Assembly (NCBI GenBank): GCA_018993155.1
Contig: JAGKSX010000093.1
Span: 1-40,455 of the forward strand
Length of the DNA stretch: 40,455 bases
Reading direction: 5' to 3'
Source of the DNA: Hydrogenophaga sp.
Lineage (GTDB): Bacteria > Pseudomonadota > Gammaproteobacteria > Burkholderiales > Burkholderiaceae_C
This document shows, piece after piece, positions 1-40,455 of this stretch (the stretch's first letter is position 1; every line of letters begins with the position of its first letter). The notes under the pieces are model-generated. The model was not told where the DNA came from. It did no database searches and worked only from the letters and a program-made list of their open reading frames with translations. The translations under genes were made by a program, and so were the position numbers.

Positions 1-110
1 GCGGAGCCGGCCACCCCGGTCGCCGCTGACCGTCTCAGCCGGAGAAAAAGAAAAAAGCCTTCCTATCAAGGCCATCAGCTTTCTAAACCATGTTCTGGCG
101 CCCGGAAAAC

Positions 111-116
111 TACAAT
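111..116 (+). promoter_or_regulatory. -10-like hexamer TACAAT before lpxC
   Basis: TACAAT ends exactly 6 nt before the lpxC ATG at 123, so a transcript begun about 7 nt downstream would start at or next to the start codon. No convincing -35 hexamer lies 16-18 nt upstream. The same spacing recurs before six other genes in the window. It also supports the ATG at 123 over an in-frame ATG at 90. Confidence 0.5.
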
Positions 117-122
117 TCAAGG

Positions 123-1046
123 ATGCTTGCCCAACGCACCCTCAAATCCCTGACCAAGGCCGTCGGTGTCGGCCTGCACAGCGGTCAGCGGGTGGAGCTG
201 ACGCTGCGGCCGGCCGCGCCTGACACGGGCATCGTGTTCCGCCGGGTGGACCTGTCCGCGCCGGTGGAGATCCCGGTCAACGCCGGGGCGGTGTCCGACA
301 CCCGCCTGGCCTCTACCATCTCCAACGGCGGCGTCAAGGTGCACACCATCGAGCACCTCATGAGTGCCTGCGCCGGCCTCGGCCTGGACAACCTGTACGT
401 CGACATCACGGCCGAAGAAGTGCCCATCCTCGACGGCTCCTCGGCCTCCTTCGTCTACCTGTTGCAAAGCGCTGGCATCGTGATGCAGAGCGCGCCCAAG
501 CGGTTCATCCGCGTCACCAAACCGGTGGAAGTGCGCGAAGGCGAGGGCCGCACGCTCAAGTGGGCGCGGCTTGACCCCTTCCACGGCTACAAGCTGGCAT
601 TCGAGATCGAGTTCAACCACCCGGCGGTGAACTCCACCGGCCAGCGCGTGGAGTTCGACTTCGGCAGCGGCCAGTACGCGCGCGAGATCGCCCGCGCCCG
701 CACCTTCGGTTTCACGCGCGACGTGGAAATGATGCGCTCCAACGGCCTGGCCATGGGCGGCGGGCTGGACAACGCCATCGTGATGGACGACGTGAAAGTG
801 CTCAACGCCGACGGCCTGCGCTACCAGGACGAGTTCGTCAAGCACAAGATCCTCGACGCCATGGGCGACCTCTACATCGTGGGCAAACCGCTGCTGGCCG
901 CCTACAGCGCCTTCCGCAGCGGCCACGCGATGAACAACCAGCTGCTGCGCGCCCTGCTGGGCCAGCCCGACGCCTACGAGATCGTGAGCTTCGAACACGA
1001 GCGCGAGGCCCCGCGCGGCTTCGCCCAGCTCGCACCGGCCTGGTAA
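123..1046 (+). CDS. lpxC: UDP-3-O-acyl-N-acetylglucosamine deacetylase
   Basis: This is the zinc enzyme that removes the acetyl group from UDP-3-O-acyl-GlcNAc, the committed step of lipid A synthesis in the cytoplasm. The 307-residue product has the family's usual length. It carries the HTIEH signature (residues 74-78, with a zinc-ligand His at 78 and Glu77 beside it), the LDGSS segment near residue 104, and [10 protein letters not shown] near residue 237, which supplies a second zinc His and the zinc Asp; SGHAMNNQ near residue 263 gives the catalytic His. The frame is open from an ATG at 90, but homologues begin near [11 protein letters not shown], and a TACAAT hexamer sits 6 nt before the ATG at 123. 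In related bacteria lpxC follows the dcw/ftsZ cluster, which would lie left of the window. The small membrane gene follows after 18 nt. Confidence 0.97.
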
Positions 1047-1064
1047 GCTCCACCGCCACCTCCC

Positions 1065-1241
1065 ATGCTGCTGTTCCGCTGGACCGTGATGCTGCTGCTG
1101 CTGGCAGCCGGCGTGTGTTTTGCCTTCTACATCGGCACCGGCCAGGCGCGTTACCGCACCTGGGGCATCGTGATCCTGAAGTGGACCGTCATCGCGGCCC
1201 TGGGCTTCTTCGGCGTCCTCGTGCTGGAGCGCCTGCTCTAA
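1065..1241 (+). CDS. small two-helix membrane protein, function unknown
   Basis: This 58-residue frame begins 18 nt after the lpxC stop and is probably co-transcribed with it. It encodes two hydrophobic segments (about residues 6-23 and 34-53) joined by a short loop containing GTGQARYRTW, and ends in ERLL. Codon use matches the neighbours, with G or C at most third positions. A small open frame always downstream of lpxC is, as far as I recall, common in Comamonadaceae, but I cannot name a family. The stop lies 16 nt from the convergent stop of the sensor gene. It might help with envelope biogenesis because of its position, but nothing in the protein shows this. It is probably real, with function unknown. 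Confidence 0.7.
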   Translation: MLLFRWTVMLLLLAAGVCFAFYIGTGQARYRTWGIVILKWTVIAALGFFGVLVLERLL

Positions 1242-1257
1242 CCAGATCGCCGTTCAG

Positions 1258-2835
1258 TCAATGCGATGGCGGCTCGGTCACCGGCCGCACGAAGGCGCTG
1301 AAGAGCTGCAGCTCGCTGGTGTGGATCAGGCCGATCTTCATCTCCACCTCCATCTCGCGACCCTGCCGGTCCACCACCGTGCGCCGCAGCAACCGGCCCG
1401 TGAACGGCGCCTTGCCGGTGGTGTGGAAATGCGCCAACGCCTTCACGAAAGCGATGTGGTATCGCTCGGGCAGGATGGTGTCGGCCAGCGATTCGCCGCG
1501 CACCTCCTGGCGCTTCCAGCCAAACAGTGTTTCGGCCGCGGCGTTCCAGTCGGTGATGCAACCGTCGAAATCGATGCCGATGAAGGCTTCCTGCGCGCTG
1601 TCGATCACGGTCTGCACACGCTCTTCGTTGGCGCGCAGGTCGTCCACCGTCTCGCGCAGTTCGGCGGTGCGCTCGCTCACGCGCCGCTCCAGCGCGGCAT
1701 GGTTCTGGCGCAGCTCGGCTTCGTTGGTCTGCAGGCTTTTCACCAGCGAGTTGAAGGCGTTGCCGAGCATCGCGACTTCGCGGTAGGCCGCGGTGGTGGG
1801 CGCTTTCACCGCGTACCCGGCCTCGATGCCGCGTGCCACGTCGGTCAGGTCGAGCAGGGGCCGCGTGATCAGGCGCGCCACCAGCCAGCCCAGCAGGGAG
1901 AACAGCAGTGCCGCCGCGATGCCGCCGAGCAGCATGCGCCGGTGCAACTGGTTCACCGGGGCGTAGGCTTGGTCCAGCGTCTGCCGCACGAGCACGCGCC
2001 AGCCCAGGCCGGCGTAGGTGTCGAAGCCGTTGTCGCGCGTGTGGCCCACGAGGTAGCGCTGGCCATCGGGCCAGGTTTCCGTCGCATGGCCTGATTCGCC
2101 GCGCCCTGCGGCTTCCACGCTCGGCACCTTCAGCACCGTGCCTTGCAGGTCCTTGGGACCGAGCAGCACCGCGCCGGTTGTCGAGACGATCAACAGGTCG
2201 ACGCTGCGGTGGCGGCTCACGGGGGTGAAGATCGCGTCCTGGATCTCGCTGGCCCAGTTCCACGACAGGTGCACGCCCAGCACGCCCGTGGTCTGGCCGG
2301 CCGCATCGGTCAAGGGAAAGGCGATGTCGACGAAGCGCATCGGCGCGCTGCCCGAGCTGCCTTCCAGCTGGACCAGCGGCAGGGCATCGTGCACGTCGCC
2401 CAGGGGCTGGCCATCCAAGGCGTTGCGAAACCAAGGTTGCGCCGACACATCCACCCCTTCGAGCATGCCGCGCGTGGCGGTGCGCACCACGCCCGAGGTG
2501 TCGGTCACGCCGATCCAGGCATAGTGCGGGTAACTGGTCTGAAGGGCTTCGATCTCCCGGCGAATGGTGTCGATGTCGGTTTGGCCGCTCAGGCGCTGGG
2601 CGATCAGGCGCACCTCGCGGTAGCGCGCGAACATGGCGCGGTCCAGCCGGCTTGCAGTCTGCTGCGCCAGCTCGGTCAGGTTGGCGCCGATGGCTTCGCG
2701 CACCTGGTTGCTCGCGGCGCGGTCGCTGAACAGCGTCAGGCTCAAGGTGAGCAACAGCGACAGGACCGTGAACGCAATGGCGAGCCAGGCCCCCAGGCTC
2801 AAACGGCGCAATGGCGAAGAACCCTCCACGCCCAT
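1258..2835 (-). CDS. membrane sensor: Cache, HAMP and PAS domains, no output domain
   Basis: This is a 525-residue inner-membrane sensor. The order is TM1 (about 17-38), a periplasmic double-Cache-like region (about 40-295, with a PHYAWIGVTDTSG segment typical of Cache), TM2 (about 302-323), HAMP (about 324-376), a heptad-like coiled coil (about 366-405), and a PAS fold (about 405-520) with FIGIDFDGCITDWN and LFGW. The protein stops right after PAS; no histidine kinase, GGDEF, EAL or MCP domain follows. The remaining 16 nt to the opposing gene leave no room for one, so this is not a simple frameshift. The ATG shares one base with the ruvC TGA, which implies translational coupling. The ligand cannot be read from the sequence. 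It may signal through a separate partner, or it may be a truncated diguanylate cyclase or kinase. Confidence 0.85.
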   Translation of the reverse strand: MGVEGSSPLRRLSLGAWLAIAFTVLSLLLTLSLTLFSDRAASNQVREAIGANLTELAQQTASRLDRAMFARYREVRLIAQRLSGQTDIDTIRREIEALQTSYPHYAWIGVTDTSGVVRTATRGMLEGVDVSAQPWFRNALDGQPLGDVHDALPLVQLEGSSGSAPMRFVDIAFPLTDAAGQTTGVLGVHLSWNWASEIQDAIFTPVSRHRSVDLLIVSTTGAVLLGPKDLQGTVLKVPSVEAAGRGESGHATETWPDGQRYLVGHTRDNGFDTYAGLGWRVLVRQTLDQAYAPVNQLHRRMLLGGIAAALLFSLLGWLVARLITRPLLDLTDVARGIEAGYAVKAPTTAAYREVAMLGNAFNSLVKSLQTNEAELRQNHAALERRVSERTAELRETVDDLRANEERVQTVIDSAQEAFIGIDFDGCITDWNAAAETLFGWKRQEVRGESLADTILPERYHIAFVKALAHFHTTGKAPFTGRLLRRTVVDRQGREMEVEMKIGLIHTSELQLFSAFVRPVTEPPSH

Positions 2836-3383
2836 CAGTACACCCGGCCTGCCTTGTAAGTGGCGTGGGTGCGTGCCTGTTGGGTGGAGACCTTGTTGAT
2901 CGCCGCCAGGGTGCGGCTCACCTGGGCGTGGGTGATGGCCAGGCCGAGCGCGTCGGCGGCGTCCTTGCCGGGCAGGCCGGGCAGGCGCAGCAAGCGCTTG
3001 ACCATTTCCTGCATTTGCGGTTTGCCGGCCCGGCCGTTGCCGGCCACGGCTTTCTTCAACTGCAGCGCGGTGTACTCGGCCACCTCCAGCTTGTTGGCCA
3101 CGAGGGCCGTGAGGCAGGCACCGCGTGCCTGGCCCAGCAGCAACGTGGCCTGGGGGTTGACGTTGACGAACACGATTTCACAGACCGACATCTGGGGCTG
3201 GTAGCGCGCCACCACCTCGGTGATGCCATCGAACAGGATCTTGAGCCGCTCGGGCAGCAGGGCGCCGTCCTTCGGGCTGGTCTGGATGGTGCCGCTGGCC
3301 ACGTAGTGCAGGGCAGCGCCTTCGGTGTCGATCACGCCGAAGCCGGTGCACTGCAGGCCGGGGTCGATGCCGAGGATGCGCAT
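2835..3383 (-). CDS. ruvC: crossover junction endodeoxyribonuclease RuvC
   Basis: RuvC cuts Holliday junctions in late homologous recombination, working as a dimer with RuvAB. The 182-residue product is the normal length. It starts [10 protein letters not shown], with the first catalytic Asp at 7; the second acidic residue is Glu69 in CEIVFVN, and Asp141 and Asp144 in [14 protein letters not shown] complete the RNase H-like active site. The longer open frame to 3884 runs into the cdsA-like gene on the same strand, so the ATG at 3383 is chosen. ruvAB are not beside it. The gene lies 11 nt after the cdsA-like gene, and its TGA overlaps the next ATG by one base. Confidence 0.97.
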
Positions 3384-3394
3384 GGTGGAAGGTC

Positions 3395-4387
3395 TCAAAG
3401 GTCGAAGGTCCAGCGCACCGAATGGAAGAACACGGGCGCGGCGAAGCACAGGGCGTCCACGCGGTCGAGCAGGCCGCTCGCACCGGTGACCGAGCGGCCC
3501 GCGAGGCCCCAGTGGGTCACGCCGCGGTCGCGCTTGATGGCCTTCATGACCAGGTGGCCGAAGCTGCCGGCCACACAGGCCACCAGGGCCATGGCCAGCG
3601 CGGGCAGGGGCTTGAAGGGCGTGAAGCCGGAGAGCACGGCGCCCAGCAGGCCGCCGGCGAGCAGCCCCAGGGCCCAGCTGCGCCAGTGGAAGCTGCCGCT
3701 GATGGCGGGTGCCACCGGCCGGCGCAGGCCGCGCGCGGCCAGGTGCTGCACCAGCATGCAGGTCTGCACCACCAGCACCAGGAAGAACACCAGGAACGCG
3801 GTCTTGCCGACGAAGCCGGGGAAGTTGAGCAGCAGCAGGGCGGGCACGTGGCTCATGCCGTACACGCAGACCATGATGCCCCACTGCAGCTTGGCGTTGC
3901 GCTCCAGGAAGCGCTGCGGGTCGTTGCCCAGCGCGCTCACCGCGGGAATGGCGAGGAACACGTAGACCGGGATGAACACGGTGAACAGGTTGAAGCGCTC
4001 GGTCCAGACCAGCGCGTACTGGAGCGGCAGCACGATGAAGAAGGCCAGCACCAGGCTGCGGTGGTCGCTTCGGTGGGTGGGCGAGAGGCTGATGAACTCG
4101 CGCAGGATGAAGAACGAGACCAGGCCGAACAGCACGATGGCGAAGCCTTCGCCCATGACCCAGCCGACCCAGAACACCAGCATCATCATCCAGGAACTGC
4201 GCAGCAGCACCTGGTTGTCCTGCAGGCGCAGGGCGCGCTCGCCGCTGGCGTCGTCGTCGCCCGCGCGGCGCTCCCGCAGTGACAGCAGCACGCCCACGCC
4301 GCTGGCGATCAGCAGCAGGCCGAACAGCACCACGAAGACGAGGCTGACCTGCTGGTCGGGGGTGAGGCTGCGCAGGAAGGAGGTCAT
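3395..4387 (-). CDS. phosphatidate cytidylyltransferase (CdsA-like, probable paralogue)
   Basis: This is an integral membrane enzyme predicted to make CDP-diacylglycerol from CTP and phosphatidic acid. The 330-residue product has about eight hydrophobic segments, beginning with one at about residues 15-35. Near the C-terminus it has the CDP-diglyceride synthetase signature: [13 protein letters not shown] followed by [20 protein letters not shown], where the paired Asp and Arg are the conserved residues. The upstream neighbour, 4 nt away, is a PlsC acyltransferase that makes the substrate, so the pair forms a small phospholipid module. In Burkholderiales the main cdsA usually sits with uppS and dxr, so this copy is probably a second paralogue resembling E. 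coli YnbB; that is inference. The ATG at 4387 is the only sensible start. Confidence 0.9.
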
Positions 4388-4391
4388 GGGG

Positions 4392-5009
4392 TCAGACGTC
4401 TCTCAAGGCCATGACGGCCTCGCGCGCCCGTTTCAGGAAATCGGCGCGAGGCTCCTCGGCGCCCAGCACCAGCGGTTCGCCGAAGGTCACCGAGCACAGC
4501 ACCGGCACCGGCACCACCTCGCCCTTGGGGATCACGCGCTGCACGTTGTGGATCCAGGCCGGCACCAGCACCACGCCGGGAAAGCGCTGCGCCAGGTTGT
4601 ACAGGCCCGACTTGAAGGGCTGCGGATCTTCCTCATGGCCGCGCGTGCCCTCGGGAAAAAGGATCAGCGAGTCGCCGCTCTCCAGCGCCTGCACCAGCGG
4701 CGCCAGCGGATCTTCGTCGCCCTTGCGTTCGCGCTCCACGTACACGGCGTTGAACACCTCGGTGGTGATCCAGCGCTTGAAGTTCGACGCGGTCCAGTAG
4801 TCCTTGGCCGCGATCGGGCGCGTGATGCTGCGCAGCTCCTGTGGCAGCGCGGCCCAGATCAGCACGAGGTCGGCATGGCTCTGGTGGTTGGCGAAGTAGA
4901 TGCGCTGCTCGGCCTTGGGCGGGCAGCCGTACCAGCGCGCCTGCGCGCCGGTGAGCAGGCGCACGAGACCCAGCAGGAATACGCTCATGACGGAGGCAGG
5001 AAGCTTCAT
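4392..5009 (-). CDS. plsC: 1-acyl-sn-glycerol-3-phosphate acyltransferase
   Basis: This 205-residue enzyme transfers an acyl chain to lysophosphatidic acid, giving phosphatidic acid at the inner membrane. It has the family's HX4D catalytic motif as NHQSHAD (His42 and Asp47) and the substrate-binding FPEGTRG motif at about residue 118. A short N-terminal hydrophobic stretch (about 5-20) anchors it. It is followed after 4 nt by the CdsA-like enzyme, which would use its product. The space upstream is filled by a C-run/G-run intergenic repeat, so the distance to mtgA probably reflects the repeat and not a large promoter region. Confidence 0.95.
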   Translation of the reverse strand: MKLPASVMSVFLLGLVRLLTGAQARWYGCPPKAEQRIYFANHQSHADLVLIWAALPQELRSITRPIAAKDYWTASNFKRWITTEVFNAVYVERERKGDEDPLAPLVQALESGDSLILFPEGTRGHEEDPQPFKSGLYNLAQRFPGVVLVPAWIHNVQRVIPKGEVVPVPVLCSVTFGEPLVLGAEEPRADFLKRAREAVMALRDV

Positions 5010-5121
5010 GGATAGCTTTGCGAGCGAGGTGCCACGTCCAGAGACGCCACGGAACGGGCTTTGCCCGGCCGCAGGCGTCGTCCCCCTTTGGGGGGGAGCC
5101 GCGAAGTGGCGCAGGGGGGGC
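5010..5121 (-). repeat. C-run/G-run intergenic repeat, copy 1 (mtgA to plsC)
   Basis: The whole gap between the mtgA stop and the plsC start is one GC-rich element. Read on the minus strand it has a C-run just after the stop, a short GC hairpin, a C-run/AAA/G-run inverted repeat (5083-5097), then GCCGGGCAAAGCCCG and a CTCTGGAC block before the next gene. The element at 36026-36128 matches it block by block with the same orientation relative to transcription. The element at 8860-8968 shares the layout. Confidence 0.7.
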
Positions 5122-5868
5122 TCATGGCAATGCCACCCCGCCCATGCGGGCCACGATGGTGCCGGTGCGCCTGGCCAGGTAGGCCGAGCCCTGTCGCGTT
5201 TCGAAGAACTTGGGCGAGGGCAGCATCACCGCGAGCCGAGCAGCCTCGTGCGGGCTGAGTTTGCCGGCTGGCTTGTTGAAGTAGCGCTGCGAGGCGGCCT
5301 CGGCGCCGAAGATGCCCTCGCCCCACTCCACGCTGTTGAGGTAGATCTCCAGGATGCGGCGCTTGTCCAGCAGGGCTTCGAGCATCAGCGTGAGCACCAG
5401 CTCCTGGCCCTTGCGCAGCAGCTGGCGTTCGCCGGAGAGCAGCAGGTTTTTCGCAAGTTGCTGCGTGATGGTGGAGCCGCCGACCACCTTGGGCTCGCGC
5501 GCGGGCTGGGCGGGCTGGCGCGCGGCGCGCTTTTCGGCCAGCTGCTGGCGGCGCTCGTTCTTCTGCCAGGCGCCTTCTATCGCGCCCCAGTCCACGCCCC
5601 GGTGGTCGGTGAAGCCGGCGTCTTCGGAGGCGATCACCGCGCGCTTGAGGTGCGGGCTGATCTGGGCGTCGGGCACCCAGTGGTGCGACCAGCGCCAATC
5701 CTTGTCGCTCTGCAGGCTGGCGCCCGCGATGCGCCAGGCCTCGGAGCGCATGAAGGCGGTGCTGGTGGGATCGACCGCAACCATGAGCGCGATGCGCGCC
5801 AGAAAGAACAGCTGCAGGGCCAGCCCGGCGAGGACCAGCCACAGCAACCAGCGTCCGAGGGACCTCAT
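5122..5868 (-). CDS. mtgA: monofunctional peptidoglycan glycosyltransferase
   Basis: MtgA polymerises lipid II into glycan strands on the periplasmic face of the inner membrane (GT51 family). The 248-residue product has one N-terminal membrane anchor (about residues 7-30), the catalytic Glu82 in SEDAGFTDHRGVDW, then GGSTITQQLAKN (about 130-141), RKGQE, and LEIYLNSVEWGEGIFG (about 173-188). A charged Gln/Arg/Ala-rich stretch (about residues 105-127) separates the first and second motifs, where other MtgA proteins are, from memory, shorter. The gene lies 11 nt after the TonB-like gene. In many relatives aroE precedes mtgA; it is absent here. Its stop codon touches an intergenic repeat. Confidence 0.96.
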   Translation of the reverse strand: MRSLGRWLLWLVLAGLALQLFFLARIALMVAVDPTSTAFMRSEAWRIAGASLQSDKDWRWSHHWVPDAQISPHLKRAVIASEDAGFTDHRGVDWGAIEGAWQKNERRQQLAEKRAARQPAQPAREPKVVGGSTITQQLAKNLLLSGERQLLRKGQELVLTLMLEALLDKRRILEIYLNSVEWGEGIFGAEAASQRYFNKPAGKLSPHEAARLAVMLPSPKFFETRQGSAYLARRTGTIVARMGGVALP

Positions 5869-5879
5869 GCGGCGTGGAC

Positions 5880-6749
5880 CTATTGCCCGGAGAGCTGGGT
5901 CTGCAGCGTCTCGTCGCGCGTGAAGCGGAAGCGCGAGACGACCACGATCTGGTCGGCCTGGCGGCGCATGGCTTCGTTGAAGCGGCCGAACGAGAGGCTG
6001 CGCACGATGGCCTGGGCGCGGCGGTCGAGCTGGCTGATGCCCGAGGGCTGCACCACCTCGGTATCGAGCACGGCGCCGTTGTGGTTGACCGTGATGGTCA
6101 TGGTGAGTTCGCCGTAGAGCTTGCGGCCGCCGACTTCGGGGAAGTTGGTGGTGCCCCGGTCCTCGATCTTGCGGCGCAGCTCGTCGTAGTAGATGGCGTA
6201 GACCGCCTCGCGCGTGGCCGGGCTGATGTAGCGCTTCTTGGGCCGCGCGTTTTCTTCGTTGATGCGCTTTTCGATCTCGGCCAGGATCTTCACCAGCGCG
6301 CGGCGCTTCTGCTCGCGCTCCGACGAGGCCTGGCTGGGGTTGACCGACTCAGGGTCGGGCGGCGGCATCTTGGCGAGCTCGCGGCGCACCTGGGCCAGCA
6401 GGCGGTTCTGCTGCTCACGCAGCATCTCGATGGTGCGCTCGTCTTCTTCGTGCGCGTCGCCGATGCGGGCCACTGTGGTGGGAGGCAGGGGCGAGGTGGC
6501 GCGGCCGCGTTCGGCCTCGCCACCGCCGGCCAGCGAGGTCTGCGCGATGGCCGTGGCCTTGTCGGGCCGCTCGTTGCCGCGCGCATTGACGAGGATGACT
6601 TCCAGCGGTGTGTCCTGGAACACGCGGTTGAAGCGCTCGGGGTCCACGAAGCGCACCGTGAGCAGCGCGGCGTGCACGGCCACCGACACCCCCAGCGCCA
6701 GTTGCAGCGTGCTCAGCTTCTTGAAAAAGGACAGGGCGGACGGCTTCAC
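5880..6749 (-). CDS. TonB C-terminal domain protein (energy-transducer-like)
   Basis: This 289-residue protein has one N-terminal membrane segment (about 16-32, LALGVSVAVHAALLTV), a charged and low-complexity central region with Glu/Arg-rich helices (about 120-175), and a C-terminal TonB-like fold (about 195-275) ending in LSFGRFNEAMRRQADQIVVVSRFRF. It probably spans the periplasm and may transmit force or act as a TonB/TolA-like linker. No exbB or exbD is adjacent, so a role in siderophore uptake is not shown. The open frame extends upstream into the ribonuclease gene. The GTG at 6749 is chosen because it begins just before the membrane segment, lies 35 nt past the ribonuclease stop, and has GATAAT exactly 6 nt upstream. 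Confidence 0.82.
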   Translation of the reverse strand: MKPSALSFFKKLSTLQLALGVSVAVHAALLTVRFVDPERFNRVFQDTPLEVILVNARGNERPDKATAIAQTSLAGGGEAERGRATSPLPPTTVARIGDAHEEDERTIEMLREQQNRLLAQVRRELAKMPPPDPESVNPSQASSEREQKRRALVKILAEIEKRINEENARPKKRYISPATREAVYAIYYDELRRKIEDRGTTNFPEVGGRKLYGELTMTITVNHNGAVLDTEVVQPSGISQLDRRAQAIVRSLSFGRFNEAMRRQADQIVVVSRFRFTRDETLQTQLSGQ

Positions 6750-6755
6750 GCGGGC

Positions 6756-6761
6756 ATTATC
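6756..6761 (-). promoter_or_regulatory. -10-like hexamer GATAAT before the TonB-like gene
   Basis: GATAAT on the minus strand ends 6 nt before the GTG at 6749. It argues for that GTG as the start and for a leaderless or nearly leaderless transcript. A TTGAGG overlapping the ribonuclease stop is 20 nt upstream, too far for a normal spacer. Confidence 0.45.
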
Positions 6762-6783
6762 CGTGCTGGGCGTCGCCTGGGCC

Positions 6784-8859
6784 TCAATCCCCTGCCGGGC
6801 CGGGCGTTTGGGGGGGCTGGGCGGCGCTTTCGCCCTCGGTTTCGCTGACGTCGATGGCCAGGGCCAGCGGCGCGGCCAGGGCCTCCTCTTCCTCGGTGTC
6901 GTCGCCTGCGGTCTCGCCCACGTCGTCCACCGGCAGGTCCAGCCGCTCGGTGACGGTGCCGTGGATGTCGAGCGTGATGTCGTCGATCTCACCCAGCTTC
7001 ACGCGCACGTGCGCGCCGCGCGGCAGGCCTTCGGCGCCCAGCACCGGCAGCACCAGGGGCAGGGTGTCGGCGCGCACCAGGTTGTCCTTGATCAGGGTGG
7101 CGGTGAGCTCGGTGATGCCTTCCTGCCGCAGGTACTGCAGCGTCCAGTAGCGCTCCATGCCGTTCTGGAAGCCGTTGTACGCCGTGTAGGCGGCGTCGAA
7201 GGCGCTGATGATGGAGAACAGGTTGGCGTCCTTGGGCTTGAACGGCGCGGCCAGTGCGGCGGTCTTGCCGTGGCGCGCGCAGGCGATGATCTGCCACTGG
7301 TTGACGAGGTCCACGTAGCGGCGCAGGGGCGAGGTGCTCCAGGCGTAGCTCTTGACGCCGATGCCCGCGTGCGGCTGCGCCTTGGTGCCCATGCGCACCT
7401 TGACGCCGGGCTGCAGGCTGGCCTGGCTGCGGTAGATGCCGGGCACGCCGCAGTCGGCCAGCCAGCTGCCCCAGGTGCTGTTGGCCAGGATCATGGCCTC
7501 GGCCACCATCAGGTCCAGCGGGGCACCGCGTTGGCGCGTGCCGATGACCACGCGCTCGTCGCCCTGCGGTTCGTCGCCGCTCACGCCTTCGAGGCGGAAG
7601 GTGTAGTCCGGGCGGGTGAAGTTCTCGGGTTTGCCGCGCACGACTTCGCGCTGCGCCTTGAGGTGCAGGGCCAGGCGGAACAGGAAACCCAGCGACGGTT
7701 GGAGGGCCGCGATCTCGGTGGGCACATCGGTCGTCGGCGCCTCGCCCGCGAGCCAGGCTTCGGTGATCAGCGTGTCGAGCTGGTCGTGTCGCAGGTTGAG
7801 CGCGATCGGCACGCGCTCCAGCGCGGTGCGGCTGCCGGTGACGGCCAGGGTGGCCTCGTCGAAGCTGACGTACAGGGACACGGCGGGGCAGTCGCGCCCG
7901 GCCATGAGCGTGTAGGCCTGCACCACCTCGTCGGGCAGCATGGTGAGCTTGTGGCCCGGCATGTAGACGGTGGACAGGCGCGTGCGCGCCACCTGGTCGA
8001 TGGGGCCTTCCGGCGCCACGGCCAGGCCGGGTGCCGCGATGTGGATGCCCAGCGTGACGCTGCCGCTGCCCAGGCCTTGCAGCGAAAGCGCGTCGTCGAT
8101 CTCGGTGGTCTGCGAATCGTCGATGGAGAAGGCCTGCACCGGCGCCAGGGGCAGCTCGTCGGCGATGACCGGGGCCTGCAGCGGGGGGAAGCCCGTGCCC
8201 TTGGGGAACTGGTCGAACAGGAAGCGCTGCCAGTGGAACTGGTAGGCGCTGCTGATGGCGCCCGCGTTCTGCAGCAGGGTGAGTGGCGCGGTGTGGCTGG
8301 TGCGCGCGGCTTCCACCACGGCCTTGTACTCGGGCGCGTTCTTGTCCGGCCGGAACAGCAGTTTGTACAGCTGTTGGCGCACTGGTGCCGGGCAGCTGCC
8401 GCCGGCGAGCTCGGCCGCCCAGGCCTCAATCTGCGCCTGCACCTGCTTCTTCTTCTCGATCGCGGCCAGGGCCTGCGCGAGGATATCGGCCGGCGCCTTC
8501 TTGTAACGGCCCTTGCCAGCGCGGCGGAAGTAGTGCGGCGCACCTTGCAGGCAGAGGAGCGCGGCCACCTGTTCGGTGATGCCCGCCTTGTCGCTGAAAT
8601 ACTCGTGGGCCAGGTCCGCGAAACCGAACTCGTCCTCGGGCGCGAATTCGTAGGCCAGCTCCAGCTCCATGGTCTCCGCCAGGGCGGTGGCCGCGGGCAT
8701 CAGCTGGCTGGGGGCGGGTTTTTCGAAGCGCAGCAAGGCATTGGCCGCCTTGACCTTGACGCGTTTGCCGGATTCGAGCTCGACTTGCAGGGAACTTTCG
8801 GCCTCGGACAGGAGGCGGCCGGTCAACAGCTTGCCGGCTTCATCAAACAGGATGTGCAT
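6784..8859 (-). CDS. RNase II/RNase R-type 3'-5' exoribonuclease (RNB domain)
   Basis: This is a 691-residue member of the RNB family, hydrolytic enzymes that degrade RNA from the 3' end. The catalytic Asp cluster is in SIDDSQTTEIDDALS (Asp247, Asp248, Asp255, Asp256), and the conserved STSPLRRYVDLVNQW motif is near residue 515. The N-terminal 240 residues are less typical and do not show a clear cold-shock domain; the C-terminal part could be S1-like. The length is closer to RNase II (about 640) than RNase R (about 800), but the sequence looks like the divergent group common in Burkholderiales, so no symbol is given. The open frame runs back to 9210, but MHILFDEAGK at 8859 is the start: upstream sequence is an intergenic repeat, and GACAAT lies 7 nt before this ATG. 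Confidence 0.93.
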   Translation of the reverse strand: MHILFDEAGKLLTGRLLSEAESSLQVELESGKRVKVKAANALLRFEKPAPSQLMPAATALAETMELELAYEFAPEDEFGFADLAHEYFSDKAGITEQVAALLCLQGAPHYFRRAGKGRYKKAPADILAQALAAIEKKKQVQAQIEAWAAELAGGSCPAPVRQQLYKLLFRPDKNAPEYKAVVEAARTSHTAPLTLLQNAGAISSAYQFHWQRFLFDQFPKGTGFPPLQAPVIADELPLAPVQAFSIDDSQTTEIDDALSLQGLGSGSVTLGIHIAAPGLAVAPEGPIDQVARTRLSTVYMPGHKLTMLPDEVVQAYTLMAGRDCPAVSLYVSFDEATLAVTGSRTALERVPIALNLRHDQLDTLITEAWLAGEAPTTDVPTEIAALQPSLGFLFRLALHLKAQREVVRGKPENFTRPDYTFRLEGVSGDEPQGDERVVIGTRQRGAPLDLMVAEAMILANSTWGSWLADCGVPGIYRSQASLQPGVKVRMGTKAQPHAGIGVKSYAWSTSPLRRYVDLVNQWQIIACARHGKTAALAAPFKPKDANLFSIISAFDAAYTAYNGFQNGMERYWTLQYLRQEGITELTATLIKDNLVRADTLPLVLPVLGAEGLPRGAHVRVKLGEIDDITLDIHGTVTERLDLPVDDVGETAGDDTEEEEALAAPLALAIDVSETEGESAAQPPQTPGPAGD

Positions 8860-8968
8860 GGGCGGGATTGTCCCATGGGGGCGTGGCACGCCGCCGGGCC
8901 GTTCCCAAGGCGGGCCAACACCCCCGGGGGGGCAGCGACCCGCGCAGCGGCGGAGCGTGGGGGCGGGT
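8860..8968 (-). repeat. C-run/G-run intergenic repeat, copy 3 (yqiA-like to RNB gene)
   Basis: The gap between the esterase stop and the ribonuclease start is filled by an element that reads, on the minus strand, CCCCCACGCTCCGC, a GC hairpin, an uninterrupted C-run/G-run (around 8921-8932) and GGCCCGGCGGCGTGCC. It shares the layout and orientation of the other two copies but is more diverged. Its downstream end contains the putative -10 of the ribonuclease gene. Confidence 0.6.
8867..8872 (-). promoter_or_regulatory. -10-like hexamer GACAAT before the RNB gene
   Basis: GACAAT on the minus strand lies 7 nt before the ATG at 8859, the spacing seen before other genes here. It is at the edge of the intergenic repeat, so the repeat may bring or flank a promoter. 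Confidence 0.4.
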
Positions 8969-9580
8969 CTACAGGTCCAGGAAATGGAACAGGTCGTCGA
9001 TGTGGTCGTCGAAGTCGCTGATGGCGTGGTCGCCGCCCTCCAGCAGGCGGGTCGTGCCCCCTGCGCAGAACGCCTGCATTTCGCGCCAGTCCAGCACCTC
9101 GTCGCCTTTGGCCACGATGGCGAACTGGCGCCCCGGCGTGGCCGGGTGCAAGGGAGCCAGGCGGGCGATGTCGTCCTGCTGTTGCTGAAGCTCTCCCATG
9201 AAGGCCGCATCGACGACGAAGCGCGCCTGCGGGTCGTGCCAGGCGGTCTGTTCTCCGATGTATTTCACCAGGTCGCGCGCGGGAAACACCGCCGGGTTGA
9301 GCAGCACCGTGCGGCGGCAGCCGCTCTGCAGCGCCAGCCAGCGCGCGTAGAACCCGCCCAGCGACGAGCCGACCACGCCCATGGTCGCGCGCGGCCAGTC
9401 CTGCACGCCGCGCACCACCATGTCCATGGCTTCGCGCGGGGAGGGCGGCAGTTGAGGGCACCACCAGACCACCTGCGGGTGCCGCGCCTGCACGCGCGCG
9501 GCGACCTTCTGCGCCTTCATCGATTGCGGCGACGAACGAAAACCATGCAGGTACAACAGGTGGGTGGTGGGGGATGTCAT
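8969..9580 (-). CDS. yqiA: YqiA/YcfP-type alpha/beta-hydrolase (UPF0227-like esterase)
   Basis: This is a 203-residue small alpha/beta-hydrolase. It begins MTSPTTHLLYLHGFRSSP, with the HG oxyanion motif near residue 13. The nucleophile elbow is GSSLGG (about residues 80-85), and the catalytic His is in GGDHAISDFDDH near the C-terminus. E. coli YqiA hydrolyses short acyl esters in vitro and its physiological role is unknown. The open frame extends to 9646 but would overlap the divergent rodA gene; the ATG at 9580 fits the family start. It faces rodA across 25 bp and heads a long run of minus-strand genes. Confidence 0.88.
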   Translation of the reverse strand: MTSPTTHLLYLHGFRSSPQSMKAQKVAARVQARHPQVVWWCPQLPPSPREAMDMVVRGVQDWPRATMGVVGSSLGGFYARWLALQSGCRRTVLLNPAVFPARDLVKYIGEQTAWHDPQARFVVDAAFMGELQQQQDDIARLAPLHPATPGRQFAIVAKGDEVLDWREMQAFCAGGTTRLLEGGDHAISDFDDHIDDLFHFLDL

Positions 9581-9588
9581 GAGCGAAG

Positions 9589-9594
9589 GATAAT
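9589..9594 (+). promoter_or_regulatory. -10-like hexamer GATAAT before rodA
   Basis: GATAAT lies 11 nt upstream of the rodA ATG, inside the 25-bp gap between the divergent esterase gene and rodA. With start about 7 nt downstream, the 5' leader would be only a few bases. On the other strand GATTAT in the same spot lies 9 nt before the esterase ATG, so the near-palindromic core may serve both directions. Confidence 0.4.
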
Positions 9595-9605
9595 CGGGGT
9601 CCAAC

Positions 9606-10763
9606 ATGGCCGCCGTCTTCGACAAACCCACCCTGCTGCAGCGCATCGCCCCTATTTTTCAGGGCTTTGACGGCTGGCTGCTGTTCGCCATCCTGCTGAT
9701 GGCCGGCGCCGGCCTGATCACCATGTATTCGGTGGGCTTCGACCACGGCACCCGCTTCGCCGCCCACAGCCGCAACATGCTGCTGGCCGTGGGGCTGATG
9801 TTCTTCGTGTCGCAGGTACCGCCGCACCGGCTGATGACGCTGGCCGTGCCGCTGTACACCCTGGGTGTGATGCTGTTGCTGGGCGTGGAGCTGTTCGGCA
9901 TCATGCGCAAGGGGTCGCAGCGCTGGCTGGACATCGGTGTCACCGTCATCCAGCCCAGCGAACTCATGAAAATCGCCATGCCGCTGATGCTGGCCTGGTG
10001 GTTCCACCGTCGGGAAGGCCAGCTCAAGCCGCTGGATTTCGTGGCGGCCGGCATCCTGCTCATCATTCCGGTGGCGCTCATCCTCAAGCAGCCCGACCTG
10101 GGCACCTCGCTGCTGGTGATGTCGTCCGGCCTGGCCGTCATCTTCTTCGCCGGTCTGAGCTGGAAGCTGATCCTGCCGCCGGTGCTGCTGGGCGTGATCG
10201 GCGTGGTGACGCTGATCGCCATGGAGCCGCAGATGTGCGCGCCGGGCGTGGACTGGCAGATCCTGCACGAGTACCAGCGCCAGCGCGTGTGCACGCTGCT
10301 CGATCCCTCGAAAGACCCCTTGGGCAAGGGTTTTCACATCATCCAGGGCATGATCGCCATCGGCTCGGGTGGCATCTGGGGCAAGGGCTTCATGCAGGGC
10401 ACGCAGACCCACCTGGAGTTCATCCCCGAGCGCACCACCGACTTCATTTACGCCGCCTTTTCCGAGGAATTCGGCCTCATGGGCGTGCTGGGCCTCATGT
10501 CCGGCTTCATCTTCCTCATCGTTCGCGGTCTGCTGATCGCGGTGGAGGCGCCGACCCAGTTTTCCCGGCTGGTGGCGGCCGCGGTCACGCTCAACGTGTT
10601 CGTCTATGCCTTCGTCAACATGGGCATGGTCAGCGGCATCCTGCCCGTGGTGGGCGTGCCGCTGCCTTTCGTGAGCTATGGCGGCACGGCCATGGTGACG
10701 CTGGGTGTCGGCCTGGGCATCCTGATGTCGATCGCCAAGTCCAAGCGCCTGATGCAGTCCTAG
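9606..10763 (+). CDS. rodA: rod shape-determining glycosyltransferase RodA (MrdB)
   Basis: RodA is the SEDS-family lipid II polymerase of the elongasome, working with PBP2. The 385-residue product has about ten membrane segments, beginning GFDGWLLFAILLMAGAGLITMYS, and the conserved C-terminal SEDS stretch IPERTTDFIYAAFSEEFG followed by a glycine-rich GVPLPFVSYGGTAM segment. A loop containing RKGSQRWLDIG is also typical. mrdA (PBP2) is usually just upstream in Burkholderiales; here it is replaced by a divergent esterase gene. The ATG at 9606 is followed by a standard SEDS N-terminus. Confidence 0.96.
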   Translation: MAAVFDKPTLLQRIAPIFQGFDGWLLFAILLMAGAGLITMYSVGFDHGTRFAAHSRNMLLAVGLMFFVSQVPPHRLMTLAVPLYTLGVMLLLGVELFGIMRKGSQRWLDIGVTVIQPSELMKIAMPLMLAWWFHRREGQLKPLDFVAAGILLIIPVALILKQPDLGTSLLVMSSGLAVIFFAGLSWKLILPPVLLGVIGVVTLIAMEPQMCAPGVDWQILHEYQRQRVCTLLDPSKDPLGKGFHIIQGMIAIGSGGIWGKGFMQGTQTHLEFIPERTTDFIYAAFSEEFGLMGVLGLMSGFIFLIVRGLLIAVEAPTQFSRLVAAAVTLNVFVYAFVNMGMVSGILPVVGVPLPFVSYGGTAMVTLGVGLGILMSIAKSKRLMQS

Positions 10764-10797
10764 AGACCCTGACAGCCGTGCGCGGCATCGGGGTTCT

Positions 10798-10803
10798 TAC
10801 AAT
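10798..10803 (+). promoter_or_regulatory. -10-like hexamer TACAAT before tldD
   Basis: TACAAT ends 6 nt before the tldD ATG at 10810, in the 46-bp gap after rodA. A CTGACA hexamer is 23 nt upstream, too far to be a standard -35. The spacing predicts a leaderless tldD transcript. Confidence 0.5.
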
Positions 10804-10809
10804 GGGCCG

Positions 10810-12270
10810 ATGATTTCACGCGAACCCACCCTGGCCCGTCTGGCCACCGCCCAAAGCCTGTTGCTCGAACCGTTCGGGCTGAGCCCCACGCACCTGCAGC
10901 GTGCGCTCGGCGAGATCATGTCGCACGGCGTGGACGACGCCGACCTGTATTTCCAGACCACGCGCAGCGAAGGCTGGAGCCTGGAAGAGGGCATCGTCAA
11001 GACCGGCAGCTTCAGCATCGACCAGGGCGTCGGCGTGCGCGCGGTCAGCGGTGAAAAGACGGCGTTCGCCTATTCCGACGACCTGTCCTGGGATTCGCTG
11101 ATCGACGCGGCCCACACGGTGCGCTCGATTTCGGCGCAGGGCCAGGGCCGCAAGGTGCGCGTGCCGGCGGTGAAAGTGCCCAAGTCGCGTTCGCTGTACC
11201 CGGGCCTGGACCCGATCGCCACGCTCGACAGCACCGCCAAGGTCGCGCTGCTGGAAAAGGTGGAGCGCATGGCCAAGGCCAAGGACCCGCGCGTGAAGCA
11301 GGTCATGGCCGGCCTGGCGAGCGAATACGACGTGGTGCTGGTGGCGCGCGCCGACGGCACCCTGGCGGCCGACGTGCGCCCGCTGATCCGCCTGTCGGTG
11401 ACGGTGATCGCCGAGCAGTCGGGCCGGCGCGAAGCCGGTTCGTCCGGCGGCGGCGGCCGTTTCGGCCTGGCCTATTTCGACGACGCGATGGTGCAGTCCT
11501 ACGTGGACGAGGCCGTGTCCTACGCGCTGACCAACCTCGACGCACGCCCTGCACCGGCCGGCGAGATGGTGGTGGTGCTGGGCTCGGGCTGGCCCGGCAT
11601 CCTGCTGCACGAGGCGGTGGGCCACGGGCTGGAAGGCGACTTCAACCGCAAGGGTTCCAGCGCTTTCGCCGGCCGCATCGGCCAGCGCGTGGCCGCCAAG
11701 GGCGTGACCGTGCTCGACGACGGCACGATCGCCGACCGCCGGGGCTCGCTCAACGTCGACGACGAGGGCCACACCTCGCAGCGCAATGTGCTGATCGAAG
11801 ACGGCATTCTGCGCGGCTACATCCAGGACGCGATGAACGCGCGCCTGATGGGCGTGAAGCCCACCGGCAATGGCCGTCGCGAGAGCTACGCCCACGTGCC
11901 CATGCCCCGCATGACCAACACCTACATGCTGGGAGGCGACAAGGCGCCCGAGGAAATCGTGGCCAGCATCAAGAAAGGCCTGTACGCCACCAACTTCGGC
12001 GGTGGCCAGGTCGACATCACCAGCGGCAAGTTCGTGTTCTCGGCCAGCCAGGCCTACTGGGTGGAGAACGGCCAGATCCAGTACCCGGTGAAGGGCGCCA
12101 CGCTGGTGGGCAACGGCCCGGACGCGCTGACCCGCGTGAGCATGATCGGCAACGACATGAAGCTCGACAGCGGCGTGGGCACCTGCGGCAAGGAAGGCCA
12201 GAGCGTGCCGGTGGGCGTGGGCCAGCCGACGTTGCGCATCGATGGGCTGACGGTCGGCGGCACCGCTTGA
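10810..12270 (+). CDS. tldD: metalloprotease TldD
   Basis: TldD forms a heterodimeric zinc peptidase with TldE (PmbA) that degrades unfolded peptides and processes some modified peptides such as microcin B17. The 486-residue product has the zinc motif HEAVGH (residues 267-272) within LLHEAVGHGLEGDF, and the usual C-terminal glycine-rich region with YPVKGATLVGNG and TCGKEGQSVPVGVGQPTLRI. The family's usual length is about 480. pmbA is not in the window. Its TGA lies at the edge of the aroG leader region. Confidence 0.97.
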   Translation: MISREPTLARLATAQSLLLEPFGLSPTHLQRALGEIMSHGVDDADLYFQTTRSEGWSLEEGIVKTGSFSIDQGVGVRAVSGEKTAFAYSDDLSWDSLIDAAHTVRSISAQGQGRKVRVPAVKVPKSRSLYPGLDPIATLDSTAKVALLEKVERMAKAKDPRVKQVMAGLASEYDVVLVARADGTLAADVRPLIRLSVTVIAEQSGRREAGSSGGGGRFGLAYFDDAMVQSYVDEAVSYALTNLDARPAPAGEMVVVLGSGWPGILLHEAVGHGLEGDFNRKGSSAFAGRIGQRVAAKGVTVLDDGTIADRRGSLNVDDEGHTSQRNVLIEDGILRGYIQDAMNARLMGVKPTGNGRRESYAHVPMPRMTNTYMLGGDKAPEEIVASIKKGLYATNFGGGQVDITSGKFVFSASQAYWVENGQIQYPVKGATLVGNGPDALTRVSMIGNDMKLDSGVGTCGKEGQSVPVGVGQPTLRIDGLTVGGTA

Positions 12271-12291
12271 CTCGGCGTTTTCAATTGCCTG

Positions 12292-12300
12292 TGCTACATT
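12292..12300 (+). promoter_or_regulatory. extended -10 for the aroG leader (TGCTACATT)
   Basis: TACATT preceded by TGC makes an extended -10 element. TTGACT overlaps the tldD stop 22 nt upstream of the hexamer, which is too far for an ordinary spacer. The predicted start is near 12307, only one or two bases before the leader-peptide ATG at 12309. The leader peptide would then be translated from the very 5' end of the RNA. Confidence 0.45.
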
Positions 12301-12308
12301 TCGAACCC

Positions 12309-12383
12309 ATGTCTTCGCGCTTCGCCTTTTTTGCCTTTTATTTTTGGTTCTCAGTCCCCGGCGGACGAGAGGCGAAGCTGTAA
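12309..12383 (+). CDS. aroG leader peptide (Phe/Tyr/Trp-rich attenuator peptide)
   Basis: This 24-codon open frame starts ATG TCT TCG CGC and ends CTG TAA. Residues 5-14 read FAFFAFYFWF: six Phe, one Tyr and one Trp in ten codons, far beyond chance in GC-rich DNA, where TTT and TTC runs are rare. It lies between tldD and aroG and is followed by alternative RNA stems and a terminator. This is the design of the pheA and pheST leader peptides: ribosomes stall on Phe codons when charged tRNA-Phe is scarce. It has no Shine-Dalgarno sequence, and the predicted transcript starts only one or two bases upstream. The residue bias points to sensing of phenylalanine first, with possible input from Tyr and Trp. 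Confidence 0.85.
   Translation: MSSRFAFFAFYFWFSVPGGREAKL
12319..12378 (+). promoter_or_regulatory. attenuator stem 1:2 (pause or protector hairpin)
   Basis: GCTTCGCCT at 12319-12327 is perfectly complementary to AGGCGAAGC at 12370-12378 (9 bp). The left arm covers codons just before and at the start of the Phe run, so a ribosome stalled there would cover it. The right arm lies in the last codons of the leader peptide, next to the antiterminator segment at 12358-12364. Confidence 0.7.
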
Positions 12384-12414
12384 GCGCATCACCGAATCTC
12401 GACACAACCGCCGG
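12358..12414 (+). promoter_or_regulatory. attenuator stem 2:3 (antiterminator)
   Basis: CCGGCGG at 12358-12364 pairs with CCGCCGG at 12408-12414. The same 12408-12414 arm is the left arm of the terminator, and 12358-12364 is identical to the terminator's right arm, so the two structures exclude each other. Stalling on the Phe codons leaves 12358-12364 free and favours read-through into aroG. Confidence 0.75.
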
Positions 12415-12439
12415 AGCTCCAAGCCCGGCGGTTTTTTTT
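12406..12439 (+). terminator. attenuator stem 3:4, intrinsic terminator before aroG
   Basis: A perfect CCGCCGG (12408-12414) / CCGGCGG (12425-12431) stem with a 10-nt loop, extended by two A-T pairs, is followed by eight T (12432-12439). It is a canonical intrinsic terminator lying about 50 nt before the aroG start codon and after the leader-peptide stop, so it would block aroG expression when phenylalanine is plentiful. Confidence 0.88.
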
Positions 12440-12487
12440 CGCCCCTTCGAACCGTTTTTTGATTCAACCCCACTCAGGAGCCCCGTG

Positions 12488-13621
12488 ATGACTGCCAAGA
12501 ACGCCCCCGCCAGCAGCGATGCCTGGCATGCCCGTCCTGTCGACAAAACCAGCCAGACCGACGACGAACGCATCAAGGACATCACCGTGCTGCCCCCTCC
12601 TGAACACCTGATCCGCTTCTTCCCCATCGGCGGCACGCCGGTGGAAGCGCTCATCAGCCAGACCCGCCAGCGCATTCACCGCATCCTGCATGGGCAGGAC
12701 GACCGTCTGCTGGTCGTGATCGGCCCGTGCTCCATCCACGATCCGGTCGCTGCGGTCGACTACGCGCGCCGCCTCAAGCCGCTGCGCGAGAAGTACGCCG
12801 ACACGCTGGAGATCGTGATGCGGGTCTACTTCGAGAAGCCGCGCACCACCGTGGGCTGGAAGGGCCTGATCAACGACCCCTACCTGGACGAGAGCTACCG
12901 CATCGACGAAGGCCTGCGCATCGCGCGCCAGCTGCTGATCGAGATCAACCGCCTGGGCCTGCCCGCAGGCAGCGAGTTCCTCGACGTGATCTCGCCGCAG
13001 TACATCGGCGACCTGATCGCCTGGGGCGCCATTGGCGCGCGCACCACCGAAAGCCAGGTGCACCGCGAGCTGGCCTCGGGCCTGTCGGCGCCGATCGGCT
13101 TCAAGAACGGCACCGACGGCAACATCAAGATCGCCACGGACGCGATCCAGGCCGCCTCGCGCGGCCACCACTTCCTCTCGGTGCACAAGAACGGCCAGGT
13201 GGCGATCGTGCAGACCAATGGCAACAAGGACTGCCACGTGATCCTCCGCGGTGGCAAGGCGCCCAACTACGACGCGGCCAGCGTGGCCGCTTCGGTGAAG
13301 GAACTCGAAGCCGCCAAGCTGCCGCCGCGCCTGATGGTCGACTGCAGCCACGCCAACAGCAGCAAGCAGCACGAGAAGCAGCTCGAGGTGGCGCGCGACA
13401 TCGCAGGCCAGATCGTCAGCGGCTCGCGCAGCATCTTCGGCGTGATGATCGAGAGCCACATCGAAGCCGGCGCTCAGAAGTTCACCCCGGGCAGGGACGA
13501 GGTGGGTGCGCTCAAGTACGGCCAGAGCATCACCGACGCCTGCCTGGGCTGGGGCGATTCGCTGCAGGCGCTCGAGGTCCTGTCGGCGGCGGTGCAGACC
13601 GCCCGCCACGCGCGGGGCTGA
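12488..13621 (+). CDS. aroG: 3-deoxy-7-phosphoheptulonate (DAHP) synthase, class I
   Basis: This enzyme condenses phosphoenolpyruvate and erythrose 4-phosphate, the first step of the shikimate pathway. The 377-residue product has the class I signatures GPCSIHDP (79-86), MRVYFEKPRTTVGWKG (about 114-129), GARTTESQVHRELASG, GFKNGTDGN, and MVDCSHANS with the metal-binding Cys and His. Its closeness to the E. coli AroF/G/H family is clear, but which amino acid inhibits it cannot be read from motifs; the Phe-rich leader suggests the Phe-linked isozyme. The open frame extends back to 12344 through the leader, but the ATG at 12488 has AGGAG 7 nt upstream and starts the normal protein. Confidence 0.96.
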   Translation: MTAKNAPASSDAWHARPVDKTSQTDDERIKDITVLPPPEHLIRFFPIGGTPVEALISQTRQRIHRILHGQDDRLLVVIGPCSIHDPVAAVDYARRLKPLREKYADTLEIVMRVYFEKPRTTVGWKGLINDPYLDESYRIDEGLRIARQLLIEINRLGLPAGSEFLDVISPQYIGDLIAWGAIGARTTESQVHRELASGLSAPIGFKNGTDGNIKIATDAIQAASRGHHFLSVHKNGQVAIVQTNGNKDCHVILRGGKAPNYDAASVAASVKELEAAKLPPRLMVDCSHANSSKQHEKQLEVARDIAGQIVSGSRSIFGVMIESHIEAGAQKFTPGRDEVGALKYGQSITDACLGWGDSLQALEVLSAAVQTARHARG

Positions 13622-13703
13622 TGCCGCCACGGGCTTTCACGGGGTGGATCGCGCACGGCGCGCGGTCCACAATGGGGCGAACCATCGATCAGGAGAACCC
13701 GAC

Positions 13704-14024
13704 ATGCGCAGCCAAGTCACCGTGAGCTGGGGCGGCACCGCCTCTTACCCGTTCGATCTCGAAGAGGTGCAGCCGATGCCGCACGACCATGCGCGCGCCT
13801 GGCTCGACGAACAGTTCACCACCCTGGGCTGTGACCCGATCCGGCCGACCGGCAAGGTGCTGACGGCCGACAAGATCCTGTGCGTGGCTGAAGCCGCTGG
13901 GGAGGGGCATTTCCGGGATGCGGCGCACCGCCCCTGGGCGGTGGCCTTTGCCCGCGCCGCGAGCGCGGCGCTGGCCAAACCGGTGGTGTCCATCGACGTG
14001 CCGAAGCACGTGCTGACGTACTGA
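13704..14024 (+). CDS. conserved small protein, function unknown
   Basis: This is a 106-residue frame with AGGAGA 7 nt before the ATG. The protein begins MRSQVTVSWGGTASYPFDLEE, is rich in Ala, Asp and His, and contains VLTADKILCVAEAAGEGHF in the middle. It has no signal peptide, membrane segment or motif that I recognise. It follows aroG after about 80 nt and ends 3 nt from the convergent mpl stop. CACAAT at 13668-13673 is a possible -10 giving a short leader with the Shine-Dalgarno sequence. Coding is supported by the RBS and GC-rich third positions. Its function is unknown. Confidence 0.7.
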   Translation: MRSQVTVSWGGTASYPFDLEEVQPMPHDHARAWLDEQFTTLGCDPIRPTGKVLTADKILCVAEAAGEGHFRDAAHRPWAVAFARAASAALAKPVVSIDVPKHVLTY

Positions 14025-14027
14025 GGG

Positions 14028-15413
14028 TCAGGCGGCCAGGGCCTTGAGCAGGCGGTCATGCACACCGCCGAAGCCGCCGTTGCTCATGCAGACGATGTGG
14101 TCGCCGGGCTGGGCGGCCGCCGTCACCTGGGCCACCAGTTCGTCGATGTTGCGACCGACCTGCGCTCGCGCACCCATGGGTGCCAGGGCTTCGGCCGCGT
14201 CCCAGTCCAGCCCGCCCGAGTGGCAGAACGCCAGGTCTGCCGCCTCAAGGCTCCAAGGCAGTTGGGACTTCATCGTGCCCAGCTTCATGGTGTTGCTGCG
14301 CGGTTCGAATACCGCCAGGATGCGACCACGTGGCTGGCCCAGCTTGCGTTGCAGGCCATCGAGCGTGGTGCGGATGGCGGTGGGGTGGTGCGCGAAGTCG
14401 TCGTAGACCGTGATCGCGCCGCCCGCGTGAGGCACCGTGCCCCGCACTTCCATGCGCCGGCGCACGTTCTCAAAGCTGCTCAAGGCGCGCGCGGCGTCCG
14501 CCGGGGCCACACCCACATGCTCGGCCGCAGCGATGGCCGCCAGGCCGTTGAGTTGGTTGTGCACGCCGGTGAGTGCCCACTCCACTCGGCCGACTGGCTG
14601 GCCACGGTGCAACACGTCGAAGGCGTGGGGTTCGCCTTGGGCGGTGAAGTCACTCACCGCCGCACCGAAGCTGCGCAATTCGCTCCAGAGGCCCTTGTGC
14701 AGCACGCGCTCCAGGCTTTCTTCCAGGCCGTTGACGACCACACGGCCGTTGCCCGGCACGGTGCGGATGAGGTGGTGGAACTGGCGCTCGATCGCCGCGA
14801 GGTCGTCAAAAATGTCGGCGTGGTCGAACTCGAGGTTGTTCAGGATCGCGGTGCGGGGTCGGTAGTGCACGAACTTGCTGCGCTTGTCGAAGAACGCGGT
14901 GTCGTACTCGTCGGCTTCGATGGTGAAGGTCTTGCCCTGGCCCAGGCGGGCCGACACACCGAAGTTCATCGGCACGCCACCAATCAGAAAGCCGGGCTGC
15001 AGGCCGTTGGCCTCCAGGATCCAGGTCAGCATGCCCGTGGTGGTCGTCTTGCCGTGCGTGCCCGCGACGGCCAGCACATGGCGGCCCTGCAGCACGTGTT
15101 CGGCCAGCCACTGGGGCCCGCTGGTGTAGGCCGCGCCGCTGTCCATGATGGCTTCCATCAGCGGGAACTTGGGTGTGCCATCCGCCGTGCGGGCCCGGCT
15201 GACCACGTTGCCGACCACGAACACGTCGGGTTGCAGGGCCAGCTGGTCGGCGCCGAAGCCTTCGATGAGGTCGATGCCCAGCGCCCTCAACTGGTCGCTC
15301 ATGGGGGGATAGACGCCGGCATCGCAGCCGGTCACGCGGTGGCCGGCTTCGCGGGCCAGGGCAGCGAGACCGCCCATGAAGGTGCCGCAGATGCCCAGAA
15401 TATGAATGTGCAT
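14028..15413 (-). CDS. mpl: UDP-N-acetylmuramate:L-Ala-gamma-D-Glu-meso-DAP ligase
   Basis: Mpl recycles cell-wall peptides by attaching the tripeptide L-Ala-D-Glu-meso-DAP to UDP-MurNAc. The 461-residue product begins MHIHILGICGTFMGGLA, the Rossmann-like N-domain, with the ATP-binding loop GTHGKTTTT at 118-126 and the Mur-ligase central motifs (IEADEYDTAFFDKRSKFVHY, NNLEFDHADIFD). The C-terminal domain includes DDFAHHPTA, which separates Mpl from MurC. This recycling role fits with ampD at 27169-27795, which supplies the same tripeptide. TAGAAT lies 6 nt before the ATG. Confidence 0.96.
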   Translation of the reverse strand: MHIHILGICGTFMGGLAALAREAGHRVTGCDAGVYPPMSDQLRALGIDLIEGFGADQLALQPDVFVVGNVVSRARTADGTPKFPLMEAIMDSGAAYTSGPQWLAEHVLQGRHVLAVAGTHGKTTTTGMLTWILEANGLQPGFLIGGVPMNFGVSARLGQGKTFTIEADEYDTAFFDKRSKFVHYRPRTAILNNLEFDHADIFDDLAAIERQFHHLIRTVPGNGRVVVNGLEESLERVLHKGLWSELRSFGAAVSDFTAQGEPHAFDVLHRGQPVGRVEWALTGVHNQLNGLAAIAAAEHVGVAPADAARALSSFENVRRRMEVRGTVPHAGGAITVYDDFAHHPTAIRTTLDGLQRKLGQPRGRILAVFEPRSNTMKLGTMKSQLPWSLEAADLAFCHSGGLDWDAAEALAPMGARAQVGRNIDELVAQVTAAAQPGDHIVCMSNGGFGGVHDRLLKALAA

Positions 15414-15419
15414 CCCGGG

Positions 15420-15425
15420 ATTCTA
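15420..15425 (-). promoter_or_regulatory. -10-like hexamer TAGAAT before mpl
   Basis: TAGAAT on the minus strand ends 6 nt before the mpl ATG at 15413. No -35 consensus is visible upstream. Confidence 0.45.
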
Positions 15426-15489
15426 GGCGGCGCACCCACCGCGTTTGCGGGTATGGGCCGCGCGCACCCAGGGTGCCGCCGCCAGCGGG

Positions 15490-15495
15490 CACAAT
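15490..15495 (+). promoter_or_regulatory. -10-like hexamer CACAAT before the unknown gene at 15502
   Basis: CACAAT ends 6 nt before the ATG at 15502, again the short spacing that predicts a leaderless transcript. It supports this ATG over an in-frame start at 15445. Confidence 0.4.
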
Positions 15496-15501
15496 CTGCC
15501 C

Positions 15502-16110
15502 ATGGATGCCAGCCGAGACGACACCGCCCAAGAAATCGCCGCCGTGGCCGCCCGACTGGTGGTCGAGGAGGGCCTTGAATATGTCGCGGCCAAGCGCCGC
15601 GCGGTCAAGCAGCTGGGCTTGCCGGCGCGCACGCCCCTGCCCGACAACGCGATGCTGGATGCCGCGGTGCGCGGGGACATCGCCGTGTTCTGCCCGGAAA
15701 CCCAGGCTGTCGAGTTGCGCGCGCTGCGCGAACTCGCCTTGCTCTGGATGGACCGCCTGCAGGCCTTTCGCCCCCACCTGGGCGGCGCCGTCTGGCACGG
15801 CACGGCCACCCGGCACAGCGATATCTATCTTCAGCTGTTCTGCGAAGACCCCAAGGCGCCCGAATGGACGCTGCTCGACCACCGCGTGGAGTACCACCCG
15901 GGCACGGTCAACGGCTGGCGCGGCGAGCCGGTGGAGGCTTTGACGCTGCGCGTGCGCAGTGAGTCCTTGGGCCAGTGGGTGCTGGTGCATCTGATGGTGC
16001 ACGACCTGGACGACCAGCGCGGCGCCCTCAAGCCCGACGCCCAGGGGCGCAAGCCGCGCGGTGACGCGGCGGCCTTGCGCCGCCTGCTGGCCGGGGAGGT
16101 GGCGGCATGA
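15502..16110 (+). CDS. conserved protein of unknown function, weak nucleotidyltransferase-like motif
   Basis: This is a 202-residue cytosolic-looking protein: no signal sequence or membrane segment, an N-terminal helical part (about 5-85, with AAKRRAVKQLGLPAR) and a C-terminal alpha/beta part. GTATRHSDIYLQLF (about residues 108-121) resembles the G-S...SDIDL loop of minimal nucleotidyltransferases, but the second Asp is replaced by Tyr, so catalysis is doubtful. It ends with basic repeats (GRKPRGDAAALRRLL). The stop overlaps the ATG of the TlpA-like gene by 4 nt, so the two are translationally coupled. A CACAAT 6 nt before the ATG supports the start. I do not recognise the family with confidence. 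Confidence 0.75.
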   Translation: MDASRDDTAQEIAAVAARLVVEEGLEYVAAKRRAVKQLGLPARTPLPDNAMLDAAVRGDIAVFCPETQAVELRALRELALLWMDRLQAFRPHLGGAVWHGTATRHSDIYLQLFCEDPKAPEWTLLDHRVEYHPGTVNGWRGEPVEALTLRVRSESLGQWVLVHLMVHDLDDQRGALKPDAQGRKPRGDAAALRRLLAGEVAA

Positions 16111-16634
16111 GCCTGCAACGAAGAACCCTCTGGATGGCTGGCGTGGCGGTGGTCGCTGGCGGTGCCGGGGCCTTGCTGGCCACGCGGCGCCTTCAACTCC
16201 AGCCGGTGATGGGCGAGGCCGAGGCCGCGTTCTGGGCCGGGTCGTTCGACGGACCGAGCGGTGAAGCCGTGCGCATGAGCGACTTCCGTGGCAAGCCCTT
16301 GCTGGTGAATTTCTGGGCGACGTGGTGCCCGCCGTGCGTGGAGGAACTGCCCATGCTGAACCAGTTTCACACCGCGCAGGCCGCCAAGGGCTGGCAGGTG
16401 CTGGGCCTGGCGGTCGATCAGCCCAGCGCGGTGCGCAGCTTCATGCAGAAGCTGCCGCTGAATTTCCCAGTGGGCATGGCAGGCTTCGCGGGCACGGAAC
16501 TCAGCCGCAGCCTGGGCAACGCCACCGGGGCATTGCCCTTCAGCGTGGTGTTCGGGGCCGACGGGGCGCTGCTGCACCGGAAGCTCGGCAAGGTGTCGGA
16601 GACCGATCTGGCGCAGTGGGCCGAGTTGGGTTGA
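16107..16634 (+). CDS. TlpA/ResA-like membrane-anchored thioredoxin
   Basis: This 175-residue protein has an N-terminal signal anchor (about residues 8-24, after RRTLWM) and a thioredoxin fold outside the cytoplasm, with the redox site WATWCPPC (Cys74 and Cys77). The architecture is that of TlpA/ResA/CcmG proteins, which reduce disulfides in apocytochromes or other periplasmic targets. The partner is unknown. It is coupled by ATGA overlap to the unknown gene at 15502. Its stop codon sits inside a 9-bp hairpin at 16627-16649. Confidence 0.9.
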   Translation: MSLQRRTLWMAGVAVVAGGAGALLATRRLQLQPVMGEAEAAFWAGSFDGPSGEAVRMSDFRGKPLLVNFWATWCPPCVEELPMLNQFHTAQAAKGWQVLGLAVDQPSAVRSFMQKLPLNFPVGMAGFAGTELSRSLGNATGALPFSVVFGADGALLHRKLGKVSETDLAQWAELG

Positions 16635-16649
16635 CCTTTCGTCAACCCA
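16627..16649 (+). other. hairpin over the TlpA-like gene stop codon
   Basis: TGGGTTGAC (16627-16635) pairs perfectly with GTCAACCCA (16641-16649) around a 5-nt loop, enclosing the stop codon. No T-tract follows, so it is not a canonical intrinsic terminator. It may protect the 3' end or act with Rho. Confidence 0.45.
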
Positions 16650-16863
16650 CTCGAACTCGACGAGAAAAAGAGGTAAATTCGTCGTTTTCACAAAAATGAC
16701 TCTGTGAGTCACCCCTTGCCCCGGGTCGAAAACCCTCCAACGGGCGAGGTCGGGAAGCCGGTCCATTCGTGTACACTGCGGCACCCCGGCGGGTTGGTCA
16801 GCTTTCATTTCGTTGAAATTGAGTGCTTTTAGATCAACTTGACCGAACTTCGTTGGAGAAATC

Positions 16864-17328
16864 ATGGATTTGAGAAAACTGAAGACACTGATCGACCTTG
16901 TGTCCGAGTCGAACGTGTCCGAGCTGGAAATCACCGAGGCCGAAGGCAAGGTGCGCATCGTCAAGAGTGCGCCGGTCGTGGCCGCCGCGCCCGTGACCTA
17001 CAGCATGGCCCCCGCACCCGTGTCTCCCCCCCTGGTGCCGGCCGTGGACGTGACGCCCGCCGCTCCGGTGGCCGCCGCCCCTGCCGTGCCGACCGGGCAC
17101 ACCGTCAAGTCGCCCATGGTGGGCACCTTCTACCGTGCGTCGAGCCCGGGTGCGAAGCCCTTCGTCGAGATCGGTGACACCATCAAGGAAGGCGAGACGA
17201 TCTGCATCGTGGAAGCGATGAAGATCCTCAACGAGATCGAGGCCGACAAGTCCGGCACCGTGACCCAGATCCTGGTGGAGAACGGCCAGGCGGTGGAGTA
17301 CGGACAGCCCATGTACGTGATCGAATAA
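16864..17328 (+). CDS. accB: acetyl-CoA carboxylase biotin carboxyl carrier protein
   Basis: AccB carries the biotin that moves CO2 between AccC and the carboxyltransferase in fatty acid synthesis. The 154-residue product starts [16 protein letters not shown], has an Ala/Pro/Val-rich hinge (about 38-75), and a C-terminal biotinyl domain with EAMKI, Lys120 being the biotin site. accC begins 20 nt after the stop. GGAGAAATC before the ATG gives a clear Shine-Dalgarno sequence. The 229-bp upstream gap includes TACACT (16772-16777) as a possible -10, without a clear -35. Confidence 0.98.
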
Positions 17329-17347
17329 AGAAGAAGGCCCCGAGCCC

Positions 17348-18686
<1,339 letters not shown>

Positions 18687-18697
<11 letters not shown>

Positions 18698-19616
18698 AGC
18701 CTTCCAACTGACCCAGCCACCGGCTGGGTCTCTTTTTGAGCTGGTGCTGCTGGTGCCCGAGTCAGCGGTGGACGACGTGGGCGATGCCCTGGTCGCGCTG
18801 GATGCGCTCAGCGTGTCGGTGGAAGACGCCGACGCGATGACCGACGCCGAATCGGCGCTGTTCGGCGAGCCTGGCATGCCGCCGCCCAAGGAGGGTTGGC
18901 AGCGCTCGCGCGTGGTGGCGCTGTTCCCCACCGACGCCGCGGCCCGCGACGCCGCGCAGCTGCTGGCGTTGCAGGACTTCTTTGCTGGTTGTGCGGTGCA
19001 GGGCGTGCGCCCGGTGCCCGATCAGGATTGGGTGCGGCTGACGCAGTCGCAATTCGAGCCGGTCGAGATCACGCCCAGCTTCTGGATCGTACCGACCTGG
19101 CACGAGCCACCCGCCGCCGCGCAACAGGTCATCCGGCTCGACCCCGGTCTGGCCTTTGGCACCGGCACCCACCCGACGACCCGCATGTGCCTGCGCTGGA
19201 CCGCGCAACACGGACCTGTGGGGCCGCGTGTGCTGGACTACGGTTGTGGCTCGGGCATCCTGGCCATTGGTGCGGCCAAGTTCGGCGCGCGCGAGATCAT
19301 CGCGGTGGACATTGACCCCGCGGCGGTGGAGTCCACCCGGCTCAATGCCGAGGCCAACCACGCGGTGCTGTCGGCCGGCTTGCCCGATCTGGCGCGGGGC
19401 GAACACGATCTGGTGCTGGCCAACATCCTGGCCACGCCCTTGAAAGTGCTCGCACCGTTGCTGTGTTCGCACGTGCGCCCGGGCGGCCGGTTGGTGCTCG
19501 CGGGCATTCTGGCGCGCCAGGCCGACGAGTTGATCGAAGCCTATGCGCCGTGGGTGGCGTTGCGGGTCAGCGACGAAGAGGATGGCTGGATCCTCATGAC
19601 CGCCGTCAAGGCCTGA
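18687..19616 (+). CDS. prmA: ribosomal protein L11 methyltransferase
   Basis: PrmA methylates ribosomal protein L11 on several amino groups using SAM. The 309-residue product has a substrate-recognition N-domain, then [19 protein letters not shown], the SAM-binding [20 protein letters not shown] (about 183-202) and [10 protein letters not shown]. The start is GTG at 18687, inside accC: the region before FELVLLVPE has no other usable start codon, and homologues begin close to FEL. A perfect 9-bp terminator hairpin with a T-tract covers codons 8-17 of this frame, so translation from the accC overlap may be needed for transcription to continue. Confidence 0.95.
18710..18737 (+). terminator. intrinsic terminator inside the start of prmA
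   Basis: GACCCAGCC (18710-18718) and GGCTGGGTC (18722-18730) form a perfect 9-bp stem with a 3-nt loop, followed by TCTTTTT. It lies 12 nt after the accC stop but within prmA codons 8-17. It would end the accBC transcript unless ribosomes translating prmA disrupt it. Confidence 0.75.
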
Positions 19617-19635
19617 GGCTGCCTGTCGCGCCCGC

Positions 19636-19641
19636 GATAAT
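19636..19641 (+). promoter_or_regulatory. -10-like hexamer GATAAT before the zinc-ribbon gene
   Basis: GATAAT ends 6 nt before the ATG at 19648, in the 31-bp gap after prmA. No clear -35 is seen. It is one of the best examples of the short-spacing pattern. Confidence 0.5.
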
Positions 19642-19647
19642 CGGCGC

Positions 19648-20769
19648 ATGAGTTTCACCACCCGTTGCCCCTCGTGCGGAACGATGTTCAAGGTCGTTGC
19701 CGACCAGCTGAAGATCTCCGAGGGCTGGGTGCGCTGTGGCCATTGCGCCGATGTGTTCGACGCCACGCTGTACCTGCAGCCGTGGATCCCTCCGGGCGAA
19801 GAAGGCACGCCCGACGATTTCGTGGCGGCGGCGCCTGCACCCGAACCCGCGCCGGCATCCGCGCAAGCGGCGTTCGATGCCGAACTGGAAGCGGAGCTGG
19901 AGGCCGAGTCTCTGCGGTCCGTGGAAACGGTCGAGGAATCTGCCGATGCGATGTGGGGCACCGAGGCCGCCGCGGACGAACGTGCCGTCGAGACCTTGCC
20001 GCCACCGATCATCGATGCCCCGCCCGCTCAGGCCCGGCCCGATGAGCAGGAGTCCGACTTCCACGCCGAACTGGAGCGCTTCGCTGCCGGCCTGGGCCGG
20101 TTGAAAGCCGATGGCGCTGCCGCCGATCCCACGGAACAGGTGGCGTCGGACGAAGAGGCGGTCGTGCTCCACGGCGATGCCATGCCCGATGCCCCCGGAC
20201 CGCAGGACGTGGGTGACCTCGATGCTGATGGGCCGGACGCGCCCGAGCTGGTGCCCGGCTTCGTGAGGCAGGCGCAGCGGCAGGCCTTCTGGCAATCCCG
20301 CGGCATGCGCGCCGTGCTCTCTCTGCTGGCCACGGTTTTGGTGGTCGTGCTCGCCGGGCAATGGGCCCTGCAGGAGCGCGATCGATTGGCCGCCTGGCGT
20401 CCCGGCCTGCAGCCCTGGCTGCAGCGGGCGTGCGAACCCCTGGGTTGCGTGGTGGCGCCGGTGCGCCGCATCGACGCGATCGTCATCGACAGCACCTCGC
20501 TGGTGCGCCGGCTCGGCAACTTCTATTCCTTTGACCTCGTGCTCAAGAACACGGCCTCCATGGCGCTGGCTGTGCCCGCGCTGGAGCTGAGCCTGACCGA
20601 CATCAGCGACCAGGTGATTTCGCGCCGCGTGTTCCTGCCCGAGGAATGGCCCGATGCCCCGGCACTGTTGCCGGCGAGCGGCTCGGTGAACGTGAGTTTT
20701 CGACTGTCACTCGCCCTGGGCGACGCCACGCCCATGGCGGGTTACCGCGCCCTGATTTTTTACCCTTGA
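19648..20769 (+). CDS. zinc-ribbon and DUF3426 membrane protein
   Basis: This 373-residue protein starts with a MJ0042-type zinc ribbon (Cys7, Cys10, Cys30, Cys33 in TRCPSCGTMFKV and VRCGHCADVFDA). A long acidic Ala/Pro/Asp/Glu-rich linker (about 45-210) follows, then a single membrane segment (about 221-240) and a C-terminal DUF3426-like beta domain (about 255-373) with RRLGNFYSFDLVLKN. The family sits near prmA in many betaproteobacteria and has no assigned function. The layout suggests a membrane protein whose cytoplasmic zinc domain faces the ribosome or nucleic acid side, but that is inference. The PfkB kinase begins 15 nt downstream. Confidence 0.9.
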   Translation: MSFTTRCPSCGTMFKVVADQLKISEGWVRCGHCADVFDATLYLQPWIPPGEEGTPDDFVAAAPAPEPAPASAQAAFDAELEAELEAESLRSVETVEESADAMWGTEAAADERAVETLPPPIIDAPPAQARPDEQESDFHAELERFAAGLGRLKADGAAADPTEQVASDEEAVVLHGDAMPDAPGPQDVGDLDADGPDAPELVPGFVRQAQRQAFWQSRGMRAVLSLLATVLVVVLAGQWALQERDRLAAWRPGLQPWLQRACEPLGCVVAPVRRIDAIVIDSTSLVRRLGNFYSFDLVLKNTASMALAVPALELSLTDISDQVISRRVFLPEEWPDAPALLPASGSVNVSFRLSLALGDATPMAGYRALIFYP

Positions 20770-20784
20770 TCTGGAAGATTCTTC

Positions 20785-21669
20785 ATGTCCATTCTGGTTT
20801 GCGGCTCGCTCGCCTTCGACACCATCATGACTTTCGAGGGCCGCTTTGCCGAGCAGATCCTTCCGAGCCAGCTGCACATTCTCAATGTGTCTTTCCTGGT
20901 GCCGGGTCTGCGCCGCGAGTACGGGGGCTGTGCCGGCAACATCGCGTACGGCCTGCGCCAGCTCGGTGCCGACGCCGTGCCGCTGGCCATGCTCGGCAAC
21001 GACGGCGGCGAGTACCTCGATCGCCTGCGTGAACTGGGCGTGGACACGCGCCACGTGTCGTCCTCCGCCGAGAGCTACACCGCGCAGGCCATGATCATGA
21101 CCGACCGCGACAACAACCAGATCACCGCCTTCCACCCCGGCGCGATGTCGACGGCGCACGACAACCCGGTGCCCCGGCGCGACGACCTCAAGGTGGCCAT
21201 CATCTCCCCCGATGGCCGCGATGCGATGCTCACGCACGCGCGCCAGCTGCACGAGGCCGGTGTGCCCTTCGTGTTCGATCCCGGCCAGGGCCTGCCCATG
21301 TTCAATGGCGAAGAGCTGCGGCAGTTCATCGGGCTGGCCAGCTGGGTCACGCTCAACGATTACGAAGCCCAGATGCTGTGCGACCGCACCGGCCTCACGC
21401 TCGACGCCATCGCTGCGCAGGTGCGCGGCCTCATCGTGACGCTGGGAGCGGAAGGCTGTGACGTCTGGGATGGTGGCTCGGCCAAGGTGCGGGTAGCGGG
21501 CCTCCCGGCGACCACGGTGGTGGACCCCACGGGGTGTGGCGACGCGTTTCGCGCGGCCCTGTTGCATGGCCTGGAGCAGGGCTGGCCGCTGCAGCGCTGT
21601 GCCGAGTTGGGCAACCGCATGGGCGCGGTGAAAATCGCGAGCCGGGGCGGTCAGAACTACACGCTCTGA
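20785..21669 (+). CDS. PfkB-family sugar or nucleoside kinase
   Basis: This is a 294-residue ribokinase-fold enzyme. It has the substrate-binding GGCAGNIAYGLRQLGADAVPLAMLG-like region split by loops (GG and N at about 44-50), and the ATP/anion-hole signature DPTGCGDAFRAA (about 248-259), whose final Asp is the catalytic base. The N-terminus, MSILVCGSLAFDTIMTFEGRF, resembles adenosine/nucleoside kinases of Burkholderia more than ribokinase or fructokinase; that is from memory and the substrate is not certain. It follows the zinc-ribbon gene by 15 nt and ends before a terminator shared with the convergent histone-like gene. Confidence 0.9.
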   Translation: MSILVCGSLAFDTIMTFEGRFAEQILPSQLHILNVSFLVPGLRREYGGCAGNIAYGLRQLGADAVPLAMLGNDGGEYLDRLRELGVDTRHVSSSAESYTAQAMIMTDRDNNQITAFHPGAMSTAHDNPVPRRDDLKVAIISPDGRDAMLTHARQLHEAGVPFVFDPGQGLPMFNGEELRQFIGLASWVTLNDYEAQMLCDRTGLTLDAIAAQVRGLIVTLGAEGCDVWDGGSAKVRVAGLPATTVVDPTGCGDAFRAALLHGLEQGWPLQRCAELGNRMGAVKIASRGGQNYTL

Positions 21670-21687
21670 GCCGGGGCAACGGACATG

Positions 21688-21717
21688 AAAAAAGCCCGGC
21701 GCTTTCGCGCCGGGCTT
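21688..21717 (-). terminator. intrinsic terminator of the histone H1-like gene
   Basis: Read on the minus strand, GCCCGGCGC/GCGCCGGGC form a 9-bp stem (21694-21702 with 21707-21715) with a 4-nt loop, followed by six T. It lies 22 nt past the histone-like stop. On the plus strand only two T follow, so it is stronger for the minus-strand gene but may also stop the PfkB transcript. Confidence 0.85.
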
Positions 21718-21739
21718 GCAGGTCATCTCAACGAGAATC

Positions 21740-22249
21740 TCAGGGCTTGCTGGACGTGGGGAACGGCCACGCAGCCTGAGGGTTGAGCTTCGTCTGCGCC
21801 GCAGGAGCAGCAGGGGCCGCCGGCCTCTTGGCCGGCTCAGCTTTTTTTGCTGGGGCTGCCTTCTTCGCAGGGGCCTTCTTTGCAGGGGCCTTTTTCACAG
21901 CGGCTTTTTTGGCCGGCGCTTTCTTGGCTGCAACCTTTTTGGGAGCAGCTTTCTTGGCGACAACCTTCTTCGCCGGCGCTTTCTTGGCAGCGGCTTTCTT
22001 CGCCGGAGCCTTCTTGGCGACGACCTTCTTGGCCGCGGCCTTCTTCGCCGGTGCTGCCTTCTTCGCAGCAACCTTCTTCGCCGGTGCTGCCTTCTTGGCC
22101 GCAACCTTCTTCACGGCGGGCTTCTTGGCCGCGACCTTCTTGGCCGGAGCCTTCTTCGCCGGTGCTGCCTTCTTCGCAGCGGGTTTCTTGGCCGGAGCCT
22201 TCTTAGCCGGTGCGGCCTTCTTGGCCGGGGCTTTTTTTGCAGTTGCCAT
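21740..22249 (-). CDS. histone H1-like Ala/Lys/Pro-rich repetitive DNA-binding protein
   Basis: This 169-residue protein is built almost wholly from AAKK, PAKK and VAKK repeats (residues 1-140), with a short C-terminal tail rich in Ala and Pro ending [12 protein letters not shown]. Such histone H1-like proteins bind DNA without sequence specificity and are common in betaproteobacteria (H1-like proteins of Bordetella, AlgP of Pseudomonas). The DNA repeats are tandem with period near 15-30 nt, so length probably varies between strains. The ATG at 22249 has AAGGAG 7 nt upstream; a longer frame to 22267 lacks a Shine-Dalgarno sequence. The antisense open frame over the same interval is a shadow of the repeats. 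Confidence 0.9.
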
Positions 22250-22278
22250 TGTTTTCTCCTTGATCAAGTTGCAAAGAG

Positions 22279-22309
22279 CACTTCAGCCAGCCTTGTTGCC
22301 GGTGAAGTG
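22279..22309. repeat. inverted repeat in the histone-like gene leader region
   Basis: CACTTCA (22279-22285) and TGAAGTG (22303-22309) are perfect inverted repeats 17 nt apart, just upstream of the histone-like start. It could be a 5' UTR hairpin or an operator; nothing decides this. Confidence 0.35.
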
Positions 22310-22355
22310 ATTCAACGCCCTGGAGCCGTGTGGATGCATCCACGGCTGGCCCCAA

Positions 22356-22416
22356 GGTTTTGAATCCTGTGACAAAACCCTGCGCCCGGCGTCTGCGCGA
22401 CGGTGACAGGGTTTTG
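22356..22416 (-). other. three-arm inverted-repeat region after nrdB
   Basis: CAAAACCCTG (22373-22382) can pair with CAGGGTTTTG (22407-22416, 10 bp perfect) or with GGTTTTG (22356-22362, 7 bp), so two hairpins exclude each other. On the minus strand it lies about 60 nt after the nrdB stop. The U-rich 3' arm makes it a plausible nrdB terminator, but there is no free T-tract, and the exclusive pairing is unusual for a simple terminator. Confidence 0.45.
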
Positions 22417-22475
22417 ATTGAGCGGAAATCATGTTGTTGGTCGGTATGGGCAATGCGGCTCCGGCTGCGTGGGCA

Positions 22476-23657
22476 TCAATCCCAGGACAATGCCCCGCCG
22501 GTCTGGTATTCGATCACGCGCGTTTCGAAGAAATTGCGTTCCTTCTTGAGGTCGATCATCTCGCTCATCCAGGGGAACGGGTTCTCTTCGTTCGGGAACA
22601 GGGGTTCCAGGCCGATCTGCGTGGCCCGGCGGTTGGCAATGTAGCGCAGATAGCCCTTGAACATCGAGGCGTTCATGCCGAGCACGCCGCGCGGCATGGT
22701 GTCCTCGGCGTAGCGGTACTCGAGTTCGACGGCCTTGAGGAACAGCTCCTTGATCTCTTCCTTGAACTCGCTGGTCCACAGCATCGGGTTCTCCATCTTG
22801 ATCGCGTTGATCAGATCGATGCCGAAGTTGCAGTGCATGGACTCGTCGCGCAGGATGTACTGGTACTGCTCGGCGGCACCGGTCATCTTGTTCTGGCGAC
22901 CCAGGGCCAGGATCTGGGTGAAGCCGACGTAGAAGAACAGGCCTTCCATCAGGCAGGCGAACACGATCAGGCTCTTGAGCAGGCGCTGGTCGGTCTCGGG
23001 CGTGCCGGTGTGGAAGTTCGGGTCCATGATCGCCTCGATGAAGGGGATCAGGAACTGGTCCTTGTCACGGATCGACTGGACTTCGTTGTAGGCGTTGAAG
23101 ATCTCGGACTCGTCCAGGCCGAGCGACTCCACGATGTACTGGTAGGCGTGCGTGTGGATCGCTTCCTCGAACGCCTGGCGCAGCAGGAACTGGCGGCACT
23201 CGGGCGCGGTGATGTGGCGGTAGGTGCCCAGCACGATGTTGTTGGCGGCCAGCGAATCGGCGGTGACGAAGAAGCCGAGGTTGCGCTTGACGATGCGGCG
23301 CTCGTCTTCGGTCAGGCCGTTGGGGTCTTTCCAGAGCGCGATGTCGCGGCTCATGTTCACTTCCTGCGGCATCCAGTGGTTGGCGCAGGTGGCGAGGTAC
23401 TTTTCCCAGGCCCACTTGTATTTGAACGGCACCAGCTGGTTGACGTCGGTCTGGCCGTTGATGATGCGCTTGTCGGCCGCGTTGACGCGGCGCGCGGGAG
23501 CGGCCGGTGCGGCGGCGGTGTTGATCGAAGCGGAGGGGAGAGGCGCGCGCTCACCGGACGGTGAGGACAGTGAGGCTTGCAGACCCGACGTGCCGGTGGG
23601 CAGTGGGCTGTTCGCTGGCTTCGAAGAGGGCGTGGTGTGATCGTCCCAGGTCAACAT
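22476..23657 (-). CDS. nrdB: ribonucleotide reductase class Ia, beta subunit
   Basis: NrdB carries the diiron-tyrosyl radical cofactor that starts ribonucleotide reduction by NrdA. The 393-residue product has [12 protein letters not shown] (Glu165 and His168 as iron ligands, Tyr172 as the radical tyrosine, matching E. coli Glu115, His118, Tyr122) and the second ligand set in [12 protein letters not shown]. An N-terminal Pro/Ser/Ala-rich extension of about 60 residues precedes the conserved [13 protein letters not shown]. The open frame continues upstream to 23777, but the ATG at 23657 follows GGAAA and sits 10-15 nt from a possible -10. A 65-nt inverted repeat separates it from nrdA. Confidence 0.96.
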
Positions 23658-23676
23658 AGAGGTTTCCAATGTTCGG

Positions 23677-23704
23677 ATTATGAAAGTGTGTGCATGAAAT
23701 GCAA
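23677..23704 (-). promoter_or_regulatory. possible nrdB-specific promoter
   Basis: On the minus strand TTGCAT (23699-23704) and CATAAT (23677-23682) are separated by 16 nt, giving a fair sigma-70-type promoter starting near 23670, about 13 nt before the nrdB ATG. It would allow nrdB to be made without nrdA. Confidence 0.4.
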
Positions 23705-23720
23705 AGTGATCAGGCGAGAT

Positions 23721-23785
23721 GCGCGCATTTTGTGTTGCGGTGTTGCATCGAATTGCATTCGATGGACACCGCAACACGTGCGCGC
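23721..23785 (-). other. 65-nt long inverted repeat between nrdA and nrdB
   Basis: Three matched arm pairs share one centre: GCGCGCA with TGCGCGC, GTGTTGCGGTG with CACCGCAACAC, and ATCGAAT with ATTCGAT around a 3-nt loop, giving 25 base pairs with small internal loops. No T-tract follows on either strand. In the nrdAB mRNA it would form a long stable hairpin just after the nrdA stop. Confidence 0.75.
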
Positions 23786-23798
23786 ATGACGGCCGAAA

Positions 23799-26720
23799 TC
23801 ACTGGCACGCTTCGCAACCCGGGTCGTCGATGGCGCAGAACTTGATGTCGGTGGCCGACTCCACGTCGGTGATGTCCGCGGGTGCCGCAGCCGGAGCGGA
23901 TGCCGCGGCGGCGCTGGTGTTGCCGACGGAAACGGCGTTGAGCTGACCGGTGCGGCCGGTGGATTTTTCGATCTGCGTGGCCGAGGTCGTGCGCAGGTAG
24001 TAGGTGGTCTTGAGACCGCGCAGCCAGGCGAGCTTGTAGGTGTCGTCGAGCTTCTTGCCCGAGGCGCCGGCCATGTAGATGTTCAGGCTCTGCGCCTGGT
24101 CGATCCACTTCTGGCGGCGGGCGGCGGCTTCCACCAGCCACAGCGGTTCGACTTCGAAGGCCGTGGCGTACAGCGCCTTCACGTCCTGTGGCACACGATC
24201 GATCGGGCGCAGCGAGCCATCGAAGTGCTTGAGGTCCATGACCATCACGTCGTCCCACAGGCCCAGGCGCTTGAGGTCTTTCACCAGGTAGCTGTTGATG
24301 ACGGTGAACTCGCCGGACAGGTTGGACTTGACGGAGAGGTTGCCGAAGCAGGGCTCGATGGAGGCGTCCACGCCGATGATGTTGGAGATGGTCGCGGTCG
24401 GCGCGATGGCCACGCAGTTGGAGTTGCGCATGCCGTCGGCCGCGATCTTCTGGCGCAGGGCGTCCCAGTCCAGGCTGCTGGAGCGGTCCACGTCCACGTA
24501 GCCGCCGCGCTCGCGCGCCAGCAGGTCCAGGGTGTCGGGCGGCAGGATGCCCTTGTCCCACAGCGAGCCGCGGTAGCTGGCGTAGCGGCCGCGCTCGCGG
24601 GCGAGTTCGGTCGAGGCCCAGTAGGCGTAGTAGCAGACGGCTTCCATCGAGCGGTCGGCGAAGTCCACTGCTTCGTTGGAGGCGTAGGGAATGCGCAGTT
24701 CGTACAGCGCATCCTGGAAGCCCATGACGCCCAGGCCCACCGGGCGGTGGCGCATGTTGGAGTCGCGCGCCTTCTTCACTGCGTAGTAGTTGATGTCGAT
24801 CACGTTGTCGAGCATGCGCATGGCGGTCTTGATGGTCGCCTGCAGCTTGGCATGGTCCAGTACCTTGGCGCCGTCGTCACCGCGCTTGACATGGTTGAGC
24901 AGGTTGACCGAACCGAGGTTGCACACGGCGGTTTCGGTGTCGCTGGTGTTGAGCGTGATCTCGGTGCACAGGTTGGAGCTGTGGACCACGCCGGCGTGCT
25001 GCTGCGGGCTGCGCACGTTGCAGGCGTCCTTGAAGGTGATCCACGGGTGGCCGGTCTCGAACAGCATCGAGAGCATCTTGCGCCACAGGTCGCTGGCGGG
25101 CACCTTGCGGTACGGCTTGATCTCGCCACGCGCGGCTTTCTCTTCGTAGGCCAGGTAGGCCTTTTCGAAGTCGGCGCCGAACAGGTCGTGCAGGTCGGGC
25201 ACGCTGTTGGGCGAGAACAGGCTCCATTCGCCCTTTTCCATCACGCGCTTCATGAACAGGTCGGGAATCCAGTTCGCCGTGTTCATGTCGTGCGTGCGGC
25301 GGCGGTCGTCACCGGTGTTCTTGCGCAGCTCCAGGAATTCCTCGATGTCCAGGTGCCAGGTTTCCAGGTAGGTGCAGACCGCGCCCTTGCGCTTGCCACC
25401 CTGGTTGACGGCCACGGCGGTGTCGTTCACCACCTTGAGGAAGGGCACGACGCCTTGCGATTCGCCATTGGTGCCCTTGATGTGGGAGCCCAGGGCGCGC
25501 ACGCGCGTCCAGTCGTTGCCCAGGCCGCCGGCAAACTTGGAGAGCAGCGCGTTTTCCTTGATCGACTCGTAGATGCCGTCGAGGTCGTCGGGCACGGTGG
25601 TCAGGTAGCAGCTGGAGAGCTGCGAGCGCAGCGTGCCGCTGTTGAACAGCGTGGGCGTGGACGACATGAAGTCGAACGAGGACAGCACCTCGTAGAACTC
25701 GATGGCACGGGCTTCGCGGTCGATCTCGTTGAGCGACAGGCCCATGGCCACGCGCATGAAGAAGGACTGCGGCAGCTCGATGCGCGTCTTGCGCACGTGC
25801 AGGAAGTAGCGGTCGTACAGCGTCTGCAGGCCGAGGTAGTCGAACTGCAGGTCGCGCTCGGGCTTGAGCGCGGCGCCCAGGCGGGCCAGGTCGAACTGCA
25901 GCAGTTTTTCGTCGAGCAGGTCGTTGTCCACGCCCTTCTTGATGAAGAGCGGGAAGTTCTCGGCGTAGCGCGCGCCCATCTCGGCGGCGGGCACTTCCTC
26001 GCCCATCACTTCCTTGACGATGGTGTGCAGCAGCAGGCGGGCGGTGGCGTAGGTGTAGTCGGGATCTTTTTCGATCAGCGTGCGCGCGGCCAGGATGGAG
26101 GCCTTGTAGACCTCTTCCATCGGCACGCCGTCGTACAGGTTGCGCTTGGTCTCGGCGACGATGGGGTCGGCCTTGACGTCCTTGCCCAGGCCGCTGCAGG
26201 CGGCGGCGATCAGGCCTTGCAGGCGCTGCAGGTCCAGCGGCACGCGCTCGCCGCCGTCGAGCACGTGCAGCACCGGCTCGGCCGGGTGCGCCACTTCGGC
26301 CAGGTGTGCGCGTTCCTGCGTGCGGCGTTCGCGGTAGAGCACGTAGGCGCGGGCGACTTCGTGGTGGCCACTGCGCATCAGGCCGAGTTCGACCTGGTCT
26401 TGCACGTCTTCAATGTGGAAGGTGCCACCGCCCGGGCGCGAGCGCATCAGGGCGCGGGCCACGTTCTGCGTCAGTTCGTCCACCGTCTCGCGCACGCTGG
26501 CCGATGCGGCGCCCTGGGTGCCGTGCACCGCCAGGAAGGCCTTCATCATGGCAACGGCGATCTTGCTGGGCTCGAACGGCACGACGGCGCCGTTGCGGCG
26601 GATGATCTGGTAGTTGGCGAAAACCGAGCTGCTCGCGGCCAGCGAAGCCGCAGCCGGGGTGCCGGCGGTGGGCTTCAGCGAGGCGGGGGACGAGGGGGGG
26701 ATGGGAGAAGCGGGCAGCAT
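23799..26720 (-). CDS. nrdA: ribonucleotide reductase class Ia, alpha subunit
   Basis: NrdA reduces ribonucleoside diphosphates to deoxy forms. The 973-residue product starts with a Pro/Ser/Ala-rich stretch, then an ATP-cone (YQIIRRNGAVVPFEPSKIAVAM-type region, about 37-125) that switches activity with dATP, and a second, weaker cone-like region (about 150-245). Catalytic residues are visible: the SSCYLTT cysteine, NLCTEI (Asn, Cys and Glu of the active site), AVCNLGS, the radical-path tyrosines in TTYYLRT, and a C-terminal redox CAIDDPGCEACQ. The open frame runs to 26846; the ATG at 26720 is preferred because AGAGGA lies 4 nt upstream, while earlier in-frame ATGs at 26846, 26756 and 26735 have none. 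Confidence 0.95.
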   Translation of the reverse strand: MLPASPIPPSSPASLKPTAGTPAAASLAASSSVFANYQIIRRNGAVVPFEPSKIAVAMMKAFLAVHGTQGAASASVRETVDELTQNVARALMRSRPGGGTFHIEDVQDQVELGLMRSGHHEVARAYVLYRERRTQERAHLAEVAHPAEPVLHVLDGGERVPLDLQRLQGLIAAACSGLGKDVKADPIVAETKRNLYDGVPMEEVYKASILAARTLIEKDPDYTYATARLLLHTIVKEVMGEEVPAAEMGARYAENFPLFIKKGVDNDLLDEKLLQFDLARLGAALKPERDLQFDYLGLQTLYDRYFLHVRKTRIELPQSFFMRVAMGLSLNEIDREARAIEFYEVLSSFDFMSSTPTLFNSGTLRSQLSSCYLTTVPDDLDGIYESIKENALLSKFAGGLGNDWTRVRALGSHIKGTNGESQGVVPFLKVVNDTAVAVNQGGKRKGAVCTYLETWHLDIEEFLELRKNTGDDRRRTHDMNTANWIPDLFMKRVMEKGEWSLFSPNSVPDLHDLFGADFEKAYLAYEEKAARGEIKPYRKVPASDLWRKMLSMLFETGHPWITFKDACNVRSPQQHAGVVHSSNLCTEITLNTSDTETAVCNLGSVNLLNHVKRGDDGAKVLDHAKLQATIKTAMRMLDNVIDINYYAVKKARDSNMRHRPVGLGVMGFQDALYELRIPYASNEAVDFADRSMEAVCYYAYWASTELARERGRYASYRGSLWDKGILPPDTLDLLARERGGYVDVDRSSSLDWDALRQKIAADGMRNSNCVAIAPTATISNIIGVDASIEPCFGNLSVKSNLSGEFTVINSYLVKDLKRLGLWDDVMVMDLKHFDGSLRPIDRVPQDVKALYATAFEVEPLWLVEAAARRQKWIDQAQSLNIYMAGASGKKLDDTYKLAWLRGLKTTYYLRTTSATQIEKSTGRTGQLNAVSVGNTSAAAASAPAAAPADITDVESATDIKFCAIDDPGCEACQ

Positions 26721-26831
26721 GGGTTCCTCTTTCATTTGTTGTTGGGGGAACTGCATGGGGGGCGCGGTGTCCGATGGCAGGTTGGGGGCTTGGGGGCCGG
26801 TATCAACGCAGGCCGCAGGGGGTGGACGCGG

Positions 26832-26857
26832 TCGCCTGAAGGGCATTGTTCAGGCGA
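26832..26857 (-). other. hairpin in the nrdA 5' leader
   Basis: TCGCCTGAA (26832-26840) and TTCAGGCGA (26849-26857) form a perfect 9-bp stem with an 8-nt loop, between the predicted transcription start and the nrdA start codon. The earliest in-frame ATG (26846) falls in its loop, which argues against using that ATG. Confidence 0.5.
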
Positions 26858-26898
26858 TGGCCATACTGGGCGGGGTAGGGTTCGGGACTCACAAGGCA

Positions 26899-26914
26899 AC
26901 ACTATATCTGGTGT
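26899..26914. promoter_or_regulatory. NrdR box 1 at the nrdA promoter
   Basis: ACACTATATCTGGTGT is a close match to the known NrdR-box palindrome (ACAC...ATAT...GTGT). It overlaps the -10 hexamer of nrdA, so bound NrdR, a dATP/ATP-sensing zinc-ribbon and ATP-cone repressor, would block RNA polymerase. Confidence 0.8.
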
Positions 26915-26929
26915 GCATGTCCCATTCAA
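26901..26929 (-). promoter_or_regulatory. nrdA promoter (TTGAAT-17-TATAGT)
   Basis: On the minus strand TTGAAT (26924-26929) and TATAGT (26901-26906) are 17 nt apart, the best sigma-70 promoter in the window. The start would be near 26894, leaving a leader of about 175 nt. Both hexamers sit between or within the two NrdR boxes. Confidence 0.75.
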
Positions 26930-26930
26930 G

Positions 26931-26946
26931 CCACTACGGGTAGTGT
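26931..26946. promoter_or_regulatory. NrdR box 2 at the nrdA promoter
   Basis: CCACTACGGGTAGTGT has the NrdR-box arms (CACTA and TAGTG) with a diverged centre. Its centre is 32 bp, three helical turns, from that of box 1, the spacing known for paired NrdR boxes. It is just upstream of the -35. Confidence 0.75.
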
Positions 26947-27168
26947 TTACGAGAAAAAGCGGTCGTTAGACGCGGCGCGTTTTTCGTCAGACAAAAAATG
27001 TTGGTTCACATCCCTGCGCCCTGTGCGAATGATCGCTGGCGATTGGGCGGCTCGCTTGAATCCCGGTGGGCAACACCAATGCCGGCGGGGGCTTTGGCGC
27101 GATTTGTCTTGGCTGGCCGCGCCGTTGCACGGCTGGTAAGAATGGGGCTTTTTTGGCGTGGCCCTGGC
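26947..27168. other. intergenic stretch without recognised gene (nrdA promoter to ampD end)
   Basis: Together with the nrdA leader and promoter this makes a gap of about 450 bases between coding regions. Beyond the NrdR boxes I see no convincing gene, terminator with T-tract or RNA fold. Plus-strand open frames here continue into the antisense of ampD and are shadows. Local A/T-rich runs at about 26948-26957 and 26979-26999 stand out from the GC-rich background but match nothing I know. Confidence 0.5.
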
Positions 27169-27795
27169 TCAGTCGCCAGCGGCGCTGTGACCGTGTGTGT
27201 CTTGTGGGAAACACGCCTCGGGCCAGTGAAGGTCGGCGCGCAGGCGCGACCAGTCGAAACCCGGTCCGGGGTCCTGCTTGCGTCCGGGCGCGATGTGCTG
27301 ATGACCCGCCACATGGCGCACTGGATAACGTTGCACCAGTCGGGTGCACAGCCGCGCCAGGGCGGTGTACTGCGCGGCCTCGAAACGTTCGCCCTCCAGT
27401 CCCTCGAGTTCAATGCCGATGGAATCGTCGTTGCAGTTGTCGCGGCCGCGCCAGCGCGATGCGCCCGCGTGCCACGCGCGCGCATCGGCATCGACAAACT
27501 GCACCACTTCGCCGTCGCGGCGCACGAAGAAATGCGACGACACCTCCATGCCCCGGATCTGCTCGAAGTACGGATGGGCGTTCCAGTCCAGCTGGTTGTT
27601 GAAGAGCTGTTCCACCTCCGGGCCGCCGTACACGCCCGGGGGCAGGCTGATGGAGTGGATGACGATCAGGTCGATCTGCGCACCGTCGGGACGGGGGCCG
27701 AAGTTGGGCGAAGGGCTGTGGCGCGCCGTTCGCAGCCAGCCGCCCTGCCAAGGATCATCGCGCTCGGCGGAATCAGGCCGTGGTGGTGTCGTCAT
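27169..27795 (-). CDS. ampD: 1,6-anhydro-N-acetylmuramyl-L-alanine amidase
   Basis: AmpD cleaves the peptide from anhydromuramyl peptides in the cytoplasm, the step that recycles muropeptides and keeps AmpR-type beta-lactamase induction low. The 208-residue product has the amidase_2 zinc residues: His47 in VIHSIS, His165 in HVAGHQHIAPGR and Asp175 in KQDPG, matching His34, His154 and Asp164 of the Citrobacter enzyme. No signal peptide is present, as expected. The ATG at 27795 lies inside the last codons of pilR (23-nt overlap). The tripeptide it frees is the substrate of Mpl, encoded at 14028-15413. Confidence 0.95.
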   Translation of the reverse strand: MTTPPRPDSAERDDPWQGGWLRTARHSPSPNFGPRPDGAQIDLIVIHSISLPPGVYGGPEVEQLFNNQLDWNAHPYFEQIRGMEVSSHFFVRRDGEVVQFVDADARAWHAGASRWRGRDNCNDDSIGIELEGLEGERFEAAQYTALARLCTRLVQRYPVRHVAGHQHIAPGRKQDPGPGFDWSRLRADLHWPEACFPQDTHGHSAAGD

Positions 27796-29281
27796 CGTCC
27801 GACGGCATGGCGATGCCCAGCCGCTGGATGCGGTAGCGCATCTGGCGCAGGTTCAGGCCCAGGCGGGCCGCGGCCGCGGTGCGGTTGAAGTCGCATTCGC
27901 GCAGCGCCTTGAGCAGAACCTGGCGCTCCTGCTCGTCCAGGTAGGTCTGCAGGTCGGCGGGAATCTCTTCGGGCGGGCGGGTCATGGGTGCGCCGAGGCC
28001 GTCGGCGGGCGCGAGCTGGTCGGGCTGGGTGGGCACTTCCGTCTCGTCGGCCTCGCCGAAGTCGTCCGGTTCAAGCACCTCGCCGCTGCTCAGGGCCAGG
28101 GCGCGTTGCAACAGGTTCTCGAGCTCGCGCACATTGCCCGGCAGTTCGCGCGACTGCAACCAGGCCAGGGCGCGGGCCGACACCCTGGGCACGCTTTGCC
28201 CGGATTCGGCGCACAGCCGCGCCAGCAGAGCGTCCACCAGCAGAGGCAGGTCTTCGCGCCGTTCCCTCAGCGCGGGCGAGCGCAGGCCGATGACGTTGAG
28301 GCGGTAGAACAGGTCCTGGCGGAACTGGCCCGACTGCACGAGCGCGTTGAGGTCGCGGTGGGTGGCGCTCACCAGCCGCACGTCGACGGCCTCCTCCTGC
28401 ACGCCGCCGAGCGCGCGCACGCGGCGCTCCTGGATCACGCGCAGCAGCTTGGCCTGCATGGCCAGGGGCAGGTCGCCGATTTCATCAAGGAACAAGGTGC
28501 CGCCGCGGGCCGCCTGGAAGTAGCCTTCGCGGTCGGTGGTGGCGCCGGTGTAGGCGCCCTTGCGCGCGCCGAAGAATTCGGCCTCGATCAGGTTTTCCGG
28601 GATCGCGCCGCAGTTGACCGCCACGAACGGCCCGCCGCTGCGGTGGCTGCAGTCGTGCACCGCGCGCGCCACCAGTTCCTTGCCCGTGCCGGACTCGCCC
28701 AGGATGAGCACCGGCGCCATGCTGGAGGCCACCTTTTCGATGCGCGACTTGATCTGCGCGATGCTGGGCGAGGCGCCCACGATGCGGCGAAGCGATTGCG
28801 CGCCGCTGGAGGGGGAGGCTGGTTTTCTGGGGGCGTCGCCCGCACCGCTGGCGTTGGGCGCTGTCGCCGCCGCGCCGTTGGCCATGGCGGCCGGGGATCC
28901 GCGCTGGCTTTGCAGCGCCGCCGTCACCGCGCTGCGCAGCTGCTTGAGGTCCACCGGTTTGGTGAGGTAGTCGAAGGCGCCAGCCTTGAGCGACTCCACC
29001 GCGTTTTCGGCCGATCCGTACGCGGTGATGACGATGCATTTTTCAGGCCGCTGGGCGTCCGTGAGTTCGCGCAGCAGGTCCAGGCCCAGGCCGTCGGGCA
29101 GGCGCATGTCGGAGATCAGCACGTCGAAGCGCTGCTGGGCGAGCCATTCGCGCGCCTGGGTGATGTCCGGCGCGGCCACCACCGCGTGGCCTTCGCGCAG
29201 CAGGGTGAGCTCGTACAGCGTGCGCAGGTCAGGTTCGTCGTCGACGACCAGCACGGAGGCGGAGGAGGGGGAGGTGGCCAT
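27773..29281 (-). CDS. pilR: sigma-54-dependent response regulator PilR
   Basis: PilR is an NtrC-family activator of type IV pilin transcription. The 502-residue product has a receiver (Asp58 as phosphate acceptor, Asp14/Asp15, Lys108), a linker rich in Ala, Gly and Ser (about 122-160), an AAA+ domain with Walker A GESGTGKE (195-202), the sigma-54 contact loop as GAYTGA (242-247) and a C-terminal Fis-type helix-turn-helix (FNRTAAAARLGLNLRQMRYRI). The usual GAFTGA is GAYTGA here, a tolerated variant. It lies 11 nt after pilS; pilA is not in the window. Confidence 0.94.
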   Translation of the reverse strand: MATSPSSASVLVVDDEPDLRTLYELTLLREGHAVVAAPDITQAREWLAQQRFDVLISDMRLPDGLGLDLLRELTDAQRPEKCIVITAYGSAENAVESLKAGAFDYLTKPVDLKQLRSAVTAALQSQRGSPAAMANGAAATAPNASGAGDAPRKPASPSSGAQSLRRIVGASPSIAQIKSRIEKVASSMAPVLILGESGTGKELVARAVHDCSHRSGGPFVAVNCGAIPENLIEAEFFGARKGAYTGATTDREGYFQAARGGTLFLDEIGDLPLAMQAKLLRVIQERRVRALGGVQEEAVDVRLVSATHRDLNALVQSGQFRQDLFYRLNVIGLRSPALRERREDLPLLVDALLARLCAESGQSVPRVSARALAWLQSRELPGNVRELENLLQRALALSSGEVLEPDDFGEADETEVPTQPDQLAPADGLGAPMTRPPEEIPADLQTYLDEQERQVLLKALRECDFNRTAAAARLGLNLRQMRYRIQRLGIAMPSDDDDTTTA

Positions 29282-29292
29282 TGGCGTCGTGT

Positions 29293-31095
29293 TCAGCGGG
29301 TCGCCAGGGGGGCGTCACCCGAGAGCGGGTGGCCTTGGTGCTCGGCGCGCGTGGCCACGGAATCGCCCATCGGGTACGACAGGCTTTGCTGTGTCGGCTC
29401 GCGACTGGGCGCCGGGCTGGCGGCGGGGATCAGCGCATAGAACTCGTTGCCCTCGCGCTGGTCCAGGCGCGTGCGGCGGTAGGCGATCTGGGCGCCGTAG
29501 CGCTCGCAGAGTTCGCGGCAGATGTACAGGCCCAGGCCGCTGGAGCGGCTCTCGGAGGAGAAGAAGGGCTCGAACAGGTGGCGCATCACGCTGGCTTCGA
29601 GTGCCTGGCCGTCGCTCCACACCGAGAGGCGAACATGCTCGCTGCCACTGGGCTGGGTGATCAGGCGGATCGAGGAGGGTTTGCCGCTGGCGTGGCGCAG
29701 GGCGTTGTCCAGCAGGTTGATGAGCAGGCGGCGCAGGTGCTCCGGGTCGAAGCCCACATAGGCCGCAGGCGCGTGGGCATGCACGCCCAGGATGCGCTCG
29801 GCCTTGCTCTGGCGCACCCACTCGTGCGCGATCTGCCGCACGGTCTGGTCCAGCGGGAGGGAGGGCGCCGCGGTGGTGTCCTGGCTGGGCTGCGCGCGCG
29901 CCACGTTGAGGATGTCGTCGACGATGCGCGAGAGCCGTTGGGCGTTCTGCTCAATCATGCGGGTCAGCCGCTTCTGGGCCGGTGCCTGCACCTCTTCATC
30001 GAGCAGCGCATTGGCTTGCGTGATGGCCGAGAGCGGGTTGCGGATCTCGTGCGCCACCGCGGCAGACATGCGGCCCATCGAAGCCAGTTTCTCGGTGCGC
30101 ACGCGCGCCTCGACCTCGCGCAGGTCTTCGAGGAACAGCACGCACAGGCCCGCGCTGCGCCCGCTCTGCGCGGTCAGCCGGGTGCGCGCATGCAGGCGCT
30201 GGCTCGGCCGGTCCTCGTTGTCGATGGTGGTTTCGGTTTCCAGGGCCTCACCGCGCGCAAAGGTTTCGTTGACCAGGTGGGCCAGGTGCTGCCAGCTGGA
30301 GCGGGCGGACAGCAGGAGCTTGGCCGCCTGAGGCGAGACCTGGCCGAGCAGCATGGCCTGGGCCGCCGGGTTGGCGCTGCGCACCACGCCGTGCGGGTCC
30401 ACCACCAGCACGCCCACCGTCAGGCTTTCGATCACCAGTTCGTTCACCTGGGCCTGCGCGCGCGCGGCGGCCTGGCTGCTGGCGGTCAAGGCCTCTTCGC
30501 GGGCCAGCCGGATCGCCAGTTGGTTGGCCAGCACGCCCACCAGGAAAAAGCCGGTGCCGGTCAGCGCCGCCTGCAGGAAGCGGGCGGTGGACAGGTCGCT
30601 GAACAAGGGCGCATGCAGCGCCGCTTCACCCAGCAGGTAAAGCGTGACGCTGGCGGCGGTGGCCAGGGCCAGCGTGAGCGAGCCCAGGATGGAGGCCAGC
30701 AGCACCGGCAGGGCGAACAGCGCCGTGTAGTTGATGCTGCCAACCTGGAACGACTGCAGCAGCGCGAACACCAGCACGTCCACGCCGATGGTCAGCAGCC
30801 ACTGGACGTGCATCGGGGCGGCCTGCTCTGCTGGACGCCACAGGTAGAGCGTGACCAGCGCGGCGCAGAGGTGGGCCGAGCACACCACCACCAGCCAGTT
30901 GGGGCCGCCGGTCTGCGAGACCAGCATGAACACCTGAAGGGCGAGCAGCACCGTGGCGATGAACACCCGGGCCCGCATGAAGGCGCGCCACAGCCGGACG
31001 AAGGCGCGCATGCGCTGTTCGCGGCTCTGCACATGGCTGCCCTCGAAAGCGGAGTACCAGGACGGGGCGAACTGTGAGCTGACGTCCCGGGCCAT
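29293..31095 (-). CDS. pilS: sensor histidine kinase PilS
   Basis: PilS senses pilin in the membrane and phosphorylates PilR. The 600-residue product has about six membrane segments between residues 43 and 195, a PAS-like region (about 215-325), the phosphoacceptor His349 in AAVAHEIRNPLSA, and an ATPase domain with LLINLLDNALRHA and GLGLYICRELCERYGAQ. A short extension follows the kinase domain and includes SLSYPMGDSV. The number of membrane helices and PAS order match Pseudomonas PilS. It is probably coupled to pilR 11 nt downstream. Confidence 0.94.
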   Translation of the reverse strand: MARDVSSQFAPSWYSAFEGSHVQSREQRMRAFVRLWRAFMRARVFIATVLLALQVFMLVSQTGGPNWLVVVCSAHLCAALVTLYLWRPAEQAAPMHVQWLLTIGVDVLVFALLQSFQVGSINYTALFALPVLLASILGSLTLALATAASVTLYLLGEAALHAPLFSDLSTARFLQAALTGTGFFLVGVLANQLAIRLAREEALTASSQAAARAQAQVNELVIESLTVGVLVVDPHGVVRSANPAAQAMLLGQVSPQAAKLLLSARSSWQHLAHLVNETFARGEALETETTIDNEDRPSQRLHARTRLTAQSGRSAGLCVLFLEDLREVEARVRTEKLASMGRMSAAVAHEIRNPLSAITQANALLDEEVQAPAQKRLTRMIEQNAQRLSRIVDDILNVARAQPSQDTTAAPSLPLDQTVRQIAHEWVRQSKAERILGVHAHAPAAYVGFDPEHLRRLLINLLDNALRHASGKPSSIRLITQPSGSEHVRLSVWSDGQALEASVMRHLFEPFFSSESRSSGLGLYICRELCERYGAQIAYRRTRLDQREGNEFYALIPAASPAPSREPTQQSLSYPMGDSVATRAEHQGHPLSGDAPLATR

Positions 31096-31119
31096 GTCAG
31101 GCCTCCATCCGGAGGGCGG

Positions 31120-31368
31120 TCATGCCGAACCGCCTTCGCGCAGCCGGCGGTGCTCGGTGCTGCAGTACGTGCCCTGCTGGCCCCGCACCGCCTCGGTCTC
31201 GGGCAGGTGCGTGCCGCACTGCTGGCAGGCCACCATGATGGTGGGAACGTTGGCGCGCGGCTTGGGCGGGGGCGCCTGGCGGGCGGCCTCGGCGCGGTCG
31301 CTCAGGCGGTTGTTGCGCCAGATGTAGAACGCCACCATCACCACGGCCAGGACGAGCAGGTATTTCAT
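31120..31368 (-). CDS. small membrane zinc-ribbon protein (PP0621-like)
   Basis: This 82-residue protein has one N-terminal membrane helix (about 3-19), a proline-rich linker and a C-terminal metal-binding cluster CQQCGTHLP...YCSTEHRR. This is the layout of the PP0621 family found next to pilS in many betaproteobacteria. Its function is unknown. The frame can also open at TTG 31374, but the ATG at 31368 gives the better membrane start. It lies 10 nt after the CcsA-type gene and 24 nt before pilS. Confidence 0.85.
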   Translation of the reverse strand: MKYLLVLAVVMVAFYIWRNNRLSDRAEAARQAPPPKPRANVPTIMVACQQCGTHLPETEAVRGQQGTYCSTEHRRLREGGSA

Positions 31369-31378
31369 GGTCAATGTC

Positions 31379-32179
31379 TCAGCCGCGGTGCAGCATCACT
31401 TCGAGCACGAAGCGCGAGCCCGCGTAGCCCAGCAGCAGGAAACCAGCGGCCACGTAGAGCGTGCGCACGGCGACACGGCCGCGCCAGCCCAGGCGCCAGC
31501 GGCCCCAGAGCAGCACCCCCATGGTGATCCAGGACAGCAGCGAAAAGGTGGTCTTGTGGTCCCAGATCCAGCGGTGGTTCAGGGTCTCGGAAAAATACCA
31601 GCCGGCCAGCAGCGTGGCGCTCAGCAAGGCAAAGCCGGCGGCGACGAAGCGGAAGGTGAGGCGCTCCAGCGTGAGCAGCGGCATGGAGGCTTCGCTGGCG
31701 TTGCCCAGCCGCATGGCCTTTTCGGCGCGCTGCATCAGCCAGGCGTGCACCACCGCCGCCGCGATCAGGCCATACGAGGCGATGCCCAGCGCCCAGTGCA
31801 ACGGCAGGAGCGCCGAATGCAGGTCCGGGTAGCGCGTGCCCGGGAACACCAGCGCGAGCAGCACGACCACCATGCCCAGAATGGCCAGCGTCCAGCGCGC
31901 GCGCATCTGCGGGTAGAGCCGGCTTTCGATCAGGTAGACGGTGAGCACCAGCCAGCCGGTGACGGAGAGGGCGGGCGCGAACCCGAAGCGCGCGGGTTGT
32001 TCGAACAGACCGAGCACCAGCACCACCAGGTGCAGCAGCCAGGCCAGGCCGAGCAGGCCGCGGCTTTGCGGCGCCGACATTCGCGGGTGGGCGATGGCGA
32101 GCATTGCGTAGGTCAGCGCCGCGCCGCCGGAGAACACGGCAGCGGGCAGGTTGGACGCGAGTGCGGGCAGCAGGCTCAT
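31379..32179 (-). CDS. cytochrome c assembly protein, CcsA/YpjD type
   Basis: This 266-residue integral membrane protein has about eight hydrophobic segments and the WALGIASYGLIAAAVVHAW and WDHKTTFSLLSWITMG stretches typical of the CcsA/CcmF/YpjD superfamily, in which conserved His and Trp residues handle heme. YpjD-type members sit next to ffh in many proteobacteria, as here (divergent, about 165 bp), and their role in heme delivery is predicted, not proven. A GTG directly precedes the ATG at 32179; the ATG is preferred. Confidence 0.9.
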   Translation of the reverse strand: MSLLPALASNLPAAVFSGGAALTYAMLAIAHPRMSAPQSRGLLGLAWLLHLVVLVLGLFEQPARFGFAPALSVTGWLVLTVYLIESRLYPQMRARWTLAILGMVVVLLALVFPGTRYPDLHSALLPLHWALGIASYGLIAAAVVHAWLMQRAEKAMRLGNASEASMPLLTLERLTFRFVAAGFALLSATLLAGWYFSETLNHRWIWDHKTTFSLLSWITMGVLLWGRWRLGWRGRVAVRTLYVAAGFLLLGYAGSRFVLEVMLHRG

Positions 32180-32220
32180 CACCGGGGCAGCGCGCCAAGC
32201 GTGAAAAGGAAGGGCGCAGC

Positions 32221-32226
32221 TAAAAT
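32221..32226 (+). promoter_or_regulatory. possible ffh -10 (TAAAAT)
   Basis: TAAAAT is the only A/T-rich hexamer in the gap between the divergent cytochrome assembly gene and ffh. It would give an unusually long leader of about 110 nt for this window. No clear -35 is seen. Confidence 0.4.
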
Positions 32227-32344
32227 CATCCTCACAGTTTAACGGCCTTGTCCCTCCTGGACGCGCCGGTCCGCCGACCCAGGCGCCCGCCTGACCGCCC
32301 GCCCGACGCGGGTTTCCGCCCTTTTCCCTTCTACCCGAGGCAGC

Positions 32345-33715
32345 ATGGCTTCAGCCCTTTCAGACCGACTTTCACGCATCGTCAAGGAAATGCGCGGGCA
32401 GGCCCGCATCACCGAGGGCAATGTCACCGACATGCTGCGCGAGGTGCGCATGGCCCTGCTGGAGGCCGACGTCGCCCTGCCGGTGGTGCGCGACTTCATC
32501 GCGCGGGTGAAGGAGAAGGCGCTGGGCCAGGAAGTGGTGGGCTCGCTCACGCCCGGGCAGGCACTCGTCGGCATCGTCAACCGCGAGCTCGCCGCGACCA
32601 TGGGCGACGGCGTGGCCGACATCAACCTCGCGGCGCAGCCGCCGGCGGTGATCCTCATGGCTGGCCTGCAGGGCGCCGGCAAGACCACCACCACCGCCAA
32701 GCTGGCCAAGCACCTGATCGAGAAGCGCAAGAAGAAGGTGCTCACGGTGTCGGGCGACGTCTACCGCCCGGCTGCCATCGAGCAGCTCAAGACCGTGACC
32801 GCACAGGCCGGCGCCGAATGGTTCCCCAGCACGCCCGACCAGAAACCGGTGGACATCGCGCGCGCCGCGATCGACCACGCGCGCAGGCATTTCTTCGACG
32901 TGCTGCTGGTCGACACCGCCGGTCGCCTGGCGATCGACGAGGCGCTGATGCGCGAGATCCAGGAACTGCATGCCGTGCTCAAGCCGGTGGAGACGCTGTT
33001 CGTGGTGGACGCGATGCAGGGCCAGGACGCGATCAACACCGCCAAGGCGTTCAAGGACGCCCTGCCGCTCACCGGCATCGTGCTCACCAAACTCGACGGT
33101 GATTCGCGCGGCGGCGCGGCGCTTTCGGTGCGCGCCATCACGGGCGCGCCCATCAAGTTCGCCGGCGTGTCCGAGAAGATCGACGGCCTGGAGGTGTTCG
33201 ACGCCGACCGCCACGCGCAGCGCGTGCTCGGCATGGGCGACATCCTGGCGCTGGTCGAGCAGGTCACGGCCGGTGTGGACATGGCGGCGGCGCAGAAGCT
33301 CGCGGCCAAGGTCAAGAGCGGCGAGGGCTTCGACCTCAACGACTTCCTCGACCAGTTGCGCCAGATGAAGCAGATGGGCGGCCTCTCCAGCCTGATGGAC
33401 AAGCTGCCAGCCGCCATGGCCGCCAAGGCCAGCGAGGTCGACATGGGCCGCGCGGAGAAGGACATCAAGCGCAAGGAAGGCATCATCTGCAGCATGACGC
33501 TCAAGGAGCGCCGCAAGCCCGAGATCATCAAGGCCACGCGCAAGCGCCGCATCGCCGCTGGCGCGGGCGTGCAGGTGCAGGAAGTCAACCGCCTGCTCAA
33601 GGAGTTCGAGCAGATGCAGGACATGATGAAGAAGATGAAGGGCGGCGGCATGATGAAGATGATGAAGCGCATGGGCGGCATGAAGGGCATGCCCAAGCTG
33701 CCTGGCATGGGTTGA
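32345..33715 (+). CDS. ffh: signal recognition particle protein Ffh
   Basis: Ffh binds 4.5S RNA and signal sequences of nascent membrane proteins and docks with FtsY. The 456-residue product has the N-domain, the GTPase P-loop GLQGAGKTTT (near residue 105), DTAGR, TKLDGDSRGG, and the methionine-rich M-domain (about 330-456), ending in MMKMMKRMGGMKGMPKLPGMG-type repeats. The length is normal. The PPOX-family gene follows after 13 nt. Confidence 0.98.
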   Translation: MASALSDRLSRIVKEMRGQARITEGNVTDMLREVRMALLEADVALPVVRDFIARVKEKALGQEVVGSLTPGQALVGIVNRELAATMGDGVADINLAAQPPAVILMAGLQGAGKTTTTAKLAKHLIEKRKKKVLTVSGDVYRPAAIEQLKTVTAQAGAEWFPSTPDQKPVDIARAAIDHARRHFFDVLLVDTAGRLAIDEALMREIQELHAVLKPVETLFVVDAMQGQDAINTAKAFKDALPLTGIVLTKLDGDSRGGAALSVRAITGAPIKFAGVSEKIDGLEVFDADRHAQRVLGMGDILALVEQVTAGVDMAAAQKLAAKVKSGEGFDLNDFLDQLRQMKQMGGLSSLMDKLPAAMAAKASEVDMGRAEKDIKRKEGIICSMTLKERRKPEIIKATRKRRIAAGAGVQVQEVNRLLKEFEQMQDMMKKMKGGGMMKMMKRMGGMKGMPKLPGMG

Positions 33716-33728
33716 GGGAGCCGCCGCC

Positions 33729-34355
33729 ATGACCGTGCCCACCGACGACCTCCACACCATTCAGGATCTCGCTTCGCTGCAGGCGCTGTTCGGCCCGGTG
33801 GGCGAAGCGTCGGTGCGCAAGGAGGTCTCGCGCCTGCACCCGGTCTACCAGCGCTGGATCGAGGCCTCGCCGTTCGCGGTGCTCGCCACCGTCGGGCCCG
33901 ACGGGCTGGACGCCTCGCCGCGTGGCGATCCACCCGGGCTCGTGAGCATCCAGGACGAACACACGCTGCTGCTGCCCGAGCGCGCCGGCAACAACCGCAT
34001 CGACAGCCTCAAGAACATCCTGGCCGACCCGCGCGTGGCCCTGCTGTTTCTGGTGCCCGGTGTGGGCGAGACGCTGCGCGTGAACGGCCGCGCGCGCATC
34101 TCGGTGGCGCCGGACCTGATGCAGCGCCTGGCCATGGACGGCAAGCCGCCCCGTTGCGTGCTGGTCATCACGGTGGACACGGTGTTCTTCCAGTGCGCCC
34201 GCGCCATGAAGCGCGCCAGCCTGTGGGACGCGCGCGAAGCCGCGGCGGCGGTGCCCACGGCCGGTGAGATGCTCGCGGCCCTGACGCACAACGCCATCGA
34301 CGGCGTTGCCTACGACCGCGCCTTGCCCGCGCGCCAGCGCGACACGCTGTACTGA
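33729..34355 (+). CDS. pyridoxamine 5'-phosphate oxidase-family FMN protein
   Basis: This 208-residue protein belongs to the PPOX split-barrel family, of the MSMEG_1061 type. Recognisable parts are FAVLATVGPDGLDASPRGDPPGLV (two conserved strands split by a glycine turn), LLLPERAGNNRIDSLKNILADPRVALLFLVPG and FFQCARAMKRASLWD. Such proteins bind flavins or F420-like cofactors and act as oxidoreductases on unknown substrates. No pyridoxine pathway gene is near. It follows ffh by 13 nt and ends 4 nt from the convergent IclR gene. Confidence 0.88.
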   Translation: MTVPTDDLHTIQDLASLQALFGPVGEASVRKEVSRLHPVYQRWIEASPFAVLATVGPDGLDASPRGDPPGLVSIQDEHTLLLPERAGNNRIDSLKNILADPRVALLFLVPGVGETLRVNGRARISVAPDLMQRLAMDGKPPRCVLVITVDTVFFQCARAMKRASLWDAREAAAAVPTAGEMLAALTHNAIDGVAYDRALPARQRDTLY

Positions 34356-34359
34356 GGCG

Positions 34360-35121
34360 TCAGCCCAGGGTGCGCGCCAGCGCCTGCGCCGCCGCCTCCA
34401 GGCGCGGCAGCTGCAACCGGGCCTGTGCCAGCGCCATGCGCGCGGCCGGTGCCTGCAGGGCGAGCGCGCAGCGCACCGTGCGCTGGCCCGGCGCGAACAC
34501 CGGCACCGCCACGCACACCAAGCCTTCGACGAACTCCTCGGCGTCCACCGCGTGGCCGTCGCGCCGGATCGCCTCCAGCTCCGCTTCGAGGGACTCGCGC
34601 AGCGTCAGCGTGTTGGCGGTGTAGCGTGTGAGCACCAGCCCGTCGAGCACGGTGCGGCGCTGGCGCGCGCCCATCCAGGCCAGGAACAGCTTGCCGCTGG
34701 CCGAACAATGCGCCGGCACGCGCATGCCTGGGCGCAGCTCCAGCCGCAGCGGAAACGCCGACTCCACGCGGTCCAGGTAGACCACTTCCGCGCCTGACAA
34801 GGCGGTGAGGTTGCAGCTCTCGCCCACCTCGGCCACCAGCTGGCGCAGCACCGCGTGGCGCACGCCCTGCTGCGCGCTGTTGCTCAAGGCGGCCTCCGCC
34901 ATGCGCAGCAGGCGCGTGGCCATCGCGTAGCGCCGGCCGTCGGGCTCGCGCACCAGCCAACCGCCTTGCTCCAATTGTGCGAGCATGCGGTGCACGGTGG
35001 GCTTGGGCCAGCCGGTCAGTGCGACCACCTCGGGCAGGGCCATGGGTTGGGCATGGCGCGTGAGCAGGTCCACCAGCTCCATCAGCCGCAGGCCCGGGCT
35101 GCTGTCGGTTTCTGTGTTCAT
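34360..35121 (-). CDS. IclR-family transcriptional regulator
   Basis: This 253-residue regulator has the N-terminal winged helix-turn-helix (about 12-70, containing LPEVVALTGWPKPTVHRMLAQL, split here for length) and the C-terminal GAF-like effector domain with VPAHCSASGKLFLAWMG and EEFVEGLVCVAVPVF, both typical of IclR proteins. The C-terminal part has tandem Ala-rich helices. It is divergent from the SDR gene across 82 bp, so it probably controls the SDR-monooxygenase-transporter run. The frame opens further up, at 35145, but MNTETDSSPG at 35121 is the usual type of start. The effector is unknown. Confidence 0.9.
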   Translation of the reverse strand: MNTETDSSPGLRLMELVDLLTRHAQPMALPEVVALTGWPKPTVHRMLAQLEQGGWLVREPDGRRYAMATRLLRMAEAALSNSAQQGVRHAVLRQLVAEVGESCNLTALSGAEVVYLDRVESAFPLRLELRPGMRVPAHCSASGKLFLAWMGARQRRTVLDGLVLTRYTANTLTLRESLEAELEAIRRDGHAVDAEEFVEGLVCVAVPVFAPGQRTVRCALALQAPAARMALAQARLQLPRLEAAAQALARTLG

Positions 35122-35122
35122 A

Positions 35123-35165
35123 TCTCGAAAAATGAGACGAATCAATAAATTATTCCGAGACGAAT
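35123..35165. promoter_or_regulatory. putative IclR operator region (repeated GAGACGAAT)
   Basis: GAGACGAAT occurs twice in direct orientation (35134-35142 and 35157-35165), 23 bp apart. Each copy also sits in a partial palindrome: TCTC/GAGA at 35123-35137 and ATTC/GAAT at 35152-35165. The repeats lie in the A/T-rich gap between the divergent regulator and SDR genes, where an operator is expected. Confidence 0.5.
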
Positions 35166-35203
35166 TCTAGAGGCCTCTACATTGCGGGCACAACTTCGAG
35201 GAG

Positions 35204-36025
35204 ATGGGTGGTTTGACGACGACGCCGAGCTTTCACAACGCCGTGGTAACCGGCGCCTGCGGTGGCCTGGGCCAGGCGCTGGCGCGTGAGCTCATGGCCG
35301 CAGGCGCGCGCGTGGCGCTGGTCGGCCTGCAGCGACCTGCGCTGGAGGCGCTGGCCGCGCTCGCGCCGGAGCGTTGCGCGATCTACCAACCCGACGTGTC
35401 GGACGCGGCCGCGATGCAGGCTGTGGCCGCTGACTGGATGGGCCGTTTCGGCGCGCCCGACCTGGTGATCGCCAACGCGGGCGTGGCCGGCGGCTTCGAC
35501 ACCGCGCAGGCCGGCGACCTCGCCGTGATGCGCCGCATGCTCGAGATCAACCTGCTCGGCGTGGCCACCACCTTCCAGCCCTTTCTGGGGCCCATGCGCG
35601 AGAGCGGCCGGCGCGGCGCGCTGGTGGGCGTGGCCAGCCTCGCGGGCTGGCGCGGCATGCCCGGCAATGGTGCGTACTGCGCGAGCAAGGCCGGCCTGAT
35701 CGCCTACCTGCAAAGCCTGCGCGCCGAGCTGCGCCCCACGGCGCTGCGCGTGCACACCATCAGCCCGGGCTACCTGCGCACACCGCTCACGGCCGGCAAC
35801 CGCTTCGCCATGCCCGGCCTGCTCGAAGCCGACGAGGCCGCGCGGCGCCTGCTCGCGGGCGTGGCCGCCGGCACCGAGCACATCGTGCTGCCCCGGCGCA
35901 TCGGTTGGCTTTCCCACGCGCTGGGCCTGCTGCCCGCGCGCCTGCACGACCGCATCCTGCTCGGCCAGCCGCGCAAGCCGCGCGCGGGCGAGCCGGGGGC
36001 GACCGACATCCCAGGCCTGAAATGA
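35204..36025 (+). CDS. short-chain dehydrogenase/reductase (SDR)
   Basis: This 273-residue NAD(P)-dependent oxidoreductase has the TGACGGLG cofactor loop (16-23), NAG (91-93), and the catalytic set Ser145, Tyr158 and Lys162 in GAYCASKAG. The substrate is unknown, but position beside a flavin monooxygenase suggests oxidation of an alcohol to a ketone. The start is uncertain: GAGGAG touches the ATG at 35204, but lies 9 nt before the in-frame TTG at 35213, which would give a protein three residues shorter and a normal Shine-Dalgarno spacing. TACATT at 35178-35183 is a possible -10. An intergenic repeat follows the stop. Confidence 0.93.
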   Translation: MGGLTTTPSFHNAVVTGACGGLGQALARELMAAGARVALVGLQRPALEALAALAPERCAIYQPDVSDAAAMQAVAADWMGRFGAPDLVIANAGVAGGFDTAQAGDLAVMRRMLEINLLGVATTFQPFLGPMRESGRRGALVGVASLAGWRGMPGNGAYCASKAGLIAYLQSLRAELRPTALRVHTISPGYLRTPLTAGNRFAMPGLLEADEAARRLLAGVAAGTEHIVLPRRIGWLSHALGLLPARLHDRILLGQPRKPRAGEPGATDIPGLK

Positions 36026-36128
36026 AAGCACCCCCGCCGTGCTCCGCACGACCCCCTCGAGGGGGCGGCATCTGCGGCCCGGCAAAGCCGGTTCCGCGAT
36101 GCCTCTGGACCAAGCACTTCGCTCCATC
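36026..36128 (+). repeat. C-run/G-run intergenic repeat, copy 2 (SDR to monooxygenase)
   Basis: The whole gap between the SDR stop and the monooxygenase ATG is one element: a C-run after the stop, GTGCTCCGCAC hairpin, a perfect 14-bp palindrome CCCCCTCGAGGGGG (36052-36065), GGCCCGGCAAAGCCGG, and CCTCTGGAC before the next start. It matches the element at 5010-5121 block by block with the same orientation to transcription. Part of it stays open in the next gene's frame and gives a false longer start. Confidence 0.75.
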
Positions 36129-37442
36129 ATGACCACTTCAACACAAGATCAGATCGCCCTCATCGGTGCCGGCCCCTCGGGCCTGGCTGGCGCGCGCTGC
36201 CTGCAGAAGCACGGCATCCCTTTCCAGGGCTTCGAGGCGCACACCGACGTCGGCGGTCTGTGGAATATCCACAACCCGCGCTCCACGGTGTACCAGTCGG
36301 CGCACCTGATCTCCAGCAAGCGCATGACGGAGTTCAGCGAGTTCCCCATGCCCGAGCGCGTGGCCGACTACCCGAGCCACCGCGAGCTGCTGGACTACTT
36401 CAGCGCCTTCGCCGATCACTTCCGGTTGCGCGAGCACTACCGCTTCGGTGTGCGCGTGCTGAGCGTGGTGCCGGTGAGCGATGCGCCCGGCACGCTGTGG
36501 CGCGTCACCACCGAAGACGCGGATGGCCTTCAGACCACTGCCGACTACAAGGGCGTGGTGGTGGCCAACGGCACCCTGGCGGAGCCCAACATGCCGCGCT
36601 TCGAAGGCCACTTCTCCGGAGAGCTGCTGCACACCTCGGCCTACAAGAGCGCCGACCAGTTCCGCTACAAGCGCGTGCTCATCGTGGGCGCGGGCAACTC
36701 GGGTTGCGACATCGCCGTCGATGCCGTGCACCAGGCGCGCAGCGTGGACATCTCGGTGCGGCGCGGCTATTACTTCGTGCCCAAGTACGTGTTCGGCCAA
36801 CCCGCCGACACCCTCGGCGGCAAGATCCGGCTGCCGCCCTGGCTCAAGCAGAAGATCGACAGCACCATCCTGAAGTGGTTCACCGGCGACCCGGTGCGCT
36901 TCGGTTTTCCCAAGCCGACCTACAAGATGTACGAGTCGCACCCGGTGGTGAACTCGCTCATCCTGTACCACATCGGCCATGGCGACGTGGGCGTGCGCGC
37001 CGACATCGCGCGTTTCGACGGCCACACCGTGCACTTCAAGGACGGGCGCCAGGGCGAATACGACCTGGTGCTCGCTGCCACCGGCTACAGGCTGCACTAC
37101 CCCTTCCTCGACCCCGCGCTGCTCAACTGGCAGGGCATGGCGCCCCGGCTCTACCTCAACATCTTCGCGCCGCGCTTCGACCGCCTCGCCGTGCTTGGCA
37201 TGGTCGAGGCCAGCGGCCTGGGCTGGCAGGGCCGCTATGAGCAGGCCGAGCTGGTGGCGCGCTATTTCAAGGGGCTGGACGAAGGCAAGGCCAGCGCCAG
37301 CGCGTTCCGGATCGCCAAGGCGGGACCGCCGCCCGACCTCTCTGGCGGCTACAAGTACCTGCAGCTCGAGCGCATGGCCTACTACGTGAACAAGAACGTC
37401 TACCGCGACACCGTGCGCCAGGCGGCCGAGGCCCTGGCCTGA
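36129..37442 (+). CDS. flavin-containing monooxygenase (FMO/Baeyer-Villiger class)
   Basis: This 437-residue class B flavoprotein monooxygenase binds FAD with GAGPSG (13-18) and NADPH with GAGNSG (187-192). The family fingerprint FSGELLHTSAYK (162-173) is closer to FMO-type than to Baeyer-Villiger-type motifs. It would insert oxygen into a ketone, sulfide or amine. The longer frame to 36039 runs through the intergenic repeat and is rejected; the ATG at 36129 begins a standard N-terminus. It lies between an SDR and a transporter, so a cyclic or alicyclic ketone is a fair guess at the substrate, no more. Confidence 0.94.
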   Translation: MTTSTQDQIALIGAGPSGLAGARCLQKHGIPFQGFEAHTDVGGLWNIHNPRSTVYQSAHLISSKRMTEFSEFPMPERVADYPSHRELLDYFSAFADHFRLREHYRFGVRVLSVVPVSDAPGTLWRVTTEDADGLQTTADYKGVVVANGTLAEPNMPRFEGHFSGELLHTSAYKSADQFRYKRVLIVGAGNSGCDIAVDAVHQARSVDISVRRGYYFVPKYVFGQPADTLGGKIRLPPWLKQKIDSTILKWFTGDPVRFGFPKPTYKMYESHPVVNSLILYHIGHGDVGVRADIARFDGHTVHFKDGRQGEYDLVLAATGYRLHYPFLDPALLNWQGMAPRLYLNIFAPRFDRLAVLGMVEASGLGWQGRYEQAELVARYFKGLDEGKASASAFRIAKAGPPPDLSGGYKYLQLERMAYYVNKNVYRDTVRQAAEALA

Positions 37443-37484
37443 CATCCCGCCCGACGACAAAGACAACAGACACAGGAGACCCGC

Positions 37485-38411
37485 ATGCTGCCCGTGGACG
37501 AAATCCGCCTCAACTTCAACCCGGCTTCGCTGGCCGTGCTCAACGCGGTGCTGGCCTTCCTGATGTTCGGCATCGCGCTGGACACGCGCCTGGAGGATTT
37601 CCGCCGTGTCATGCGCATGCCGCTGGCGTTCACGGTGGGCATCGTGGCGCAGTTCATCGCGCTGCCGGCCATCACCTATGCGCTCACGCTGCTGCTGCAG
37701 CCAGGCCCCAGCATCGCGCTGGGCATGATCCTGGTGGCCTGCTGCCCGCCGGGCAACGTGAGCAACATCCTTACGCACCGCGCCAACGGCAACGTCGCGC
37801 TCAGCGTCTCGATGACGGCCGTGTCCAACGCCATCGCCATCGTGGCCATGCCGCTGAACTTCGCGTTCTGGGGCGGCATCCACCCCACGGCCGCGCCGCT
37901 GCTCAAGACCATCGCGCTGGACCCGCTGGAGATGTTCGGCCACATCCTGCTGATCATCGGCGTGCCCTTCGTGCTGGGCATCTGGTGCGCGCATCGCTTT
38001 CCGAACTGGACCGCGCGCTTCAAGAAGCCGGTGCGCATCCTCAGTTTCCTCGCGCTCATCGCCTTCATCGTCGGCGCCATCGCGGGCAACTGGCGCTACT
38101 TCCTCGACTACGTGGGCCTGGTGCTGCTGGCCGTGGTGATCCACGACGCATTGGCCTTCGGCACCGGCTACGCCATCGCGCGCGCCGCCGGCCTGCCCGA
38201 CTACGACCGCCGCGCGCTCTCGATCGAGGTCGGCATCCGCAACGCGGGCCTGGGCCTGGTCATCATCTTCAGCTTCTTCGGTGGCCTGGGCGGCATGGCC
38301 GTGGTGGCCGGTGTCTGGGGCTTCTGGGACATCATCGCCGGCCTGATCCTGGCGGGCTGGTGGGCGCGCAGACCGCTGCAGGGTGGTGTGCCGGGGATCG
38401 AAAAGCCATGA
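37485..38411 (+). CDS. bile acid:Na+ symporter-family (BASS) transporter
   Basis: This 308-residue membrane protein has about nine to ten hydrophobic segments. CCPPGNVSNILTHRANGN (split motif near residues 84-101) and ALSVSMTA match the crossover region of the BASS family, whose members take up bile acids or small organic acids with sodium. AGGAGA lies before the ATG. The 4-nt overlap with the next gene shows coupling. The real substrate is unknown. Confidence 0.92.
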   Translation: MLPVDEIRLNFNPASLAVLNAVLAFLMFGIALDTRLEDFRRVMRMPLAFTVGIVAQFIALPAITYALTLLLQPGPSIALGMILVACCPPGNVSNILTHRANGNVALSVSMTAVSNAIAIVAMPLNFAFWGGIHPTAAPLLKTIALDPLEMFGHILLIIGVPFVLGIWCAHRFPNWTARFKKPVRILSFLALIAFIVGAIAGNWRYFLDYVGLVLLAVVIHDALAFGTGYAIARAAGLPDYDRRALSIEVGIRNAGLGLVIIFSFFGGLGGMAVVAGVWGFWDIIAGLILAGWWARRPLQGGVPGIEKP

Positions 38412-39418
38412 ACGCCATGACGGACAAGGCGCCGGCCGCCCGGCGCGTGCTGGTCACGGGCGCCGACGGTTTCCTCGGGCGCGGGCTGATCGACGCCTTG
38501 GCGCGCGAGCCTCACATCGAACACCTGGTGGCGGTGGACGTGCGCGAGGTGCCGGTCGCGCGGCGCTCGCCGCGCGTGGCCTACGTGGTGGAAGACGTGC
38601 GCGACCGCGCCCTGGCCGCCACGGTGGAAGCGCACGGCATCGACACCGTGGTGCACCTCGCCTCCATCGTCACGCCGGGCAAGGGGTCGAGCCGGGCCTT
38701 CGAGCATTCGGTCGACGTGGGCGGCACGCGCAACGTGATCCAGGCCTGCCTTGCCCACGGCGTGGCCCACCTCGTGGTCTCGTCCAGCGGCGCGGCCTAT
38801 GGCTACCACGCGGACAACCCGGCCTGGCTGACCGAAGAACACGCCTTGCGCGGCAACGAGGTGTTCGCGTACGCGCACCACAAGCGGCTGGTGGAAGAGA
38901 TGCTCGCCGAGACGCGCGTGGCCCACCCTGCGTTGCGCCAGACCGTGCTGCGCATCGGCACCATCCTGGGCGAGCGGGTGGACAACCAGATCACGGCCCT
39001 GTTCGAGAAACCGCGCCTGATCGCGATCGCGGGCAGCGACAGCCCCTTCGTGTTCGTCTGGGACGAGGACGTGACCGGTGCGATCGTGCACGCGCTCAGT
39101 GGCGAGGCCGTGCCCGGTTGCTACAACCTGGCCGGTGACGGCGCGCTGACCATCCGCGAGATCGCCGCGCGCCTGGGCAAGAAACCGCGCGTGCTGCCGG
39201 CGGGCCTGTTGCGCACGCTGTTGCGCGTGGGCAGCTCGCTGGGCGTGAGCCGCTATGGCCCGGAGCAGCTCGATTTCCTGCGCTACCGGCCGGTGTTGCT
39301 CAACACCGCGTTGAAGCAGCGTTTTGGCTACACGCCGCGCAAGACCAGCGCGCAGGCGTTCGATGCTTTTGTGGCCGCGCGCGCTGCGCAGGGGCGGCCG
39401 GTGAAAGTGATGGCGTGA
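38408..39418 (+). CDS. NAD-dependent epimerase/dehydratase (extended SDR)
   Basis: This 336-residue extended SDR has the TGADGFLG cofactor loop (17-24), SSS (125-127) and the catalytic Tyr155/Lys159 in YAHHK. Extended SDRs include nucleotide-sugar epimerases and 3-beta-hydroxysteroid dehydrogenase-like enzymes; nothing here separates these. The start ATG overlaps the transporter stop by 4 nt, which excludes the longer frame back to 37985. Its own stop overlaps the next GTG by 4 nt. Confidence 0.92.
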   Translation: MNAMTDKAPAARRVLVTGADGFLGRGLIDALAREPHIEHLVAVDVREVPVARRSPRVAYVVEDVRDRALAATVEAHGIDTVVHLASIVTPGKGSSRAFEHSVDVGGTRNVIQACLAHGVAHLVVSSSGAAYGYHADNPAWLTEEHALRGNEVFAYAHHKRLVEEMLAETRVAHPALRQTVLRIGTILGERVDNQITALFEKPRLIAIAGSDSPFVFVWDEDVTGAIVHALSGEAVPGCYNLAGDGALTIREIAARLGKKPRVLPAGLLRTLLRVGSSLGVSRYGPEQLDFLRYRPVLLNTALKQRFGYTPRKTSAQAFDAFVAARAAQGRPVKVMA

Positions 39419-40326
39419 ACCCTTTGCCTCTTTCGCGCGGCGATCTGCTGCGCGCGCTCGCGGTGGTGGTGATCTGGGGTTTGAACTTCGTGGTGATGAA
39501 GGTCGGCCTGCAGGGCGTCGGGCCGATGTTGCTGGGCGCCTTGCGATTCGCTGCGGCGGCGTTGCCGTTCCTGCTGTTCGTGAAGTTCCCGAAGTTGCCC
39601 TGGCGGTATGTGGTGGCCTATGGCCTGGCGCAGGGGCTGGGGCAGTTCGGTTTTCTGTTCCTGGGTTTGCAGATGGGGATGACGGCGGGCATGGCGTCGG
39701 TGGTGATGCAGACGCAGGCGTTTTTCACGTTGTTGCTGGCGGTGCCGGTGCTGGGTGAGCGCGCGCGGTGGTCGCAGGGGCTGGGTTTGCTGGTGGCCTT
39801 GGGGGGGCTGGTGTTGATCGCGACGGCGCATGGTGAAGGGCCGGGGCAGATGACGTTGGCGGGTTTTGTGCTGACCTTGTCGGCGGCGTTCATGTGGGCG
39901 GTGTCGAATCTGGTGGCGCGGTTGGCGAGTCGGGTGGCGGACTACGACCCGTTTCCGTTCATTGTGTGGAGCAGTGTTTTTCCGATCGTTCCGTTCGTGG
40001 CGTTGGCGCTGTGGATGGATGGGCCGTCGGTGGTCTGGGCGCAGGTGGCGGGTTTGAGTCTGTCGGCGGTGTTGGCGGTGCTGTTTCTGGCGTGGCTGGC
40101 GACCTTGTTGGCCTACACGCTGTGGACGCAGTTGCTCCAGCGCCATCCGGCTGGGCGGGTGACGCCGTTTTCCCTGCTCGTGCCTGTGGTGGGGCTTTCG
40201 GCGGCCTGGGTGTTCTTTGGCGAACTTCCCCTGTTTGAGCAGTGGCTGGGGACGGGGGCGGTGTTGTTGGGGCTGGTGGTGAATCAGCTGGGGGGGTGGC
40301 TGGTTTCTCGTCGCTCCTCTTCTTGA
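39415..40326 (+). CDS. EamA-family (DMT) membrane transporter
   Basis: This 303-residue protein has ten predicted membrane helices in two EamA repeats (first from about residue 14, second from about 150), as in RhaT/YdcZ-type drug/metabolite exporters. It starts at GTG in a GTGA overlap with the epimerase stop, which makes coupling likely. Codon use changes here: many Leu codons are TTG, while upstream genes use mostly CTG and CTC. The substrate is unknown. Confidence 0.92.
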   Translation: MNPLPLSRGDLLRALAVVVIWGLNFVVMKVGLQGVGPMLLGALRFAAAALPFLLFVKFPKLPWRYVVAYGLAQGLGQFGFLFLGLQMGMTAGMASVVMQTQAFFTLLLAVPVLGERARWSQGLGLLVALGGLVLIATAHGEGPGQMTLAGFVLTLSAAFMWAVSNLVARLASRVADYDPFPFIVWSSVFPIVPFVALALWMDGPSVVWAQVAGLSLSAVLAVLFLAWLATLLAYTLWTQLLQRHPAGRVTPFSLLVPVVGLSAAWVFFGELPLFEQWLGTGAVLLGLVVNQLGGWLVSRRSSS

Positions 40327-40455
40327 GGTTTCTGGCGGCTGCCTTGCGTCAGGCCAGTGGCGACGCCTGCCTGCTCCGGCCCTGCTCGCGGGCGTCTGCC
40401 CGGGCGCGCCATCACCCCTTCGTCAACACCGTTGTTGGCGCGCACCCTCTGTGGC

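Follow-up and report, generated by a model that had tools for sequence, protein, structure and literature searches.

How is aroG controlled in Hydrogenophaga sp.? The question is raised by the gap between tldD and aroG in the stretch of DNA analysed here (the window; 40,455 nt of contig JAGKSX010000093.1), where the gene order is rodA, tldD, leader, aroG, with mpl farther on and on the opposite strand. The AroG protein has its closest named relatives in a Betaproteobacteria MAG (91%) and then in Hydrogenophaga loci (90%). An initial annotation had read the gap as a complete attenuator controlling aroG, and this reading is supported by the conservation of the leader among relatives and by compensatory changes in the paired arms. 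We consider a ribosome-mediated transcription attenuator of aroG to be the very probable reading, with a probability of about 0.88, and its features are collected in Table 1. Rfam release 15 at gathering scores gave no match in the window, blastn with positions 12240-12500 gave no match among plasmids, and a simple promoter and terminator scanner reported nothing between 12000 and 12700. The scanner has a loop limit of 8, and the terminator loop here is 10 when the inner pairs are left out.

Table 1. Features of the gap between tldD and aroG and of the gene that follows (positions in the window).
Feature	Position	Strand	Details
Extended -10 box TGTGCTACATT, predicted	12290..12300	+	Ends 8 nt before the leader ATG; without a conserved -35 box
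Leader ORF, 24 codons and TAA, MSSRFAFFAFYFWFSVPGGREAKL	12309..12383	+	ATG at 12309, TAA ends at 12383; without a Shine-Dalgarno sequence
Control codons F5-A-F7-F8-A-F10-Y11-F12-W13-F14	12321..12350	+	Leader codons 5-14
9-bp stem of the initial annotation	12319..12378	+	12319-12327 with 12370-12378; in the window, strong predicted fold, not conserved
First hairpin, more conserved candidate	12348..12371	+	TTCTC 12348-12352 with GAGAG 12367-12371; GTCC 12354-12357 with GGAC 12363-12366
Antiterminator 5' arm	12358..12370	+	CCGGCGG 12358-12364 and CGAGA 12366-12370
TCTCG, predicted partner of 12366-12370 in the antiterminator	12397..12401	+	Fold prediction only
Shared arm CCGCCGG	12408..12414	+	Pairs with 12358-12364 (antiterminator) or 12425-12431 (terminator)
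Intrinsic terminator	12405..12439	+	12408-12414 with 12425-12431, inner GCT with AGC, then T8 (12432-12439)
AGGAG, Shine-Dalgarno sequence of aroG	12476..12480	+	Such a sequence precedes most aroG starts (counts in the text)
aroG, type I DAHP synthase	12488..13621	+	Residue 231 is Ser, which the Phe-regulated E. coli enzyme also has

The aromatic leader and its predicted start

The gap contains, as had been described, a 24-codon leader in which codons 5-14 encode six Phe, one Tyr and one Trp. A run this dense, with eight aromatic codons in ten, did not arise in any of 1000 dinucleotide shuffles of the 300 nt preceding aroG, where the maximum was 6, and the aromatic run in the window leader is beyond chance. 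AroG was sought in 150 genomes of the same family and matched in 149, and the upstream region was examined in 142; the seven of the 149 left out of the family count are G040, G043, G068, G074, G112, G115 and G124, and the locus L022 was dropped because its contig begins at aroG. The Phe run, whose conservation in relatives had been named as a check on the attenuator, has its counterpart in 140 of these 142 genomes by a rule of at least four aromatic residues in ten codons, which 97 of 650 shuffles also reach. The two misses, L220 and L223, are contig ends with 140 and 112 nt of upstream sequence, and two of the 140 leaders (L166 and L213) have only four aromatic residues. When the score is raised to at least five in ten codons, 129 of the first 130 family loci examined reach it versus 16 of 650 shuffles. 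Leader and terminator occur together, by the rules used, in 136 of the 140 family genomes.

The start of the leader was approached through its upstream sequence. In 148 of 194 loci, the sequence most similar to TACATT ends 6-8 nt ahead of the ATG (exact in 118), TGTG precedes the match at 81-84% per base in the 185 loci with at least four matches, and TGnTAnnnT lies 4-12 nt before the leader start in 161 of 199 loci. The exact sequence TGTGNTACATT occurs only once in the window. The -10 motif was derived from the same loci, so that its spacing, and not its discovery, counts as evidence; this spacing would place the transcription start on the leader ATG or no more than a few bases from it. A Shine-Dalgarno sequence, defined as any four consecutive nucleotides of AAGGAGGT located 5-20 nt before the start, was found at 1 of 199 leaders versus 145 of the 177 aroG starts for which an ATG was found, and at none of the 27 leaders in order and class loci, one of which (L267) was mis-anchored. 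The close extended -10 box and the near-absence of a Shine-Dalgarno sequence suggest that the leader ORF is probably leaderless. In many Burkholderia- and Oxalobacteraceae-type loci, a TATA-like box is found farther upstream.

Paired arms downstream of the aromatic run

Within the window, the shared arm is the exact complement of two other segments, CCGGCGG at 12358-12364 and the terminator 3' arm at 12425-12431. The 7-bp antiterminator, the 7-bp terminator with its eight T and the arm common to both are thus all in place as first reported; the antiterminator retains these 7 bp and is predicted to extend beyond them, by pairing of 12366-12370 with 12397-12401. Structures were counted in 199 of 221 loci, 22 being left out (14 without a leader and 8 without a terminator by the rules used); seven of the 199 lack the anchor, and z-scores and stem lengths of the first hairpin were obtained from the remaining 192. 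Pair counts were made on an alignment of 63 sequences, called A1, which were aligned by sequence alone. In this alignment 86.4% of the antiterminator cells (12358-12364 with 12408-12414) hold standard pairs, while versions slid along the alignment are 17-61% paired, and 96.0% of the terminator cells are paired. Double-changed cells, which are counts over cells and not independent events on a tree, number 18 in the antiterminator versus 3.7 in shuffles and 20 in the terminator versus 4.0. The mean z of the antiterminator region is -2.83, with none of the 192 loci above 0. Judged by these alignments, antiterminator and terminator covary, and the conserved pairing that had been proposed as a second check is seen as compensatory changes in both.

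Individual exchanges show how this covariation arises. Burkholderia- and Oxalobacteraceae-type loci have UA in place of CG beside the GGCGG core, eight family loci have AU in place of GC (CCGACGG/CCGTCGG), and a different GC to AU exchange is found in L222. The shared arm and the antiterminator arm are changed together in nine family loci, eight with CCGACGG/CCGTCGG and one with CCCAGCGG/CCGCTGGG; in these nine the terminator 3' arm is unchanged and pairs by G-U, so the change of the arm follows the antiterminator alone. These data bear on another explanation, according to which the hairpin is the ordinary terminator of tldD, aroG has its own later promoter and the ORF is there by chance. The tldD gene does lie upstream here and was found in the examined stretch of 161 of 206 leader loci, yet the aromatic run is also present in the 45 leader loci without tldD in the stretch (stretch lengths differ), and covariation links the antiterminator arm to the terminator arm. 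We find this explanation scarcely credible.

The same region also speaks to the role of the peptide. One could suppose that the ORF is the gene of a small hydrophobic protein that has its own function and that the terminator is incidental, and an aromatic-rich, hydrophobic and widely conserved peptide is what such a protein would look like. However, the residues after the run shift frame between loci while the GGCGG...GAGAG bases stay constant, the peptide over these bases ending in VPGGREAKL in the window, PRRMRG in L098 and SKADERQ in L148, with a stop after HGG in L178. Bases that are kept across frames indicate that the RNA pairing is conserved and not the peptide end, and a functional small protein is very unlikely.

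The attenuator reading also calls for a first stem, for which there are two candidates. The perfect 9-bp stem of the initial annotation is present in the window, where 12319-12327 (GCTTCGCCT) and 12370-12378 are fully complementary, and it dominates the predicted window fold without a ribosome, with a probability of 0.93. Its conservation in relatives did not hold, and it was rejected as the conserved first stem: 45.1% of its cells are paired versus 45.4% in shuffled columns. A hairpin at 12348-12371, the first arm of which starts at the Phe14 codon and which encloses part of the antiterminator arm, is moderately supported by the alignment as the more conserved candidate. In its outer stem, 86.3% of cells hold pairs and 11 are double-changed, versus 3.7 in shuffles. 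Three pairs are changed on both sides, but 152 of 500 shuffles reach this number; a slid control is close behind (71.1%, 9 cells), and the region has a mean z of only -0.6. In some other lineages, the first hairpin takes the form TTCC...GGAA or TTCCA...TGGAA/TGGAG. A test of its stem length gave no discrimination, since T-rich arms find purine-rich partners even by chance.

Folding calculations were used to model the switch. In the window fold, the RNA was made to 12420 and the ribosome masked 11 nt past the A-site codon; in a second treatment, the RNA upstream of the ribosome was also free, with 15 nt masked before the P site. With the A-site at F5, F7, F8, F10, Y11 or F12, the antiterminator probability was 0.99-1.00 in both treatments, so that in the model a stall on codons 5-12 frees the antiterminator. 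At W13 the probability was 0.85 with downstream RNA only and 0.34 with upstream RNA free, and at F14 it was 0.05 and 0.00, respectively; in the model, W13 is borderline and F14 is too close to act. Without a ribosome, the window antiterminator stood at 0.01. Once the whole terminator is made, the terminator wins in every folded state, and the switch therefore has to be kinetic. Kinetic switching is familiar from known attenuators.

The model was also applied to the 199 loci. With a ribosome stalled at the middle aromatic codon, the shared arm was paired upstream at a mean of 0.94; with a shuffled spacer the mean was 0.64 and 179 of 199 means were at least 0.5, so this test discriminates poorly, as the GC-rich shared arm also pairs with the shuffled spacer. 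Without a ribosome, the shared arm paired upstream at a mean of 0.63, and at 0.5 or more in 124 of 199 loci, which means that in the model the first hairpin is not enough by itself to ensure termination. With a ribosome at the stop codon, upstream pairing was 0.33 without upstream RNA and 0.67 with it, the low values resulting from the upstream RNA being left out of the fold. A ribosome that rests at the stop codon and covers the antiterminator arm was considered and is not backed by the fold: with upstream RNA free, the antiterminator still reached 0.67 in the window, and upstream pairing was at least 0.5 in 159 of the 199 loci. Among relatives with a GGCGG-type arm, the antiterminator arm lies about 9 to 38 nt from the leader stop codon, a spread unlike that of a design in which a stop-codon ribosome must cover this arm. 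As modelled, folding supports stall-driven antitermination, and termination once the ribosome is gone; shutting off the antiterminator requires both its departure and a re-formed first hairpin. The folding model generalises weakly over loci, and the attenuator claim is therefore carried by the comparative evidence.

Distribution of the element and the isoenzyme it precedes

A covariance model was built on alignment A1 and used for searches of the order and the class. The model, of which the window itself is a part, found one strong place in the own genome, before aroG; the next match there has an E-value of 0.06 and lies without aroG nearby. Of 200 genomes of the order, 58 have a match at E<=0.01 and 46 at E<=1e-5, spread over 14 of the 51 families sampled. 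All 46 matches at E<=1e-5 are directly before an aroG homologue, as established by tblastn for 30 and by coordinates for 16. Twelve weaker matches in the order (E 1.6e-4 to 0.01) and the weak matches in the class were not counted as members, and searches over more than 40 genomes used strict filters by which weak matches are lost. AroG was found in 154 of the 200 order genomes. Among 40 aroG upstream regions, 39 of them from genomes lacking a strong match and one (L284) a second copy from a matched genome, the aromatic run was at most 4 in 36, 5 in three and 6 in one; by this measure, many other genomes of the order lack the element before aroG. No aromatic leader by the rule used was found at the Polynucleobacter loci L033, L035 and L037 or the Cupriavidus loci L032 and L034. 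The aroG relatives at these five loci are 73-77% identical; the leader may have been lost there, or they may be other copies of the gene.

At the level of the class, the model matches 12 of 229 genomes at E<=0.01, and outside the order there are only two strong matches, from one family and both before aroG. A leader, a terminator and an antiterminator are present at the Xanthomonas locus L077, which suggests that the matching family outside the order is Xanthomonas-like. The same kind of leader was seen before aroG in the Xanthomonas-like loci L077, L271 and L272, and may reflect old inheritance or transfer. Short ORFs lie upstream of aroG at two loci of family f28, where ten codons contain 6 aromatic residues in L295 and 5 in L321 (MGAFCFYWHLFWND... 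and ...RWRFCFFYHVAIRY...); they are perhaps a differently built aromatic leader or a product of chance. An aromatic-rich short ORF also stands before an AroG 64% identical to that of the window at L073, on a contig labelled as an Anaerolineae MAG and possibly misbinned; the rule used found no terminator there.

The element appears to accompany one of two DAHP synthases. The genome holds a second DAHP synthase gene (L002/L230; G000:C130:1134-2189, minus strand), the product of which is 57% identical and which has no aromatic leader; it is probably a differently regulated isoenzyme. None of seven paralogous copies, that of the own genome and six of other family genomes, has the leader. Ser231 of the window AroG has a Ser as its aligned counterpart in the Phe-sensitive E. 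coli enzyme, and Gly stands there in the paralogue, a residue difference that we take to distinguish Phe from Tyr sensitivity. Gly at this residue is also found, with no leader, at the Cupriavidus loci L032 and L034. There are exceptions, namely L221 with Gly and a leader, L077 and L272 with Ala and a leader, and Ser that is not always accompanied by a leader, so that the link between residue and leader is suggestive only. In G140, L221 contains tandem DAHP synthase genes, with an aromatic leader found before the first copy only.

Proposed mode of action and comparison with known systems

The attenuator would operate as follows. Transcription would start at or a few bases from the leader ATG, and the leader would be translated without a Shine-Dalgarno sequence. 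When charged tRNA-Phe, perhaps also tRNA-Tyr or tRNA-Trp, is short, the ribosome would stall within codons 5-12 and block the first hairpin, leaving 12358-12370 free to pair with 12397-12414; with the antiterminator formed, the terminator would not arise and aroG would be transcribed. Under good supply, the ribosome would clear the codons and leave, the first hairpin would re-form and hold 12358-12364, and 12408-12414 would pair with 12425-12431, ending transcription at the T-run.

The amino acids sensed may be judged from the leader composition. The leader had been described as Phe-sensing, and its Phe codons agree with this; Phe alone is not the pattern, as most family leaders hold Phe, Tyr and Trp. 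The 140 family leaders have a mean of 4.25 Phe, 1.56 Tyr and 0.95 Trp per 10-codon run, with Phe present in every one, and the position before the last aromatic residue is W in 103, F in 22 and Y in 6. Phe is encoded by TTT 369 times and by TTC 210 times in the counted loci, and Tyr by TAC 146 times and by TAT 65 times, mixed use which indicates that the residue is kept and not the base. Among 79 named loci, not all of them Burkholderiales, 63 have leader and terminator by the rules used; Phe and Tyr occur in all 63 and Trp in 46.

Alternatively, the leader may read Phe only, with the Tyr and Trp codons as passengers, as is Tyr in the Corynebacterium glutamicum aroR leader before aroF, a Phe-Tyr-Phe leader which responds to Phe and for which Tyr availability was without effect, according to passages of PMC11802643. 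In line with this, Phe is the commonest residue, Trp is absent from L080 and from the Oxalobacteraceae-type leaders inspected, W13 lies at the limit of the stall positions that work in the folding model, and the attenuated enzyme resembles the Phe-regulated one. The single-codon Trp is nevertheless kept in 132 and Tyr in 137 of the 140 family leaders, in largely fixed places, and we place sensing of Phe alone a little short of even odds. Joint sensing is a more tentative proposal, with the odds against it: one leaderless leader would sense the supply of Phe, Tyr and Trp, any shortage would release aroG, only the Phe-type isoenzyme would be served, and the element would be an old or widespread means of controlling aroG across many families within the order and in at least one beyond it (Xanthomonas-like). 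The tri-aromatic part of this proposal is weakened by the borderline position of W13 in the folding model.

The attenuator offers a testable control circuit for shikimate entry in a large order where the E. coli TyrR model may not hold. A probable leaderless start combined with three kinds of aromatic codon makes it a test bed for how one leader weighs several amino acids. The points of most interest are the joint weighing of Phe, Tyr and Trp and how the terminator wins under good supply.

Neshat et al. reportedly described the aroR leader upstream of aroF in Corynebacterium glutamicum in 2014, and Panina, Vitreschak and Gelfand are said to have carried out comparative studies of proteobacterial attenuators. 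A Phe attenuator on a DAHP synthase gene had been called a different design by the initial annotation, in comparison with E. coli; such a design is not new, since Corynebacterium aroR-aroF and Acholeplasma uORFC-13-1 came earlier, as passages of PMC11802643 and PMC8632094 indicate. The C. glutamicum system resembles the present one in having a leader peptide before a DAHP synthase gene, where a ribosome that stalls for lack of Phe increases transcription (passages of PMC11802643 and PMC7356990). It differs in belonging to an actinobacterium and in its Phe-Tyr-Phe motif versus eight aromatic codons here, and the two are likened by design alone (PMC11802643, in the same passages). The uORFC-13-1 element, a prediction, is likewise a uORF with one or more Phe codons and a terminator, found only before DAHP synthase; it differs in coming from Acholeplasma and environmental sequences, with 24 representatives and at least one Phe codon (passages of PMC8632094). 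The same passages mention an earlier hypothesis of attenuation at E. coli aroF.

In E. coli, the DAHP synthase genes are under TyrR and TrpR, and Phe-sensing leaders with transcription attenuation, as proposed here, are those of pheA (pheL) and pheST, which in contrast control pheA and the Phe-tRNA synthetase and not a DAHP synthase (passages of PMC11802643). Predicted attenuators of tyrA operons, Bordetella parapertussis included, are tabulated in PMC1173090, the relevant passages of which do not name aroG of Burkholderiales. The main text of a study of B. cenocepacia transcription starts (PMC4603805), in which the gene may appear by number, does not contain aroG, leader peptide, attenuat or phenylalanine. 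Among the matches listed, mostly from non-subscription literature, none reports an aroG attenuator in Burkholderiales, which does not prove novelty in print. For the predicted leaderless start, the nearest parallel is trpL of Sinorhizobium meliloti, a leader ORF whose transcript starts at its ATG; it differs as a Trp leader before trpE(G) (passages of PMC7298713). By analogy with peTrpL, described in the same source, the leader peptide before aroG may have an additional role in trans. The attenuator before aroG is real and widely conserved, and the kind to which it belongs is itself well known.
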